From Clavelina lepadiformis (Eukaryota > Chordata > Ascidiacea > Aplousobranchia > Clavelinidae): DNA of 64,000 nt. The translations under genes were made by a program, and so were the position numbers. The stretch is from the NCBI RefSeq assembly GCF_947623445.1, contig NC_135243.1, positions 126,501 through 190,500 on the forward strand. Reading direction: 5' to 3'. Shown here in pieces: positions 1 to 64,000 of this stretch (position 1 is its first letter; each line of letters starts with the position of its first letter). The notes below the pieces were generated by a model. That model saw only the letters and a program-made list of their open reading frames with translations. It did no database searches and had not been told where the DNA came from.

Positions 1-2097
1 GGTCGACTGCACTGAAGTCTCAATTCGTTGTTAATTTATTTTACTGGCATTCAAACAATCAATACTCAGTCGATGAAGCTTCCAAAATCTTCAAATCCTT
101 CGTTTACTGGCCTTAGACGACGTCTATCGATAACTAACTTCCGCAACAAAAGGATCCATTTTAGGGTAATATTTGACTCACATAGATATATCATAACAAA
201 TAACAAAAGATGTCTATAGTAAATCGAAATCGACACAAAGGTTTATTTGCAACATTCAACCCTTTTAAGGGCAAAGGAGGTCCAATGCAAAGTAAACGAT
301 CCTTGTTTTGCAGTACGCGATGTTCCAACCGCATATATTTTATTGTAATGTAGCAATCCGTTTGTCGTTACAATCATAAGTGATACCACATATGAGAAGT
401 TGCTTCCACAGATTACTTCATAAACGCGCAACTGCCTACAACAGCGGTAAGCAAACTACGGCCTGCCGAAAGATATTGTAGTGTTTCTGTGAAGCTTGGT
501 ATGATGCTCAAAGTATAAATTTTTGAACACTATAAAAAATTAAACTAGTTTACGCAAAAAATACTGTTGAAATATCACTTCTGATATGCCGCTGGCACGG
601 GGGCAGACTATAATAGTCTATACTGCAGTATGGCAAACAATTACTTTTTATTTGGAGTTCAATTTTTAAGGTACCACAAACTCAATCCCATCAGTTATTA
701 GTTCATAAACGAATTTTTTTGCTGATATTTGTTTTATTAATACAACATTTATGCATCCCATACATGTGTGTGAATTAGTCCACAATGCAATACTTTTCAA
801 TGAAACCCCGTACAGATTGATTGGTGCCAAATTGAGATATAAGGCCAACTAGCGGTTCAAACTAATTTTGACGTCAAAAGTGTTAAGAACCTGACTAAGT
901 TCTAATAATTGAACACTCAAAGCGGCCCTCAGGTTGAAAAGGGTTGCTCGGATCCGACCAAGAGGTGTGTGCTCCCCACATATGTTGTAACTTGCCAGCG
1001 GCAGGCAAGAACCATCTCCGCTACAGAAACTTAATATTTTGTTAACTATGAAATGCGAGAGTGTTTTACCGCGAGTCTTGTGGGATTGAATGATGCGGTC
1101 CTTTGGCATATTTTAAATCTTAAATAATTTTCAGTCATACTGATGTAATAATGATGTCATACTGATGTAATAATGACAACCATGTCGTAAATGTCCAGCA
1201 CAATTAGGTTGAAAATCGGTTCAGTTTCCACCTGGCAGCATTAAACGCTTCGCACTTGCATGCGCTAAAATGACGCTCAGAGCGTCTGACCGTCTTGCAG
1301 TGGCGTCGCCAACAGTGCATCAGAGTAAGGGTCTGAAGGTCGATCGCTTGATGAGTTGCAGTGTATTAAGTTGGGACTCAATGGCATTTATACGGGGACA
1401 TGGGGCCATGGATCCACCCCACAAAACCAACTTTTTGGACCGTAGGTTTTTTTACGTTTTCAATATTTTTCGTTCGTCACATTTCCTTGTTTGTTTCAAC
1501 TACAACCTATGTCCTATAAGAAAGCTTATGTACAGCAGTGGCTTTAGGGTGAGTGGAGCGAGCGAACCGGTAGCCAATGCCCGATCATTCCCCGAAAACG
1601 CCAACTTCCTCAAATGCGTACGTGCCCAACCATTCTGCAAGTAGTTCTTTCTACAGGCGGCTTTGAACGAGATCAACCTGCTTTGTTAAACCGCTTTTCT
1701 CTCGTTTTAGAAAAAAGCAAAGTGAGTTGACGCATCTGTCTGAGCTCGTCACCTCGGCATAAATGACGTGGGTTAACTCGCCTGGAAGCGGGTTTAGACT
1801 TGTAAGCCCCAATATCACGAAATTTTGATGATTTATTTGATTTGTAAAGAAATAGGATAAAAATAGGAAATTTACACAGGCTTAAACGCTAATTTACTTT
1901 AATATGTCCAAAGCGTTTGAATGGTTTGTCTCATCGCTTTTTATCGCACAGTGGGTTCTTATTTTGGCGCATTTTGTTGTTCAAAAGCTGACTTCATTGA
2001 AAACAATGTTCTTGTCGTTTAGAAATTTTTAGGCTGCGATGTTGAAGATGAACTTCGATTAGTTTTCAAACCAGCCAGAATTCACGGCATTAAATAC
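1..2097. other. No recognised gene
   Basis: Several short open frames exist on both strands, but none has a recognisable domain, a signal peptide or convincing splice sites. A 22-bp direct duplication lies at about 1134-1175. The stretch may be upstream or downstream of a gene outside the window. Confidence 0.5.
1134..1175. repeat. 22-bp direct duplication
   Basis: The unit GTCATACTGATGTAATAATG plus two bases occurs twice in direct succession. It is a local tandem duplication with no coding content. Confidence 0.7.
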
Positions 2098-2220
2098 CGT
2101 ATATCCTTGAATAGAAGCCGCCATCGATTAGAAGCCGCTCAAAATGATTGAGGATAAAAAATCGATCGTCGGTTGATCTAATTAAAAATATAGGCCGCGC
2201 TTGAAGAGAAGCCGCAATGA
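2098..2220. repeat. Dispersed-repeat fragment with AGAAGCCGC units
   Basis: The core TAGAAGCCGC/GAGAAGCCGC recurs three times in about 110 bp, after ACCGTATATCCTTGAATAG. Short spaced units of this kind are typical of a small non-coding dispersed element. The family is unknown, and the ends cannot be set from one copy. Confidence 0.4.
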
Positions 2221-3184
2221 TTTTAATCAGAAATGAAAATAGGAACCACGGCTTCGAAGAAATAGGGAAAGTATCCAAGCGAGTAATAATTGTTCCTCGC
2301 ACGTGCCAAGCTTCGCTGCTCAAACTCGACTCGTTCAAGCTTACACATTGAAGAAGGGTTATTGACATAAAAACACGACCCTTGAACTGCGTAGGAACCG
2401 TGGAATCACGCCATGTTTGGGTCGCCCAGGTCTGATCGATCGGGAATCAACAGGAACATGACGTCACGCGGAATATATACCGTTGATGACGTCAGCGGGG
2501 CAGCCTACGCAAATAGTTTACCGATCAAGCGACAAACCTGGAAGGCTTAAAACAACCATCTCGGTCACTAACACCATTCGTGTACGTGTTATACTGTCTG
2601 GAGTTAAAACGAGTCAGACGACTGTCTGATCAATTAAGGCAATTTTGACGAACAGTTTCACAAGAATTTACTCATTTTATGAGGGCTTTTAACTTGGCTG
2701 CTATTTCTGGAAACGTCCATTAAAATATATGGCGACAGATTAAATTAAAAATTTTCATTTGTCGCCATAAATCTGCAGGAATTCAGTTAAAACACTTTAT
2801 AAAAACGAAACAGCATATCGCCGCCGACTAATGGAATGTTTGCCCGATCTAAAAGGTCTTCGCTCTAAACTGGAGAAAAATGAACAGACAGAAATGCAAA
2901 TGTTAGAATTTTATTTTGTGTCTTGAGTTTTTAGGTTTTCTTTTTTGATTTTGTTTTTTTATAATTTTTTGGTGTTTTTTGTTTTTGTGTTTTTTATAAT
3001 AAATAAATATTGCACTTTCAAGGTAACAACAAAATATAAAACGCCGACTTTTACTTCATTCCTGCATTATGACATCACAATAAAACACGCGTCAAATGGC
3101 GGCAACATAAAAGAACAGAATCGAGCGGCAGAGTTCGGAAATTTGATGATCAGATAACCTGCTTCTTACTATGACGTCACTTTC

Positions 3185-6100
3185 TCAGTATGGTGAATAC
3201 CAGGATGATCTTGGCCGACCTCTGTAAAACAACTCAGCCAATAAAAACATTTCGTCCATAACGTCATACTTGATAACCACGTCATGATACCTGAAAGCGC
3301 GGCGTGGCCTGTAGTAGGGGGCGTAGTGGCGTCCTCTGCCTCTGCCCCGGTACCTTGCCCTTCCCCGGTCAGTAGAGGTTAAGCCATGCTTGTTCGTTCG
3401 CTTCGGGTTCACCTGAATTATCACGTCATAAGCAACGTGTGACGTCAAAAGACATACAAACAGGACGTGGCTATACCTGGAGTTGCCGTCCACGGAACAA
3501 AGTGCCATCGAGTGCGGTGGCGGTGTCCACCGAGTCCTTGTCTGCAAACTCGATGTAAGCGAACCTGCAACAGAGCTACGTCACTACCAGCTCACAATTA
3601 ACTCATACGTCACTGGTCGCTCACCCTTTTGGATGTCCTGAGAATTTATCGCACAGAATCGTGACGCGGTTGACCGAGCCTGCGCCGTGGAAGTGGTGTT
3701 CCAACTCCTCCGCGGTGGCTCCATAATCCACCTAGTGGTGAAAGTGGGTGTAACAGATATGCGAACTAATTCAACTTGAAATAACTCACATTGCCGACGA
3801 AAACTGAACGTGCGTCTGCTTCCACTTTTTCCTCAACTGTTGGAAACGCAAATCCTGGACCTGAAAGACAGAAAAAGCCTCGTAAACGTGAAGTGGAGGC
3901 AATAAAATGAAGTTGACACAGCAATTTGTGTCTGCTCTAAATTAAAATATCAACAACGCAGAGGCCATAAATAGGCCTCACCCTGTGAGTGGGCAGAGGA
4001 AGAATCAACACATAAACCAGGTGAGTGGTTCTACTGCTGTATAGACCAGTGCTGAGAGCCCACGGTGAAGAGCAAAAACTCTGGTTTCTTTAGAGAATTG
4101 AGAATTTGCAGTGAAACAATGAAGCTTGCTGCTGTTGCTCTCCTGCTCGTGTTCATCGGGCTGACGACCGCTTTGCCCAAACAAGTTAAAGACAGAAACT
4201 TTGAAGAAAGACGAACTCAGGAATGGAAACAACTGAAGGAACGCATCAAGAAAAGGGTAAGGAGCAAAAAAAACAGGGTTTGGCAAAATTTTCTTAACTA
4301 TCTTCTTCTCACAGAACACGACACGTTTGAGCAAGGACTTGTGTGATAATGATGAAGATTTCAAGCAGCTGAGAGTTTGCCGGGACCAAAGGAGGGGAAT
4401 CAAATGCCAGGAATCTATGGCACAGCCTCCTTCATACAAGCAACAAAATGCGGACACAGACTTAAATACTGTCGAGATGAGTGGTAAGACGAATTATGTT
4501 AGATAAAAGTGATCCTGTGTGATGTAACAATCTGTTGAACAGATGGTGCAAAGAGAAGGGAGAAAAGAAGCACCAACCCCTGTCTGGGGCCCGTCCAATC
4601 ACTCTTCCCATATTTTGCTCCCAACTTCTTCAATGGGAATATTGAGGAGGTGTACAAAATTGGACCTAGTTTCGAAGACGGTATTCTTTGTTTTCAAATC
4701 ACAAATTTTGGTGCTATTCAGTGGTAATAAAATCAACTTTTTACGGTATTAGGATTCAACGAAGCCATCCTCTATCACATATGTGCACCCCTGTCCTCAC
4801 CCTTATCATGCCAGGAAACATATATGGGCATCCAGGCACTGGTTTATCTCAACGAGCCCTGGGTGAATGATGACGTCGGGATGAGCGTCATTGCCGTGCC
4901 TTCTGGATGCGCAATGACTTTCTGATCTTTGGAGGTTTATATTCATTGCTGCTCTCACATATAAACCACGCTTTGTATATTGCTGCTGCCATACTGGCAC
5001 ATTGTGTATCATGTAACCCTGCTAATAAAAACAAATATAACAGTCATGAGCAGCATTAAATTAATTCAACCGCGAAGTTGAAGCAACAACGAGCAAAAGC
5101 TATGAAAATTGCAGGACAGTAAAGTGTTTTGTGAAAACTTGTCACAAAATGTCAAGTTAGATTAATGATGGATTGGGCTCAATTAAGTCGGGGGTGGAGT
5201 GGCCAATAATCCAGGCCCCGTGCGCCACTCGTCATATCAATCTTCAATCTATTAATAACGAGCACTCAGGCAGCACTTGAAATAATTCCATGAAAGAGCA
5301 GTTACTGCTGAGTAGGGTTTTGACGCATTACACCTCTTGTAAGGACCAGGCGTGATTGGTCGCGGATCAATAATCAGGAGGCATCGTGACAAAACGTCAG
5401 ACAAAATTGTTTCTAACAAAAACAACACGCAAGGGTGAGCTGCTAATTTTGAAACGCTATTTTAAAAACTAACTTTTCTCCGGACAAACAAGTGTATAAA
5501 AGCATCAATAATCAGGGAAAGGTTTAGAAGCCAATCTGGGAGAATGATGACTAAAAAGAGTTTAATTTTTATTGTCTTGCTTGCCACCATGGTTGTGGGG
5601 GCCCCGAAAGATAAAATAGAACCAGACAAAGAAGCCAAAGACAAAGAAAAGCAGAGAACACCCATCTCTTACATGGTGAGTCGCGTTTGTATACCAGCAG
5701 CCGTTCTTTGCAGCCTTACATGTATAAAGGTTACTTTCATCAATGCTTTGAATTGAGTGGCAAATTGTTTATCAACAGACAGAGCCGATCACTGAGGACA
5801 TGTGCAAGGATAAAGAGTACAAGCACCTGCACATGTGCGACATACTCAAGAAGAACAAGACGACGTTGAAGCACGCCGTCGATGACTACAGGTGTTTATT
5901 TGATGACTATGGAAATCATAGTGGCGAAAACGGCAACCAACAAGTACGACACCGACAAACCATCTCCATTCAAGCATCAAGTCACGCTTCAGTGAGCGGG
6001 ACGAGCGCATCAGCACACAGCAGTGTGAGCCACAACATAACGTCCTATACATCTCATGGGGAAGTCCCAACATTTCACAAAAGGAAGAAGAGAAGCACTC

Positions 6101-7679
6101 CGGATGAAAGGAACCCATGTGCGGGTCCGCTGCAGAAAGTCATCATCTACGAGGCTTACCACAGCGACACTGGAGAAGTTCTAGAACTGGTGCAGGATCC
6201 AAGTAAGTGATTTGTGGGCTAAGATCACTGTTGCTTTCATGTCATCTACTGACGTTAAATTCCAGACCAGGGGCTGTACCAAACATTCTACATCAGGACG
6301 TGTAACTCCTTCACACATTACGGGATGGAGTGTGGTCAGCATGACGTGATCTACAGGACCTTGTGCTACCTCTATCCTCCCGATGTCAGTGATGAGGTGG
6401 GGACAGTCAACATCCGGACTCTAGGCTCCTGTGCTCTTTCAATTGTGCCATAATCCCTTGACACACATTTCAAGGCAATGCGTTTAACTTCATACAATGT
6501 AGTGTTACTTCCAAGTTTATTGTTAAGTTGTGCATCAATGAAAATAAATGCCTTTTGATCATTTCTATGACATAATAATATAATCATGTTTAATAGAGCC
6601 AATTGTAGTGCTTTGTATTTATAAGCTTGTGCTTGTTATGGTGGAATAATACAAGGATAGTGGAGAAAAAATTTGTCAATTTTGAGCAGGGTTCAAAGTA
6701 TGATAAATTGTTCAAGGCTGAAGCTCACAACAAAACAATTGAAACCTTGCACAGCGTCATCAAAATCTTGTGAGCTTAATATTTGCTTAAACTTTCAGCT
6801 CTTTGGATGCAGCCATAATTTTAACCAACTGAAAACAAAAATGTTGCCTTTAAAACTTTTTTAGAGTAAAACAGCGTTCTAGGGCAATAGGTGAGAACTA
6901 GGAAAAATATGGTCTCTCTGTCCGATATAACCAAACCACAAACTTTTTGTGTCAATATAAAATATATCCCAAACTCTTGTAATAATTCAGAAATGAATCA
7001 TCGACAAATTCTGAAGGAAGTGACTTAGCTGGTTTTTTTGTAAATCTTTTGTACAAAAATAATTAAGCCACCATTCATAGATACTCTAAATTATGATTGT
7101 TGTGTCATAATAACCCTCCGCCATCTTAAACCTGGACCAGGTAAAGATTTGACTCGACAAGAGTTTATAAAATGAGATTCAAGACACTTCTGGTCAACTC
7201 TAGTAAATTGAAGTCACGTGACCTGTTGGGGGGCTGAGGGCCATCTGCTTCTCCACGTCGTTTTGCATCTCCTTCAATTTCTCCGCCTCCGCTTCCATCT
7301 CCTTCACCCTCGCCTTGATCGCCTCTAGCTCCTGCACATAGACATCATATTTACAAGGTGACGTTACAGCACGGTGATGAGGAATAATACACTTTGTGGG
7401 ACAATATACGAAGTGGCATAGACATCATATATGGTGTTTTGTGAATAGGTTGTTGCAAATACATGATTTATATTTCTCTTATCACCAACGCAAGAGATTC
7501 CTTGTTTTAAGTGAAAATGCACAAAATGGCAATTTTCACAACAAAATTTCATCACTTACTGGATCTGTTTCGTCCGACGTTCCGTTTGTTTGATCTAAAA
7601 GCACCGAATCATCAGCTTCTGCAGACACATTTGCGCTGAAGACATCGATGCTCGAGTCGTTGTCGAGAATGTCGGCCAT
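3185..7679 (-). CDS. PABPN1: Nuclear poly(A)-binding protein 1, complete 7-exon model
   Basis: Exons (minus): 7560-7679, 7223-7331, 3790-3860, 3625-3731, 3477-3564, 3291-3412, 3185-3221. They total 654 nt (217 residues) and are in phase throughout. Residues 1-40 are acidic and start [10 protein letters not shown]; 41-76 form the coiled coil ([20 protein letters not shown]); about 93-168 are the RRM, with RNP-like SVFVGN and GHPKGFAYIEF; the tail is RG/Y-rich and ends [12 protein letters not shown], as in vertebrate PABPN1. The family binds growing poly(A) tails in the nucleus, stimulates poly(A) polymerase and sets tail length. The alanine stretch at the N terminus of the human protein is absent. 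The start is the only ATG before the acidic segment. The 3.36-kb intron 3861-7222 contains two complete plus-strand genes. Confidence 0.97.
4119..4925 (+). CDS. Secreted neurotrophin/Spaetzle-like cystine-knot ligand 1
   Basis: Four exons: 4119-4256, 4315-4483, 4543-4680, 4753-4925, all in phase, about 205 residues. [20 protein letters not shown] is a clear signal peptide, which is why I chose this ATG over one 54 nt upstream. A charged propeptide with [14 protein letters not shown] follows, then a furin site (KRREKR before STNPC). The predicted mature chain is about 93 residues: NPC, then YHIC, PLSC and a final SGCAMTF. It aligns by eye with the next gene in the same exon layout, so the two are tandem paralogues. 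NGF-fold ligands are secreted dimers that act on cell-surface receptors. The assignment rests on cysteine pattern, processing site and length, not on a database match. It lacks the cysteine where the neighbour has TLC (here ALVY). It lies inside a PABPN1 intron, antisense to it. Confidence 0.72.
5024..5029 (+). terminator. Poly(A) signal of ligand gene 1
   Basis: AATAAA lies about 100 bp after the TGA of the first nested gene, on the same strand and before the next gene. Confidence 0.55.
5544..6453 (+). CDS. Secreted neurotrophin/Spaetzle-like cystine-knot ligand 2
   Basis: Three exons: 5544-5675, 5779-6202, 6266-6453, in phase, 247 residues. An N-terminal signal peptide ([20 protein letters not shown]) precedes a Lys/Glu-rich propeptide with three cysteines ([13 protein letters not shown] ... 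YRCLF) and a Ser/His-rich stretch. A furin site follows (HKRKKR before STPDERNPC). The mature chain, about 97 residues, has cysteines in NPC, IRTC, GMEC, TLC and GSC. Spacing matches NGF cysteines 15, 58, 68, 80 and 108. The sixth knot cysteine (NGF 110, in a C-x-C ending) is replaced: the end reads [10 protein letters not shown] secreted receptor ligand is inferred. IL-17 shares the fold, but its C-x-C ending and cysteine spacing fit less well. The gene sits 618 bp after its paralogue, inside the PABPN1 intron. Confidence 0.75.
6543..6548 (+). terminator. Poly(A) signal of ligand gene 2
   Basis: AATAAA occurs about 90 bp after the TAA, a usual distance for a metazoan cleavage signal. Confidence 0.65.
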
Positions 7680-10155
7680 TTTCCTCGAAGGTCAGAAATT
7701 ACAATACACAATGTCAGTAAATCTTAAAGAGAAATTATTTATATACAATTTTAAAATGCACACTAATGCAGTGTTTGTGACATCACCGCTGCCTCTAATT
7801 ATGTCACGATCACTTTATCAAGAAATTACTGTAACTAACATGCAAATATTGAGATGTGAGGCACATTTTAATGAGAAACCGTGAACAAGAATCGGACGTG
7901 GTTGTTCACACTGTGACGAGTCAGAGCTTTAAACTGGATCAAAAACTTTCCATTAGTAACCTTCAGAGGTTGCAAAGAAATTCATTTTGAAAGTTTCACT
8001 CTGGTATATTAAGTGAGAAGTGACTTCTTCTTGACTGACTGACGTGACCGACTTCTTCCTAGAACTCTAAAAATGCCATCCAGCGTCAAATTTCTTTTTA
8101 AAAATAGTTGCAGCTGTTGAAAATATTTCAAATATATACATGCTTGTTTGTTACCTACTTGCATTCATACACACAGTGCAGACCCTGCCTACTTTGTTGT
8201 TGCACATTCCATGCCGGTAAATTTGAAAAAGTTTTTGTCATTTACTGAAGGAGGGTCTTAGTCTTTGATCACAGGTAAAACATTTTTAAATCTTCTGTAG
8301 AGTCAGAAGCAATAACGTGCATTTGTATTTGGTCTGCATTTTGCGGTTTACACATTAAAAATACGCAGGTCACCTGCTTGATCTTGAGACGACTCTTTGA
8401 GTGACTTCAATTTTTTCCTTTTTTTGTTTGGTGTCTTTTAAAACGTAAATCTTTATTTTGTATGTTAAATATGATTCATAAAGCAGTTTATTTCCATCCA
8501 TGTCCACTGCAAAGACCTAATTAAGTGAACTTACTAAACTATGAAATAGAATGGCAAAGCCTTTAACCATTTGAGACATGAAATGTGGGTTGCTACTTTC
8601 AAATTGTGGATGAAAAGCTACATTGTACTTGTCGCTAAAAGGCACAACAATTCTACTGCTGGCATTAAAGTACCTACTGCGTTATAACTTCAAAATCACT
8701 TAGCCTTATCATTTTCACTTTTAACACAGCTTTCCCGATTGGAATGCAAAAGATGATATCATAATCGTGGTGTACGCAAAAAGAGAAAAGTTATTGGAGT
8801 ATCGTTACGGCTTAATCAAGATTAGGGGAGACACTTAGTCTAGCGTAGCAATTTTAGAATGTTTAGTTCAGTGATGAGTGTTTAAACTGAAATATACCGG
8901 AGAGTTCTACTAAACAAAACTTAACACAGTGGACCGATGAGGACATGAAAAATGCTGTTGATAAACTTCGGAAGTTACAGGGAATTGACTCAGTATCGCA
9001 GCAAATTATAACATGAATATAAGCATTTTACATAAAAGGTAGATTTGCCAGGTAGGCCTAGACACCAGTAAACTTGTTTATGTTGCAAAAAAATCAAGGC
9101 AAAACTCATTAGCGCAGTGCAATATTTATTTCTTTCCTGTCTACAACATATCAGAGGTCCATCGGGGATAACACTGAGGGGAAAAAAGCAAGTGGCGTAT
9201 TTGCTGCAGTGAAACGGTAGTTGCCACAGTAGTTTGCAAACCAATTTTTTGCATTTCTAGCCTAAAAGAATCCTATGTATCATAGTTCATTTGTTTTCCG
9301 TAAAATTCGAAGCAAAGTGTGATTGCAAAGTATGGCCAAGCTGAGCAATATTTTCAGTGCAACAAACAACTAAAAATGACAAGTGCAGCAAAACAATGCT
9401 CAGCTGCAGTTAAGGGCGCAATTAAACAGTACGGTAATGTACATCAGTTTGAGTTTTTCAATCTTTAATAAATTCAAAATTAAGTGCACACAAGTTTTTT
9501 CCAAGTCATTAAGGGCAAAATAACGCACCTGAAGTGGCACTGAAGCTAATGAAAAGCAGTATCAAGTGACGAAACTCCGCAGTCTGGTCAATAAAAGACA
9601 ATACCATGTAGCCTATTGCCTTAAACTACCATAACCCACAAAACCAATTTGGCCGACAGAATCTATTTCAATTCGTAGGCTAACCTAATTGCTGTTTATC
9701 AAACTGGTATAGCATTCTAGCCTAGGTTATTTTCTTTGCTTAGCTCCACACTAGGCGGTAAAAGCAGTCCAACACTCCAACATGGAGCACATGTATTAGC
9801 CTATTGGGCCTAATTCTTGTTGGGAGGCAGCAATTTTTTCACTTTGGCTCAATTATGTTACTCTAATTTATATGAATTAACTTTTACCTGAAATGCAATT
9901 TCGCTTCCTAAAATATTGCATTTAATGAAATTACACAGAAATATGAAACTAAACTTAAGTTAAAAGAAATTAATAAAACTTCTAAGTTTTAAAATTAATG
10001 CATAATTTTAACTATCACTTTTTCACCAACGAAACGTCTTTCGTTCAAAAAACCTTTGTTTGTTTGGGACACATAATTAGAATCTATGAACTATTAATTG
10101 TCACGCAGAAAACTCGAAAGAAAGATGCAAATGTTAAGGAATGAAAAATACAATA
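7680..10155. other. Intergenic, PABPN1 upstream region
   Basis: AT-rich DNA with only short chance frames on either strand. The PABPN1 promoter should lie just right of 7679, but no TATA box or other core element stands out. I see no RNA gene. Confidence 0.5.
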
Positions 10156-10325
10156 GGGGAAGTGATTATTTAATGACTTCGAACCCAGGTCATGAAAATT
10201 TGATAAGACGCCACTATTCTAAGGCCACGCTCCATAGGAGCCAACCCATTTCCAATACAACCCACAACTTGCAGGTCACATCTTCTACAGGCCACTATTG
10301 CAACCCACAATGCAAAGACAGGCGT

Positions 10326-10788
10326 CACAAATGAAGCCTGGTTCGAGATTACACAGGTCATGCCTCGTATAACATAAAGCCTGGGTCGAGATTACAGAAG
10401 TCATGGTTCGTATAAATTGAAGTCTGGGTCGAGTTTACAGAGGTCATGGGTTCTATAGATTGAAGCCTGGGTCGAGAATCGAGTTTGGAAGGATCATGGC
10501 TCGTATAAATTGAAGCCTGGGTCGAGATTGGAAAGGTCATGTCTCGTATAGATTGAAGCCTGGGTCGAGATTGGAAGGGTCATGGCTCGTATAAATTGAA
10601 GCCTGAGTCGAGATTACGGAGGTCATGGGTTCTATAAATTGAAGCCTGGGTCGAGTTTGGAAGGGTCATGGCTCGTATAGATTGAAGCCTGGGTCGACAT
10701 TACAGAGGTCATGGGTTCTGTAGATTGAAGCCTGGGTCGATATTACAGAGGTCATGGGTGCTGTAAAATGAAGCCTGGGTCGATATAA
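10326..10788 (+). repeat. Left minisatellite array, about 11 units of 43-45 bp
   Basis: The core GAAGCCTGGGTCGAGATTAC recurs about every 44 bp, joined by AGAGGTCATGGCTCGTATAA or GGTCATGGGTTCTATAGATT variants. Units differ at several positions, so the array is not freshly amplified. Confidence 0.9.
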
Positions 10789-11343
10789 GAAAATGGTGAA
10801 TTCGAATACAATTGAGACCTGGAGTCTGAAGTTAAATATGTTGAATCAGAAGGCAGGAGGGTTAGTCGAGCTCTTTTGCTGTTTTTTTTTTAGGACTGGC
10901 AGACTGCGGACGCTGATTAATGTTAAAGAAATTACTGTGTCAGTGTGTAGGCCTATTGAAATATTTTAAGCCATGGGTTTTGATTGCATTGAAAGTTAGG
11001 CTAGGCCTGTATGAGGCGAAATTTATTATAAGGCAATCTGAAACGAATATTATAGGTTGTAGCTTATAGTAGGCTACCGGTACATACTGGTATGTGGTCC
11101 CAAAGTTGCATACTGACATAATGTTTTCATTGACTACCGTATTCCTGTTCACAGCTTACAAATAAAGTAAAATTGAGCAAAAACAATATACTTTAAACTT
11201 GATTTTAGCAGCACAACTGACATGTTGTATTTGAATTAGTGTAGTTAATGTGCTGTACTGTAAAACATATATAAGGTATTCTACCGCCATACTGTTGTTA
11301 TTGGTTTACTTTGAAATTGTATGTATTTCACGTTTGAATTCAC

Positions 11344-13048
11344 ATGTGGTTTGAAAACTTCTTTCAAAGAATAAGGATTGGAATACTGTTTCATCACAAT
11401 ATGGTACTTTATGGTTTCACAAAAGAAGATTTACCCGCAGAAATAGCGACTGGGTATGTTAAAGCCATAATTTGCTCCTTTTTACTTTGACATGTTGTTT
11501 ATGGAGTTTGTTTTTAGGTAACTGCACGTTTCATGAAACCAATTGTAACTATCATAAATACTGGGGCACAGTGCACACTGGGTGTTTTTGGTGAGATTCA
11601 AATTCAATGTATTAAGATTTTTCGTAACACTAGCTATCTGCCTGACGACTATCACCATGCAGCTACCATTACATTATTTGCAGGCAATTGATGTTGCTAA
11701 CGCCGAGGTTTTCATATATGATCCACTTGGGAGGGAAAATACCATCGCTCCAACCATTACAACTAATTTAACGTAAGCTGAAGCTGTGATTAAAAATTGG
11801 CTTGTAATCTGTCATGGAACGGTGCATGAAATTCGCCAGTGATTGACAAAGAAGTTTTATTACTATTAAGAAATATGCAGGTGGTATACCGTGGACATAT
11901 AGGATTTTAATGTAGCCAACAGTGAGTCAATAAGGACATTTGTGCTTTCACAAATAAATTTCAATGTTTGTAATATTATCACGCCTATCACTCGGGCTCA
12001 CATGAGCTTAAATTTCGGGTTCGGTACTTTACAAGTATTTATACTGTACTGATATATTTCAATTCTAAATAGATCCTTCCAGAAGTTTTACAACATGAAA
12101 TTGCATCAACTGAATGCATCTTACGAAGATGCAAAAGTGGAAATATACAGCCACAATATACAACAAGATACCCACAGTTGTGGGCCCCTCTCTATCATGG
12201 TAAGTGTTCAATCATGAATACAAGATAAACCTAAACCCCCTAACTCATATCTTGTTACATTTGACTATAAGTTATTGCAGTGAGAAATAATTAAGATAAA
12301 ACAAGGCGAGTTAACAAAGGAATTTTCATTATAGTAGGTATCGGACATGGGCAGCACTGTTGCTAGCACAGAGCTCTAACAATGCAGCCACTTGGTAGTT
12401 AATAATTGCATAATAATTGTAAAAGAAGAGCATGGCTTTTACTAGTTGAGTGCTAATGTGCACTTTACAATTCAGAGCAGATTTAGACTGTGGACATATG
12501 TGGGAGATAAAACATTTTTGTGGATTATATGTGACAAAATATTGTAAACTTGAAACTGCCTATCCACTGAAAGCTACTTCTACGTTATGTTTATGTAAGC
12601 TGCCCAGCAATACATGAAAAATGAATTTCAAGAATTTAGAGAGGCTTCCACAGATTGTAATGCAATACGCATTGCAATTGGAAATATGCTACTTAGACAT
12701 TGTGGTAAGTCCATGCTTAATTTATTTGGGGTCCCATTAATTCAATGAAAAATAATATTATTTCACTTCATGTTTTGTTTTAAGATGAAGAGAGTAGAGA
12801 ACCTAGACGAATTTTGTGTTCATTGTTCGAAAACAACATCACGGAGCACTGCATGGGTAAATAGTTTTCGCCTGAAGTTGTTCAATGTAATGTCATAACA
12901 TTAAGGCTTCTATTACAGCAATATCAAACTGTTTTGCCTATTTATCTTTCAGTATGCATGTGATCAATGCTGCCGATGGATCCACGAATCCTGCTCCGCT
13001 GAACCGGCAGAAAACCAACAGTTCCTTTGCAAACATTGCACAATTTAA
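11344..13048 (+). CDS. Ulp1/C48-type cysteine protease with C-terminal PHD finger (element-encoded)
   Basis: Predicted exons: 11344-11453, 11572-11590, 11684-11772, 12073-12199, 12608-12704, 12795-12856, 12953-13048; the phases agree. The 5' end is uncertain and more exons may exist. The protease shows the C48 order of catalytic residues: His in GAHWVFL, Asp in FIYDPLG, Gln and Cys in QQDTHSCGPLSIM. The last two exons encode a C4HC3 PHD finger: FCVHC, ACDQCCRWIH, ESC, FLCKHC, ending CTI. Ulp1 proteases cleave SUMO or related ubiquitin-like tags; PHD fingers read histone tails. The 12795 acceptor is weak, but it is the one that keeps the PHD frame. A poly(A)-like AATAAA follows at about 13058. 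The gene lies between the two inverted arrays, which suggests element cargo rather than a host gene. Confidence 0.7.
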
Positions 13049-13715
13049 TTCATGTAATAAAATTCTTTCCAGTTCTTAACCTGTTTGTGGTACAAAAATA
13101 AGTCAGGCAAGCATTCACTGTAAATGATTTATTAAATTGAAGCATATCAGCGGAAAGGAAGGTGTTGAAGAAAGTACTTTTAAACAATTTCCTCACTACA
13201 AAGACGTTCATCTGTAAATGTGTTTTCTTTAACTCATGCAGTCAGGAGTCTTCCCAATTGAACGTGGGTCACGTGAATGATTTCACAATCCTAGGAGCAA
13301 CGTGAAATGGTCTGCATCAAAAATCCTAACATGCAGTAATAATGTATGGTCAAACCACTCCATTTTTATGTCCTTCAATAGCTTACTAAGCAAATCACTA
13401 TATACCTGTAAAGTACAACTAAGACAATGGTGTAATTAACATGTGAGGAGAAAAAAAGTAATTGGTAGCAGGCATTTTATCAGAAACACCACAAATAAGT
13501 AGTTCAACAATAATTTTATCAAGTACTTGCATTTATAATGAATTTGTGGTTTTGCATAACTCAACATTCCTGTGGCACTCAATTTAACTTCGTGTGTAAT
13601 TTGTGGGGCTTAATTTCCGTAATATAGGTAATGTATGATAATTTACTGCACAACGCAAACTTAGTGATACAGGATTTAATTAAAAAACATGATCTATTTC
13701 ATTTCAAACCAGCCT

Positions 13716-14391
13716 TTTAGGCATGACCTCTTTATTGTCGATCAAACCTTCAGTAAAAAAAGCTGTGACCTTTCCAGTCGTAGGCTACATAGCCTAACCC
13801 ATGACTTCTGTAATGTCGACCCAGGCTTCATTTTATACGAGCCATGACCCTTCCAATGTCGACCCAGGCTTCAATCTACAGAACCCATGACCTCTGTAAT
13901 CTCGACCCAGGCTTCGATTCATACGAGCCATGACTGCTGTAATCTCGACCCAGGCTTCATTATATACTAGTCATGACCTTTCCAATCTCGACCCAGGCTT
14001 CAACCTACAGAACCCATGACCTCTGTAATCTCGACCCAGGCTTCGATTCATACGAGCCATGACTGCTGTAATCTCGACCCAGGCTTCATTATATACTAGT
14101 CATGACCTTTCCAATCTCGACCCAGGCTTCAACCTACAGAACCCATGACCTCTGTAATCTCGACCCAGGCTTCGATTCATACGAGCCATGACTGCTGTAA
14201 TCTCGACCCAGGCTTCATTATATACTAGTCATGACCTTTCCAATCTCGACCCAGGCTTCAACCTACAGAACCCATGACCTCTGTAATCTCGACCCAGACT
14301 TCAATTTATACGAACCATGACCTCTATAATCTCGACCCAGACTTCATTTTATACGAACCATGACCTCTGTAATCTCGACCCAGGCTTCTGA
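13716..14391 (-). repeat. Right minisatellite array, about 14 units, inverted relative to the left
   Basis: This is the same unit as the left array but reverse-complemented (TCGACCCAGGCTTCAATCTA form). From about 13860 to 14260 three adjacent units form a block of about 130 bp that is repeated three times almost unchanged, i.e. a higher-order repeat. Confidence 0.9.
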
Positions 14392-14668
14392 ATTTCACGC
14401 CTGGCTTGCGAGTCATAAATGGATCACTTCCCCGCCTCGAAAAATATAGCCTGTTCTGCGGACTAATTGCAGTCTTTTGCATGATCACTGGAGCCCCGAT
14501 TACCGAACTAAGCACTGAACTTTAGCAAGTTTCGTTAACGTTGTGCCATTACAATTTCATTGGTGCGGGTTAATCACAATTGGCTTGATTTTTCGTCCCC
14601 ACCGCGCTTTTGACAAAAAATAACATCATTGATTGTATGGTATAGCGCCACGTTGTATGGAACGGGAG

Positions 14669-14851
14669 CACGACATATGGCCGCGGGAAAGTGGCCGCGA
14701 ACAAACTCACCGGGGTCAACTGAACGTGACGTAAATTGACCGCAGACAAACTGACTGTGACATAAACTGGCCGGCGATCAAATTAACCGTCGATAAATTG
14801 GCCGGCGATCAAATTAACCGGCGACAAATTGGCCGTCAAAAGGTCAAAATT
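14669..14851 (+). repeat. Left terminal inverted repeat of the MULE
   Basis: 183 bp. The outer end is CACGACATATGG and the inner end GGCCGTCAAAAGGTCAAAAT. It pairs with 16128-16310. Confidence 0.93.
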
Positions 14852-15095
14852 TTAAACTCGGTAGTATATGATATGTAAAGTAAATATTTGTTTGTAACTA
14901 TTTCCTTTGTTTTTAACAAAATTGTTTTTTATTTCAATACACATTGAAACGTTTATTGAAATAAACAGAAATATTTCCGGAAATACGAGAAATACGAGTA
15001 ACAACATTAAAAGACGTTCACTGCAAAACACATATGACACTACATAATATGGGCACTAAAATTTACACAAGCTGTTATTTGACAAACAAGGAAGT

Positions 15096-15887
15096 TTATT
15101 GCGCAAATTGTAGGTTGTGGGCGATGCCTCTGAGAAAATCTAATATGTCACGGTTTGCAAAATCTTCAACGATGGTTTGAAGTCGCGCATCCAGATCCTT
15201 GTATTTTCTCCTTTTGGCAGGAGGCCCTTGGGCACAGAGCGCCTCAATCTTGTTTTTGTTTATGTTCTGCAATTTCCTTAAAGCTTCTATAAATTTCCAA
15301 ATGGTTGGGTGTTGCATTGATAACATCCTGTTTATTAGACTGTGGTGACCTTCAACTTTGTTGTTGGTTCTGGCTTCGCCATTTAACACCCGAACATGGA
15401 CGTTCCAGAAGTCATGTGAATATGGCGGGTCTCTTCGGAGCTGAGTTCGAAAGCGACGCCCGATGTAAGTACGCTCAAAGTAGTCGAGAAGCGGAAGCAT
15501 TTCATCAGGCAAAAATTCCTCTAATGTTTCAAAAGCCTCAATCAGATGCTGTATTGGAACAAATGCCAAAGCCGGTATGTGACGCAGCAGTAGTGCAAAT
15601 TCTTGATCATTTTGATACCTTCTTTGAAGTCCGATTTGCTGCATGTGCTTCCTGACATTTTGATTTAAATGAAAAAAGCAACCACTTACTGTGAGGTCAT
15701 CATAGTCAAACACCATCCGAATTGCATTTATTGCAGACATTTCAAAATCAACCAAAAAACTTGTTGGATGTGCATTTGGTATCAGTCTCCACCTGCTGGG
15801 CTTCTCCAACTCTTTTTGCAATTTACAATTATTAGCATAACCATAACCAAGACTTAAAACTAGGGGAGTCCTGACGTACAGCTTCAA
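15096..15887 (-). CDS. MULE transposase, C-terminal part
   Basis: A 263-residue open frame. The family signature is strong: HPTSFLVDFEMSAINAIRMV holds a catalytic Asp; then GCFFHLNQNVRKHM, LALRHIPAL-type FALLLRHIPALAFVP, PLLDYFERTYIGRR, SHDFWNVHVRVLNGEARTNN, KVEGHHSLINRML and HPTIWKFIEAL. These are the C-terminal hallmarks of MULE transposases. The upstream zinc finger and the first catalytic Asp, normally about 250 residues earlier, do not fit between this frame and the TIR, so the protein is truncated. In intact elements the enzyme cuts at the TIRs and joins the element to new DNA. Confidence 0.88.
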   Translation of the reverse strand: MKLYVRTPLVLSLGYGYANNCKLQKELEKPSRWRLIPNAHPTSFLVDFEMSAINAIRMVFDYDDLTVSGCFFHLNQNVRKHMQQIGLQRRYQNDQEFALLLRHIPALAFVPIQHLIEAFETLEEFLPDEMLPLLDYFERTYIGRRFRTQLRRDPPYSHDFWNVHVRVLNGEARTNNKVEGHHSLINRMLSMQHPTIWKFIEALRKLQNINKNKIEALCAQGPPAKRRKYKDLDARLQTIVEDFANRDILDFLRGIAHNLQFAQ

Positions 15888-16127
15888 TCTGACAATTTAC
15901 TTAACTAAAGTGTCCATTGTTATTGCAATAAGTCCATTGTTACAACATGAGATAGGCTACAACGCATTGTTTCATAATCTCATCAAACAACTCGTCTAGA
16001 CTGGGAAAATGTATGTAACAATAAGAAATCTATGAATATGGGTCACCGTACAAGGGGCCAAAAAACTCTACGAGTGGCAACCTTGACTGCAATACACATA
16101 CTGGATAGTGACTAGATAGTGAATTAG

Positions 16128-16310
16128 AATTTTGACCTTTTGACGGCCAATTTGTCGTCGGTTAATTTGATCGCCGGCCAATTTATCGACGGTTAATTTG
16201 ATCGCCGGCCAGTTTATGTCACAGTCAGTTTGTCTGCGGTCAATTTACGTCACGTTCAGTTGACCCCGGTGAGTTTGTTCGCGGCCACTTTCCCGCGGCC
16301 ATATGTCGTG
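16128..16310 (-). repeat. Right terminal inverted repeat of the MULE
   Basis: 183 bp, almost identical to the reverse complement of 14669-14851. Confidence 0.93.
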
Positions 16311-19293
16311 GAACCGTATGGAACACTGACCACGAGTCGCATTATTGCAAGGCCAGCGCTTGAGCAACTCCGCTATCAAGTCGACAAATCATTGAAGATA
16401 TGACAAACATTAGTTCGTTGTTGTATTACTTGTGTGAAGTATTACACAATAAACATATCTGTCATCAGGACCGCGTACACTGGCGGTTATTGTTACAATA
16501 TGAGCGAGGACGATTGATGGTTGATAACTTGTTTTATTTCTGCTTCGATGATATGAGTTCTCATTTCTCAAACGGCGTGACTATGCTGTTAGTTGCTTAA
16601 TTCTGTCTATACAAATTACTAAATGATAAGGTTCCCATTTTGTTTATTATCAGACACAAAAGCTTCCATCTTCAGGCACAGCTTACTCGATGTTAAATTG
16701 CGCAATGGTAAAAGTGAAATCGATAACGTAAAAAGGAAAGATTGTAAACATTACATTGGTATATATCTGGCACACCAGTTCAAGCGAGGTAATTTATCTG
16801 AACTTCATTAAGGAGAATTCAAGTCCGGTCAACAATTCAATTGCAAGATCCCAAAATAAAATTTCAGCATTTCCAAAACAACTCTATACTCGTGACGTAA
16901 CTGTCACAGTGGTTTGTGGTAATAATGTCCCAACCTTCCCTGTGATCATTGACAATCTTCATCAACTTGCAAATTATTCGATGCGACTTGCCCTTATGCC
17001 GCGTTCCTTTTATCGCCTTTGCGTTCATTTCATGATGACGTGTTTTTCATGCTCTAATTCAGGGCGCTCCAAACCTTTGGCACGTGGTGACGTGGGCCAC
17101 ATGTGGTCTGCGGGTAGATTCGGTGCGGCCCGCAAAATCTTTCCGAGTTTTGGTATGCTGCATTTTCCACCTCAAAATACCCAGTTGTTGAAGTACACCT
17201 GCTTTTAATTAAATAGGTTGCATTAGCAGCAGCCTGAGATGAGCTGCACATAATTGAAGTGCAAGTCAATGTTCACAAATGCGGTGTTGTAGTAAATTAG
17301 CCCTTTATAGTCTGCAATCTGGTGTTAAAGCTCGTATATCGTGATGGTGTTCTTGTCTTTAGTAAAATTTGAGTACATTACGAGGTCAATAAAATGAACA
17401 TTTAAGTTATATGGAAAAACTTTGTCAAATTTAATGCATGCAGTAATACTAAGATTCTGGCTGCAGAAGATTTCATGACCGATAGATAAGAGACTGTTTC
17501 AATAGAACCAGCACGTTTATAACCGTAAAATATAGGCCTAGCTGTTACTCAATTCCATCTAAAACCCAGCAACAATTACTACGTTGCGTGTCGTCTTGGT
17601 GTGCGAGACATACATCAGGAGGACCATATTTGCGAAAGACCCCAGGAGGCGGTTAATTATAGTCAAAGAATCAGATTATTCATTGACTTGTCGACTATCG
17701 GTGAATACCAGCAGATTTTAAAAAGTGTAAGATAGATCGATGTGGTTACATGGGGCACAAGCCGTGCATAACCTCATCGAGGGCCGGATTGTAACACCCT
17801 GCCATTACCAACCATTATTGTGAAACTTTGGAAGGGCCCGTGTTAGCAGAAGCACGGTAGAGCTTGCGTTATTCTGAATAATTGTTCCTCGGAGTCTTTT
17901 ATCGTTGGTAAAATCCTCCTCGAACAGATTACTAGCGACCTGACTTGAAGTCGCATCCGACACAGCACGTGTCAATACTCAATAGGTTATATCTCTAATT
18001 GAAAGTATTCTTTTGGCATACCGATCGATAAAGTTCCATTGCAGTTGTTTGTAGTTTTATAAAATAGCTCAGCATTTCATGGTCTGGCTGAGACTTCTCG
18101 AAATGTGCGGCCATGTTGGACTGTCCAATTACCATTGTGACGCAATCACAGCCCAATTACCATTGTGCAAAGGTTCAGCCAAACCAAAGACGACCGGTGG
18201 ATCCAAAATTCGGTTTAAAGTCGAGGAAGAAGGAAGCTCGCATCAAGCGAGATGCGAGGGAACTATAGGATCGAGTAAGATCGCCTTTCAACTGGTGTCT
18301 TGCTAACAGTAATTTCTATAAAACAATTATTTTCAATATCTTGGATCACAATGTACTTGTAAGCTCAGCTTTGCAGTAACCTGCTGTTGTTTATGATGAA
18401 CTTTTGTTCCATAAACACGTGTAAGGACAAATTTTTCCTGAAAGTTGCGTTCAACATCATTTTGGGTCTGAACCTGCTGAACTAGCGCTAGCTAGCGGCA
18501 ACTCTGCAGCTCCCGAATCCATCGCGGTTGGTTACTTCGGTGTTGATCAGGAATATAGTTCGGTGCGAAGGTTTTACTAATCGTCTAATCGCTCTTATGC
18601 GATCGTTGATTAAATGTTTGCTATATTCGTCAGTATCTCATAAGCTAGGCCTACGCAAAAAAAGTTTAAAACGGAGATCGGATAAAAAAGATTTCTTATT
18701 TTAAGGATAGTCAAGGAGTTATGGTTAGTGGGTAAAAATTTAGTTTCCAAAAAAATATTGACGAATTTTATTGAAGTTGTAATAAACATAAGAAAAGAGT
18801 TACCCTTTTCCCCCGGTTGCTAATTATAGCGATGTAGTGGAATTCAGTATTCCCTCGTTCTTGAATTGTTTCTACTTTTAAATTTTTGGCGAAATTAAAT
18901 GTTTAGTGACCGTTGTCTTCAAAACAAAGTTTTACGAATTGGGACGTTCCCTTACGCACAGCCTTGCGCCACCAGGCGGCGATTACCATTTCACGCTTCA
19001 CCAAACATTGTTGTGACGTCATCGTTAAGCGAAAATAAACTTTGTCCTCCAATTCTGATTCTCTGGATACGCTTTTTGATGACGCAACAATCATAATTGA
19101 GACATTATTATTATTTCGTAATTCTGGTTACATCGAATCAATTATTGGCTTCTAAATAAAGCCTCGACCATAAGTGCAATTATGACATCACAAATAAAGT
19201 AAGTATTACGCGGTTTGTGATTGTTCAAGTGGATGCGATCGATAAATTTTTAGTTTCAAAGCACGGCGACGAGAAGTAACAGTAGAGCTGACA
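16311..19293. other. Intergenic, no gene recognised
   Basis: Only short frames without domains. A hAT-like end fragment lies at 17060-17150. The promoter of the CUB/EGF gene should lie left of 19294; no core motif is evident. Confidence 0.5.
17060..17150 (+). repeat. hAT-type transposon end fragment
   Basis: CAGGGCGCTCCAAACCTTTG followed by GGGCCACATGTGGTCTGCGG and GTGCGGCCCGC resembles the outer part of non-autonomous hAT elements. It shares the CAGGG...C-AAAC start with the two MITEs at 33095 and 51584. I found no matching opposite end, so it is a remnant. Confidence 0.45.
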
Positions 19294-22200
19294 ATGGAAG
19301 AAATATTGGTTGTTCTGCTTCTTCTGGCTGCGAAACTTGGTGAGGTTCAGTTCCATGTTGCTGTTAAACTGGAATTATCGAGGCTATTTTCACAATCTTA
19401 TTATAAAGTTATAGCATATATGAAGTTATATTATATCAAGGCGCTTTATAAAACTAATGTGACATCACAGATGCTGGCTTTGGTCAAGAATGTGGCTCAG
19501 TGTTAAAAGGAAGTGGCGTCATAAAGAGCCAGGGTTACCCGGAAACATATCCGTCCAACTTCGACTGCACTTGGACCATAGAGGTCAGGCGAGGTCGGTA
19601 AATTAGTAATGACGTCACACATGACGAAATATTTGCGTAGGCGGAGGAATACGACAGAGTGCAGGTTGTGTTCGAGGACTTTAACGTTGAGCCGGGGGAG
19701 AGCTGCGAGTTTGACTTCCTCGAGATGAGGGCGATGGGAGAGAGCAAGAGGTGAGCTTCTTCTCCACTCCTCCAATCACATCCATCTGCGCTCGACTCCC
19801 AACTCATCCCCGCACTTTTTGCAGGTTTTGTGGAGACAAACTCAGTGACGTCGGCAACAACGGTCAACTATCCGTAAGAGGGCGCCTCGTGCTCAGGCTC
19901 GGCTCGGACGACTCGGTGCAACTGCGGGGGATCTCCCTAAGATACGAAGGTTTTTAAAATTTGTCTTCTAGTTTCAGTGACTCCACAGCTTTATGTTTTA
20001 ATGACATCATTGCTAGTTATCCCCGGAGAACCTCCTACCACACCCCCGTCCACAACTCCTCCGGTTACCATAGCAACTACCGTCCCTCCGATCGTGTCCT
20101 GCGAGGAGGAACCCTGCTTGAACGAGGGCGAGTGCCTCCAAGTGGACGAAAACGAGATCTACTGCATGTGCAAGGACGGCTTCGAGGGGGATTATTGCCA
20201 AAACAGTGAGTGCCATTGTTACATCATCTTAATATACAAGTGCATATCTCACCTCTGTAACAGATGTATTAAGAAGGTTGTTTGCTAACTGTAAATAGCG
20301 CCAATTGTGGTTAATTTCTACCCAAAATGCCTCAGCTTGCTTGTCAATGCCCGAACATGCCGTTACGTATTCATTCCAGATTATCTTATATATATGCGTG
20401 TTCTCTTTTCACTTACATATTAAATATGCTGTTAAAAGCCTCAAAGCCTGAGTCACTCTAAGCAGAAACATTACAACCTCGATTTTAAGATGTCGATGAC
20501 TGTGGTTCGAATCCATGTGAGAATGGCGCCACGTGCATAGACGGCGTCAACAAGTGGTCGTGCCAGTGCGTTGAAGGCTACATCGGGGAGACTTGCGCGA
20601 TTGGTCAGTACAGTTCCATCTTGCGGTTAACTGCAAACAAACTGTGACGTTATATTCACACACCGATAGATTACGACGAGTGCAGAGCGGAACCATGCAA
20701 GAACGGGGGTACGTGTGAAGATAAGCTGAACGCTTTCGTCTGCATCTGCACTGAAGGATGGACCGGGTGGGACTGCGACACAGGTGCGCCACCTAACGAA
20801 CAATCGCTCCATTGTGAATCCTAAATTTTACTTTGTTTAGAAATTGACGAGTGCGACCCGAATCCGTGTGAGAACTACGGAGTGTGTGACGACCATCTGG
20901 GCTTTTATACCTGCGTCTGCCATCCCAAGTACACTGGCCGCAACTGCACCATTCGTAAGCTGCCACGTGCTTTTGTGATCTCAACCAAACATCCCACCAT
21001 AAACCATGACTAACGAATCAACCATCTCTTTTAGCTGTGGCGGAACCAACAGAAGAACCAACCGCCTCCGAACCAGATCAACCAGATGAAAATGATCCAC
21101 AACCAGATGAAAATGATCCACAACCAGAAGAGGAGAATAGCGAACCGGAAGACAAGCAGGAAGCACCAGGGTTGTCATCAGAAGAACCAGATACGACATC
21201 ACCTTTTCAACCAGATGTAGAGCTGACGACACCAGCGCAAACAAGCACCATCGAAGCACCAGATGAGGACGGTTCACCAGCTAATGGTACAGAACCCGAA
21301 TACGAGTTGCAAGATCCAACCACACCAACCCACAACGACACCAGGCTTACTGCCAACCAAACTGAAACACCAACTGACCAGATTGGTAATAATTTGAATA
21401 ATTTAGTCGCCATAACCAACTTTAATTCTATTATTAAACAATCAATTCAATCAAACAATGAATTCAATCATCAAATTTTTTACAGAAACTTCTCATGAAA
21501 ATTTCATTCCCACCGCTGTCATTGCAACCCTTGCTGCTGTGACGTCACTGACAGGCATTATTAGCTCACTTTTATATTACTTGAAAACAACAACAAAATC
21601 GCGACAGATTCACGACGTTGGTCAATTAGTTCAAGGTACCTGACGTCATCATCATCATCATCATCATCATTGCATCGTCATCATCATTATTTTTATGACA
21701 ATCATTTTTGACGTCATAAGTGTTTTTATCATGAATCATATGTAAAATAAGTTAATCATATTACGTCTTTGTTACGTTTCATCGTTTGTTGTATTTCCCT
21801 TCTTATTTGAGACATCATCGCATCGCGACCATTTTGTCATCAAGACAAGTACGCCATGCCATCCATGTGCGTCATAATGTTGTCATAATGAGATTAGGGT
21901 CACAGATTAATGTTTTATTGCAGCCAAGCCCGGTCAACCCCATGTTCCCGCCAAACCACTTTCAAGCGATAGCGGGATTTCCCCTGATGATATCATTGGA
22001 AGTAACGCGTCATCCAAACACGCACTACTCGGCAATATGACGTCACTATCGTCATCAAAAGCGTTCGATTCGCGACATATATTTCATCATAATCCTCAAT
22101 TATTTCAACAACCCGACAGCTATTTCGGTGATCCTCGCCAGGAAAGGTTTCACGGTGACGCCAACCGGGAATATTCAGAAAGTGACGTGTTTAATGATGT

Positions 22201-22894
22201 CACAATGCATAACGTAAAACAGTCGAAGAAAAACCGCGACAAGAAGCGGAAAAAGACAGACAAACCACGTGATATATTTTCACCGACACCCCCAACTGTA
22301 CCCGGGCCCACTAGTCCGGTGCTTCCCCTTCACCCAAAGCTGACCCCTCTGACCCATCAAGCCAAGCTGCCCCCAATAAGAAGAAATCTTAACGTCATAC
22401 CGGAGGGAAAGTCCCAATCTACCCATACAAGACCAATCCCACCTGCGAAATTGACGTCACAAGCGAATAGGAAGCGAAAAACGGCGCGAAGATCGAAGCT
22501 AAGCAAAGCGAAAGGGAGGGTTGAAAATCAGAGAGACCCGGGGCCAGCTGAGCCCCCTTCTAATTTTTCCCCCGCCAACCCACAAACGCGCCCATTCGCT
22601 TTCGAATCGAATCCAGAGTCAATGGAAATGAGGAGGGTTGGACCGCCAAAACCGGAAACATTTTATTTTGCGAAACAATCACCTTTTATTATGACGCAAA
22701 CAAACGACATGTACAACAACTATCAAGCAGTTTTTGGACATCCTATGTCACCTCAAACGTCATCAAGTCTTACGTCACCGACCCAAAATACTTCAATGTC
22801 ATCGATGGACGATATTCTGGAAAGTAGGAATCCACGTATTATGACGTCACTGAGGCGTGGTAGCTTAGCACCAAATGTATTTCTGAAACCCTGA
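19294..22894 (+). CDS. CUB-EGF(4) type I membrane protein, 11-exon model
   Basis: Exons: 19294-19339, 19471-19583, 19641-19750, 19825-19949, 20017-20205, 20490-20603, 20670-20783, 20841-20954, 21035-21385, 21486-21635, 21924-22894. Total 2,397 nt, 798 residues, in phase. The signal peptide is about residues 1-16. One CUB domain (17-131; [34 protein letters not shown]) is followed by a Thr/Pro linker and four EGF domains (162-308); EGF2-4 are each one symmetric phase-1 exon, several with D-x-D/E-C calcium-type starts. A Pro/Glu/Thr-rich stalk follows (309-425), then one TM helix ([20 protein letters not shown]) and a basic, proline-rich tail of about 340 residues, mostly from one exon. A cell-surface adhesion or receptor role is inferred; no vertebrate orthologue is recognised. 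The related gene at 23223-26044 lies tail to tail. Confidence 0.88.
21643..21690. repeat. (ATC)n microsatellite
   Basis: A run of TCA/ATC triplets just inside the intron after the TM exon, with one interruption (GCATCG). Confidence 0.9.
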
Positions 22895-23222
22895 GTCTTG
22901 AACGACTGGAAATGAAAAGCGTTTCCCACAAAATATTCAAAATACAAAAGCGTTTTCTCGGGTCAGGCCAGAGCTTCCATATATTTTCTTTACATTGGCA
23001 GAGTTCCCAAAAAGAGCTTCTGGCGCACAACCATCTACCTTTCTTTCGTCACACTTGTCAATTATACGGTGCTTGTTGAATGATTGCCTTTTGTGTGTAA
23101 GGGTGACGTCACAATAGTTTGTGGATGACGTCACGATGTTACCACCGGGGAGCAACCTAGCTAGAATTGACAAGAGTTATATAACGAACAACGACCTCTA
23201 GTGGACGCAAATCATCCAATTC
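22895..23222. other. Convergent 3' spacer between the two CUB-EGF genes
   Basis: About 330 bp must hold both 3' UTRs. Two TGACGTCA palindromes lie at about 23104 and 23127. No clear AATAAA was seen on the plus strand. Confidence 0.5.
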
Positions 23223-26044
23223 TTACCGAGGATTGTGTGAAAAAGACATCACTTTGTTCTTCCGCAAATGCCGGAAGTGGAAGAAGGATTTTCCATCCCA
23301 CGCCTGTTTGGCTGCTTGAGGGTGCTCCAGCGCATCTGCAGAGGAAAAATTCAAACGAATCAAAATATTGTCGTTTTTCACTAAACTGTAAATTATGAAG
23401 CAACCTTTTTTGACTTCTTCCTTGCTTTGTTGCAATCTTTTTATGACGTAATAAATCAAGGCCGCTAATAGCAAAAGGCATAAAAAGAACCCGGAAGTAC
23501 TGATCACCATGGGAACGTAAAAGGTGGAAGCTGAAAAATATACTAGTTTGTTACGCAATTAAACTTTTTGCATAACATTATTACATCACCAAAATATCGT
23601 GATGTCATAACTCACCGTTCCTCGAGTTTTGGCATCTCCCACCTTCATAATCATCGAGACAAACACAAATGGGGTCGTCATTTGTCAGTGTGACGCAACT
23701 TCCGCCGTTAAAACATTCGTATTCAGAGCATGCTGCGTCACTTCCGACATCATTTTGGGAGTCTAGAGGCGCTGTGGTGGATTCTGAAAATATTTCCACA
23801 GTCAGAATCGCGATTTGCCTTCCTCTGCACACAATACACACCTGTGACGTCACATTGGTCTCCGAAATATCCAGACAAACAGAAGCACCTGAATCCGTTT
23901 ATGACGTCATCACACGACCCGCCATTTAAACAAGGCGCCGATGAGCATTCATCGACATCTAAATAAAGGAAGAAAGGTCGTTGGTGATGAGTCAAACCTT
24001 AATCCGATAAAAGTGCACGGTGTGTAGCCTATGTGTACATGTATGTAGCCTATGTGTACATGTATGTAGCCTATGTGTACATGTGTGTAGCCTATGTGTA
24101 CATGTGTGTAGCCTATGTGTACATGTATGTAACCTATCTGTACATGTGTTTGTATGTGTATGTGCAATTGCATGAGAGATGTCTGAGTACCTCGCGTACA
24201 GTTCATGCCGGTAAACCCGTCTGCGCATGCGCACTGGTATCCATCCTCTGTGTTCGAACAAACCCCACTGTTTTGGCAAGGTTCCAGAATCAAACAGTTG
24301 TCAGTTATAACGTCACAAGTAGGCCCGGAAAGTCCAACTGCGCACTGACATCTAAATGAATTGACGTCATCGAAGCACGTTCCCCCACGTGAGCAGGGAT
24401 TGGAGGAGCACTCGTTCACTTCTGTGGCGTAATTAATAGATATTTCGTCATTTGCTAATGTTGGCATTATTACGTCACAAATCCCATCACCTTGCTCGCA
24501 ATTCTCTCCGGTCCACCCAGGCGCACACTGACAATTGTATCCTGTTGCGTCATAATCGCATGTACCGCCATTTTGGCAGGGGTCGGACAAACAAGGAGAG
24601 AGCACTGAAATACAGCGAATGACGTAATAATCATGAGCATATGGGTGTGGGGTGAAGCACCCACCTTTAAAGGATAAGGTGAATCCCCGGCCCCCGACGC
24701 TGCCATCCGAGCTGAAGGAGACGGTGGTGGGAAGTGCGCCCACGTACGGATTACCGTCAACCCTGTTGCTGCAAAATTTCTGTTCCGCTTGATCAGTGAA
24801 GCGTAAAGAAAGGAAGTCATATTGACAATTTCTCGCGTTTTCGATGTCGATCACGTCGATAGAAATCTAAGTTAAAAACGCAGAGAGATAATTTGCGGAT
24901 GCGCTTAATCGCGGTATTTCGCATAAATGCAAAGCGCGATCCATCCAGAAATATTTGACGATAGCGCGATCTACAACAATGTCAAAACAGACAAATCGAA
25001 TAGACTAATCTGCAACAATGTCAAAAGGAACAATGTCTCGCACTTATTAATTTTCAGGATTTGTTCTTCGCATTTGCATAGAGAAGTTTTATAACGTTTT
25101 ATTTATATTGTGCGTTTTTCAAACTCGGGTCCGTCAACATTATAGTCATGGTTCTTGCCCGGGATGGGGACTTCTTTCCCATCCACTGATGTAGAGCATT
25201 GAAGCAATTCCCATTCATCTGTTGCTTGAACACAACTCGTCCGCTCAATCTCGCTACTTCAACTTATTTCCTTCTAATTTTGCTGCGTGTCCATGTTTGT
25301 TGCAAGGACACGACGAAGTTTTTATTTTGACGTCACAAATAGGTCACAGAGAGAATAATTTATCTTATTTCCTTAAAAACCTTATAAATCTAACTTTGAC
25401 CGATTTAAACAATTTTTAAACAAGCATCAGATTTTTTGAAAAGTCTTTCCTCCATTCTACCTCCCTCCCCACTTCGAATACAAACGAATCCACGTCGCTG
25501 GTTTAGTTTTAAGATCAGGACAATTATGACGAATCATTTTCATGATTGACCAAAATTTAAGACTAGTTCAAACTATTCGTTGTAACGTGACGGTCGCTGT
25601 TGGGCAGCTTCAGTCTACGGCGCAACTGTTACATCACAAGAAGCATTTCATGACGCAATATTTAAAAAACAATCTTCATGTTAGGTTTGTAGTTGAAGAA
25701 CGATCACGATGGAAAGGCGTTGTTACTTAAACTTCTCTCTCACTCACTTGAACAAGTCCGCAATGTTCATGGTCAAGTCACTAACCTCAACTCTGACGTC
25801 ATCATGCTCCGATGATATCCACCAATCGCACGTCAGGTCGTTTGCATAATTGCTTGGATAATCTGGTGACGTAATAGTACCTCTTTGAACCCGAATATCA
25901 CCTCCACACGATGAAAAGACGTCATCAACATCGCTTTGTGATGTCACACTACCTGCAAGCATTTTTCCTGATTGCTTTGAAATAAATCAATCAATCAGAT
26001 TACTCACCAATGAAGCAAAACGTGATGACTTTGAACAGATACAT
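23223..26044 (-). CDS. CUB-EGF(5) type I membrane protein, 9-exon model
   Basis: Exons (minus): 26008-26044, 25786-25952, 24665-24866, 24491-24604, 24191-24421, 23842-23958, 23616-23783, 23405-23530, 23223-23335. Total 1,275 nt, 424 residues, in phase. The signal peptide is MYLFKVITFCFIG. The CUB domain (26-135) reads CGGDIRVQRGTITSPDYPSN, then NCQYDFLSLRF. Five EGF domains follow (136-345); one exon encodes two. TM is about 350-372 (MVISTSGFFLCLLLLAALIY), then a short basic tail of about 50 residues ending HNPR. The donor after VRVE (25786) was chosen because it gives a normal CUB core; the open frame reads a little further. Same architecture as its neighbour but with a short tail. Cell-surface function is inferred. 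Confidence 0.85.
24020..24155. repeat. Intronic minisatellite, about 23-bp unit
   Basis: GTGTAGCCTATGTGTACATG-type units recur about six times in the intron between the third and fourth EGF exons of the minus-strand CUB gene. Confidence 0.88.
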
Positions 26045-28012
26045 CCCGACTATGACCTCATAAAGCTGATGTTACAGCGCTAAAGTTAAAAACGTCGAAT
26101 TGTTAGTCATAAAAACCACAGCATAGCTGTTATTGTTACCCAACAATGGTCAAACACTTCCACACAGGATCGACTCTTAAAATCGAAGTCGAGATTTTAA
26201 AGCACTCCGGTGTTAAATCGAAGCCGGAACTTATGAGAGATTGTGATCGCAAACTTCTTAAGTCAACTTTTGTTACCATGGCAACCGCAAGGAGATTTGG
26301 ACAAAAGTGACCTTTGTTATGAGATAATCCAAAAAAAATTGCAGAATGACACATTATTATTGGTCGATATTTGGAGGAAAATTGGAAAAGGTAAGAATTG
26401 ACGTAATAAAGAAAGATTAATCCGTAACAGCGCGATCCACTTAAGCAATGTTTGTACAAGCCGTCCTTATAAAAAGTTCTTTGAAAATAAGTTATCAAAA
26501 TTGTGGAATCACTTGAAACAGAACAATGCGGTGTTGGCGACACAGTTAACGACACAAATCCGCGAAAATCTTTTCAATTCCAGGCAATATCAAGAAATTA
26601 AATCTAGTATTAAAATAACTTCAAAGAGATTGCGCTCACAGATATCAGGGGCAAGTTAAATGGACAAATTTGTTTGTTGCTGAAGACTCGCTATGACCAG
26701 GCTGGTGTGATCCGCATTACCACTGAATCTGGCTATCAATGTTGCTGTTAGTGGCCTTGCTCAAGTCATCGAATAAGGAATAAACTCATCTTTGCTTTAT
26801 TGGATGTTGATGGCTTCAAAGCTCACGAAGTTAAGCCGAGGGGGGAACAACCACGAATAGAAGCCAAAGCAGATGCTCTGGTTGCGCCAAGAGAATTATG
26901 GCTCTAGTATATATGTATGACATATATATAGTATGATGACATCTAGTATGATGCATTGATATCATGAGCTATGGAAGCCGCATCCCCTCAACGGCGGGCC
27001 ACCTCTGCAGATGACAGTGACGTCATTACCTCAAACATCCGTTATCACTTCTCATTAGCAGCCGTCACATCCGTTTGAAATAAGTTTTTAATTTTGACAA
27101 GAAATAATAACGTTCAGCATTATGTACAGCCACGAGCGATTGCGATCATCATTTACCACGATGACCCACGCTGGTTCGTTTAAACGCCCTTTGCAGCTTG
27201 CAAAGAAATTTTGACCGCTTGGTGACGAATTGTAATTTTTAGGTAAAGTTGGTGTAAAAAAACAAAACAGTGACGTAGCAGAGATCACAAGAAACAACAA
27301 CTCAAGATAATTAGCCAGAGTTTTAGGCTCAAAACAATAAGTAGTGCAATGTTGAATCGGTTCGAACTATGAAAAATTAAGTAGTTCTAATACATAGACA
27401 TCGTATATATAAACATGTGTGACATTGCCATTGGATTACTTGAAATTTTCAAATACGACCTAAATATGTACAAACCCTAACGTATGTGAAAAACTTGTTT
27501 GCATATACGATATCTATGTACCAATAAAGCGACTGGAGGTATGACGATTCACTACAGTACCGCATCAGCCTGTAATCTGCTTAAAAGTGTCACTAGTGTC
27601 AGACGTGTTTGTTAAACGTCATAATAACAACTTGCAATTGAAAATAAGTTCTGCATCACAACGTGCAAATGTTTACAGAAAAGAAAAAAATAGCTTTTTA
27701 CCGTAATAAACGCGATATGATCTTTTCCTTGTGGCAACAGATGCGATATCGTGAATGTGATGCAGCACAAGGAAGCAGCCTAAGTGCACCTAGCGAGCCC
27801 ACTATTGCTCGGCAAGGTGTTGATTCACAATATCACTCGCGTGAACATATTTGTTCATCAATGTTTGCAAACAATGCATCCGTCATCACTTGCATAGAAT
27901 ATCTCTTAGTTTCCATCTCTAACCACTGATCTTGGAGTCAAATCCTTGCGTCAGATTTCGATGACTTTGTTCTGGCACGAACCAACAAGGTTGAGTTAAA
28001 TCATAGAAGAGA
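26045..28012. other. Intergenic, no gene recognised
   Basis: A minus-strand frame at 27088-27300 begins with a hydrophobic stretch, but it has no known domain or splice support. Nothing else stands out. Confidence 0.5.
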
Positions 28013-28426
28013 TCAGGACACGTTCGCGCTTCGTCGAACTCTGTCATAGAATTCCTCAACAAACTGTTGGTCACATGACTCTAACCGCTCAACCATGAAA
28101 TTTCTCTCATTGAGAGTCCATTTGTCGAAATACTGCCGAAACAGACGAAGCTGGCATTGGAAAATAGAGGGCGCTCTATCACGCATATTCATGCCACCAA
28201 GGGCGCCAGCGAGCACATCAACCTACATAGAAATCTTAGGTCACGTTTAAAGCCAGGTTTGAAACGTTACACAAGTCGCACCTTATTTGGAAGCGCTTTC
28301 TCGATCAGCTCCTCCATAAATTGCTCTCGTTGTCGTGGCGACCAGCTCCGGAACCAGTGAATGATGGAATTAATTTCACTCAGCGTGGAACGGCCGTCGG
28401 TCTCCATGGAAACCAGCTCAATATAC
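28013..28426 (-). CDS. C14orf119: C14orf119-like protein (DUF4508)
   Basis: Two exons (minus): 28282-28426 and 28013-28222. The first has an ATG at 28407 that would give a protein of about 111 residues; the frame is open further up, and an upstream exon is possible. The segment IIHWFRSWSPRQREQFMEEL matches the human ILHWFANWSGPQRERFLEDL region, and RAPSIFQCQLRLFRQYFDKW and ERNFMVERLES match PPSIFECQLHLWDQWFRGW and ERNEFVRQLEF. The human protein is 140 residues, so the start may be incomplete here. Function is unknown in the family; the chain looks helical and soluble. Confidence 0.85.
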
Positions 28427-29054
28427 CTTTTGAGATTTTAAGTAAAGCAACATTTTCAAGTCAGATTAAAGGAGACATCTACAAGTAAGAGGAGGTTTAT
28501 GTGGGAAATGATTACAACTCATCTTTGTTAAGTAATATTTCTAGATAAATAAAATGTTATCAGCCGAGCACACAACAGTCGGATAATTCATATAACACCA
28601 AGCTACGATTCTTGGATCTTTAAGTAAACAGTTAAAGGCTTGCTACAATTATTAAATATTTAAATGAATTAAAAAGAGAACTAGAACTTTTGGGAAATAA
28701 AGAAACAAAACCAATATGAAAGTAAAATTGCTCCAAATAAGATTTCAACCTCAAAATAAAACAAAAAAATCTTCAACAATTGGCCGCCTTGTAAAGCAAA
28801 GTGCAATTAAATCAACACTAAATCAGATTGTTCCATAAAAGTGTAATATTTAGCCTCGGTGAGAATTGGCAAAAATTTCTGAAAAATAAATTAAATTGCA
28901 CCAGCGATGTGTAAAGTTTGTGAAATACAGAAACAATTTTGGCAGCAGTGGGATGTTGATTATTGCACTTCTGGAGATTTGAAGAAGTTTCCAGGTCAAC
29001 TCTATGCACCGGTATGTACTATTCACTACATGAACCCATAGATGGTGTTTAGGG
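28427..29054. other. Spacer between C14orf119 and SLC39A11
   Basis: AT-rich, with no coding signal. It probably holds the 3' UTR of SLC39A11 and the 5' region of C14orf119. Confidence 0.5.
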
Positions 29055-30020
29055 TTAACCCAACCCAACATCCAATATCATCATGACGACGAAGCCCACA
29101 ATGGACATAATGGAGGCCAACTTGCCGTTCCCACAAACCTGCGCTTCCGGTATGATGTCATTGTTCACGACGTACACCATTGCACCGGCCGCAAATGCGA
29201 GTGAGTACGGCAGCACTGGTTCGACCACGCCCACCGCCATTGCACCAAGCATACCAGCTATTGGTTCAACCATCCCACTTAACTGACCATACCAGAAGCT
29301 GGTCCACACACTGAGACCAGCGCCCCTTAGTGGTAAGCTCACAGCAAGTCCCTCCGGGAAGTTTTGCAATCCGATCCCGATGGCCAAGTTGCGAGCGTTG
29401 GCGAATGTCGCTGACTTTGATTTCCCAATTGCTGCAAACCCGACACCAACCGCCAAACCTTCCGGAATGTTGTGGATCGTGATCGCGATGATCAGCAGCA
29501 GAATCCGTTTCCATGACAACACTTTCTGCTGTAATTTATGATCAACTTCCTTCTTTGACGAGGTCACGAGGTCACCATTAACAGCGAATTCCTTTCTGCG
29601 TCGTTTGACCTTTGACCCCGATTCGACCTCAACTTCACTAGTTGGTTGGAATGAGTCGTCACTTTCCACTTTGGGGTTTCCCGTCAAAGTCGCCACCACA
29701 TTGCCCGGAGCCCCGAACTTCTGCAGAAGGATATCCGCAAAATAGACAAACATCGCCCCTAGTGTAAAGCCGACCACAGCAGGAAAGTATGCATGACTTC
29801 CATAGACATCAGATTCCTCTGCCATCTCAATGGCTGGAGCGAGCAATGACCAGTAGGAGGCAGCAAGCATGACCCCAGCAGCAAATCCAAGGCTTCCGTC
29901 AAGGATTCTCCTCTGCCCCGACTTAAAAACAAAAACTAACGACGACCCAACACCGGTCAGCCCCCACGTAAACAGGGTCCCTAGCAACGCTTGTTGAGTG
30001 GGGGAATACCCCTGCAACAT
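29055..30020 (-). CDS. SLC39A11: Zinc transporter ZIP11, intronless coding region
   Basis: One open exon, 321 residues from the ATG at 30020. A strong acceptor (TTTTCTTTTCAG) ends 4 nt before this ATG, which rules out an in-frame ATG 45 nt upstream. It marks either a 5' UTR intron or a trans-splice site. Hydrophobic segments fit the ZIP fold; the metal-site helices show HNIPEGLAVGVGF and LQNFPEGLAV, typical of ZIP11, and the loop before them is charged and variable (about residues 125-175). Family members move zinc into the cytosol, with ZIP11 placed on Golgi or nuclear membranes in mammals. The coding region is multi-exon in vertebrates, so the lack of introns here is notable. Confidence 0.95.
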   Translation of the reverse strand: MLQGYSPTQQALLGTLFTWGLTGVGSSLVFVFKSGQRRILDGSLGFAAGVMLAASYWSLLAPAIEMAEESDVYGSHAYFPAVVGFTLGAMFVYFADILLQKFGAPGNVVATLTGNPKVESDDSFQPTSEVEVESGSKVKRRRKEFAVNGDLVTSSKKEVDHKLQQKVLSWKRILLLIIAITIHNIPEGLAVGVGFAAIGKSKSATFANARNLAIGIGLQNFPEGLAVSLPLRGAGLSVWTSFWYGQLSGMVEPIAGMLGAMAVGVVEPVLPYSLAFAAGAMVYVVNNDIIPEAQVCGNGKLASIMSIVGFVVMMILDVGLG

Positions 30021-30614
30021 CTTGCTGAAAAGAAAAAAACAAGATGAATTGAAAAATAATTGCAAGTGATAAGTTTAATGAAATTACCATGATTGGGTCG
30101 AGAACAATAAACAATGAAATATAATTTTCACATCGAGATTCGTGAAACTTTATTGCAGCAGAGCAACAGAAATTATAGATTTTTATCAATCCTTGCGGTA
30201 GAATAATGATAGAGAGATAAACAAATTTATGAAGCTAAAAGCGCAAAAACTCATCTGCACAAACTTGAATTATTCCAGTGAGCATAAAAAGTGTGATATG
30301 AGAACAAAGTCGACCACGGTGTAAATATTGACAAGATTTTTGTGTAAATTTTTAATTGATGAAATACTTTGAAAGCTAAGACTAAAAATTAGTAAAACTG
30401 CCACTAGGGGATAAATGAGTACATTAATTTCTTGCATAAAAAGTATTGTTACTGCGATGAGCGTAATTAAAAGTATGGAATAAAACACAAAATACACTAC
30501 AGGTCCACATCAGCACAACAGAATGATGGACAAGAAAGCAACAAAAATATGAAGTGGTTGAATTACTTAAAGGTAAGCGATTACTACCGATGACATCACA
30601 ATGCACGAGGTCGT
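30021..30614. other. Spacer between SLC39A11 and SFXN5
   Basis: AT-rich with no coding signal. It likely contains the SFXN5 3' UTR and the 5' end of SLC39A11 (acceptor at about 30025). Confidence 0.5.
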
Positions 30615-31577
30615 TCAAAGGCCTTTATTATAAAACAAAACTCTCTCCGCTGTTTTCTCTCTCAGTTCTTCTTCAAGGTCGTCTGAGTTTATTTGTGATT
30701 TCTGTGGGAAGAGCGCGATGGCGAGAGGAAGAGCGAGACCAAACGATGCGGTTGCAAAGATGAACTGCGCAGGAAGGTTCATCCTGGGATACTTTCGAAG
30801 GAAGCTCGTCCGCTCCACCATAGACATCAACACAGGAGGGATGAGGAGGATGGGAGCAGGGAGGAAGGCCCTTGTCGCCGCCGTCTCCATCAAAGCTTTC
30901 TTTGCAGCTTTCCTGGAAATCCCGACAACATTGTCATTCTTGTCGGTGACCTGGATACCGGTCTGCAGCTCGCTGTGTCTCATCAACACAACATTACACA
31001 CGCTGGCTACGGCCACAGCGGGAAACGGGATGAAACGCTGCACGAGCTTCCGTGTGACGGGTTTTAACTTTGTTGATTTCTTCAAGAAAATATTCAAGCC
31101 AAGAGCAATCCCAACCGCACTTGATACAGCGCCCGTGTAACCAAGCAGCACGTCTTTTGTTGTCGTTGATTGAGAGGCGTTGCGGTTGCAGTAGTTCACA
31201 CACGCGTTGTGGCTCTGATTCAACCATTGCCAGAAGGTGGTGGAAAGCAATGTTTGATTGGGGAGGAGTAAGCCAACGACAATAGGGGCGCCGAAAGGAA
31301 CGAAGCCGGCCATGCGGAACGGCATCGGAATTTTATCGCCAGTGTCAGGATGAAGGATTGCTTGCTTGGCTTTCTGGGCTCTCCACAAATCATCACTGGT
31401 GACACCTGGTGGCAAATTTCCCTGCTTGTATTGATCCAAAAGTCCGACGTATTCCTGCAGGACCTTGTCAGAAGTGAACAAGGTTCTTGGATCAATAACG
31501 TTGAGAAAATGAAGGAATCGACCAGAGAAAGTTGATTGGTCGTGCCTCGGGGAATCAAGGACAAAATCATCTGTCAT
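30615..31577 (-). CDS. SFXN5: Sideroflexin-5, intronless
   Basis: One exon, 320 residues. Near-identical blocks to vertebrate SFXN5: FLNVIDPRTLFTSDKVLQEY (human FLDIIDPRTLF), QAILHPDTGDKIPMPFRMAG, APIVVGLLLPNQTLLSTTFW, WLNQSHNACVNYCNRNA, RKLVQRFIPFPAVAVASVCN and the final VLFYNKGL. Sideroflexins are inner-mitochondrial-membrane carriers for amino acids such as serine; SFXN5 has been linked to citrate and serine. The HPDTG/HPDT and N-x-S-H-N-x motifs are intact. Human SFXN5 is 340 residues and multi-exon; the copy here is full length and uninterrupted. Confidence 0.96.
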   Translation of the reverse strand: MTDDFVLDSPRHDQSTFSGRFLHFLNVIDPRTLFTSDKVLQEYVGLLDQYKQGNLPPGVTSDDLWRAQKAKQAILHPDTGDKIPMPFRMAGFVPFGAPIVVGLLLPNQTLLSTTFWQWLNQSHNACVNYCNRNASQSTTTKDVLLGYTGAVSSAVGIALGLNIFLKKSTKLKPVTRKLVQRFIPFPAVAVASVCNVVLMRHSELQTGIQVTDKNDNVVGISRKAAKKALMETAATRAFLPAPILLIPPVLMSMVERTSFLRKYPRMNLPAQFIFATASFGLALPLAIALFPQKSQINSDDLEEELREKTAERVLFYNKGL

Positions 31578-33936
31578 TGTTGCCTAATGATTTTAAAACT
31601 CGTGTAAAAACCTTCAATTAACCAAGAAAAGTCAATTTGCAGCAATTATAACATTAAACGATTCATGGATGTGAAGCCACAAGTAGGCCTATTCAAACTT
31701 TAAATTTCTGAATTTCGTTTTCAAAATTTTAACAACTTTCATGGCCCAGGCTATCTCGGAAATTTTCACAACAAATTTCCTCACTAAAGAATACAAAAAT
31801 CACCTCATTATGATGTCAAGTAAAAATCTGTTGAAAAAATTGGGAAATTTTCGCTGCACACAACGCTTCTAGTTTACTGACTGCATTCAACTGATTTTTA
31901 AGTTTCACAGCAGCAAATGACCGAGTAGACCGACCACTCATATTGTTACCGCTTAGGCTACATCTCACTCTGGTCAAAGACTATATAATACCAAGACGTA
32001 ATATGTAGGCTATAAATTTAGGCTAATGGTACAAACAATTTTACTCTGACTATTGTTGCTTGCCTACGTCAGCAATGAAATAGATGACCTGGCGCACAGA
32101 TTTTTGTTGGCAAGCTTCTCACAGAATATCTTAGTTGTTAGATTTCTATGGCGTCTCAGAGTTTCAGCATAGAGTGACATTCAAAAACTCGGATCAAACT
32201 AAACTAAACTACTCATTACCAGCATGAGCAATTTTAAATCCTGCAAAGTAAAAGTACACTCCACCACAGTTACACAAACACGCCATCTTTTCATAGGAAA
32301 CGAGTGACCTTTTTGTGAAAATCCTTTGAACAAACCAAAATTCTGTTTTAATGAATTAGGCTAAAAGAACAGATGATGATTGATGAGTAATGTTACAACA
32401 AATAGACTAAATCACATGCAATTAAATCTATGACGGAAAAGTGACAGACTTGGACTGAAACATTCCCAGAGAAGCTTTAATAATGGTATGGTGTTTCCAT
32501 CAACGTTACTCTTCGCTGAGTTGACAGGAAAATATCTGATATTGCACTCGTATTCTAACCAAATCCAAATTTTTCTGTAATTTCTATACATACGATCGAA
32601 TTAATACAATATTGCAATATCCGACAACAGCAGTATATTGACTTGACCAATACTTACCATAACAACGGCTTCAAGATTGATAGAAGATTATAAAATTAGA
32701 AGTGCTCTCTCAATCCGATCAACATTCTTGGTATGTCTGGTGTTAGTGCCAAGTAGATAAAAGTCCCAAGGGTGATACAACAGTCGGCGCATTTCAATTT
32801 ACTTTAGAGTTGATTACTAATTGACTGAATATTGCCATAAGTGAAGTGAAGATCTCACCGCACAGGCATAGAACAGTGCACAAGTGACTCGCAAAATTTG
32901 ATCACATAACGTCATGATTTCGTGTCAATTCGTTACAGCGAAAAAAACATCACGAAATTTACCCGCAATCTTGGATCAGCCGATCCGTGTTTCTGTAGGC
33001 TGCTCAAAATTGATCTGCCATCGTTGAACAGCGGATCCATGAGCAAATTTGATCCGACTTTCTGCATGTCCCCCTTAACTAACTTATACTGAAACAGGGT
33101 TTCTCAAACCTCACATGTTGTGAACTTTTTGCGTTTGTTCAACAAATTCAACTTTAAACCGAATTGTTTTCTGTTGATGTATTCGCTTCACTATTTCCAT
33201 TACGTAGTTATTTTACTGCTGTTACTTTCATTGATTGGGTGCATTTCTATGACGTCGCCATAGGCAAAAATACCACTATAGAGGTTTGTGACGAGTCGTC
33301 TATTGTTTAAATATCATTGTCCACCCATCGAGGGGTCACAAACAAGTTTGAATTTTAAAATGGGGTCGCAGAACAAAAAGTTTGAGAAACCCTGAGCTAA
33401 AAGATTTGTTTTGTTTCAGTAAATTGTGGTTCTAATCTAAAGTCAAGATTGTGGAATTAACTGCAAGTTCAAGTATTTTGAAATAATGAGCTTTAACTTC
33501 TAATTTCACAAGGGAAAGACTTTGGCTGACCGATTGTCGCTCATTCAACATTCGCCCAATAGTTTGGGAAATGTAGTTTGGCGATATTTCCACTTCATAT
33601 GGAATATGAGAGGACGTATATTTTTGTCTGAAAATTTGTTTTAGCACCTGTCATTGCAACCCACTTAGATGTTACTCAGAAGGAGATTTCCGCCAAAATT
33701 ACCAAGAATATGAAGATACCATTTCAACTTCGAGAATTTCAGCTGAATGGACAAGCCGTAAAAATTCAGAGGCAATTTGCCCAGTTATTACCAAGATCTT
33801 TGTTCAGCCATAATCATCACAACTTATTGATATAAACAGCATGCAAAAGCTTTATTTAACAATAACCTTATTACAACCATTATTACGTCACACAAAAAGC
33901 AATTAATGTTTCATTGAAAATAAGTAGCACGTGGTC
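31578..33936. other. Intergenic, no gene recognised
   Basis: AT-rich. It holds one hAT-type MITE (33095-33394) and no coding region I can support. Confidence 0.5.
33095..33394. mobile_element. hAT-type MITE, copy 1 (300 bp)
   Basis: It begins CAGGGTTTCTCAAACCTCAC and ends AAGTTTGAGAAACCCTG, a perfect 15-bp terminal inverted repeat. The body is non-coding. Flanking 8-mers (TACTGAAA, AGCTAAAA) agree only partly. It shares ends and an internal AAATGGGGTC segment with 51584-51864. Confidence 0.82.
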
Positions 33937-34770
33937 TCAGTTGTCAGCTTTCTTTTCGTACGTTCCCTGCCCTTTGTAGTTGCCGACATATCCACTGTTT
34001 TCCGCTATATCCGCGCGACCTGCCGCACCTGGAGAATAAGACATTGTTACGTCGTAAAAATAAATTATTACGCAGCAAAAACAAAATTGGACAAACCGAG
34101 TCCTTTTCCGTCTTCGCCGAAACGCTGCTTGTGACTTCCGGTATAACCGGAAGTGTCGGTCATTTTCTCAACGCCCCCGGTCTTTGACGTTTTCTTTGAT
34201 GCACAAAATATATGACGCCACAGTTCACATAACATAGCTGCATTTTTACGTCATACTGGAGAAGAATCTTACGTCACTTACCGTAACTCCTTTAGCCATT
34301 GGCTTCTTGTCAACGACGAGGGAAAATATCTCCTTCTCTTTTCCAACGCCATAAATCTTTTCGCCCCAAACCAACAACAGATTCTCGAATTGCTGCAATG
34401 TCAGGGTCTTTGCGCCCTTGGTCCTGCATTCACACATAGTCGTGTACATCGTGTTAGACAAAGAAAATCATGACATGAACAGACGTGAACATACACATGC
34501 TTTGAGAAGTCGATATCGGCGTCAGTGGTTGTAATTTTCTTCTTCCCCTTGTTAGCATCGCTGGACAGTATGTGGTCCTTGCACAACTAAAAGAACATCT
34601 TTGTTATAATTTTCCATGATAAGAACATGTAATTGTGCGCAAACAATCGTGGGTTTGCATACACTCACTTTTACAAAGTTCTTATTGTTTAAGCCAGCCG
34701 CTTTGCCCTTAACATTGCCGACGCCTTGTGCTGAGTAGGCTTCAAACACAGTTTGTAGTTCCTTCGACAT
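33937..34770 (-). CDS. TPPP: Tubulin polymerization-promoting protein (p25-alpha family)
   Basis: Five exons (minus): 34669-34770, 34495-34586, 34282-34423, 34097-34193, 33937-34028. Total 525 nt, 174 residues, in phase; TPPP3 in human is 176. Landmarks: LCKDHILSSDANKG, ITTTDADIDFSKH (human TGTDVDIVFSK), the p25-alpha core LTLQQFENLLL, then GGVEKMTDTSGYTGSHKQRF and the C-terminal repeat GRADIAENSGYVGNYKGQGT. The family binds and bundles microtubules and acts in cilia and flagella as well as in oligodendrocytes. The donor of exon 2 was set at GT|GTATGT because only that keeps phase. I cannot tell whether it is closer to TPPP, TPPP2 or TPPP3. Confidence 0.95.
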
Positions 34771-36460
34771 AATTGATGATGTCACTCTTAAGTAAAATAA
34801 CACGTCACTATCTGCGCATAAACATAATAATTGCGAGAGTACAAAAAGTTACACTGCTATGCTGGAAACTGTCTAAGCCCGCTCCTTTTGGCAGCCTAGT
34901 CCAGAGTTTTCTCCTATGAACTTCGTTCATAACTCGGCTGATAAAACTACGGCTGACGTAGATGTTGCCATGGTAACGCAAGTGACGTGTGACAACGCCC
35001 GCTGTTAAAACCAATTCGACAATGAAAATATCGTTTGATGCACTGTACTATGGTTGCCACAAGGAATAATATAATCAACTATAAGGCACAACTGGTTAAA
35101 AACAGAACTTTATTTTTGCCACCGTTTCATTATTCGGGTTAACTTCATCTGGAGATTCTGGACAATCGGAATAAATAAAGTTCTGTTTTTCACCAATTAA
35201 GCCTCAATTTGCTGATTATCGTTTGATATATTTAACAACAGACCCATTAAATTGACCGCCATAGAATTTGACTAAGCAATTTACGGTTCATCTTCTTATG
35301 TTGGGTTCAAAACGTTTGCAACAACTGCTGATGACTTACCACAGATTAGTTTAACTCTAAGTGAATAGGAACTTTCTTAAAATGTCTCAAAGACTGCCTC
35401 CACTCTTTCTATAAATGCACCTGATTTATTTCTATTCCTGTTTTCTAAACCAATCAGTCGCCTAATTAATGGATTTTAAATTACATAATAATGTGACGTT
35501 TTTTTCGTCACAATAAGTTACGTTATACAAGTGGTTTGCATTTAAGTCCTCAACCAAGTTAACTGAAGTGAGCGCTGTCTCTGTAGGAATGCGCTCGCCC
35601 CAGACACCCAAGCATCGACCATTCAACGCACTCAACAAACAACTTGTGTAAATACTTAATCTAATATCAGCGCTTCTCCACGAAACCACAGAATGAAAAC
35701 GAACGCTGACAATGGTTTGGAACAATCGACCAATCAAATTTCTCCTCAATGACTGTAACGTCAAATATCAAAACAGAACAATGACTTCGACTGACCCCGC
35801 CCATTGTCTCGTCACAAGAAAACAACGCTCTTAGGTTACTTGTAGATTGAATGTGCGCGTGTGTGTTTGCGGGTATTATGACATCATAAAAGCTTGTTTG
35901 GTAACTATGGCCTTTGTTTCCAACGAATTCAAAAGGTTCGTTGGTTTGAAGGGAATATCGACTGAACGATCCGGCGTTTGAAACACTTGGACGATTCCCC
36001 TTCGTTTAAACTTGGCCATTAAATAATTCATTTCATCGAACAGCGTTGAGTGACGTCACAATCGCCTATTTCAACAAAATTCCTTTGCTGCCTGAAAGAG
36101 GTCATCGATAAAGCCCGAGCCTCGACTACAACGCATTTGCCGGTGTTCCACGCGCAGATACTTTTCTGCTTTCATTATGAAATTTATGAAGCATGCGCAG
36201 CACATGAAAGACGCTTTTTATTGATAATACTGCGGGATATTTGGCTGTTTCGGAAGTACTATGACGTTATATCATCTGCACAATGACGTCATAGGTCATC
36301 GGAAAATAAAAACTTTTATAAGGAAATATTTACACACGAGGGCGTCATCGAGACTGCGGCATTTGCCACCAACATATTTGGAATGAACGCACAGTGACAT
36401 CTGGCGGCTGGCAGTACAGTTCCCTGAATGCGCTAAGTGGTGCCCAGGAGAGTAGAGAAG
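34771..36460. other. Intergenic between TPPP and STUB1
   Basis: No coding region recognised. A foldback hairpin lies at about 35083-35208. Confidence 0.5.
35083..35208. repeat. Foldback inverted repeat
   Basis: Left arm AAAAACAGAACTTTATTTTT pairs with right arm AATAAAGTTCTGTTTTT across about 65 bp; weaker pairing extends the arms to about 35 bp. It could be a small MITE or a hairpin RNA template. Confidence 0.6.
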
Positions 36461-37763
36461 TTAGTAGTCCTCGACCCATCCATTGTCTTCAACGAAGTGA
36501 GATATCGCCTCCTTCATCGCCAAGTTCGGAATCAGCTGAGTCAACTTCAGTTCGTGCCGAGTCACCGGGTCAAAGTGGCCAACTCTCTGCATAAATAAAT
36601 CACAGAAGCGTTATGCACAGAGCATGAAGAAATCATAGCGCTGCAAATCACCTGAAGATGCTCCTCTATGTCCTTCCTGTCATAGGTGATCCCACTCGGA
36701 GTGATCACTGGATCTTTCATGATCTCAAAACTTATCTTCCCGCACAAGTAGTCCGGAACATCCCTCTTCTGAATTGTGATGTCATAAGAATCAAAAGTTA
36801 TGTAATAATTCGAACAAACAAATAATAACAAAGTGATGATGACGTCACCAACCTTTCGTCGTTCATCAATTTGCGCGAAGAGCGAGTTTAATTCTTCTTT
36901 CCTCTTCTCCTGAAATTAGAACATGGACATCATATAAATGATGATGACACCAGCGATCAGGTTTTGAGAAAATCAAAAACTTACAAATTTCTTCCCAACC
37001 TCATCCTCGTCATCCTTGGAAGCATCCTCTTCCAGTTTTCTTCTTTCTTCCAGTTCCCTGCGAGAAAAGTTTTACTTCAAACAGTCCAAGTATGATGTCA
37101 TAACCATCGACCTCTGACCTTTTCTTGTCTTTGTTTATGAGGTCATTGAGATAAGTTTGAAGTTCTATTTCTTCTCGAATTCGCTCCCGTTCCGCTTTCT
37201 CCCATTTCTTTTTTCGGGCCGATCGCAAAGTTGCCGCAATGTCGTCGCCGAAGTTCAATTTTTGCTGCTTTGCCAGCTCGTGCGCTAAACACACGTTAAT
37301 AATCAGCTCTGTCACTCTAGCACCTTATGACATCACTATTACCTTTTGTGAGGTGGACAATGGCGTCATCAAATCGATCAAGCTCGACGTCTGATTGGCC
37401 AATAAAGAAGTGACCTTTGACCGACTGGGCGTCATGATCAAGAGCGAGTTTGCAATCCGATATCACCTGGACAGTGTTAGAACGACACTCATTTTGAAGC
37501 GGCAACTGCTTCAACCTGACATAGAAACATCATTTACCTCCTTCCACCTCTGCAGCTTGAGATTGCAAAGAGCGCGGTTCGTATAAAACACAGCTGTTGA
37601 CCCATTCTTGTTCTGAGCACACAATTCACATTGTGATGTCATTCATGCAATGCACCAGCACACAAATACTCACTATGGCTTTGCTGTACTGCTTAATTGC
37701 TTCTTCGTACTTCTTCTGCGAAAATAACCGATTGCCTTCGAGCTTGTATTGCATAGCAGCCAT
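36461..37763 (-). CDS. STUB1: E3 ubiquitin ligase CHIP
   Basis: Eight exons (minus): 37674-37763, 37538-37612, 37343-37466, 37119-37284, 36985-37057, 36853-36909, 36652-36768, 36461-36586. Total 828 nt, 275 residues, in phase; human CHIP is 303. The N-terminal TPR domain ([58 protein letters not shown]) binds Hsp70/Hsp90 tails. A charged helical hairpin follows (about 97-195). The C-terminal U-box (196-270) has [20 protein letters not shown], then [19 protein letters not shown], and ends in DNGWVEDY as in human. It ubiquitinates chaperone-bound clients. ROMO1 lies 227 bp upstream on the same strand. Confidence 0.97.
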
Positions 37764-37990
37764 GTTGCTATGGTTACCATTTACCAAGAAACAAAATTCA
37801 TCATATGTTAGAAAGTTAAGCGTGAAAATTGATATGAAATACCGAGACAATTATTGTGTCATAAAAGAACAATTTTGGTTCAAAAAAAAGCAAACTACGC
37901 AGCATTTAATGACATCATCAATAATGTCTATGACACCATAAGTAGTGTTTGTGACATCATCTTTTTTGTTCGTGGCATCACACGGAAAGG

Positions 37991-38236
37991 TCATAGACAT
38001 CCTCTCATCCCCATCCCGATGGCCATGAATGTCCCGAATGTTCCTCCACTCTGCAGCATCGTCTTCCCAATCCCGCCGAGGAGTTCTCGACCCCTCATGC
38101 CCATCCGCAGCCCCCCGAATGTTCCGAAGATGACCCCGGCCCCCATGCCGACAGTGAAGCCCATCATGAACCCCATCTTGATGGTGCCCCAGCATGACGG
38201 CTTCTGTGCATGCACGACGCTTCCTCCTACTGGCAT
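37991..38236 (-). CDS. ROMO1: Reactive oxygen species modulator 1
   Basis: 81 residues in one exon, starting [15 protein letters not shown]; human is MPVAVGPYGQSQPSC and 79 residues. The two helices read [20 protein letters not shown] and [20 protein letters not shown], joined by the conserved [19 protein letters not shown]1 is a small inner-mitochondrial-membrane protein, linked to ROS production, TIM23 import and cristae shape. The ATG is immediately preceded by TTGTTCTGTTGAG, an acceptor-like sequence, which fixes this start over any upstream one. It ends MRGCL rather than the human MGIRC. Confidence 0.96.
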
Positions 38237-38675
38237 CTCAACAGAACAAGTTTTAAAACGTGACCTAGCGTGACCTGCTAAAAGAAAAAAATCACATAAA
38301 CACTGTTGCACGTTAATTAAACTTTGCTAATTGCAGCGAGGAGAAAACTGAAATAAGAAAACAAAACCACCCAATGCCCAAATATAATCTTGTTGAGCTG
38401 GAGGCAATTTATGGTGATAGGTGCCTTGTGTTGTCTGAATAACACAAAGAACGAATATAACAATGAGCAACTTAGAATGTAATCGAAAAAGAACGATGAC
38501 TGACGCAGGAAACATAGACAACAAACAAAACATTAAACTAGGTAAAGGCACAACACCAACAGCCCCGACAATATCACCATAGAAATCACAACTGTCCATG
38601 TCAGTTTGCAAAATACACCAAGATAGAAGATAATTATTTGATACAAAGAGCATTAAAACATAGACACATCCTTGC
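38237..38675. other. Spacer between WDTC1 and ROMO1
   Basis: No coding signal. It likely holds the WDTC1 3' UTR and the ROMO1 5' end. Confidence 0.5.
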
Positions 38676-40589
38676 TCAGCTTGTCCTGCATGGAATGATC
38701 TCTCCCTCCATCTCCATCTCATCCCCGTTGCTCCTCATCCCCATTGAGAGGAGCATGGAGTCAAATGAGTTCATCTTCATCCTGTCCTGGTTGGCACTCG
38801 CTGTGCTCTCAAGATCAACCACGGCTCTCTCGTCCGAGCTACCACCGGCAGCGCTCCAGAGCCGCACGACAGGGTCAATGCCACTAGTGGCGAGCATACA
38901 CACCGAGGGATGGGGCTGGACACAGTTGACGATGGACCCGTCCCCCTGCATCGCGAGGACAAGGTTTGTCGTCTTCTTCTCCCAGATGAAGAATGCTCCA
39001 TCATCTGAGCCGGCGATGATGAACTGTCCGTCACTACCAAAGAAATTTGCTTCTTTGATGTCGGTTGTGGTGTTGCAGTGGCCGCAGAAACGGAGTCGAT
39101 AGTCAGAAATATTCTGAGCGAGCACGAGTTCGCTGTTGGCCGACGAGTCCTGCGACTTTTTGCGCTTTTCATGGCTTTTCAATGCACTTTTAATGTCCTT
39201 CTCCAGAGCTTGGCATGCACGATTGCTGGCGTAATCCGGGTGGTTGTTCTTGAAATTTTTCATGCAAACTTTCGCCTCACTCAGCCATCGAAGCTCATAT
39301 AAACATCTTATTAAACGAAAACTTGCTTTTGTGTAACTGGGGTCTAATTTAAGGGCAGTATGGCAATCTCTCAGTGCAGCATAAACATCACCGTCCCAGG
39401 CGCGCTTTATCAACGCAGCCGCACGATTCCCGTACAAAATAGGAGCTTTTGGTGCCATGGCAATGGCCCCACTATAAGTTGTAATAGCAGCCTGGAAGTG
39501 CTTCTGACAGAACAAGTCATTTGCCTGGTCCTTCAAATGCTCCACCTTCTCTTCCAGAGACGGGACTTCGTCGGAATACTGATCCAAATTCATCTCCGGG
39601 ATCAATGGGGGACGAAACCCATTTGTGTGGCTCGTGTGCGTCTCCATGTGGTCATCTTGGTGGTTTTTTAATCCGTTCTTCGTGCTAATCAACTTATGAG
39701 GATTCAACGGGTAGAGAGACTCCTGTCTCTCATAGAGATCATATAAATAAACATGTTCCCCACCAACATTAACGAGCAGTTCACTGCCAGCTGCATTAAA
39801 CGCGAGGTACGTGGAACATAGGAAGCGACTACTCTGTCGATATTCAGACTGGGCCTGGGGGAGATGTCCAGGTATATAGTAGGTCGGGCAATATCTTGCT
39901 TCCTGGCTGCAATTTCCATTATTAGGAGGAGCAGCATCCTTTATCATCCTGCGATCAAAGATGCGGACATAAGCATCGTTTGATCCAACTGCAAGGAGGT
40001 GAGACTGAGTGGGGTTGATGGCGAGACATTTGCACTCCGCGCCTCGGCCACAAAGTGACTTGAGATCAATTAAAATCTTGGCACATCTTCCCTCTGACTC
40101 TCGAATGTCAAACTCTCGGATGATTCCATCTTCTGAGGCCGACCATAACTGATGAGGAGCATCGGAGGAAACAACAAGACGCTTGACACGATTTCCACAA
40201 GAAAATTGATGAACTTTCTCTTTATAGTCGACATCATGGATGAAAACTTGGTGGTCGCCTGCACCAGTTGCAACAAACCGGTCTCGAGATTTTGGATAAA
40301 ATTTGACGGAGAAGATGTTTCCTCTGTGACCGGTGTTGACCACATTTCGTGCTTGATGCATGAAAGGGTCCCATAAGATGACGTTGGTGTCGTCCGACCC
40401 ACTAACCAGCAGTGTCCCCGACTCATTCCAGTCCAGGCAATTAACGCAGCCCTCGTGACCTTTCAACTCTTGCTCCAAACCAAGTTTATTTAACAACGAA
40501 GCATCGATTTGACTTTTCGAAACAAATTGCTCTCTATAGCGATTGTCAACTTCTCTTCTCCGCAAGCGATGGATGATGTCACTTTCCAT
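38676..40589 (-). CDS. WDTC1: WD and tetratricopeptide repeats protein 1 (DCAF9), intronless
   Basis: 637 residues from MESDIIHRLRRREV; an in-frame ATG 27 nt further up (40616) would add nine residues. I prefer 40589 because AG directly precedes it (TTGAATAAG), as in other genes here. N-terminal WD repeats (ELKGHEGCVNCLDWNESGTL, NTGHRGNIFSVKFYP, LWSASEDGIIREFDIRES) are followed by TPR units (ILYGNRAAALIKRAWDGDVY, AALRDCHTALKLDPS) and C-terminal WD repeats (FCGHCNTTTDIKEANFFGSD, GSDDGAFFIWEKKTTNLV, ATSGIDPVVRLW). It ends IIPCRTS, human VQCRPS. In mammals it is a substrate receptor of CUL4-DDB1 ubiquitin ligase and restrains fat storage. Vertebrate genes have many introns; this has none. Confidence 0.96.
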   Translation of the reverse strand: MESDIIHRLRRREVDNRYREQFVSKSQIDASLLNKLGLEQELKGHEGCVNCLDWNESGTLLVSGSDDTNVILWDPFMHQARNVVNTGHRGNIFSVKFYPKSRDRFVATGAGDHQVFIHDVDYKEKVHQFSCGNRVKRLVVSSDAPHQLWSASEDGIIREFDIRESEGRCAKILIDLKSLCGRGAECKCLAINPTQSHLLAVGSNDAYVRIFDRRMIKDAAPPNNGNCSQEARYCPTYYIPGHLPQAQSEYRQSSRFLCSTYLAFNAAGSELLVNVGGEHVYLYDLYERQESLYPLNPHKLISTKNGLKNHQDDHMETHTSHTNGFRPPLIPEMNLDQYSDEVPSLEEKVEHLKDQANDLFCQKHFQAAITTYSGAIAMAPKAPILYGNRAAALIKRAWDGDVYAALRDCHTALKLDPSYTKASFRLIRCLYELRWLSEAKVCMKNFKNNHPDYASNRACQALEKDIKSALKSHEKRKKSQDSSANSELVLAQNISDYRLRFCGHCNTTTDIKEANFFGSDGQFIIAGSDDGAFFIWEKKTTNLVLAMQGDGSIVNCVQPHPSVCMLATSGIDPVVRLWSAAGGSSDERAVVDLESTASANQDRMKMNSFDSMLLSMGMRSNGDEMEMEGEIIPCRTS

Positions 40590-40616
40590 CTTATTCAACC
40601 CCAGTATGCATGACAA

Positions 40617-41743
40617 ACTACTAAGTATACAACAATGGCCCTAACCTGGTAACAATAAAGATCAAAAATAAACTAAACTGGGACTCCATTATGAAAATAT
40701 TGTCAACTATCGAATAATCTGATGAATGACAAACTAAAATGCTAGAATAATATATTATTTTTGTACAAATCAAATCTTTCCAAAGTCAGCAGTAAGCAAG
40801 TCAAGATAAATATTCAAAATATTATAGTCAACACTCAACATATCCCTCAGTAAAACATTTCACCAGCAAATTGACAGGATAGAAGTGGACGAAAGTTCAC
40901 TTTAACTTAAGACTGTACAATCTAGAGTCTAGACGCAATTTGATAAATCAGGCGTGCTGGTGAAGTCTATAAGCAGAGCCAACCCGCGCTGATGTTGATG
41001 ACTTTTTAGTACAAGACTGGTTTCTTAATTATAGAGCTTAGATCACAAGTCATAGAAATCACAGAAATATTCTTGCTGCGATGTATGAAGTGGTTTGTTA
41101 TATAATATGGTATGATAATAATCTTGATCTTCGGGGACCAAGAAAAGTCTTTGGACGTCTTAAACCCGGCGACATCCGACGAAAGCAGGTTACCGAGCAA
41201 ACCTTTACAGGTGTAACACCTCGCTTGCATCACTTATTTAAGTGCAGAGAGCATGAAATAGGCTGTTATCCTTATTGTGGCATGAAAAAACAACAAATAC
41301 TTCACGGAATAAAGTCGCCGGGGCTAAAAATGTGCAGAGTTTCATAATGATGCTACAGAGATGGAAAGTCCAGTGACCACCAAACCCAGATATGTTTCGG
41401 CCAACGCTGAAAACAGGTTTGGAAAATCGCTCACATGACAAGTCATAGCCACCATTCTATTGCTGACGTCGGTTGACAGAAACCATGTTAAACTCTCATA
41501 AAATACAACATTGCACGAACTGTTTTATTAACAAGAACACAACATCAGTGAGCGCGCAGGTTATCTAAATATGCATCTCGAAAGCATGACGACGCAACAT
41601 TTTCTTATTTGTGCCAACTTAGGTGGCACTACTTGGGGATTTCCCCACCTGATTGGAAGTAGGTCACGTTATAAGTTCAATCTGATGCTTCAACTAAAAG
41701 ATTAAAACTATTAACAGCAGAATTCGCGGAGGTGAATTGCTGT
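40617..41743. other. Spacer between DERL1 and WDTC1
   Basis: AT-rich, with short unsupported frames only. Confidence 0.5.
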
Positions 41744-43282
41744 TTAGTCGTCTCCTAAGCGCTGCCCCGCACCCCATGCATGCCCCCCCTGCTGCTCCCT
41801 TCTCCTTGATGCAGGGGCACTTCCAAACCCTGTCCTTTCTCCGCTAGGAAAGTAACGATATCTAAAACATAGACACCACATTACATAGACATCACATTAG
41901 TAGATTAAAGACAGTTGACAGGTACTGACAGAAATTGTGGCGTTTCCAGAAAAGATCTTCCTCCAAAATCAATGGGATATTTGAACTTGAGGAAGAAGTA
42001 CATATGACCGATGAATATGCCAAAAAGCTCGTTCATACCGCTGCGAACAAAAGTAAATCAATAAAATTGTTTGGTTCTTTCTGGTTAACCAGGTGTCAAT
42101 CAAAGCAAGTTGCAAGTTACCCTCCACGGATGATCATATTGAACGCGAAGAGAACCCACGGAAGATAAGCAGCCTGAAACATCATGAAAATAAAACTTGA
42201 TGACACGCAAAGAGCGGCAGTTAAAGACTAGCTAAAAAAACTCACTTTGAATCTCGTGCCGAACCAAAAAGAAACAATTTGGTCGCGGTTGACTTGGCAC
42301 CAAATGTAAAGCACTGAAAATACGAGCATTTCAAAGAGGATCTGTCACAAACATACATTATGACACGATTGTTATGACACAGCAGAAAAGTACATGACAA
42401 CATAAGCTCACTTTAAATATACCGTAATTAGAATAGATTCATTATACTAAATTCATTCCAGCAATGGATTCAAAGCATTCTATCAAGCAGCAAATCTTTA
42501 TACATGTGATAATATATCCTACACGTTTATTAACAAGTGATTGGTAGATTATCCGAACAAAAAATTAAAATCCACTCACTTTGATGTCAAGGGCCAGAGC
42601 TAACAGCTTAACGTCAAAAGAAATGTTAAGGCGAAAACTTATCGTGAAAAGTAGCAATAAAGCTAACAATTGCCCAAACAATGTGATGGCAATATGATGT
42701 AACAATTGACATTGTTGCTAAAAAGGATACGACTGCGGTGACCCAGTTGAAAAGGATAAGAAACAAATAATCTGCGGTTCGTCCAGAAAATATTCCTGAT
42801 GAGAAACGAGTGTTAAAATGTTAAGGCGCATAATTATATGATGTCAATGTCACCTGTTTCGAGTCTGGTTGAGTAACTGTACAGAAGATAGAGTGTGATT
42901 AGATAATGGAAGCCGGTCATGGGCGTGATCGGGTAAAAGACTGCAGCCGTCACTGGTCGCCATATCTAGGACATCAACACATTATAATTTCTATGTCAAC
43001 TCGAAGCTTGTTGCACAGGACGAGAATTACCTGGAACTTGTTGATGAATTGGTAGAAGTCAAGTATGAGCCACCAGCCATTAAATACTCCGAACCTCGCT
43101 GCCAGTGGCACCACCACTGATGCTGTGAACCTGGAAAAACACAAAATTATTACCTTTAATATAAGATTAGACACTATGCAACATGAGAAGATGTTAACTA
43201 AGGTGTTGTTGGTTTATGCTCACCAGTATTTTGATATCTGAGGAATGCTTCGGTACCAATCTCCTATATCTGACTCGGACAT
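41744..43282 (-). CDS. DERL1: Derlin-1
   Basis: Nine exons (minus): 43224-43282, 43031-43130, 42854-42965, 42731-42795, 42580-42606, 42246-42341, 42121-42173, 41930-42040, 41744-41861. Total 741 nt, 246 residues; human is 251. Matches in order: MSESDIGDWYRSIPQISKYW, IWRPVTAAVFYPITPMTGFH, GRTADYLFLILFNW, FSVLYIWCQVNRDQIVSFWF, GTRFKAAYLPWVLFAFN, ELFGIFIGHMYFFLKFKYP, and a tail ending GAGQRLGDD (human GQGFRLGDQ). Derlins are rhomboid-like pseudoproteases of the ER membrane that help extract misfolded proteins for ERAD; the tail recruits p97. Exon 5 is only 27 nt (LLALALDIK) and is required to restore the human spacing exactly. Confidence 0.96.
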
Positions 43283-46200
43283 TTTTTCAATGAACTATGA
43301 GTCAAAATTTTTATAAAACTTAAAAACAAAACAAAAAAATTTAAAACACTTCAAACGAAGAATTACATTAAACTAATATGCTCAAGCGTAACCTGCCGGC
43401 CAGGCTAAGTTTCTTCTCAAAATCGTCTGTCTGAACATTCATTACCGTTATGCTATGGTCAATGTTTGAGGCACAGTTATTTCCAGGTTTATTGCGTTAC
43501 AAGTCATTTTTGTGTGTTACAATGCGCGCTCTTAGCTGTTTACGCGCCTGCCTTTGTTTTTTAGGAACAACATCTTGTTAAAAACAGCTTTTCTTTAGTT
43601 TTTTTAAGTTCTCTGTAACTTCGTTTGCTGACTAGCTGAAATGCTCATTCTGTTGATGACAATAGCACCAGCAGGAAACTTATAGTTTTACAATTATAAT
43701 CAAAGATATAATGAAAAAGAAATTTCCTCGCAAAACTAGCAGTTGGCTACTTACTTGAGCATTCCTATCTTCCGTTTTTATCAAAGTTTTTTACAAAGCC
43801 GGACAAATGTCACCATCGCACAGTTCAGCTCACCACCTCAAAACTGCAAGGCCACATCAACATTCATAGAAATCTAACAAAATGATAAAGCAAAATTGAA
43901 AAATACATTGCAGCTTACTTACGATACTTTTATTTTATCTATATTTTTATTTAAGATATTCAATACAATCGATAGTTTTGTAAATCACACTTGCAATGTA
44001 ATTTATATTGATTGTATTTCACTTAATTTAAAATAAAAATATTTCTTAATACCTTTTGTGAATCTAACTTAGCAACGATGTTAAGTCAGTACCACCTTAT
44101 TCTACTGGTACAATTTCACAGTATTGCTGCAGGCAGGCTATTTATGATTGATGTGCAGTGTCATGGGGTTTTTCTTCTTCATTCTGATGGATTGGATATC
44201 TGTTGTCGAACCTCAAAAAATATGAACTTACAAAAAAGAATTTTGAAAATTTCGAGTTAATGCGATTTTAAATATTCACCACTTGAGGAAGATTAGGTTG
44301 GTGAGCACTGGTCACGCTTAATGATTTTCTTCAATATATCAGTTTCTGAAGGTAGAACAGTCAAACAATTACCATGTTTACTATTTTTGGAGTAAAGGAA
44401 TTCATTTTAGCGGTAAAAAGTTTCTTAAACATTTCCTTTATACAGTAAATTTAAACAGTAAATCATTCATTTTTGAATGAAGTTCAAAGGTCAAGTTCAT
44501 GACGCAACTATGGCGAAGGCTAAAAGGCTGTTAGGTTGTTAAGTTAATCGGTTGCTGACTCCTGACTCAAAAGGCTGCTGTTTCTGTTGTAAAATACCTT
44601 CGCTCATATATTAAAGTTAAAACACAACCATCTTAGTTTAAGACTTTAATCGAATCATCTGTCCTGCGTGCGCAAGCAAAGCAGAAAGCGAACTGGTGGA
44701 GAAACGAATGTCATGCGTGGAAATCAATACATGCTGGGAACATTCCGAGGGCGCCAACCAGCGACAAACCGAACAAACACCCAACGGCCGCTACACAACT
44801 ACAAATAGCAGAGATCTCCGAAACAAAACTTTTGAATATTTATGTTTTATGGTTCGAGTATTTTCCCATATTCGTCAAGTTTGGAACAACAGATACTTCA
44901 ACAACAACAAATAACGGCACATGCAATTAATATTTTTGAAACATCTATCAACATATCTGTTGGCACGAAAGCTGCTGTTTTATCCTTGTATTAAAATGAT
45001 GAATTTATTTGTTTACTGCCTGGAATGAAAGATTGTGTGAGTGTTTTCAAGAATGTCCATCAAAAAAAGAAATTTTTCCGATGAAATTCAAGCCAGGTTT
45101 TGGGAATGCATCATATGCGTTATTAATTTTCACACTGCAGCAGGGATAACGTGCAAGTTGCTTTGAATGATTATGCAGCTTGGGTGGGGACTGGTGGGTG
45201 GGATTAATAGTGGAAGTAGACATTGCTCAGCTGGATACACAAGTGCAGTTCATGCATCCACCAGAGCACTTCACATGTCACTTTTTTACCTTCAATGGTT
45301 GAGATGTGCCGGGTTCCATTCCAGCAAAGTTGCAGTTACTGGAAGGTCTTACAGCATTTCTGCAGAAGGTTTGAGTAGCAGTGGTTCATTTAAAAAATGT
45401 TAAACTGCTTTCTCTTAAGATTTTTGGCACTGCTAATTTGCCCAACTTAACTTTTCAAAAATCTGTCGAATCTCCATTATAGAGGCCCTGTGCCGTAACT
45501 TAGCCATTTTCTTGAAGAAAATCGACAAAATTACTTTTTTGTACTGTTAAGGAATAAATTTTTATGCCTTCCATCATTTCTAATCAAATTTTTTGTTCGC
45601 CTTGTAGTCAAAATATCCGCATTATAAATTTGTTATGACTACCTGAAGTCTGTTAATATTCTATCATGTGTGAGTATAACTAGCATATAATCACCTGGGA
45701 GTAACAACGATACCAAAATATGCCTACAAAGCATTGCTTGTGGCAAATACCATACTACAAAAAATTTCTAAAATTTTGCTCAGGAGATCATTTCTGCTTT
45801 TATAAATACATGAAAAACTTGACGTTTGATCTTCATTCAAAAACCCTAATTAATTACATGAGGGAGATGTTTTACAGACTTTTTTTGGCTGAATTGAATT
45901 CCTTGACTCCAAATGGTAAATGCTCACTAACTTAATCTCTCTCAAGTGGTGGAAATTTCAAAATGTGTTGAGTCGAAAACAACCGGAAATATTTTCAAAA
46001 TTTTATGAGGCTCTGCAACACATTCATATAATTAGTAGATATAAAAATATTGATATATTCAACATATATCCAATCCATCAAAATCTATGACTAGTGGTTG
46101 CGAAATTTAAGAAAATTAGTAGATTATACATGGAACGACTCAAGCTGCAAACTGCAATTCTCTGCAACTTATTTTATCGTTTTGTTGCTTGATACTTTCA

Positions 46201-46380
46201 TATTTGTATAGTTACGTATATTGTATATTATGCTTCAGTGATATGTGATGATGTATTAATGACTTTTCAGATCAAAGAGTTCTTATTGCACTGTTTGCTG
46301 CTTTCAACATCAAGTTATTGCTCTTGCTGTTTTGAACTAGAAGTTTAAAAAAACTTAATGCACAGTAAACAATTGTAATT
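43283..46380. other. Intergenic, no gene recognised
   Basis: About 3.1 kb of AT-rich DNA between divergent DERL1 and SAE1. Short frames near 44078, 44696, 45167 and 45720 lack domains and splice support. Confidence 0.5.
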
Positions 46381-47364
46381 ATGACAAGTGATGCGATAAG
46401 CAAGGAGGAATTGGACCAATACGATCGTCAGATTCGTTTGTGGGGCATCGACGCACAAAAGCGTCTTCGCAAAGCAAACGTCCTGATTATTGGATTGGGA
46501 GGATTGGGCTCTGAGGTTGTGAAGAACATCGTCCTTACCGGAGTCAATTCCATCACTTTACTAGATTGGAGGAATGTCGTGCAAGAAGATTTGAACTCGC
46601 AACTTCTGATAACACCGGATTGCGTCGACCAAAACGTTGCTGAGTCATCACGTAACAGAGCACAAGAGTTGAACCCAAATGTACAGATTTGTGTTGATTC
46701 TGGCCACGTCACACGTAAAGATGAAAAGTTCTTTCAAAAGTTTGATGTTATTTGCTTGACTCTCTCTGATGAAAAGCTTCGACTGAAAATGAATACAATT
46801 TGTCGATCAAAAAATATAAAATTTTTCTCTGGGGATGTATTTGGCTTTTTTGGATATTTTTTCACAGATCTGGGCAATATTTACGAATATGTTGTGGAAG
46901 TTCCCGCCAAGAAGACCGACCATGAACCGGAAAAGGCTAAAGTTGACAAAACTGTGACTGTGAAAAGAGTCACAGAATTTTGTACGTACGCCGACGCAAT
47001 GGAGGAGGATTGGACTAAACGGAGCAGAAAAAGTTTAAAAAATTCCTCCTCTGTATTTTTTATCATTCAAATTTACGACGAATTTAAACGAAATTTTAAC
47101 CGTCCACCACAAGATGGTGACAAAGATGCATTGTTAGAAATTAAACGTAAAGTTTTGTCACGGAATGGAATGAAGGAAAGCTTTTTAAGCGACGATTTTG
47201 TTGATTTCTGTCGATCTGCTTTGAGTCCGGTTTGTGCAATCGTAGGCGGCGTCCTCGGGCAGGAGATGATAAAAGCCATCTCAGGGAAGGACCAACCACA
47301 TAATAACTTCTTCTTCTACGATGGGTTGAAGCACCTTGGAGTCGTCGATAAAATTTCTCCATGA
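46381..47364 (+). CDS. SAE1: SUMO-activating enzyme subunit 1, intronless
   Basis: One exon, 327 residues; human SAE1 is 346. The start MTSDAISKEELDQYDRQIRL is followed by WGIDAQKRLRKANVLIIGLG, the adenylation-fold glycine loop GLGGLGSEVVKNIVLTGV, then DWRNVVQEDLNSQLL (human LLDHEQVTPEDPGAQFL) and NIKFFSGDVFGFFGYFFTDL. The C-terminal block has SPVCAIVGGVLGQEMIKAIS and HNNFFFYDGLKHLGVVDKIS. SAE1 pairs with UBA2; the pair adenylates SUMO and passes it to UBC9. As usual, SAE1 lacks the catalytic thioester Cys, which UBA2 supplies. The frame is fully open, so it does not look like a processed pseudogene, but no intron-bearing copy is visible here to compare. Confidence 0.96.
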   Translation: MTSDAISKEELDQYDRQIRLWGIDAQKRLRKANVLIIGLGGLGSEVVKNIVLTGVNSITLLDWRNVVQEDLNSQLLITPDCVDQNVAESSRNRAQELNPNVQICVDSGHVTRKDEKFFQKFDVICLTLSDEKLRLKMNTICRSKNIKFFSGDVFGFFGYFFTDLGNIYEYVVEVPAKKTDHEPEKAKVDKTVTVKRVTEFCTYADAMEEDWTKRSRKSLKNSSSVFFIIQIYDEFKRNFNRPPQDGDKDALLEIKRKVLSRNGMKESFLSDDFVDFCRSALSPVCAIVGGVLGQEMIKAISGKDQPHNNFFFYDGLKHLGVVDKISP

Positions 47365-48024
47365 CTTTGAATTCTGAAGCAACATTCCCTTCTTTCAGCT
47401 GCTTGTGACGTTGCAGGTTAAGCGTTAAATTTATTCTGGCCTGAGATCAAGGAATGATTTAGGACTTTGCAGATGTTTGTTTTCATTAAAATTGTTCGCT
47501 ACATAATATTGGTGTCTTGTAAATTAGTTCAAGGTAGGTAAGAGAACGTCAGAAGTTGTTAGATTAGCGCAAGTCAGTCACTTAAAATGAGAACACGCAC
47601 GACTTAACCTCGCTAGTCAGTTACTTTGCCAGAATGACAACAACCCACGCCTCAACTATCTTCTTGTACAATTCTCATCCACAAAACAACCTCACCAAAA
47701 GTGTGCCAACATTTAATTATATTTTTGTATATACAACACCGTAAGTGCATGAACATAACAACTTCAATTAAATATATTGTTTAACTTCTCACTTAGTGGA
47801 AATTATCTGCAAATGTGGAATGCACTATCTGACAGTGGTATTGAAGGAAATAAGTTGAATAAAAATATGACAAAAGATCATTCATGAGGATGAACTGCAT
47901 AACAACAACTTTGTGATGATTTGACAATGTCAGTCGATTTCATCAGAAATTAACGAAACTGCAGTTTTAGCCAAAGAATTCAGTTGCAAAAGACAGTGAT
48001 AACAACGAGAGCGCCCCCTTGCGT
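47365..48024. other. Convergent 3' spacer between SAE1 and MGRN1
   Basis: Must contain both 3' UTRs; no other feature seen. Confidence 0.5.
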
Positions 48025-51000
48025 TTATATCTTGTCCTCCTTATCTACCGCCAGGGGCAGTGGGGTCTGCAAGATATTTCCATTGTTAGCTGCTAAGATA
48101 ACTACGATTATTGCTTCATAGTGAAACCAACCTCGCCTAGAATTTGCTCGTAACGAGGCTCATCATGTTCTTCATTCTCAAATTCTGCCAAAAAAAGGTT
48201 ATGACACCACAAAGCATTTGATTGATTGATAATTCCATCGCATATGACTCACCAACGCGGACGACATCAGCGTTAATCGCGTTTCCATCTGCCATGCCAC
48301 CTTCTATTCCTTGAAAACAAAACCTTTGGTCAACACATAATTTTATTTCTCATTGTCAAAGTCATCATTCAACTTACCGCTTTCACCACTAGGTGGTGTG
48401 GTGGGGTTGGTCACATTGTCGTTAAACTGCAAGTGAATAGAGCGATGAAATATTCAACGAGCTTTTTTGTTCTAGTGTTTGGCCACTTCTTGGCTCACAG
48501 ACTGTTTCAATGAGAAATTATGAATTGAAGAAACTCACGATTGTCTCCTCGACGTTCTTCTGCTGCTTCTCCCGTGACCTTCTTTCATTCACATAGACAT
48601 CTTCCTCACCTGTGGCAGTTTCCTGTTCCATCTAGTGAACTTATCTCCTTAATAAATGGACAGTACAGTTCTCTATGACGTCACAATCACTCACCACGAC
48701 TCGTGACTTCTTCTTGCTCGACTTTCGACGTTGTGGCAACCTGGGAGATGGTGTGGCTTCGCTGGCCCCATCTGTACACAATAGAAATCATATCAATGCA
48801 ATTTTTTTACACCCGTCGATCAAGGGTTGATCAGCTGACCTGTCGTGTTGATTGATGTGGGTCCACAGAGGGCGCTAATGAGTGGGACCACCTCATAGCC
48901 GTCGGGAATACTGACTTCTGGTGGAGCATTTTCTGCATTTTCCTCAGCTGCAATAAAAAAAGGAAAAGTTTTCATCGAAACCAAAATAGAAATCTTACAA
49001 TTTACTCACGATCACTTTGTTCGGTGGATTCAACATCGTCAGCAACTACTTGCTCGCCACTAGATGTTGTTGTTTCACCGCGCTTTCTCACGGCTCGGAT
49101 TTGCAGAAGAGCACGAAATGACTGGCGACAAATTGGGCAACCACTTTGTTGGAATCGAAGCTGATTGGCTAAAACCATATTGCATCACATTAGAGCTCTA
49201 TTTGTACACAATCGCCTCCTATTTGTTCGTTCTAAGATTGATGCAACAAAGAGCATATCCAGCTCTGGTGCAAGTCCTCACCGCATGAGCTGCACAAGCA
49301 CAGATGCTTGCATGGAAGAATGAGGGTGTCGCGGGCATCCGACAGACAAACCACGCACTCCGCGTTCTCCTCGTCGCCGTCATCCGGGATCCCCACATCG
49401 CCACCTACTGGTAGATATGTTTAGTGAGTGTTGACGATAAAATGTCGATGTTATTTTACCTTCTTCCCCGTTCTTCTTGTTTTCGATCCCATAAATCTCT
49501 TGGAAGAGGTAACAGACCCCGTTTATCTGAACAACAATAGGTCATTGTGAGATCATAGAAGTGAAAGTTAAGGTCATTTGTTTACTCACAGCTTGCTTCT
49601 GTTTGAGCGATTTAATGTTCCAGGATTCGTCAGAAACCTGCACCAAGACAAATATCACACGGCTGGTTAATCATTACACAAAAGCCAAAGCAATGTTGTT
49701 TACTTGGTTTGATATTAACAAGGCATCTGCTGCAGGGTGAATATATGATGGCTGTGTGCCAAATCAAAATCTTCTTCTATTTAGCACGTCCCTTATGCTT
49801 AATAATATAACACAGAGGCCGTCTCCGTAAATATACAAACACAAGAAATCACCTTCTCAAAACAAGCATAAGTCACATGACTGTGGCCTTTGAACTCTGC
49901 CCCACATTCTGCGCTGGCCTGGATCACTATCGGGATGTTGTTCGGGTCCCATCGCTATTGTTAGATCATAATATGGTGGTAATATGTTATTGTTACATCA
50001 TAATATGGTGGTAATATGTTATTGTTACATCATAATATGGTGGAATGGAAATTACGTAGCAAGCATCAGGTTACCAAAGTAGATCTTTGAGATGATAAAT
50101 ACTCACAAGACTGTTGTTATGCAACAATGCAGGGTTTATCACGTGACTTGGCATGCAGAATTGTTGGTTCCCCCCGGCATTGTAGTGAACTGTGTCACAA
50201 CGATGGTCACTCGATGTCGTTGTGTATCTATAACAACAATTTTATTCTAGATAAAACATATTATGACATCACAATACAAAGATAGTGGCAAAAATCTGTG
50301 TTGATTTCTTGAAATTATCCGCAACAATTGACAAGAAATAGTCCAGATCACTCACACGACCGACTTCCCCTGCATTGATTCGCTGCTGTTGTAGTAGATG
50401 GTGATTGCACAAGGGCAGTCCGCATCAAACGTGAACTCAATGTTGTATAACGGCGGCATTGAAACTTCGCTACGACCGTTTCTTGTGGCTATGATGTCAT
50501 TGTCGGCTGGTTTGTTCGGAGGATTAGGAACTCTACACCATACATGTTTTATGAAAAGAATTCATAGACATCTGCTATCATCCAACTTACGCACCTGATA
50601 AGACGAAGAGAGTCCTTGCGAATGTTGATGAGACATTTCAGAGCACGAACGGGTTTATCAGGGGCGGGGCACTGGTAGGGAAGACTGTGTGGTTGAGGAC
50701 CGAGGTAGTTTAGATCAGCGTTGTCGCCAAACAGGAACGCTTCCGGTTGAGCAACTTCAAATTTCTTTCCTCCCAAATAGAAGTAGGGCCCAAAGTACGA
50801 GCCTGTGTGAAGATAAATAAACACCACCAACTGCTAACTCAGGAATAAGTCACAAGATTAATATAAAGTAGTAGATACAGTATATTTTTAACCAAACATT
50901 TTCAATATATATTTCTGGCGTAGTGCTCCAGAACACATTTATTGCAATTAAATGTTGAGGTGCTATGACATCACAACTTATTTTGAATTCAGGTCTTTAT

Positions 51001-51134
51001 GTTTCAGCACAAGCAGACTGGGCTTTCTATTTCTTTGTTAATTTACCTGTTTTTGGTGGAAATGTGTATGGAAAGTTTACGGCTTGCTCCAATTCTTCCA
51101 CCTCAGCAGACCTACGAGTTAAGTAAGCACCCAT
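48025..51134 (-). CDS. MGRN1: E3 ubiquitin ligase Mahogunin / RNF157 family
   Basis: Sixteen exons (minus): 51047-51134, 50595-50802, 50356-50532, 50107-50227, 49853-49954, 49590-49637, 49460-49526, 49282-49407, 49010-49168, 48840-48947, 48695-48771, 48539-48631, 48378-48426, 48253-48309, 48132-48184, 48025-48066. Total 1,575 nt, 524 residues, every junction in phase. It starts MGAYLTRRSAEVEELEQA, with Gly2 as in the human myristoylation site. The shared N-domain reads FLFGDNADLNYLGPQP and LINIRKDSLRLIR. The RING is split over exons 8 and 9: ECVVCLSDARDTLILPCKHL, CLCSSC, then GCPICRQSFRALLQIRAVRK. IPDGYEVVPLISAL matches human PPGYEPISLLEAL. The ligase acts on endosomal and receptor targets such as TSG101. 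One gene may stand for both vertebrate MGRN1 and RNF157. The ATG lies two bases after TTGTACAG. Confidence 0.95.
49966..50043. repeat. 32-bp tandem repeat, about 2.5 copies
   Basis: ATCATAATATGGTGGTAATA plus TGTTATTGTTAC recurs in an intron of the MGRN1 gene. Confidence 0.88.
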
Positions 51135-54063
51135 TCTGTACAACAACATCGACAACTTTGATAAACCTCGTGCTTACAGGCACCACACTTTCCACTACGA
51201 ATGTGGTGCAAGTACGTAACAAAGTTTTCTACATGAATGCATTCATTTTTTATGTTTAAGTCAGTTTTTCCAGATTAAAAATATACCAGGCAAAGTTGGT
51301 TAATTAAAAAAAATTTATAAAAACGTTTTGAGGCTTCGTGCACTTTTGTGACCAAAACTGCGTGCATTGGAAGGTATAATGGAGTTTTCGACATAAAATT
51401 GAGCATGAAAAGATGCAAATTTTTGTGTAATGACTTCCAATGAAGTCTTGAATTTTTTAACATCTAAAGTTTGACGTGCATGTTAATTGCAGAATAGGCA
51501 TACCTTGCGTTCGTACTCTGTGACTGAGTGAGGTTTGGCTTCTTACTAAAGATCGATTAAATTTGTTTTGGGATTTCATAGGCCAGGGCTTCACAAACTG
51601 TAGGCTGTGTAATTTTGGGGTCGTGAAACAAATTTAATTTTTATATTCTTTATTGCTTTTATTACTACAGGATACAGTTACTATACTGTGTTGGATTGTG
51701 TGCACTTGTATGACTTTACCAGAGACAATAACACAAGTTGAGATTTGTCATTAGACGTTTATCATTTTAACATCTTTGCTGTGTAGGCTACCCATCAAAT
51801 GGACGCATAGATTTTTTGTTTCCAAAATGGGGTCTTGGAACTACAAAAAAATTGAGAAGCTCTGTTGTAGGCTATAACTAGGCCTAAGTAGCCTCAACAA
51901 TAATACAGCACCACAATCCACTACGAGTTTAAAACGCTAACTTTTACACTCTCATCGAAAAATCGTTTATTGAGGAAATGCGACATGATAGTTTCTTTTG
52001 TATTACCTCACAACTCCTTCCCTACTAGGCCTAGCCTAGACCTCTTAATCTACCTTCTAATCTAAATCTAACTCAAATAAAATAGTTTAATAGTTAACAC
52101 CAAGTTCTGGCATAAACATTCTTCTAATCTGACCGCCAATCTTTATAGGCCTACGGTGAAATTGTCGCTTGGCGTTGTGCTGCTATGCTATGTTGCTATC
52201 TAGGTTGTGCTCCTGCAACGTTCTGCAGTCTAACAAGTTGGATCGCATGAAACTATGAAAGTGAAAGAGACCCCAACAATCAAACTTGTAATTAGGCTAG
52301 TTATTTTTATATGTGTTACTTTTCGCCATTGATGTGGGAGCGAAAAGAAGGGTGCTCACCTCGCTGTAGTAAGACATAAATTACATAACAACAAAGTGAA
52401 ATGAAAGAAGGAAAAAACCAAATAGAAACAAATAAACAGTCCAAGCTAGCGAACAAATTTAAATAAGCAAACTTTTTTTTTTTTAAAAGCGCAAGGAATA
52501 TTAAAATCACAAAGCGATTGAATAAATCTGAGAATAATGGGCAGAAAAATTAGGAGCGGAACAACCAAAACACGAAATATTGTGTTTTTTGCTCTGAAAA
52601 ATCATTAATATAAGCTTTCCAAAGAAAAAGAAGAACCTATAACAAAAGATGCTATTCACATTTGTAGCTGATGTTTATCAAACTTTTTATGTTGGCAAAA
52701 ATTCACCGTCGAAAATGAAGAATGCAGTACATATACACTACAGTACATATACAGTTCAGTGCATATACAGTACAATACACTTCGCGTATTATGTCCTACG
52801 TTGTCATTGTCTTGCTACATAACTGACAAGAAAAAATGGGAAAAGTGTTCATGATATCATGATTATGATCATAAAATTTTATATGGCATAATTATAGGGA
52901 CCGGACAAAAGTGGTCATTTAAAGCAAGTTGTCATATTTACCGGATTTTGTTGTACTCCAAGCAACTAAATATTAGCTATTCCGTGAACTTATTTCATCT
53001 AGTAGCCTATAAAATGGTTTTGTGCGTTATGGCTTTTACATTTATCGTCTTGCGCGTAGTGGCATTGGTAGATGATGGAGGTAGATTGTAGATGCTACAG
53101 AGGAAGGGTTTAAAACCAATGCTTGTGATATGTTTTCTTTGAGACGTAGCAGCTTTACTGTCTGCAACCGGTGGAAAGAGCTTCTGTGTTATAAACAAAC
53201 TTCCTCATTATACTGATCTTGTGCTTGTCCAGGAGCAGACCAGTGTAATGAAAATGGATATATGTCACCTGAACTTGAGAGATTGACCCACTTCAATACA
53301 ATATTACTTGTTGAAATGTTTATTGCGGTTAATGATGTATGAGTCTCATGAGGTCGTTGTCTGCTTTTCTCAACCACGGATTTAATTGTTCACCTTGACG
53401 GCTTATTGTCTGGTGACTAGCTTCAAATTAGCAGTGATCAATATTGTAATGACTTGTTTTCCACTGCTATAAGTTAGGACCAAAGTCCTTGTGAAGATGA
53501 CTATGAAGTTGTCTATGTTAACACTTATTCAAATAGAATTCAACAATGGTTGCATAGAAATGACAACTGTATATACTGATTATATTGAAGTCTTTTTGAA
53601 CAAATACATTTAGACAAAAGCACAGCAACAGCATAAAAACGTCCATGTTATAGGGTTGATCGAAGTAGAATGAATGCATTGAACAGCTGTGCATAACTCA
53701 TGAAAGATAGGCAAGCGCGATTTTTATGTCACGATTTAAAACAGAAAACAGAAAGTTTGCGGTAAGCAATGTTATCTATCATTGACGTCATGTTTCGTAA
53801 AGCAGACGTCTGAAAATAAGAAATGTATATTCTATTCGACTTGTATTCTATAAAATCCCTTTATTATCACAACAGCAAAGGCGGTCTCGCACATCCAAGT
53901 GCTTTTTGAGATTTATACAACATGAGATTTTATAAATTGTACAGTTGACCTTTCTAATCAAGTAAATTAAAAAATCAGAAATTATCTCCATAATAAGCAT
54001 AAAATATTGGACAGTCGTAGAACATGACGTAATTAAAAATCAACTAAAGGAAACAAAAATAAG
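51135..54063. other. Intergenic between MGRN1 and the mucin gene
   Basis: Apart from the MITE (51584-51864) and a short imperfect repeat of CAGTACATATACAGT type near 52725-52775, nothing is recognised. AT-rich. Confidence 0.5.
51584..51864. mobile_element. hAT-type MITE, copy 2 (281 bp)
   Basis: It begins CAGGGCTTCACAAACTGTAG and ends TTGAGAAGCTCTG. Flanking 8-mers TCATAGGC and TTGTAGGC match at six of eight bases, the length of a hAT target-site duplication. The ends and internal AAATGGGGTC segment match copy 1 at 33095. Confidence 0.75.
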
Positions 54064-57000
54064 TCAGCGGTTGAAGCCGTCGACTTTGGTGAAAGTGCCA
54101 GGCATCCATGACTCGTTAAAATTGGTTGAGCTGCAAACGCAACATATTTGAACCTTTAGGCCAACAGCAACAATTAGAAGTATAACGTAAGTTTTAACTA
54201 AATAAACGTTCCTTTATTTTGACTGGTAAGAGACGTGGTGAGAGCTTGTACCTGTATTTTCCGAGGCTGCCTCGCGATCGCTTGCTAGACCGCAAATTCA
54301 GTCGCCTCGGGGATTTCTTTCTGCATTTTATACACGCAATTAGGACAAGTGTGACGACAGCAAGCACTACTGCTGCCAACCCCACAGCAAGTGCGGCCAC
54401 TACGGAAGAATCTGAAACACACAATGAAGTCGTCATAATCAACAAAACAATCGGGTTATGAGGTAGTTAGTGAGAAAGATGCCGTCATGCTGGTCACGTC
54501 ATCCGCAATCGTTCCAACGTATAATATGACGTCAAGCAAACTTATTTTAGCGAAGTGAAGCTTTTATGGAAGGAGACAAAAACAATTCCGTAGTTTACAA
54601 AAGATGATTTCATTTCTGGTGAATTTAAACAACTTTACAAAAAAGTTATCTTCATGAAAACTTTTCAGGTTCATCTGACTTTTAAATGGTTTGAAATCAA
54701 AGTTTCACTTCAAGAGCAAGGTTACGGTTACGTAATAGGTACAGGTTTTGTAATAAAATACACTAGAACACTCCCAAAAAATAAACCTTTACCCTAAACC
54801 TAAAACCTCCTACAGCAGATAAGATAATATAATTGTATACCTAAAGGAAGCCACTTCATTTATGTCGCTTTAGATACCTTACACTGTAATTTAACCTTAT
54901 AATCTTAAGTTTTTTTGGAATAAATTACTTACTTAGATTTTCGCATCGAGTCCCGATGTACCACTGCGTGCACGTGCAGAGTGGATCACCCACATGGAGA
55001 ATGGCGTTGCAAGAGCCACCGTTCAAACAATAAGACTCTCCATCCAACACGCACTGCTCTTCACACCTAAGGTAGACGAAAGGTTAGAACAAAACAAACA
55101 TCCTCCAAGATTAGTTGGCAGCAGGAGCGTACTCTCTTCCTGTGTACGTCGTGTTCTTGTCTCTGAAGCCGGGATCACACGTGCACACGTATCCAGGGTA
55201 CTCGGTGATGTCGCCACATGAGGCGTCTGTCCCGCAGTCGTTGGTTTCATCGTCGCTGCACTCGTTGAAGTCTGAGCAAATATTATCGAAGAAATTGTAG
55301 TTTCACGATTTATGACAAACCGACATTAAGAGCAACAAGTGATCGGTGAATGGTTGATCACTCACTGGACGCGCTTGCCGATGTCAAAGCGGGGTCACCA
55401 GTTGCATTGTTTGCAATTCCAGCTCTGATCAAACTCCCTACATCGGTCTCCGAAGTGACGTTTGCGAGTCCTACTGGTGACGAAACAATGGTGCTGCCCT
55501 CCGTGAAGACAAAACCCGCTGAAACTTCGTAGCTCACTTCAATAGAAGGGGCAAATATGATGTCAAGCTGAAGATTTGAACAACCGTCTGGGTTATTTTA
55601 TCACAAACAGTTCGCGCAACGAGTTGTTATAGACAGGACTTGATTCAGGAGAACTTATACAACAAAGTAAATTTAGTTGTCGATGTACCAGGAAAACTTA
55701 CCCCATTTTTGAATCTTCTGATAAAAGCTTTGGCTTCCTCGCTGGTCGGATCGTTCAATCTCGGATCAAATGTTATGTTATAGACAAGCGTTATGACGTA
55801 CCTTTGGAACGCTGCAGAAAGAATTACCTTTATGAGTCATAAGTCTAAACCCATTATTAAACGGTAAATCATATCGGCGTCGTACTCACCGACACATTGT
55901 CCCGCGTAGAAGGTTTGTAGAGGCGGACAACCTGGGGAGGAAGTTGTAGTCATCGCTATAAACAAAGACAACGATAATATTGTTGTAGCGACAGTGATCG
56001 AAGATCAACGACTATTGATTACGATTTAAAATATCCACTCAAAATATTGTATTTCGGGTTAAATGAAAAGTTAGAACGCTTAATATGGTACATTCTGGGG
56101 AGGTTGGTGAAGGGGTAGTTGTTGTGGTGGTACTTTCTGCTGAAGTTGGTTCAGGGGTGGTTGCCGTGGTACTTTCTCCTGAAGATGGGGCATGGGAGGT
56201 TGTTGTGGTGGTACTTTCTGCTGAAGTTGGTGCAAGGGTGGTTGTTGTGGTGGTACTTTCTGCTGAAGTTGATGCATGGGAGGTTGCTGTGGTGGTACTT
56301 TCTGCTGAAGTTGGTGCAAGGGTGGTTGAAGTGGTAGTTCCAGCTGAAGTTGGTGCAGAGGCGGTTGTGGTGGTGGTACTTTCTGCAGAAGTTGGTTCAG
56401 GGGTGGTTGTTGTGGTGGTAGTTCCAGCTGAAGTTGGTTCAGAGGCGGTTGTGGTGGTGGTACTTTCTGCAGAAGTTGGTTCAGAGGCGGTTGTGGTGGT
56501 GGTACTTTCTGCAGAAGTTGATGCAGGGGTGGTTGCCGTGGTACTTTCTCCTGAAGATGGGGCATGGGTGGTTGTGGTGGTGGTACTTTCTGCTGAAGTT
56601 GGTGCAGGGGCGGTTGTTGTGGTGGTAGTTCCAGCTGAAGTTGGTGCAGAGGCGGTTGTAGTGGTGGTACTTTCTGCAGAAGTTGGTGCAAGGGTGGTTG
56701 TTGTGGTGGTTTTTTCTGCTGAAGTTGATGCAGGGGAGGTTGTTGTGGTGGTACTTTCTGCAGAAGTTGGTGCAAGGGTGGTGGTTGTGGTGGTACTTTC
56801 TGCAGAAGTTGATGCAGGGGAGGTTGTTGTGGTGGTACTTTCTGCAGAAGTTGGCGCATGAGTTGTTGTGGTGGTACTTTCTGCTGAAGTTGGTGCAAGG
56901 GTGGTTGTTGTGGTGGTACTTTCTGCTGAAGTTGGTGCAAGGGTGGTTGTTTTGGTGGTACTTTCTGCTGAAATTGGTGCAGGGGTGGTTGTTGTGGTGG

Positions 57001-60000
57001 CAGTTCCAGCTGAAATTGGTGCAAGGGCGGTTGTGGTGGTACTTTCTGCTGAAGTTGCTGCAGGTTAGTTTTTGTGCACTGAAATTTTCAGGAATTTTTT
57101 CCTTTTTGGAGATATCCGTCAAAAAGCTACAATGGCAACTGCACTAAATTGTAATTTTGCTCATCAATTTTGTTATAAAGAGTAATTACGCAAAATAAGT
57201 ATCACAGTCTTGCGTTTGAAAGCAGTCATCTTGTAATAAAGTTACCGTTCGTGTTCCTGCATTCATCGCTACAGTTGCCCTTCCCACCATTGGCCAGGCA
57301 TTCATTGACGTCATCACAGGTGTTGGTAGCTTGGTTGTAGATGAACCCTCCCACGCAGTTACAGCTGATGAAAGAAACAACTGTTTATCTCGGAACAATT
57401 TAATCGGATGGAAGCTTCAAATGAAGCGAGTTATATTCTAAGAGTGCGCTATGGAGGTGGACATACGAGTAAGTTCCATCCGTGTTGTTGCAGGATCCTA
57501 TAGGACCGGCCGGGCAAGGATCGTTCAAGCATTCGTTGACATCTTGACATGAGTCTGACGTAGCTGATGGCTCATATCCTCCTGCGCAGTCGCACCTGAG
57601 CCAATCAAAATTGATTACGTCACAGTGGAAAGACGTTTACTTTGGGACTGCGTGTTTCACTTTTTCATACGTCGTCATACAAACGTCATCAACTAATCAT
57701 ACATACCTGAACCCTCCGAAGGTGTTGTTGCATACTTGGCCGGGTAGTGAGCACGAATCTACTCCAAGGTCACATTCATTGCGATCCACACAACTTGTGT
57801 TGCTGCTGGGACCAGGGATGAATCCGCTCTCGCATTCGCATCTGAAAATTGCACATGCTTGTCCACATATATCAATTTATATCAACTCGATCTTTGTACG
57901 ACCTCGGATTTGTGGAAAGAGCATTTAGGTGAGAAGAAGAAGAAGCAGATATACTCACACATAAGAGCCTTCTGTGTTATTGCAAGTTGTTGTTGTTAAG
58001 TCACAGATGGCCGTTCCAACGTCACACTCGTTGACGTCATCACACAATGTGTTATTGGATGCATTTATGACGTAACCATCTTCGCATGAGCAAGCAAACC
58101 TCTCAAAAATACTCTGACATAGTTGTTCGCAAGGTTTGCTCAAACATGCTAAAGAAGAAAATAAAAGTAATATTTCGGAATTTGATTTTATAAGCTTTGG
58201 CATATGGTCAGGGTGTTATAAGATACAATGACTTATAAATAAATATTCGACGACAGAACAACGTCATTGACATGATCATAACTAGACTAGAACTTTAGTT
58301 TGTATAAGTTCATAGCGAACTCTGTTCTTAGTTGTTTTTACCATCAACCGAACAGAAAACTCCGTCCCCGGTGGAGCCCGACGGGCAGGCCCCGCATTCG
58401 TAACCTGATCCCGGGGCGGGCACATCGGTGCACTCGACCCCATCGTAGCAAGGTGGTTCAGACAGACACGGGTTGAAGTCCTCGTCGCAATACAAACCAT
58501 CGTATGCATCCGGGCACATGCACGAGCCCACCTTGAATGTTTGTTTAATATTTTGACTGAAAGTTTACGTCAGCATTTATCACAAAATAACCAGAACTGT
58601 CAAAGATTTTACAAAACGTCGGTTGTAGTTTTCAGTTCAACTCTATACTTTAGTCGGTGGATATTGTACAGCACATAGTTTAATATTTTAACAAGATTTA
58701 TTGTTGTTTATGGAAACATCAAACTCACGTAGAACCGGTTAGAGTTATCAGCGACAGCAAAATTAGCAAAGCTGCAAGTTCCATTGTTTGCGCATGCGCA
58801 CAACCGGATTGTGACGCCCACAGAGGAAGTGAGGTTGGTTGAATCGGTGGCGTAAATTGTTATGCTTCTGACGTCAGTAGAGAGAGGCTTCCAAGTAAAC
58901 AATCCAGCTGACAATTTATAAGTTACGTCATAAAGCCAACCTTCATTAACCTTCAAGTCAAAAGTTCATTAACTTCTTCATAAACAATATTTCTATTTTT
59001 CTGCTGGTGCTAGACATCCCCCCACTTACTGGTCGCGTTCAAACTGGCCGCGCTGTCGTTGACGATCTTCCCGCCGAGCGAGTATGTCACCGTGTGGTTG
59101 TCCGGGTCGGTCGCTTTGAAGTGGAAGGTGAACTCCTCGTTCAAGGTCACATCGATGGTCATAGACGTGTTTGCGAACACTGGCGGCAAACCAGCTGCAA
59201 ACAAGTTGCTCATATTAATAGTATAATGAGTCTCTGTCCAGTGTTGTCCAGTTAATGTTGTTGTTGTTGACTTAATTTTGCTTTATGACGTAAAAGTAGT
59301 CAAAATAATCTTTGTTACGTTGTGTCAACAGCTCCAAATCTCAGTCCTGTTAAAATTATAATTTTTCTATGTCCAGTGCAGAGCAAGAATTTGTCACTTA
59401 CTGAAGGTTGGACCAGGACCGAGTCCCCCCGAGTTCCTCGATGGATCCTTGTTCACTAATACGTCATGGAGACATTGGGACTTTCCAATCGCGTCATCCT
59501 ACAAAAAGATGTTTTTTAAAAAAAGGATTTTGATAAATTAAATTTTATCCTATTATAAAAAAAGTCGCTTTTAGATTATTGGGATTTATGGAACTGAATC
59601 TATTTTTTGTGAAAGTTTCCGATACGGGGGAATACAGAAAGAAGAAAAAAGTCAAATTGTCAATTCCAAGATTAAACTTGGAATCCCTGATTTGACATTT
59701 ATACTTTACAGTGCAAGTATCATGACGTCACGTCGCCTTATCACGTCACACTGATACTGTTGAAACTTTAAAAAAGGCTAAGTGGTCAAACAACTGGACG
59801 CTTCATATGACGTCACATTAAGCACTCACCACTTCGCCACATGCGGCAGCAGCCTGAGCGAGCGACTCATCCGACGCTTCATCGAGAAGGACTTGAAGAT
59901 TTTCTCCGACGAATGAAAGATCGTTGAAAGTTGACCAACTCTGTCCTCCTTCGTAAGCAAATAAAGATTCTTCCGCTGTCGTCCTCCCTGTTTAAAATGT

Positions 60001-60031
60001 GAAACCTTCATCAAGCAACTTGCTGTCAAGG

Positions 60032-60068
<37 letters not shown>

Positions 60069-61080
60069 GTCAAGACATTGCACTTACACGATTCAGCAAA
60101 TTCGGTTATCCTTGAAGTGAGCACAGCGCCATCCGGGATATACAAGTTCCATCTCTCCTCGGCCGAGTTGTTCGGTGACGTTATGGGGGTAAAGGTCAGA
60201 GTGTCAAAGTCAAGAGTTGTTCCATTACGTAACCGGAAATCATTGGTCGAGTCACCATCCATCAAACCTAAAGCAACGAGTTCACGTGACTTTTCCACGC
60301 TTGACTGATTGTGAGATAAAATGTTTGACGATTTTTCCACCACATTTCGTTTTGTTTGAACCACGACCATAACTAACCGTAGAGTCCATCCACTTTGCCC
60401 TCATACGACGCCGTTGTCAAAGCTACACTGATGCTGATCACTCGACCATTTGACGAAATGGCGAAAAGAGCCTGTCGTTGTGGAGATTCATTTATATTCA
60501 CCAACACATTTCCACTTAGATCCCGCGTCAAAAAGGCGGAAGAGAAACTCAAAGGAACTGAAAATCAACGATCATTACATAGAGCGATTCGTGAAAGCAG
60601 GTGACGTAGCAGATGAAAACACTCACGAGATGAGTCTAAGTTCGCGCGTTGGTCGCCCTTGAGTCTGGAGCCGTTGACGTAGATCGCGATGCTGCTGTTT
60701 TCAAAGTCCTCGGAGGTGGAGTTGGCGACATCAAACTGGAACCTGGTGGGGACGTCATCACCGGCATTGACTATGACGACAGAACTCGTCACAGACGCGT
60801 TCACCGGATTTCCATCGACGTCGACATTCCTGACCATGCGAGCCTGCGAGGTCAGATGAGTTCAAGTTAATTTCTTCCATGAGCGCAAAGATCCAGCAAG
60901 GAAGGTTCCACACTTCACCTGCACATTTATCGAGCTTCCATTGTCGGCTTGCAGCAGGGTGTATTCTCCTAAGCCCGAGTACGAGTAGGGCACGTTGTCC
61001 AGGGTCCGCAGGTGAGGGTCGGCGCGCATGACAGCTGCGGTGAAAAGAAGAACTAGTTTAAAGACTCTGGAACACTTCAT
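54064..61080 (-). CDS. Transmembrane mucin: VWD, cadherin-like, EGF, PTS repeats, SEA, EGF, TM; 21-exon model
   Basis: Exons (minus): 60919-61080, 60627-60843, 60378-60557, 60088-60267, 59830-59987, 59402-59498, 59030-59194, 58729-58907, 58342-58531, 57959-58148, 57707-57841, 57467-57595, 57246-57364, 56092-57057, 55890-55955, 55702-55811, 55366-55567, 55133-55271, 54933-55066, 54252-54411, 54064-54130. Total 3,945 nt, 1,314 residues, every phase consistent. Signal peptide about 1-19; VWD-type domain (20-330: [40 protein letters not shown]); dystroglycan-type cadherin-like domain (332-446: [22 protein letters not shown]); EGF and calcium-type EGFs (447-700, DDVNEC/QDVNEC); Thr-rich mucin block (700-1030); SEA-like domain (1040-1148) with a possible GSTIV self-cleavage site; two EGFs; TM about 1243-1268; basic tail. 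Probably an apical cell-surface glycoprotein of MUC4 type. No one-to-one vertebrate orthologue is claimed. Confidence 0.87.
54221..54606. repeat. Duplicated segment, copy A (pairs with 62875-63259)
   Basis: About 385 bp covering the TM exon and flanking introns are nearly identical to the paralogue, including non-coding positions. Similarity stops abruptly at both sides. Confidence 0.9.
56092..57057 (-). repeat. Mucin tandem-repeat exon (966 bp)
   Basis: About 21 imperfect units of 39-54 bp. In the spliced frame they read [12 protein letters not shown] and variants ([12 protein letters not shown]), rich in O-glycosylation sites. The exon is 2+963+1 nt and joins upstream EGF to downstream SEA in phase. 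The repeat also leaves the other two minus-strand frames and plus-strand frames open, which is a composition effect. Confidence 0.92.
60031..60068. repeat. (TTGA)n microsatellite
   Basis: About nine TTGA/GATT tetranucleotides in the intron just after the exon at 60088-60267 (transcript sense). Confidence 0.93.
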
Positions 61081-62743
61081 GTCTAGATGCTGAGTTGTTC
61101 TCCTGGTAGGAGCCTGTCCCCTTTCAAGTCGTGTTTAAGCTTCAATGGTTTCTCAGCAGCAGTTATCTAGTGCGACAAGTTAATAACCAATAACATTGTC
61201 CAAGTTGTTGCAACAAAGTTTCTCTGCTTACCACAGCATTATGACGTAAAGGGCGCACCACGAGGAGCCGGAAGTATGCCAAGCCTACGTATGTCGTATA
61301 TCTGTGAGTATGTAAGTATGCCGGCCAGTGCTTCGTATGACCTCAAGTTACCTCATGTGACCGTTTGATTTAAAAGGTTTATTGCGCATTAAATTTTGAC
61401 GTCAGAGTGTTTTTGACGTAGTGCTGTAAACATATTCTGGTTTGGAGAAGTTTTGAAATTTCCATTGAAAAGATTACCCTTTGCAGAACACGCGATATCG
61501 GCCTTGGTAGAATATTCCACCTCGTTGATTTGTGTCTTTAATCTATTGATTCGTGAATACCCGGTTTAAGTTGAATATTTATATTCGTCGTAATACGTAA
61601 TCAAATACCTTATCAACAGAAGTGGAGGGTCATGTTATGAATGAAGCCATGTGGCCGCTACTGATGAGGCGCCACTGCCAGACAACTTCATTGCAAATAC
61701 GTAATGTATTGGAAACTATATGCCAAGCGAATAGTTTGACAAAAGAAGAATTGTTTGTTTCCTTGTTTGGAGAATTGTTTGTTTGCTCGACAATGTCATT
61801 TCTTTGCACGACTGTGACGTAGTTAAGCCCTCACCGCCAACCAACCCATGCGCGTGCATAGACTTTGTTTCAGAGGACAGCGGGTTATATCCCGAACCCT
61901 TGAACAATTGTCATAGTTTATCACAAGCGGAAAAGTTTTCTGCAATTATCATATCACGTCAAGGTTCCAAATTGTTCCAGCAAACTAGGTCCGTGGGCTG
62001 CATGACCATTGCTACGAAATCTTTACCATTGTTACGAAATCGTTGTCCGCTTACAGTCGTCACAGCATGACGTGGGTTGAATTTTGGAATCATGACTCAG
62101 CACTAATTCTTATCCAACGAGGCAACGCATTATAGGCCGCTGGTCCCACGTGACACGTCTCAAGTTATCTCTGTAGAAATGGAAACACTGTTCGCAGGAG
62201 TTACGTAATTATTGTGATTTTTATGAACATGTCGGCCGAGATCTTAAAAATATGTTTAATTCATTGTTTACGTTGGTTATTTCGCTGAGGAGGAGATTAT
62301 TCAAATGGAATCCTTCAGTGGCAACTATCAGCAAAACATCACTTACGCCGGGTATTTACAAGCAGGAAAGTTTATTGGGAAGCGATAGAGCACACACTAC
62401 AAGGGATACGTCCATTTAAGGAGGCTTGCTTGGAAATATACTTGAGTGAATATGAAATTATTAGGAAAGTTACCGTTAATTAATCGCAAACGAAGAAAAT
62501 CTCGGAAATTGACAAGTTTTAAATTGAACGGTAGATACTTATTATATATTTCTTATAACTGAGCATGGTTACATAAAACTATTTTAAAGTTATTTGTTTG
62601 AGCTATATCCCAATATAAGGATGAATAAAAGCCAATTCTAGGATACTGTAAAGTAAATTGGAATTAATTGAGACGATTCATAATAAAAAGCTTTTACAAT
62701 TCTACAGCAAAAAGCGAAAGAAGAAGAAATTAAGTGAACAAAA
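61081..62743. other. Spacer between the tandem mucin-type genes
   Basis: No coding region recognised. It should hold the 3' UTR of the right-hand gene and the promoter of the left-hand one. Confidence 0.5.
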
Positions 62744-64000
62744 TCAGGGGTTGAAATCTCCGATGTTGGCGAAAGTTCCAGAAACATTCGATTCCTCGTC
62801 AGTGGTTGCGCTGCAAAACAATTTATTTTCGATTTTGAAGTCATTGGAAGCAAATTATATCATGGACCTGGTTTGACTGGTAAAGGACGTGGTGAGAGCT
62901 TGTACCTGTATTTTCCGAGGCTGCCTCGCGATCGCTTGCTAGACCGCAAATTCAGTCGCCTCGGGGATTTCTTTCTGCATTTTATACACGCAATTAGGAC
63001 AAGTGTGACGACAGCAAGCACTATTGCTGCCAACCCCACAGAAAGTGCGGCCACTACGGAAGAATCTGAAACACACAATGAAGTCGTCATAATCAACAAA
63101 ACAATCGGGTTATGAGGTAGTTAGTGAGAAAGATGCCGTCATGCTGGTCACGTCATCCGCAATCGTTCCAACGTATAATATGACGTCAAGGAAACTTATT
63201 TTAGCGAAATGAAGCTTTTATGGAAGGAGACAAAAACAATCCCAAAGTTTACAAAAGAAATATTTCGTGCATTCGAAAAGCATCGGTTGAGGCAAGACTC
63301 GTTGTTGACAAGGGTTGATGCTAAATCATATTGATGTAAGTATCGAGAAAAAGATGGTTGTTGTTGTTCAAGCAGAAGCTCGAGAACAGAGTTAGATGCG
63401 TTTGATAAACAAGGTTGGGAGGAGCTTCGAGTGAACAAAGATTAATTCACAAGTTCTGGTTATTTTACAGAAAAAGTTTTGTTAGCTGCGAGCACGAGCA
63501 TTCGGTGAAAGAAGAGTGTTGTGAGTTCTTATTTCAATCGAGAATAGGAGCAAGTTACAGATACAAGTGCAAGGGTGAGCGGGACCACGTATATACTTGT
63601 ATAAAAGCAGGAGGAGAACGATGATAAGGATGGACACGGCCAGGGTCACACCGACCACAACTCCAATCAACTGGTTATCTGTAAGGTCAAGTAAGGTCAA
63701 GTTGCGTCAACAATTAACAAAATCCTTTTATTTTCAAACCCTTCGATGAAACAGATTCATCTCATAGTTGTTACGTCATAGTTGTTATTTCGTTCGTTGT
63801 GTTTTGTTTTAGAACAAACCATTTACAGGACAACATCCGGATGTCTTCATAAAATCATGGCAGGACAAATCTAATTTCGTCGCTTTAAAAACTTTACAAA
63901 GTTTTACTTCGAGAACAAACTACTTACTTAGATTTTCGCATCGAGTCCCGATGTACCACTGCGTGCACGTGCAGAGTGGATCACCCACATGGAGAATGGC
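62744..64000 (-). CDS. Paralogue of the transmembrane mucin, 3' end only (runs off the window)
   Basis: Exons seen (minus): 63928 to beyond 64000 (EGF exon, nearly identical to 54933 on), 62906-63065 (TM and basic juxtamembrane segment, 160 nt as in the neighbour) and 62744-62810 (67 nt as in the neighbour). A further candidate exon, 63597-63678, lies in the intron. The tail ends VSGTFANIGDFNP against [13 protein letters not shown] in the left copy, so the last exon has diverged while the TM exon has not. Upstream domains are outside the window. The two genes are head-to-tail tandem duplicates on the minus strand. Confidence 0.85.
62875..63259. repeat. Duplicated segment, copy B (pairs with 54221-54606)
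   Basis: Same segment as copy A with a few base differences. To the right similarity is lost until about 63925, where the EGF exon and its splice donor match again. Confidence 0.9.
63597..63678 (-). other. Candidate alternative transmembrane exon
   Basis: 82 nt bounded by an acceptor (CCTTACAG) and a donor (GTATAT). It encodes NQLIGVVVGVTLAVSILIIV followed by LLLLLY. Its phases (starts after 1, ends after 2) equal those of the 160-nt TM exon at 62906-63065, so either exon could join the EGF exon to the last exon. Using it would remove the basic stretch [20 protein letters not shown]. No counterpart is visible in the left paralogue's intron. Confidence 0.65.

Follow-up and report, generated by a model that had tools for sequence, protein, structure and literature searches.

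An internally deleted DNA transposon of Clavelina lepadiformis carries the Ulp1–PHD end of a probable transposase gene

A stretch of 64,000 nucleotides from the ascidian Clavelina lepadiformis (hereafter the window) contains a gene remnant with a SUMO-type protease part and a zinc finger, set between two inverted minisatellite arrays. This layout raises the question of what kind of unit the locus represents, and whether the protease and finger are its cargo or belong to the machinery that moves it. We consider it likely that the locus is a shortened copy, non-autonomous through internal deletion, of a cut-and-paste transposon family, in which the protein of the longer copies is a KDZ/Zisupton-like transposase.

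The borders of the window element are sharp, and a perfect 8-bp target-site duplication (GAAAAATA) flanks it. The first bases of its two ends are unlike, being CAATAGGGGAAGTGAT on the left and GAGGCGGGGAAGTGAT on the right; behind the leading CAATA or GAGGC, both ends carry the terminal inverted repeat GGGGAAGTGAT, as in 17 of 17 exact pairs. The sequence-only reading had correctly noticed terminal repeats, the true ends lying 5 bp farther out than it placed them (Table 1). Its inverted arrays of about 44-bp units are likewise present, with a unit of 43 bp. The consensus units of the left and right arrays are identical (43/43 positions), and none of 100 dinucleotide shuffles of the element, used as a TRF control, yielded arrays scoring at least 50.

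Table 1. Features of the window copy (positions within the window).
Feature	Position	Strand	Remark
Internally deleted non-autonomous DNA transposon, 4288 bp	10151..14438	+	ends recur in 17 inward-facing pairs; 8-bp target-site duplication
Left target-site duplication GAAAAATA	10143..10150	.	perfect 8-bp copy
Right target-site duplication GAAAAATA	14439..14446	.	perfect 8-bp copy
Left terminus, CAATAGGGGAAGTGAT type	10151..10179	+	
Right terminus, GAGGCGGGGAAGTGAT type (inward reading)	14410..14438	-	
Left subterminal array, 10.3 units of 43 bp	10332..10783	+	TRF score 498
Right subterminal array, 13.7 units of 43 bp, inverse of left	13799..14388	-	TRF score 690
Deletion junction, upstream-of-start-codon sequence fused to intron before exon 13	11092..11140	+	
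Exon 13 (Ulp1 part)	11370..11453	+	alignment covers 11374-11453; first bases set by correspondence
Exon 14 (catalytic His region), 73 bp	11518..11590	+	66 bp in longer copy
Exon 15 (catalytic Asp, FIYDPLG)	11684..11772	+	
Exon 16 (Gln + catalytic Cys, QQDTHSCG)	12073..12199	+	
Exon 17 (Ulp1 domain end)	12599..12704	+	
Exon 18 (PHD-like finger, first half)	12796..12856	+	7-bp insertion at start, also in L009
Exon 19 (PHD-like finger, second half, stop)	12953..13048	+	

The exact end pattern has 50 matches in the genome and none in a reversed-pattern control; counted by type, the genome holds 24 CAATAGGGGAAGTGAT and 24 GAGGCGGGGAAGTGAT ends, again with none in the control. Inward-facing pairs, 178 to 8447 bp apart, account for 34 of the 50 matches and leave 16 unpaired, and each of the 17 pairs joins one CAAT end to one GAGG end. 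Both ends were read in 17 copies, of which 15 show perfect 8-bp duplications (13 of 14 copies, then 2 of 3 further ones; 14 distinct sequences), one matches at 7/8 and one has none (L016, with both borders delimited). This count leaves out loci with one recognised end, with none, or repeating another locus (L001–L008, L014, L020, L021, L024, L026, L027, L028; L037, L041, L042, L044–L048); L011, L012 and L043 have common flanks and represent one duplicated site. These pairs and duplications bear out the earlier proposal of a single mobile unit, which has defined borders, duplicated target sites and further copies in the genome.

The most exon-rich copy, M, covers most of the interior sequence of all 10 copies compared. 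Outside M fall roughly the outermost 180 bp on the left in several copies, some small segments, a stretch of about 1.15 kb of L018 and, in L038 and L011, the core exons. Across the copies, the interior is deleted to different extents or inverted and the arrays vary in length, with the unlike ends staying fixed. L039 (C9) contains a distant relative whose sequence is interrupted by stops.

In the window copy, the gene runs from 11370 to 13048 on the + strand in seven exon-like pieces, which encode the C-terminal portion of a C48/Ulp1 domain and a finger whose C4HC3 spacing was judged by eye. These are 7 of 19 modelled exons, exons 1–12 being deleted; at the junction, element position 942 is equivalent to position 1287 of M, and 990 to 6508. 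Two 7-bp insertions disturb the frame, and exon 14 is longer than in the longer copy because of one of them, which shifts the frame at the protease His. Thus, while the sequence-only reading listed His, Asp, Gln and Cys as all present, only the last three lie in open exons. The C48 assignment that it proposed to check by profile holds for M (Peptidase_C48, E 1.2e-7, 32.2 bits, cut-off 20.7), whereas window exons 15–17 reach only 18.7 bits. The PHD-like finger scores 19.9 bits in the window copy and 19.6 bits in M with PF00628, against a cut-off of 24.

The copy L009, inserted at a different site, has the deletion and both 7-bp insertions of the window copy; the two interiors are identical at 2982 of 3017 columns, and L009 has a duplication of its own (CGATTACT, as against GAAAAATA). 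The exon 18 comparison includes no row from L018 or L019. As the lesions recur at a second site in L009, the derivative has probably moved in trans, which would imply an enzyme supplied from elsewhere; gene conversion between copies could also have produced the common lesions.

A candidate for this enzyme is encoded by the longer copies. They carry the extra exons, and the large multi-exon protein predicted from them (19 modelled exons, with borders computed without transcripts and one tentative junction) contains zinc fingers, a SWIM-like motif, a CxC4 cluster, a DGN block and a second conserved core, followed by Ulp1 and the PHD-like finger. In the spliced M model, the CxC4 profile PF18717 scores 35.4 bits (E 1.1e-8, cut-off 26.9); it passes only on the hand-spliced protein, single exons giving 24.0–25.9 bits. 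HMGXB3 is another protein associated with the CxC4 model; unlike in HMGXB3-like proteins, an HMG box is not reported in the spliced protein. A weak CxC4 match lies at C2:508055. The protease motifs of M are GAHW, YDP and QKDSHSCG. In the exons kept in the window, dN/dS against M is 0.24–0.34 in 7 of 7 copies, and the protein changes slowly between subfamilies.

The second core (GIVH.RC.HG.C.Y.K...RQE.ARDY.D) has no counterpart in M and is found in L038 and partly in L011 and L012. Partial matches to it, 50–59% identical, occur at three other loci of the genome, and 3 of 4 such outside matches have stops inside. None of the copies read combines both ends with all exons. The candidate catalytic residues of the putative transposase are the DGN Asp, a FISDIS Asp and an AEQ Glu, of which the second and third are guessed. 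A PDB sequence search with the Ulp1 part gave no match at E 1, and none of the 8 matches listed by a C48 profile search of the genome falls in these elements, probably because the exons are short. Among viral contigs scanned with the exon 3 protein, one stretch fits a pattern and none encodes a relative.

Several features liken the family to the KDZ (Kyakuja-Dileera-Zisupton) transposons. The CxC4 cluster associated with that group is above its cut-off here, terminal inverted repeats and an 8-bp duplication are present, and the genome's own KDZ element shows a CPAC followed by a DGNF block, comparable to CYKC and DGNW in our model. According to one account, Zisupton and one Dileera family have 8-bp duplications, like the element described here, whereas those of Kyakuja are 7 bp (PMC12730594). 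A Zisupton-like family of Pristionchus is described with an 1166 aa protein from 18 exons, likewise large and multi-exon, and with target-site duplications not detectable (PMC9297572). Unlike KDZ elements, the family here has a C-terminal Ulp1 part with a PHD-like finger and long inverted arrays. The KDZ catalytic profile PF18758 gave no match at E 5 in the exons or the second core, nor at E 2 in the spliced model, and its 31 genome matches all lie outside these elements. With tblastn at E 1, M, which lacks the second core, matched none of the eight genuine KDZ loci compared (L029–L036), and we reject membership in the same family as those loci. A scan for CxC5 (PF18718) found no match here, nor in controls, and so is uninformative. 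The terms 'Ulp1', 'SWIM' and 'PHD' are absent from the main text of PMC12730594. We found no literature joining Ulp1 and a PHD finger with a DNA transposon and transposase, and the matches listed for CxC4, KDZ transposase, HMGXB3, Ulp1, Zisupton and IS3EU include no such layout.

The missing catalytic match gives some room to an explanation that we nevertheless regard as unlikely, namely that the CxC4–Ulp1–PHD gene is accessory or a captured host gene, the real transposase residing in further copies or in a different family that shares these ends. The unpaired end matches also leave it space, as the reading covered only part of these loci, and pairs other than those of 178 and 283 bp. However, the copy whose sequence accounts for most of every interior compared is itself gene-bearing, and the transposase-associated cysteine cluster and the KDZ-like DGN block belong to that same gene. 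We retain the transposase reading, under which longer relatives including a transposase, as sought by the sequence-only reading, do exist in the same genome.

The sequence-only reading had further taken the Ulp1–PHD gene for cargo of an element without a visible transposase. This fails, as the exons are the 3′ part of one large gene with its first 12 modelled exons deleted here; Ulp1–PHD thus forms the tail of a probable transposase and is not cargo. A functional product acting on its own against host silencing is very improbable: the protease and finger do share one gene and are conserved as protein between subfamilies, but in the longer copies they belong to the larger gene, and the window copy has lost its front part and has a disturbed frame. 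A stand-alone cargo gene is rejected for the window copy. A host gene beside unrelated minisatellites, for which the exon–intron structure is the one argument and whose single-copy state was to count against the element, is rejected as next to impossible within this genome by multiple copies at unrelated sites, identical ends, 8-bp duplications and the shuffle control.

Galileo and Foldback-like elements are described with long, internally repetitive subterminal inverted arrays and with deleted and rearranged derivatives, and the tandem repeats of Galileo with binding sites for the THAP domain of its transposase (PMC3688188, PMC3573991). The element here resembles them in its subterminal inverted arrays and its deleted, rearranged derivatives; unlike in Galileo, the first bases of the two ends differ, the protein is unrelated, and Pfam lists no THAP domain for the spliced model. 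Ulp1-like genes occur inside Mutator-like elements of plants, and 9-bp duplications are the rule for MULEs. Mutator-like membership is rejected because the duplications here are 8 bp; the MULE domain also has no match in the exons, the second core or the spliced model. A MULE-like element lies 225 bp downstream of the window copy.

We suggest that the derivative would be moved by the large protein that the longer copies encode in many exons, acting as a KDZ/Zisupton-like transposase. By analogy with the Galileo tandem repeats, its DNA-binding part may recognise the units of the inverted 43-bp arrays as repeated subterminal sites. The Ulp1–PHD part would be an accessory tail, perhaps freeing the transposition complex or chromatin of SUMO-like modifiers. 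Taken jointly, and with low confidence, these features could describe a lineage beside but outside the KDZ catalytic family, with a single giant transposase whose C-terminal end comprises a SUMO protease and a chromatin-reading finger; the lineage would be recognised through Foldback-like inverted arrays, between which the interior turns while the unlike ends remain fixed, and its tail would help in SUMO-marked chromatin or in escape from it.

The copies offer a clean series of deletions, array-length changes and inversions between fixed, unlike ends. Should the spliced protein prove to be the transposase, the enzyme itself would include a SUMO-type protease and a chromatin-reading finger, which would then not be cargo; in that case, a link between transposition and SUMO-dependent silencing would become concrete and testable.

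The insertions form a mobile family. Searching the 209-Mb genome with the window element returned at least 159 matches, many of them pieces of the subterminal arrays, and yielded the further copies, sharp borders and target-site duplications that the sequence-only reading had proposed to look for. Nine large contigs make up about 207 of the 209 Mb, which together with the presence of introns suggests the chromosomes of an animal. A pattern spanning both termini matched 50 times (24 CAAT-type and 24 GAGG-type ends, the two unlike terminus types of the element, and 2 others); reversed as a control, it matched nowhere in the same genome. Inward-facing pairs, 17 in number and built from 34 of the 50 matches, are spaced 178 to 8447 bp apart and invariably join one CAAT-type to one GAGG-type end (17/17); the shortest two (178 and 283 bp) are counted as pairs and were left out of the fetched loci. 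Perfect 8-bp target-site duplications, comprising 14 distinct sequences, flank 15 of the 17 copies for which the fetched loci include both ends, a count made separately from that of the 17 pairs; two of these copies have a slightly altered end. The duplication of locus L043 matches at 7 of 8 positions, and L016 has none. L011, L012 and L043 have common flanks and represent a single insertion site; as this site is present three times, contig C1 holds duplicated segments. Two occurrences, in opposite orientation, carry a copy of nearly 7 kb and one carries a 561-bp copy; one element copy at this triplicated site probably shrank in place.

The repeat-ended unit with a Ulp1-PHD gene that had been placed at 10156-14433 is present, with its true ends at 10151 and 14438 and GAAAAATA on either side as duplication. 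Its two inverted arrays were likewise recovered, with a period of 43 instead of about 44 bp; the 43-letter unit consensus is identical in both when each is read inward from its end, and dinucleotide-shuffling the element 100 times never produced an array. Elsewhere in the window, a MULE-like element has inverted repeats of ~180 bp, a 9-bp target-site duplication (GTATGGAAC) and an open frame that resembles MULE transposases by eye and has no Pfam match. The frame of a minisatellite consists of 14-residue, Thr/Ser/Pro-rich, mucin-like repeats; its coding nature is not proven, because other frames are also open (220-335 codons).

Repeat arrays and neighbouring features of the window
Feature	Position	Strand	Repeat period or unit (bp)	Program
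Left array	10332-10783		43	TRF
Right array	13799-14388		43	TRF
MULE-like element	14664-16315		31 (tandem units in inverted repeats)	
Open frame of MULE-like element, 266 aa	15096-15896	minus		
Minisatellite, open 341 codons	56039-57064	minus	42	

The window copy derives by deletion from a longer form, and the element is a non-autonomous DNA transposon of ordinary mechanism. In longer copies the interval from the left array to the Ulp1 exons is larger by up to ~4 kb. The most exon-rich, M (L014 plus L037, on C1), served as reference; its gene model has 19 exons and about 1,015-1,040 residues, its 5' end is missing and its 5' array is down to about three units. At 8447 bp, L017 is the longest copy that retains both ends, and exons 8-14 are missing from it. 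Exons 1-12 are missing from the window copy, in which sequence 5' of the start codon (M 1287) is fused to M 6508, and two 7-bp insertions lie in the His exon (exon 14) and at the start of exon 18. Another copy, L009, shares this junction and the two insertions, is identical to the window copy in 2982 of 3017 aligned interior columns, and sits in a different target, CGATTACT. The exon-14 insertion is absent from all four other copies compared (L010, L011, L018 and L019) and the exon-18 insertion from 7 of 9 rows compared. The lesions shared by L009 and the window copy at different targets are most simply explained if the derivative transposed after losing coding capacity. L017 also contains a 357-bp stretch (2852-3209), lacking in other copies that cover the place and probably a later intron insertion, and the L018 element has ~1.15 kb (2815-3961) unmatched in M between parts matching exons 16 and 17.

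In exons 12-19, dN/dS is 0.24 to 0.34 for 7/7 copies against M, comparisons that exclude 1 to 4 codons per copy for gaps and are not independent, as all use M. The window copy differs from M there by 20 synonymous changes in 121 sites and 22 non-synonymous in 491; L011 and L018 have one in-frame stop each. The codon changes suggest that Ulp1-PHD evolved as a protein before the copies decayed. Outside the arrays, M, L015 and L016 match L017 at about 99.6-100% identity over the stretches they share, so the family was recently active.

Interior orientation, judged by the Cys or PHD exon, varies among the 14 delimited copies: this exon points away from the CAAT end in nine, is reversed in three (L015, L016 and L017) and is absent in two. 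As two of the three reversed copies keep perfect duplications, either interiors can invert between the inverted arrays with the ends unchanged, or an ancestral element once exchanged its ends. L016 combines a turned interior with the missing duplication; it may have arisen by recombination between copies.

In the M model we recognized by eye a SWIM-like CxC...CxH motif (exon 3) and the Ulp1 catalytic His, Asp, Gln and Cys; the PHD-like finger scores below the Pfam cut-off. Phases do not fit at the exon 8-9 junction, where coding sequence seems to have been lost from M. Extra exons occupy this position in L038, and partly in L011 and L012. Those of L038 read GGIVHFRCPHGICVYFKYIARQESARDYIDGLLSLKRQPVVFISDISSQ then VAHHGENRQPGMFRPYKGMLYEW, with a GC instead of a GT donor between them, and end at NTSI; in L011 this second core extends further, to NTSIAEQ. 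Sequences at C2:3734321, C2:3734846, C2:22295699 and C3:25212339 match it in part, with 50-59% identity, and all but one of these four rows contain internal stops. The second core is thus conserved across a wider family that has partly decayed. It matches no Pfam model; we infer that it is the latter part of a catalytic domain.

A look for fuller relatives with a transposase had also been proposed; longer copies exist, and their protein has no match to PF18758, the KDZ catalytic profile. Tests for membership of the KDZ catalytic family were negative. M has no tblastn similarity to eight KDZ loci, and all 31 PF18758 matches in this genome lie outside element copies, so genuine KDZ elements are also present. 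Loci L029-L036 represent such a separate KDZ/Zisupton family, and the same 46-position stretch recurs in many fragments elsewhere in the genome. The first-Asp block of these KDZ elements (CPAC, intron, LYYFDGNFGLVRR) resembles the CYKCGTSPKILVGDGNWKNTC block of the element's protein. Zisupton generates 8-bp duplications, as does this element, whereas those of Kyakuja are 7 bp (PMC12730594). Pristionchus Zisupton-like genes are multi-exonic, with 18 exons and 1166 aa in one family, and target-site duplications were not detectable for them (PMC9297572). CxC clusters have been suggested to recognise DNA or chromatin proteins in transposition (PMC12062965). Tandem subterminal repeats of Galileo contain transposase-binding sites (PMC3688188), and by analogy the 43-bp arrays may serve as such sites here.

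The open papers searched contained no description of CxC4 combined with Ulp1-PHD and this array layout. The element behaves in the manner of KDZ/Zisupton elements, and the parent of the window copy is unusual: CxC4-type and KDZ-like, with Foldback-like arrays and a Ulp1-PHD tail of its own.
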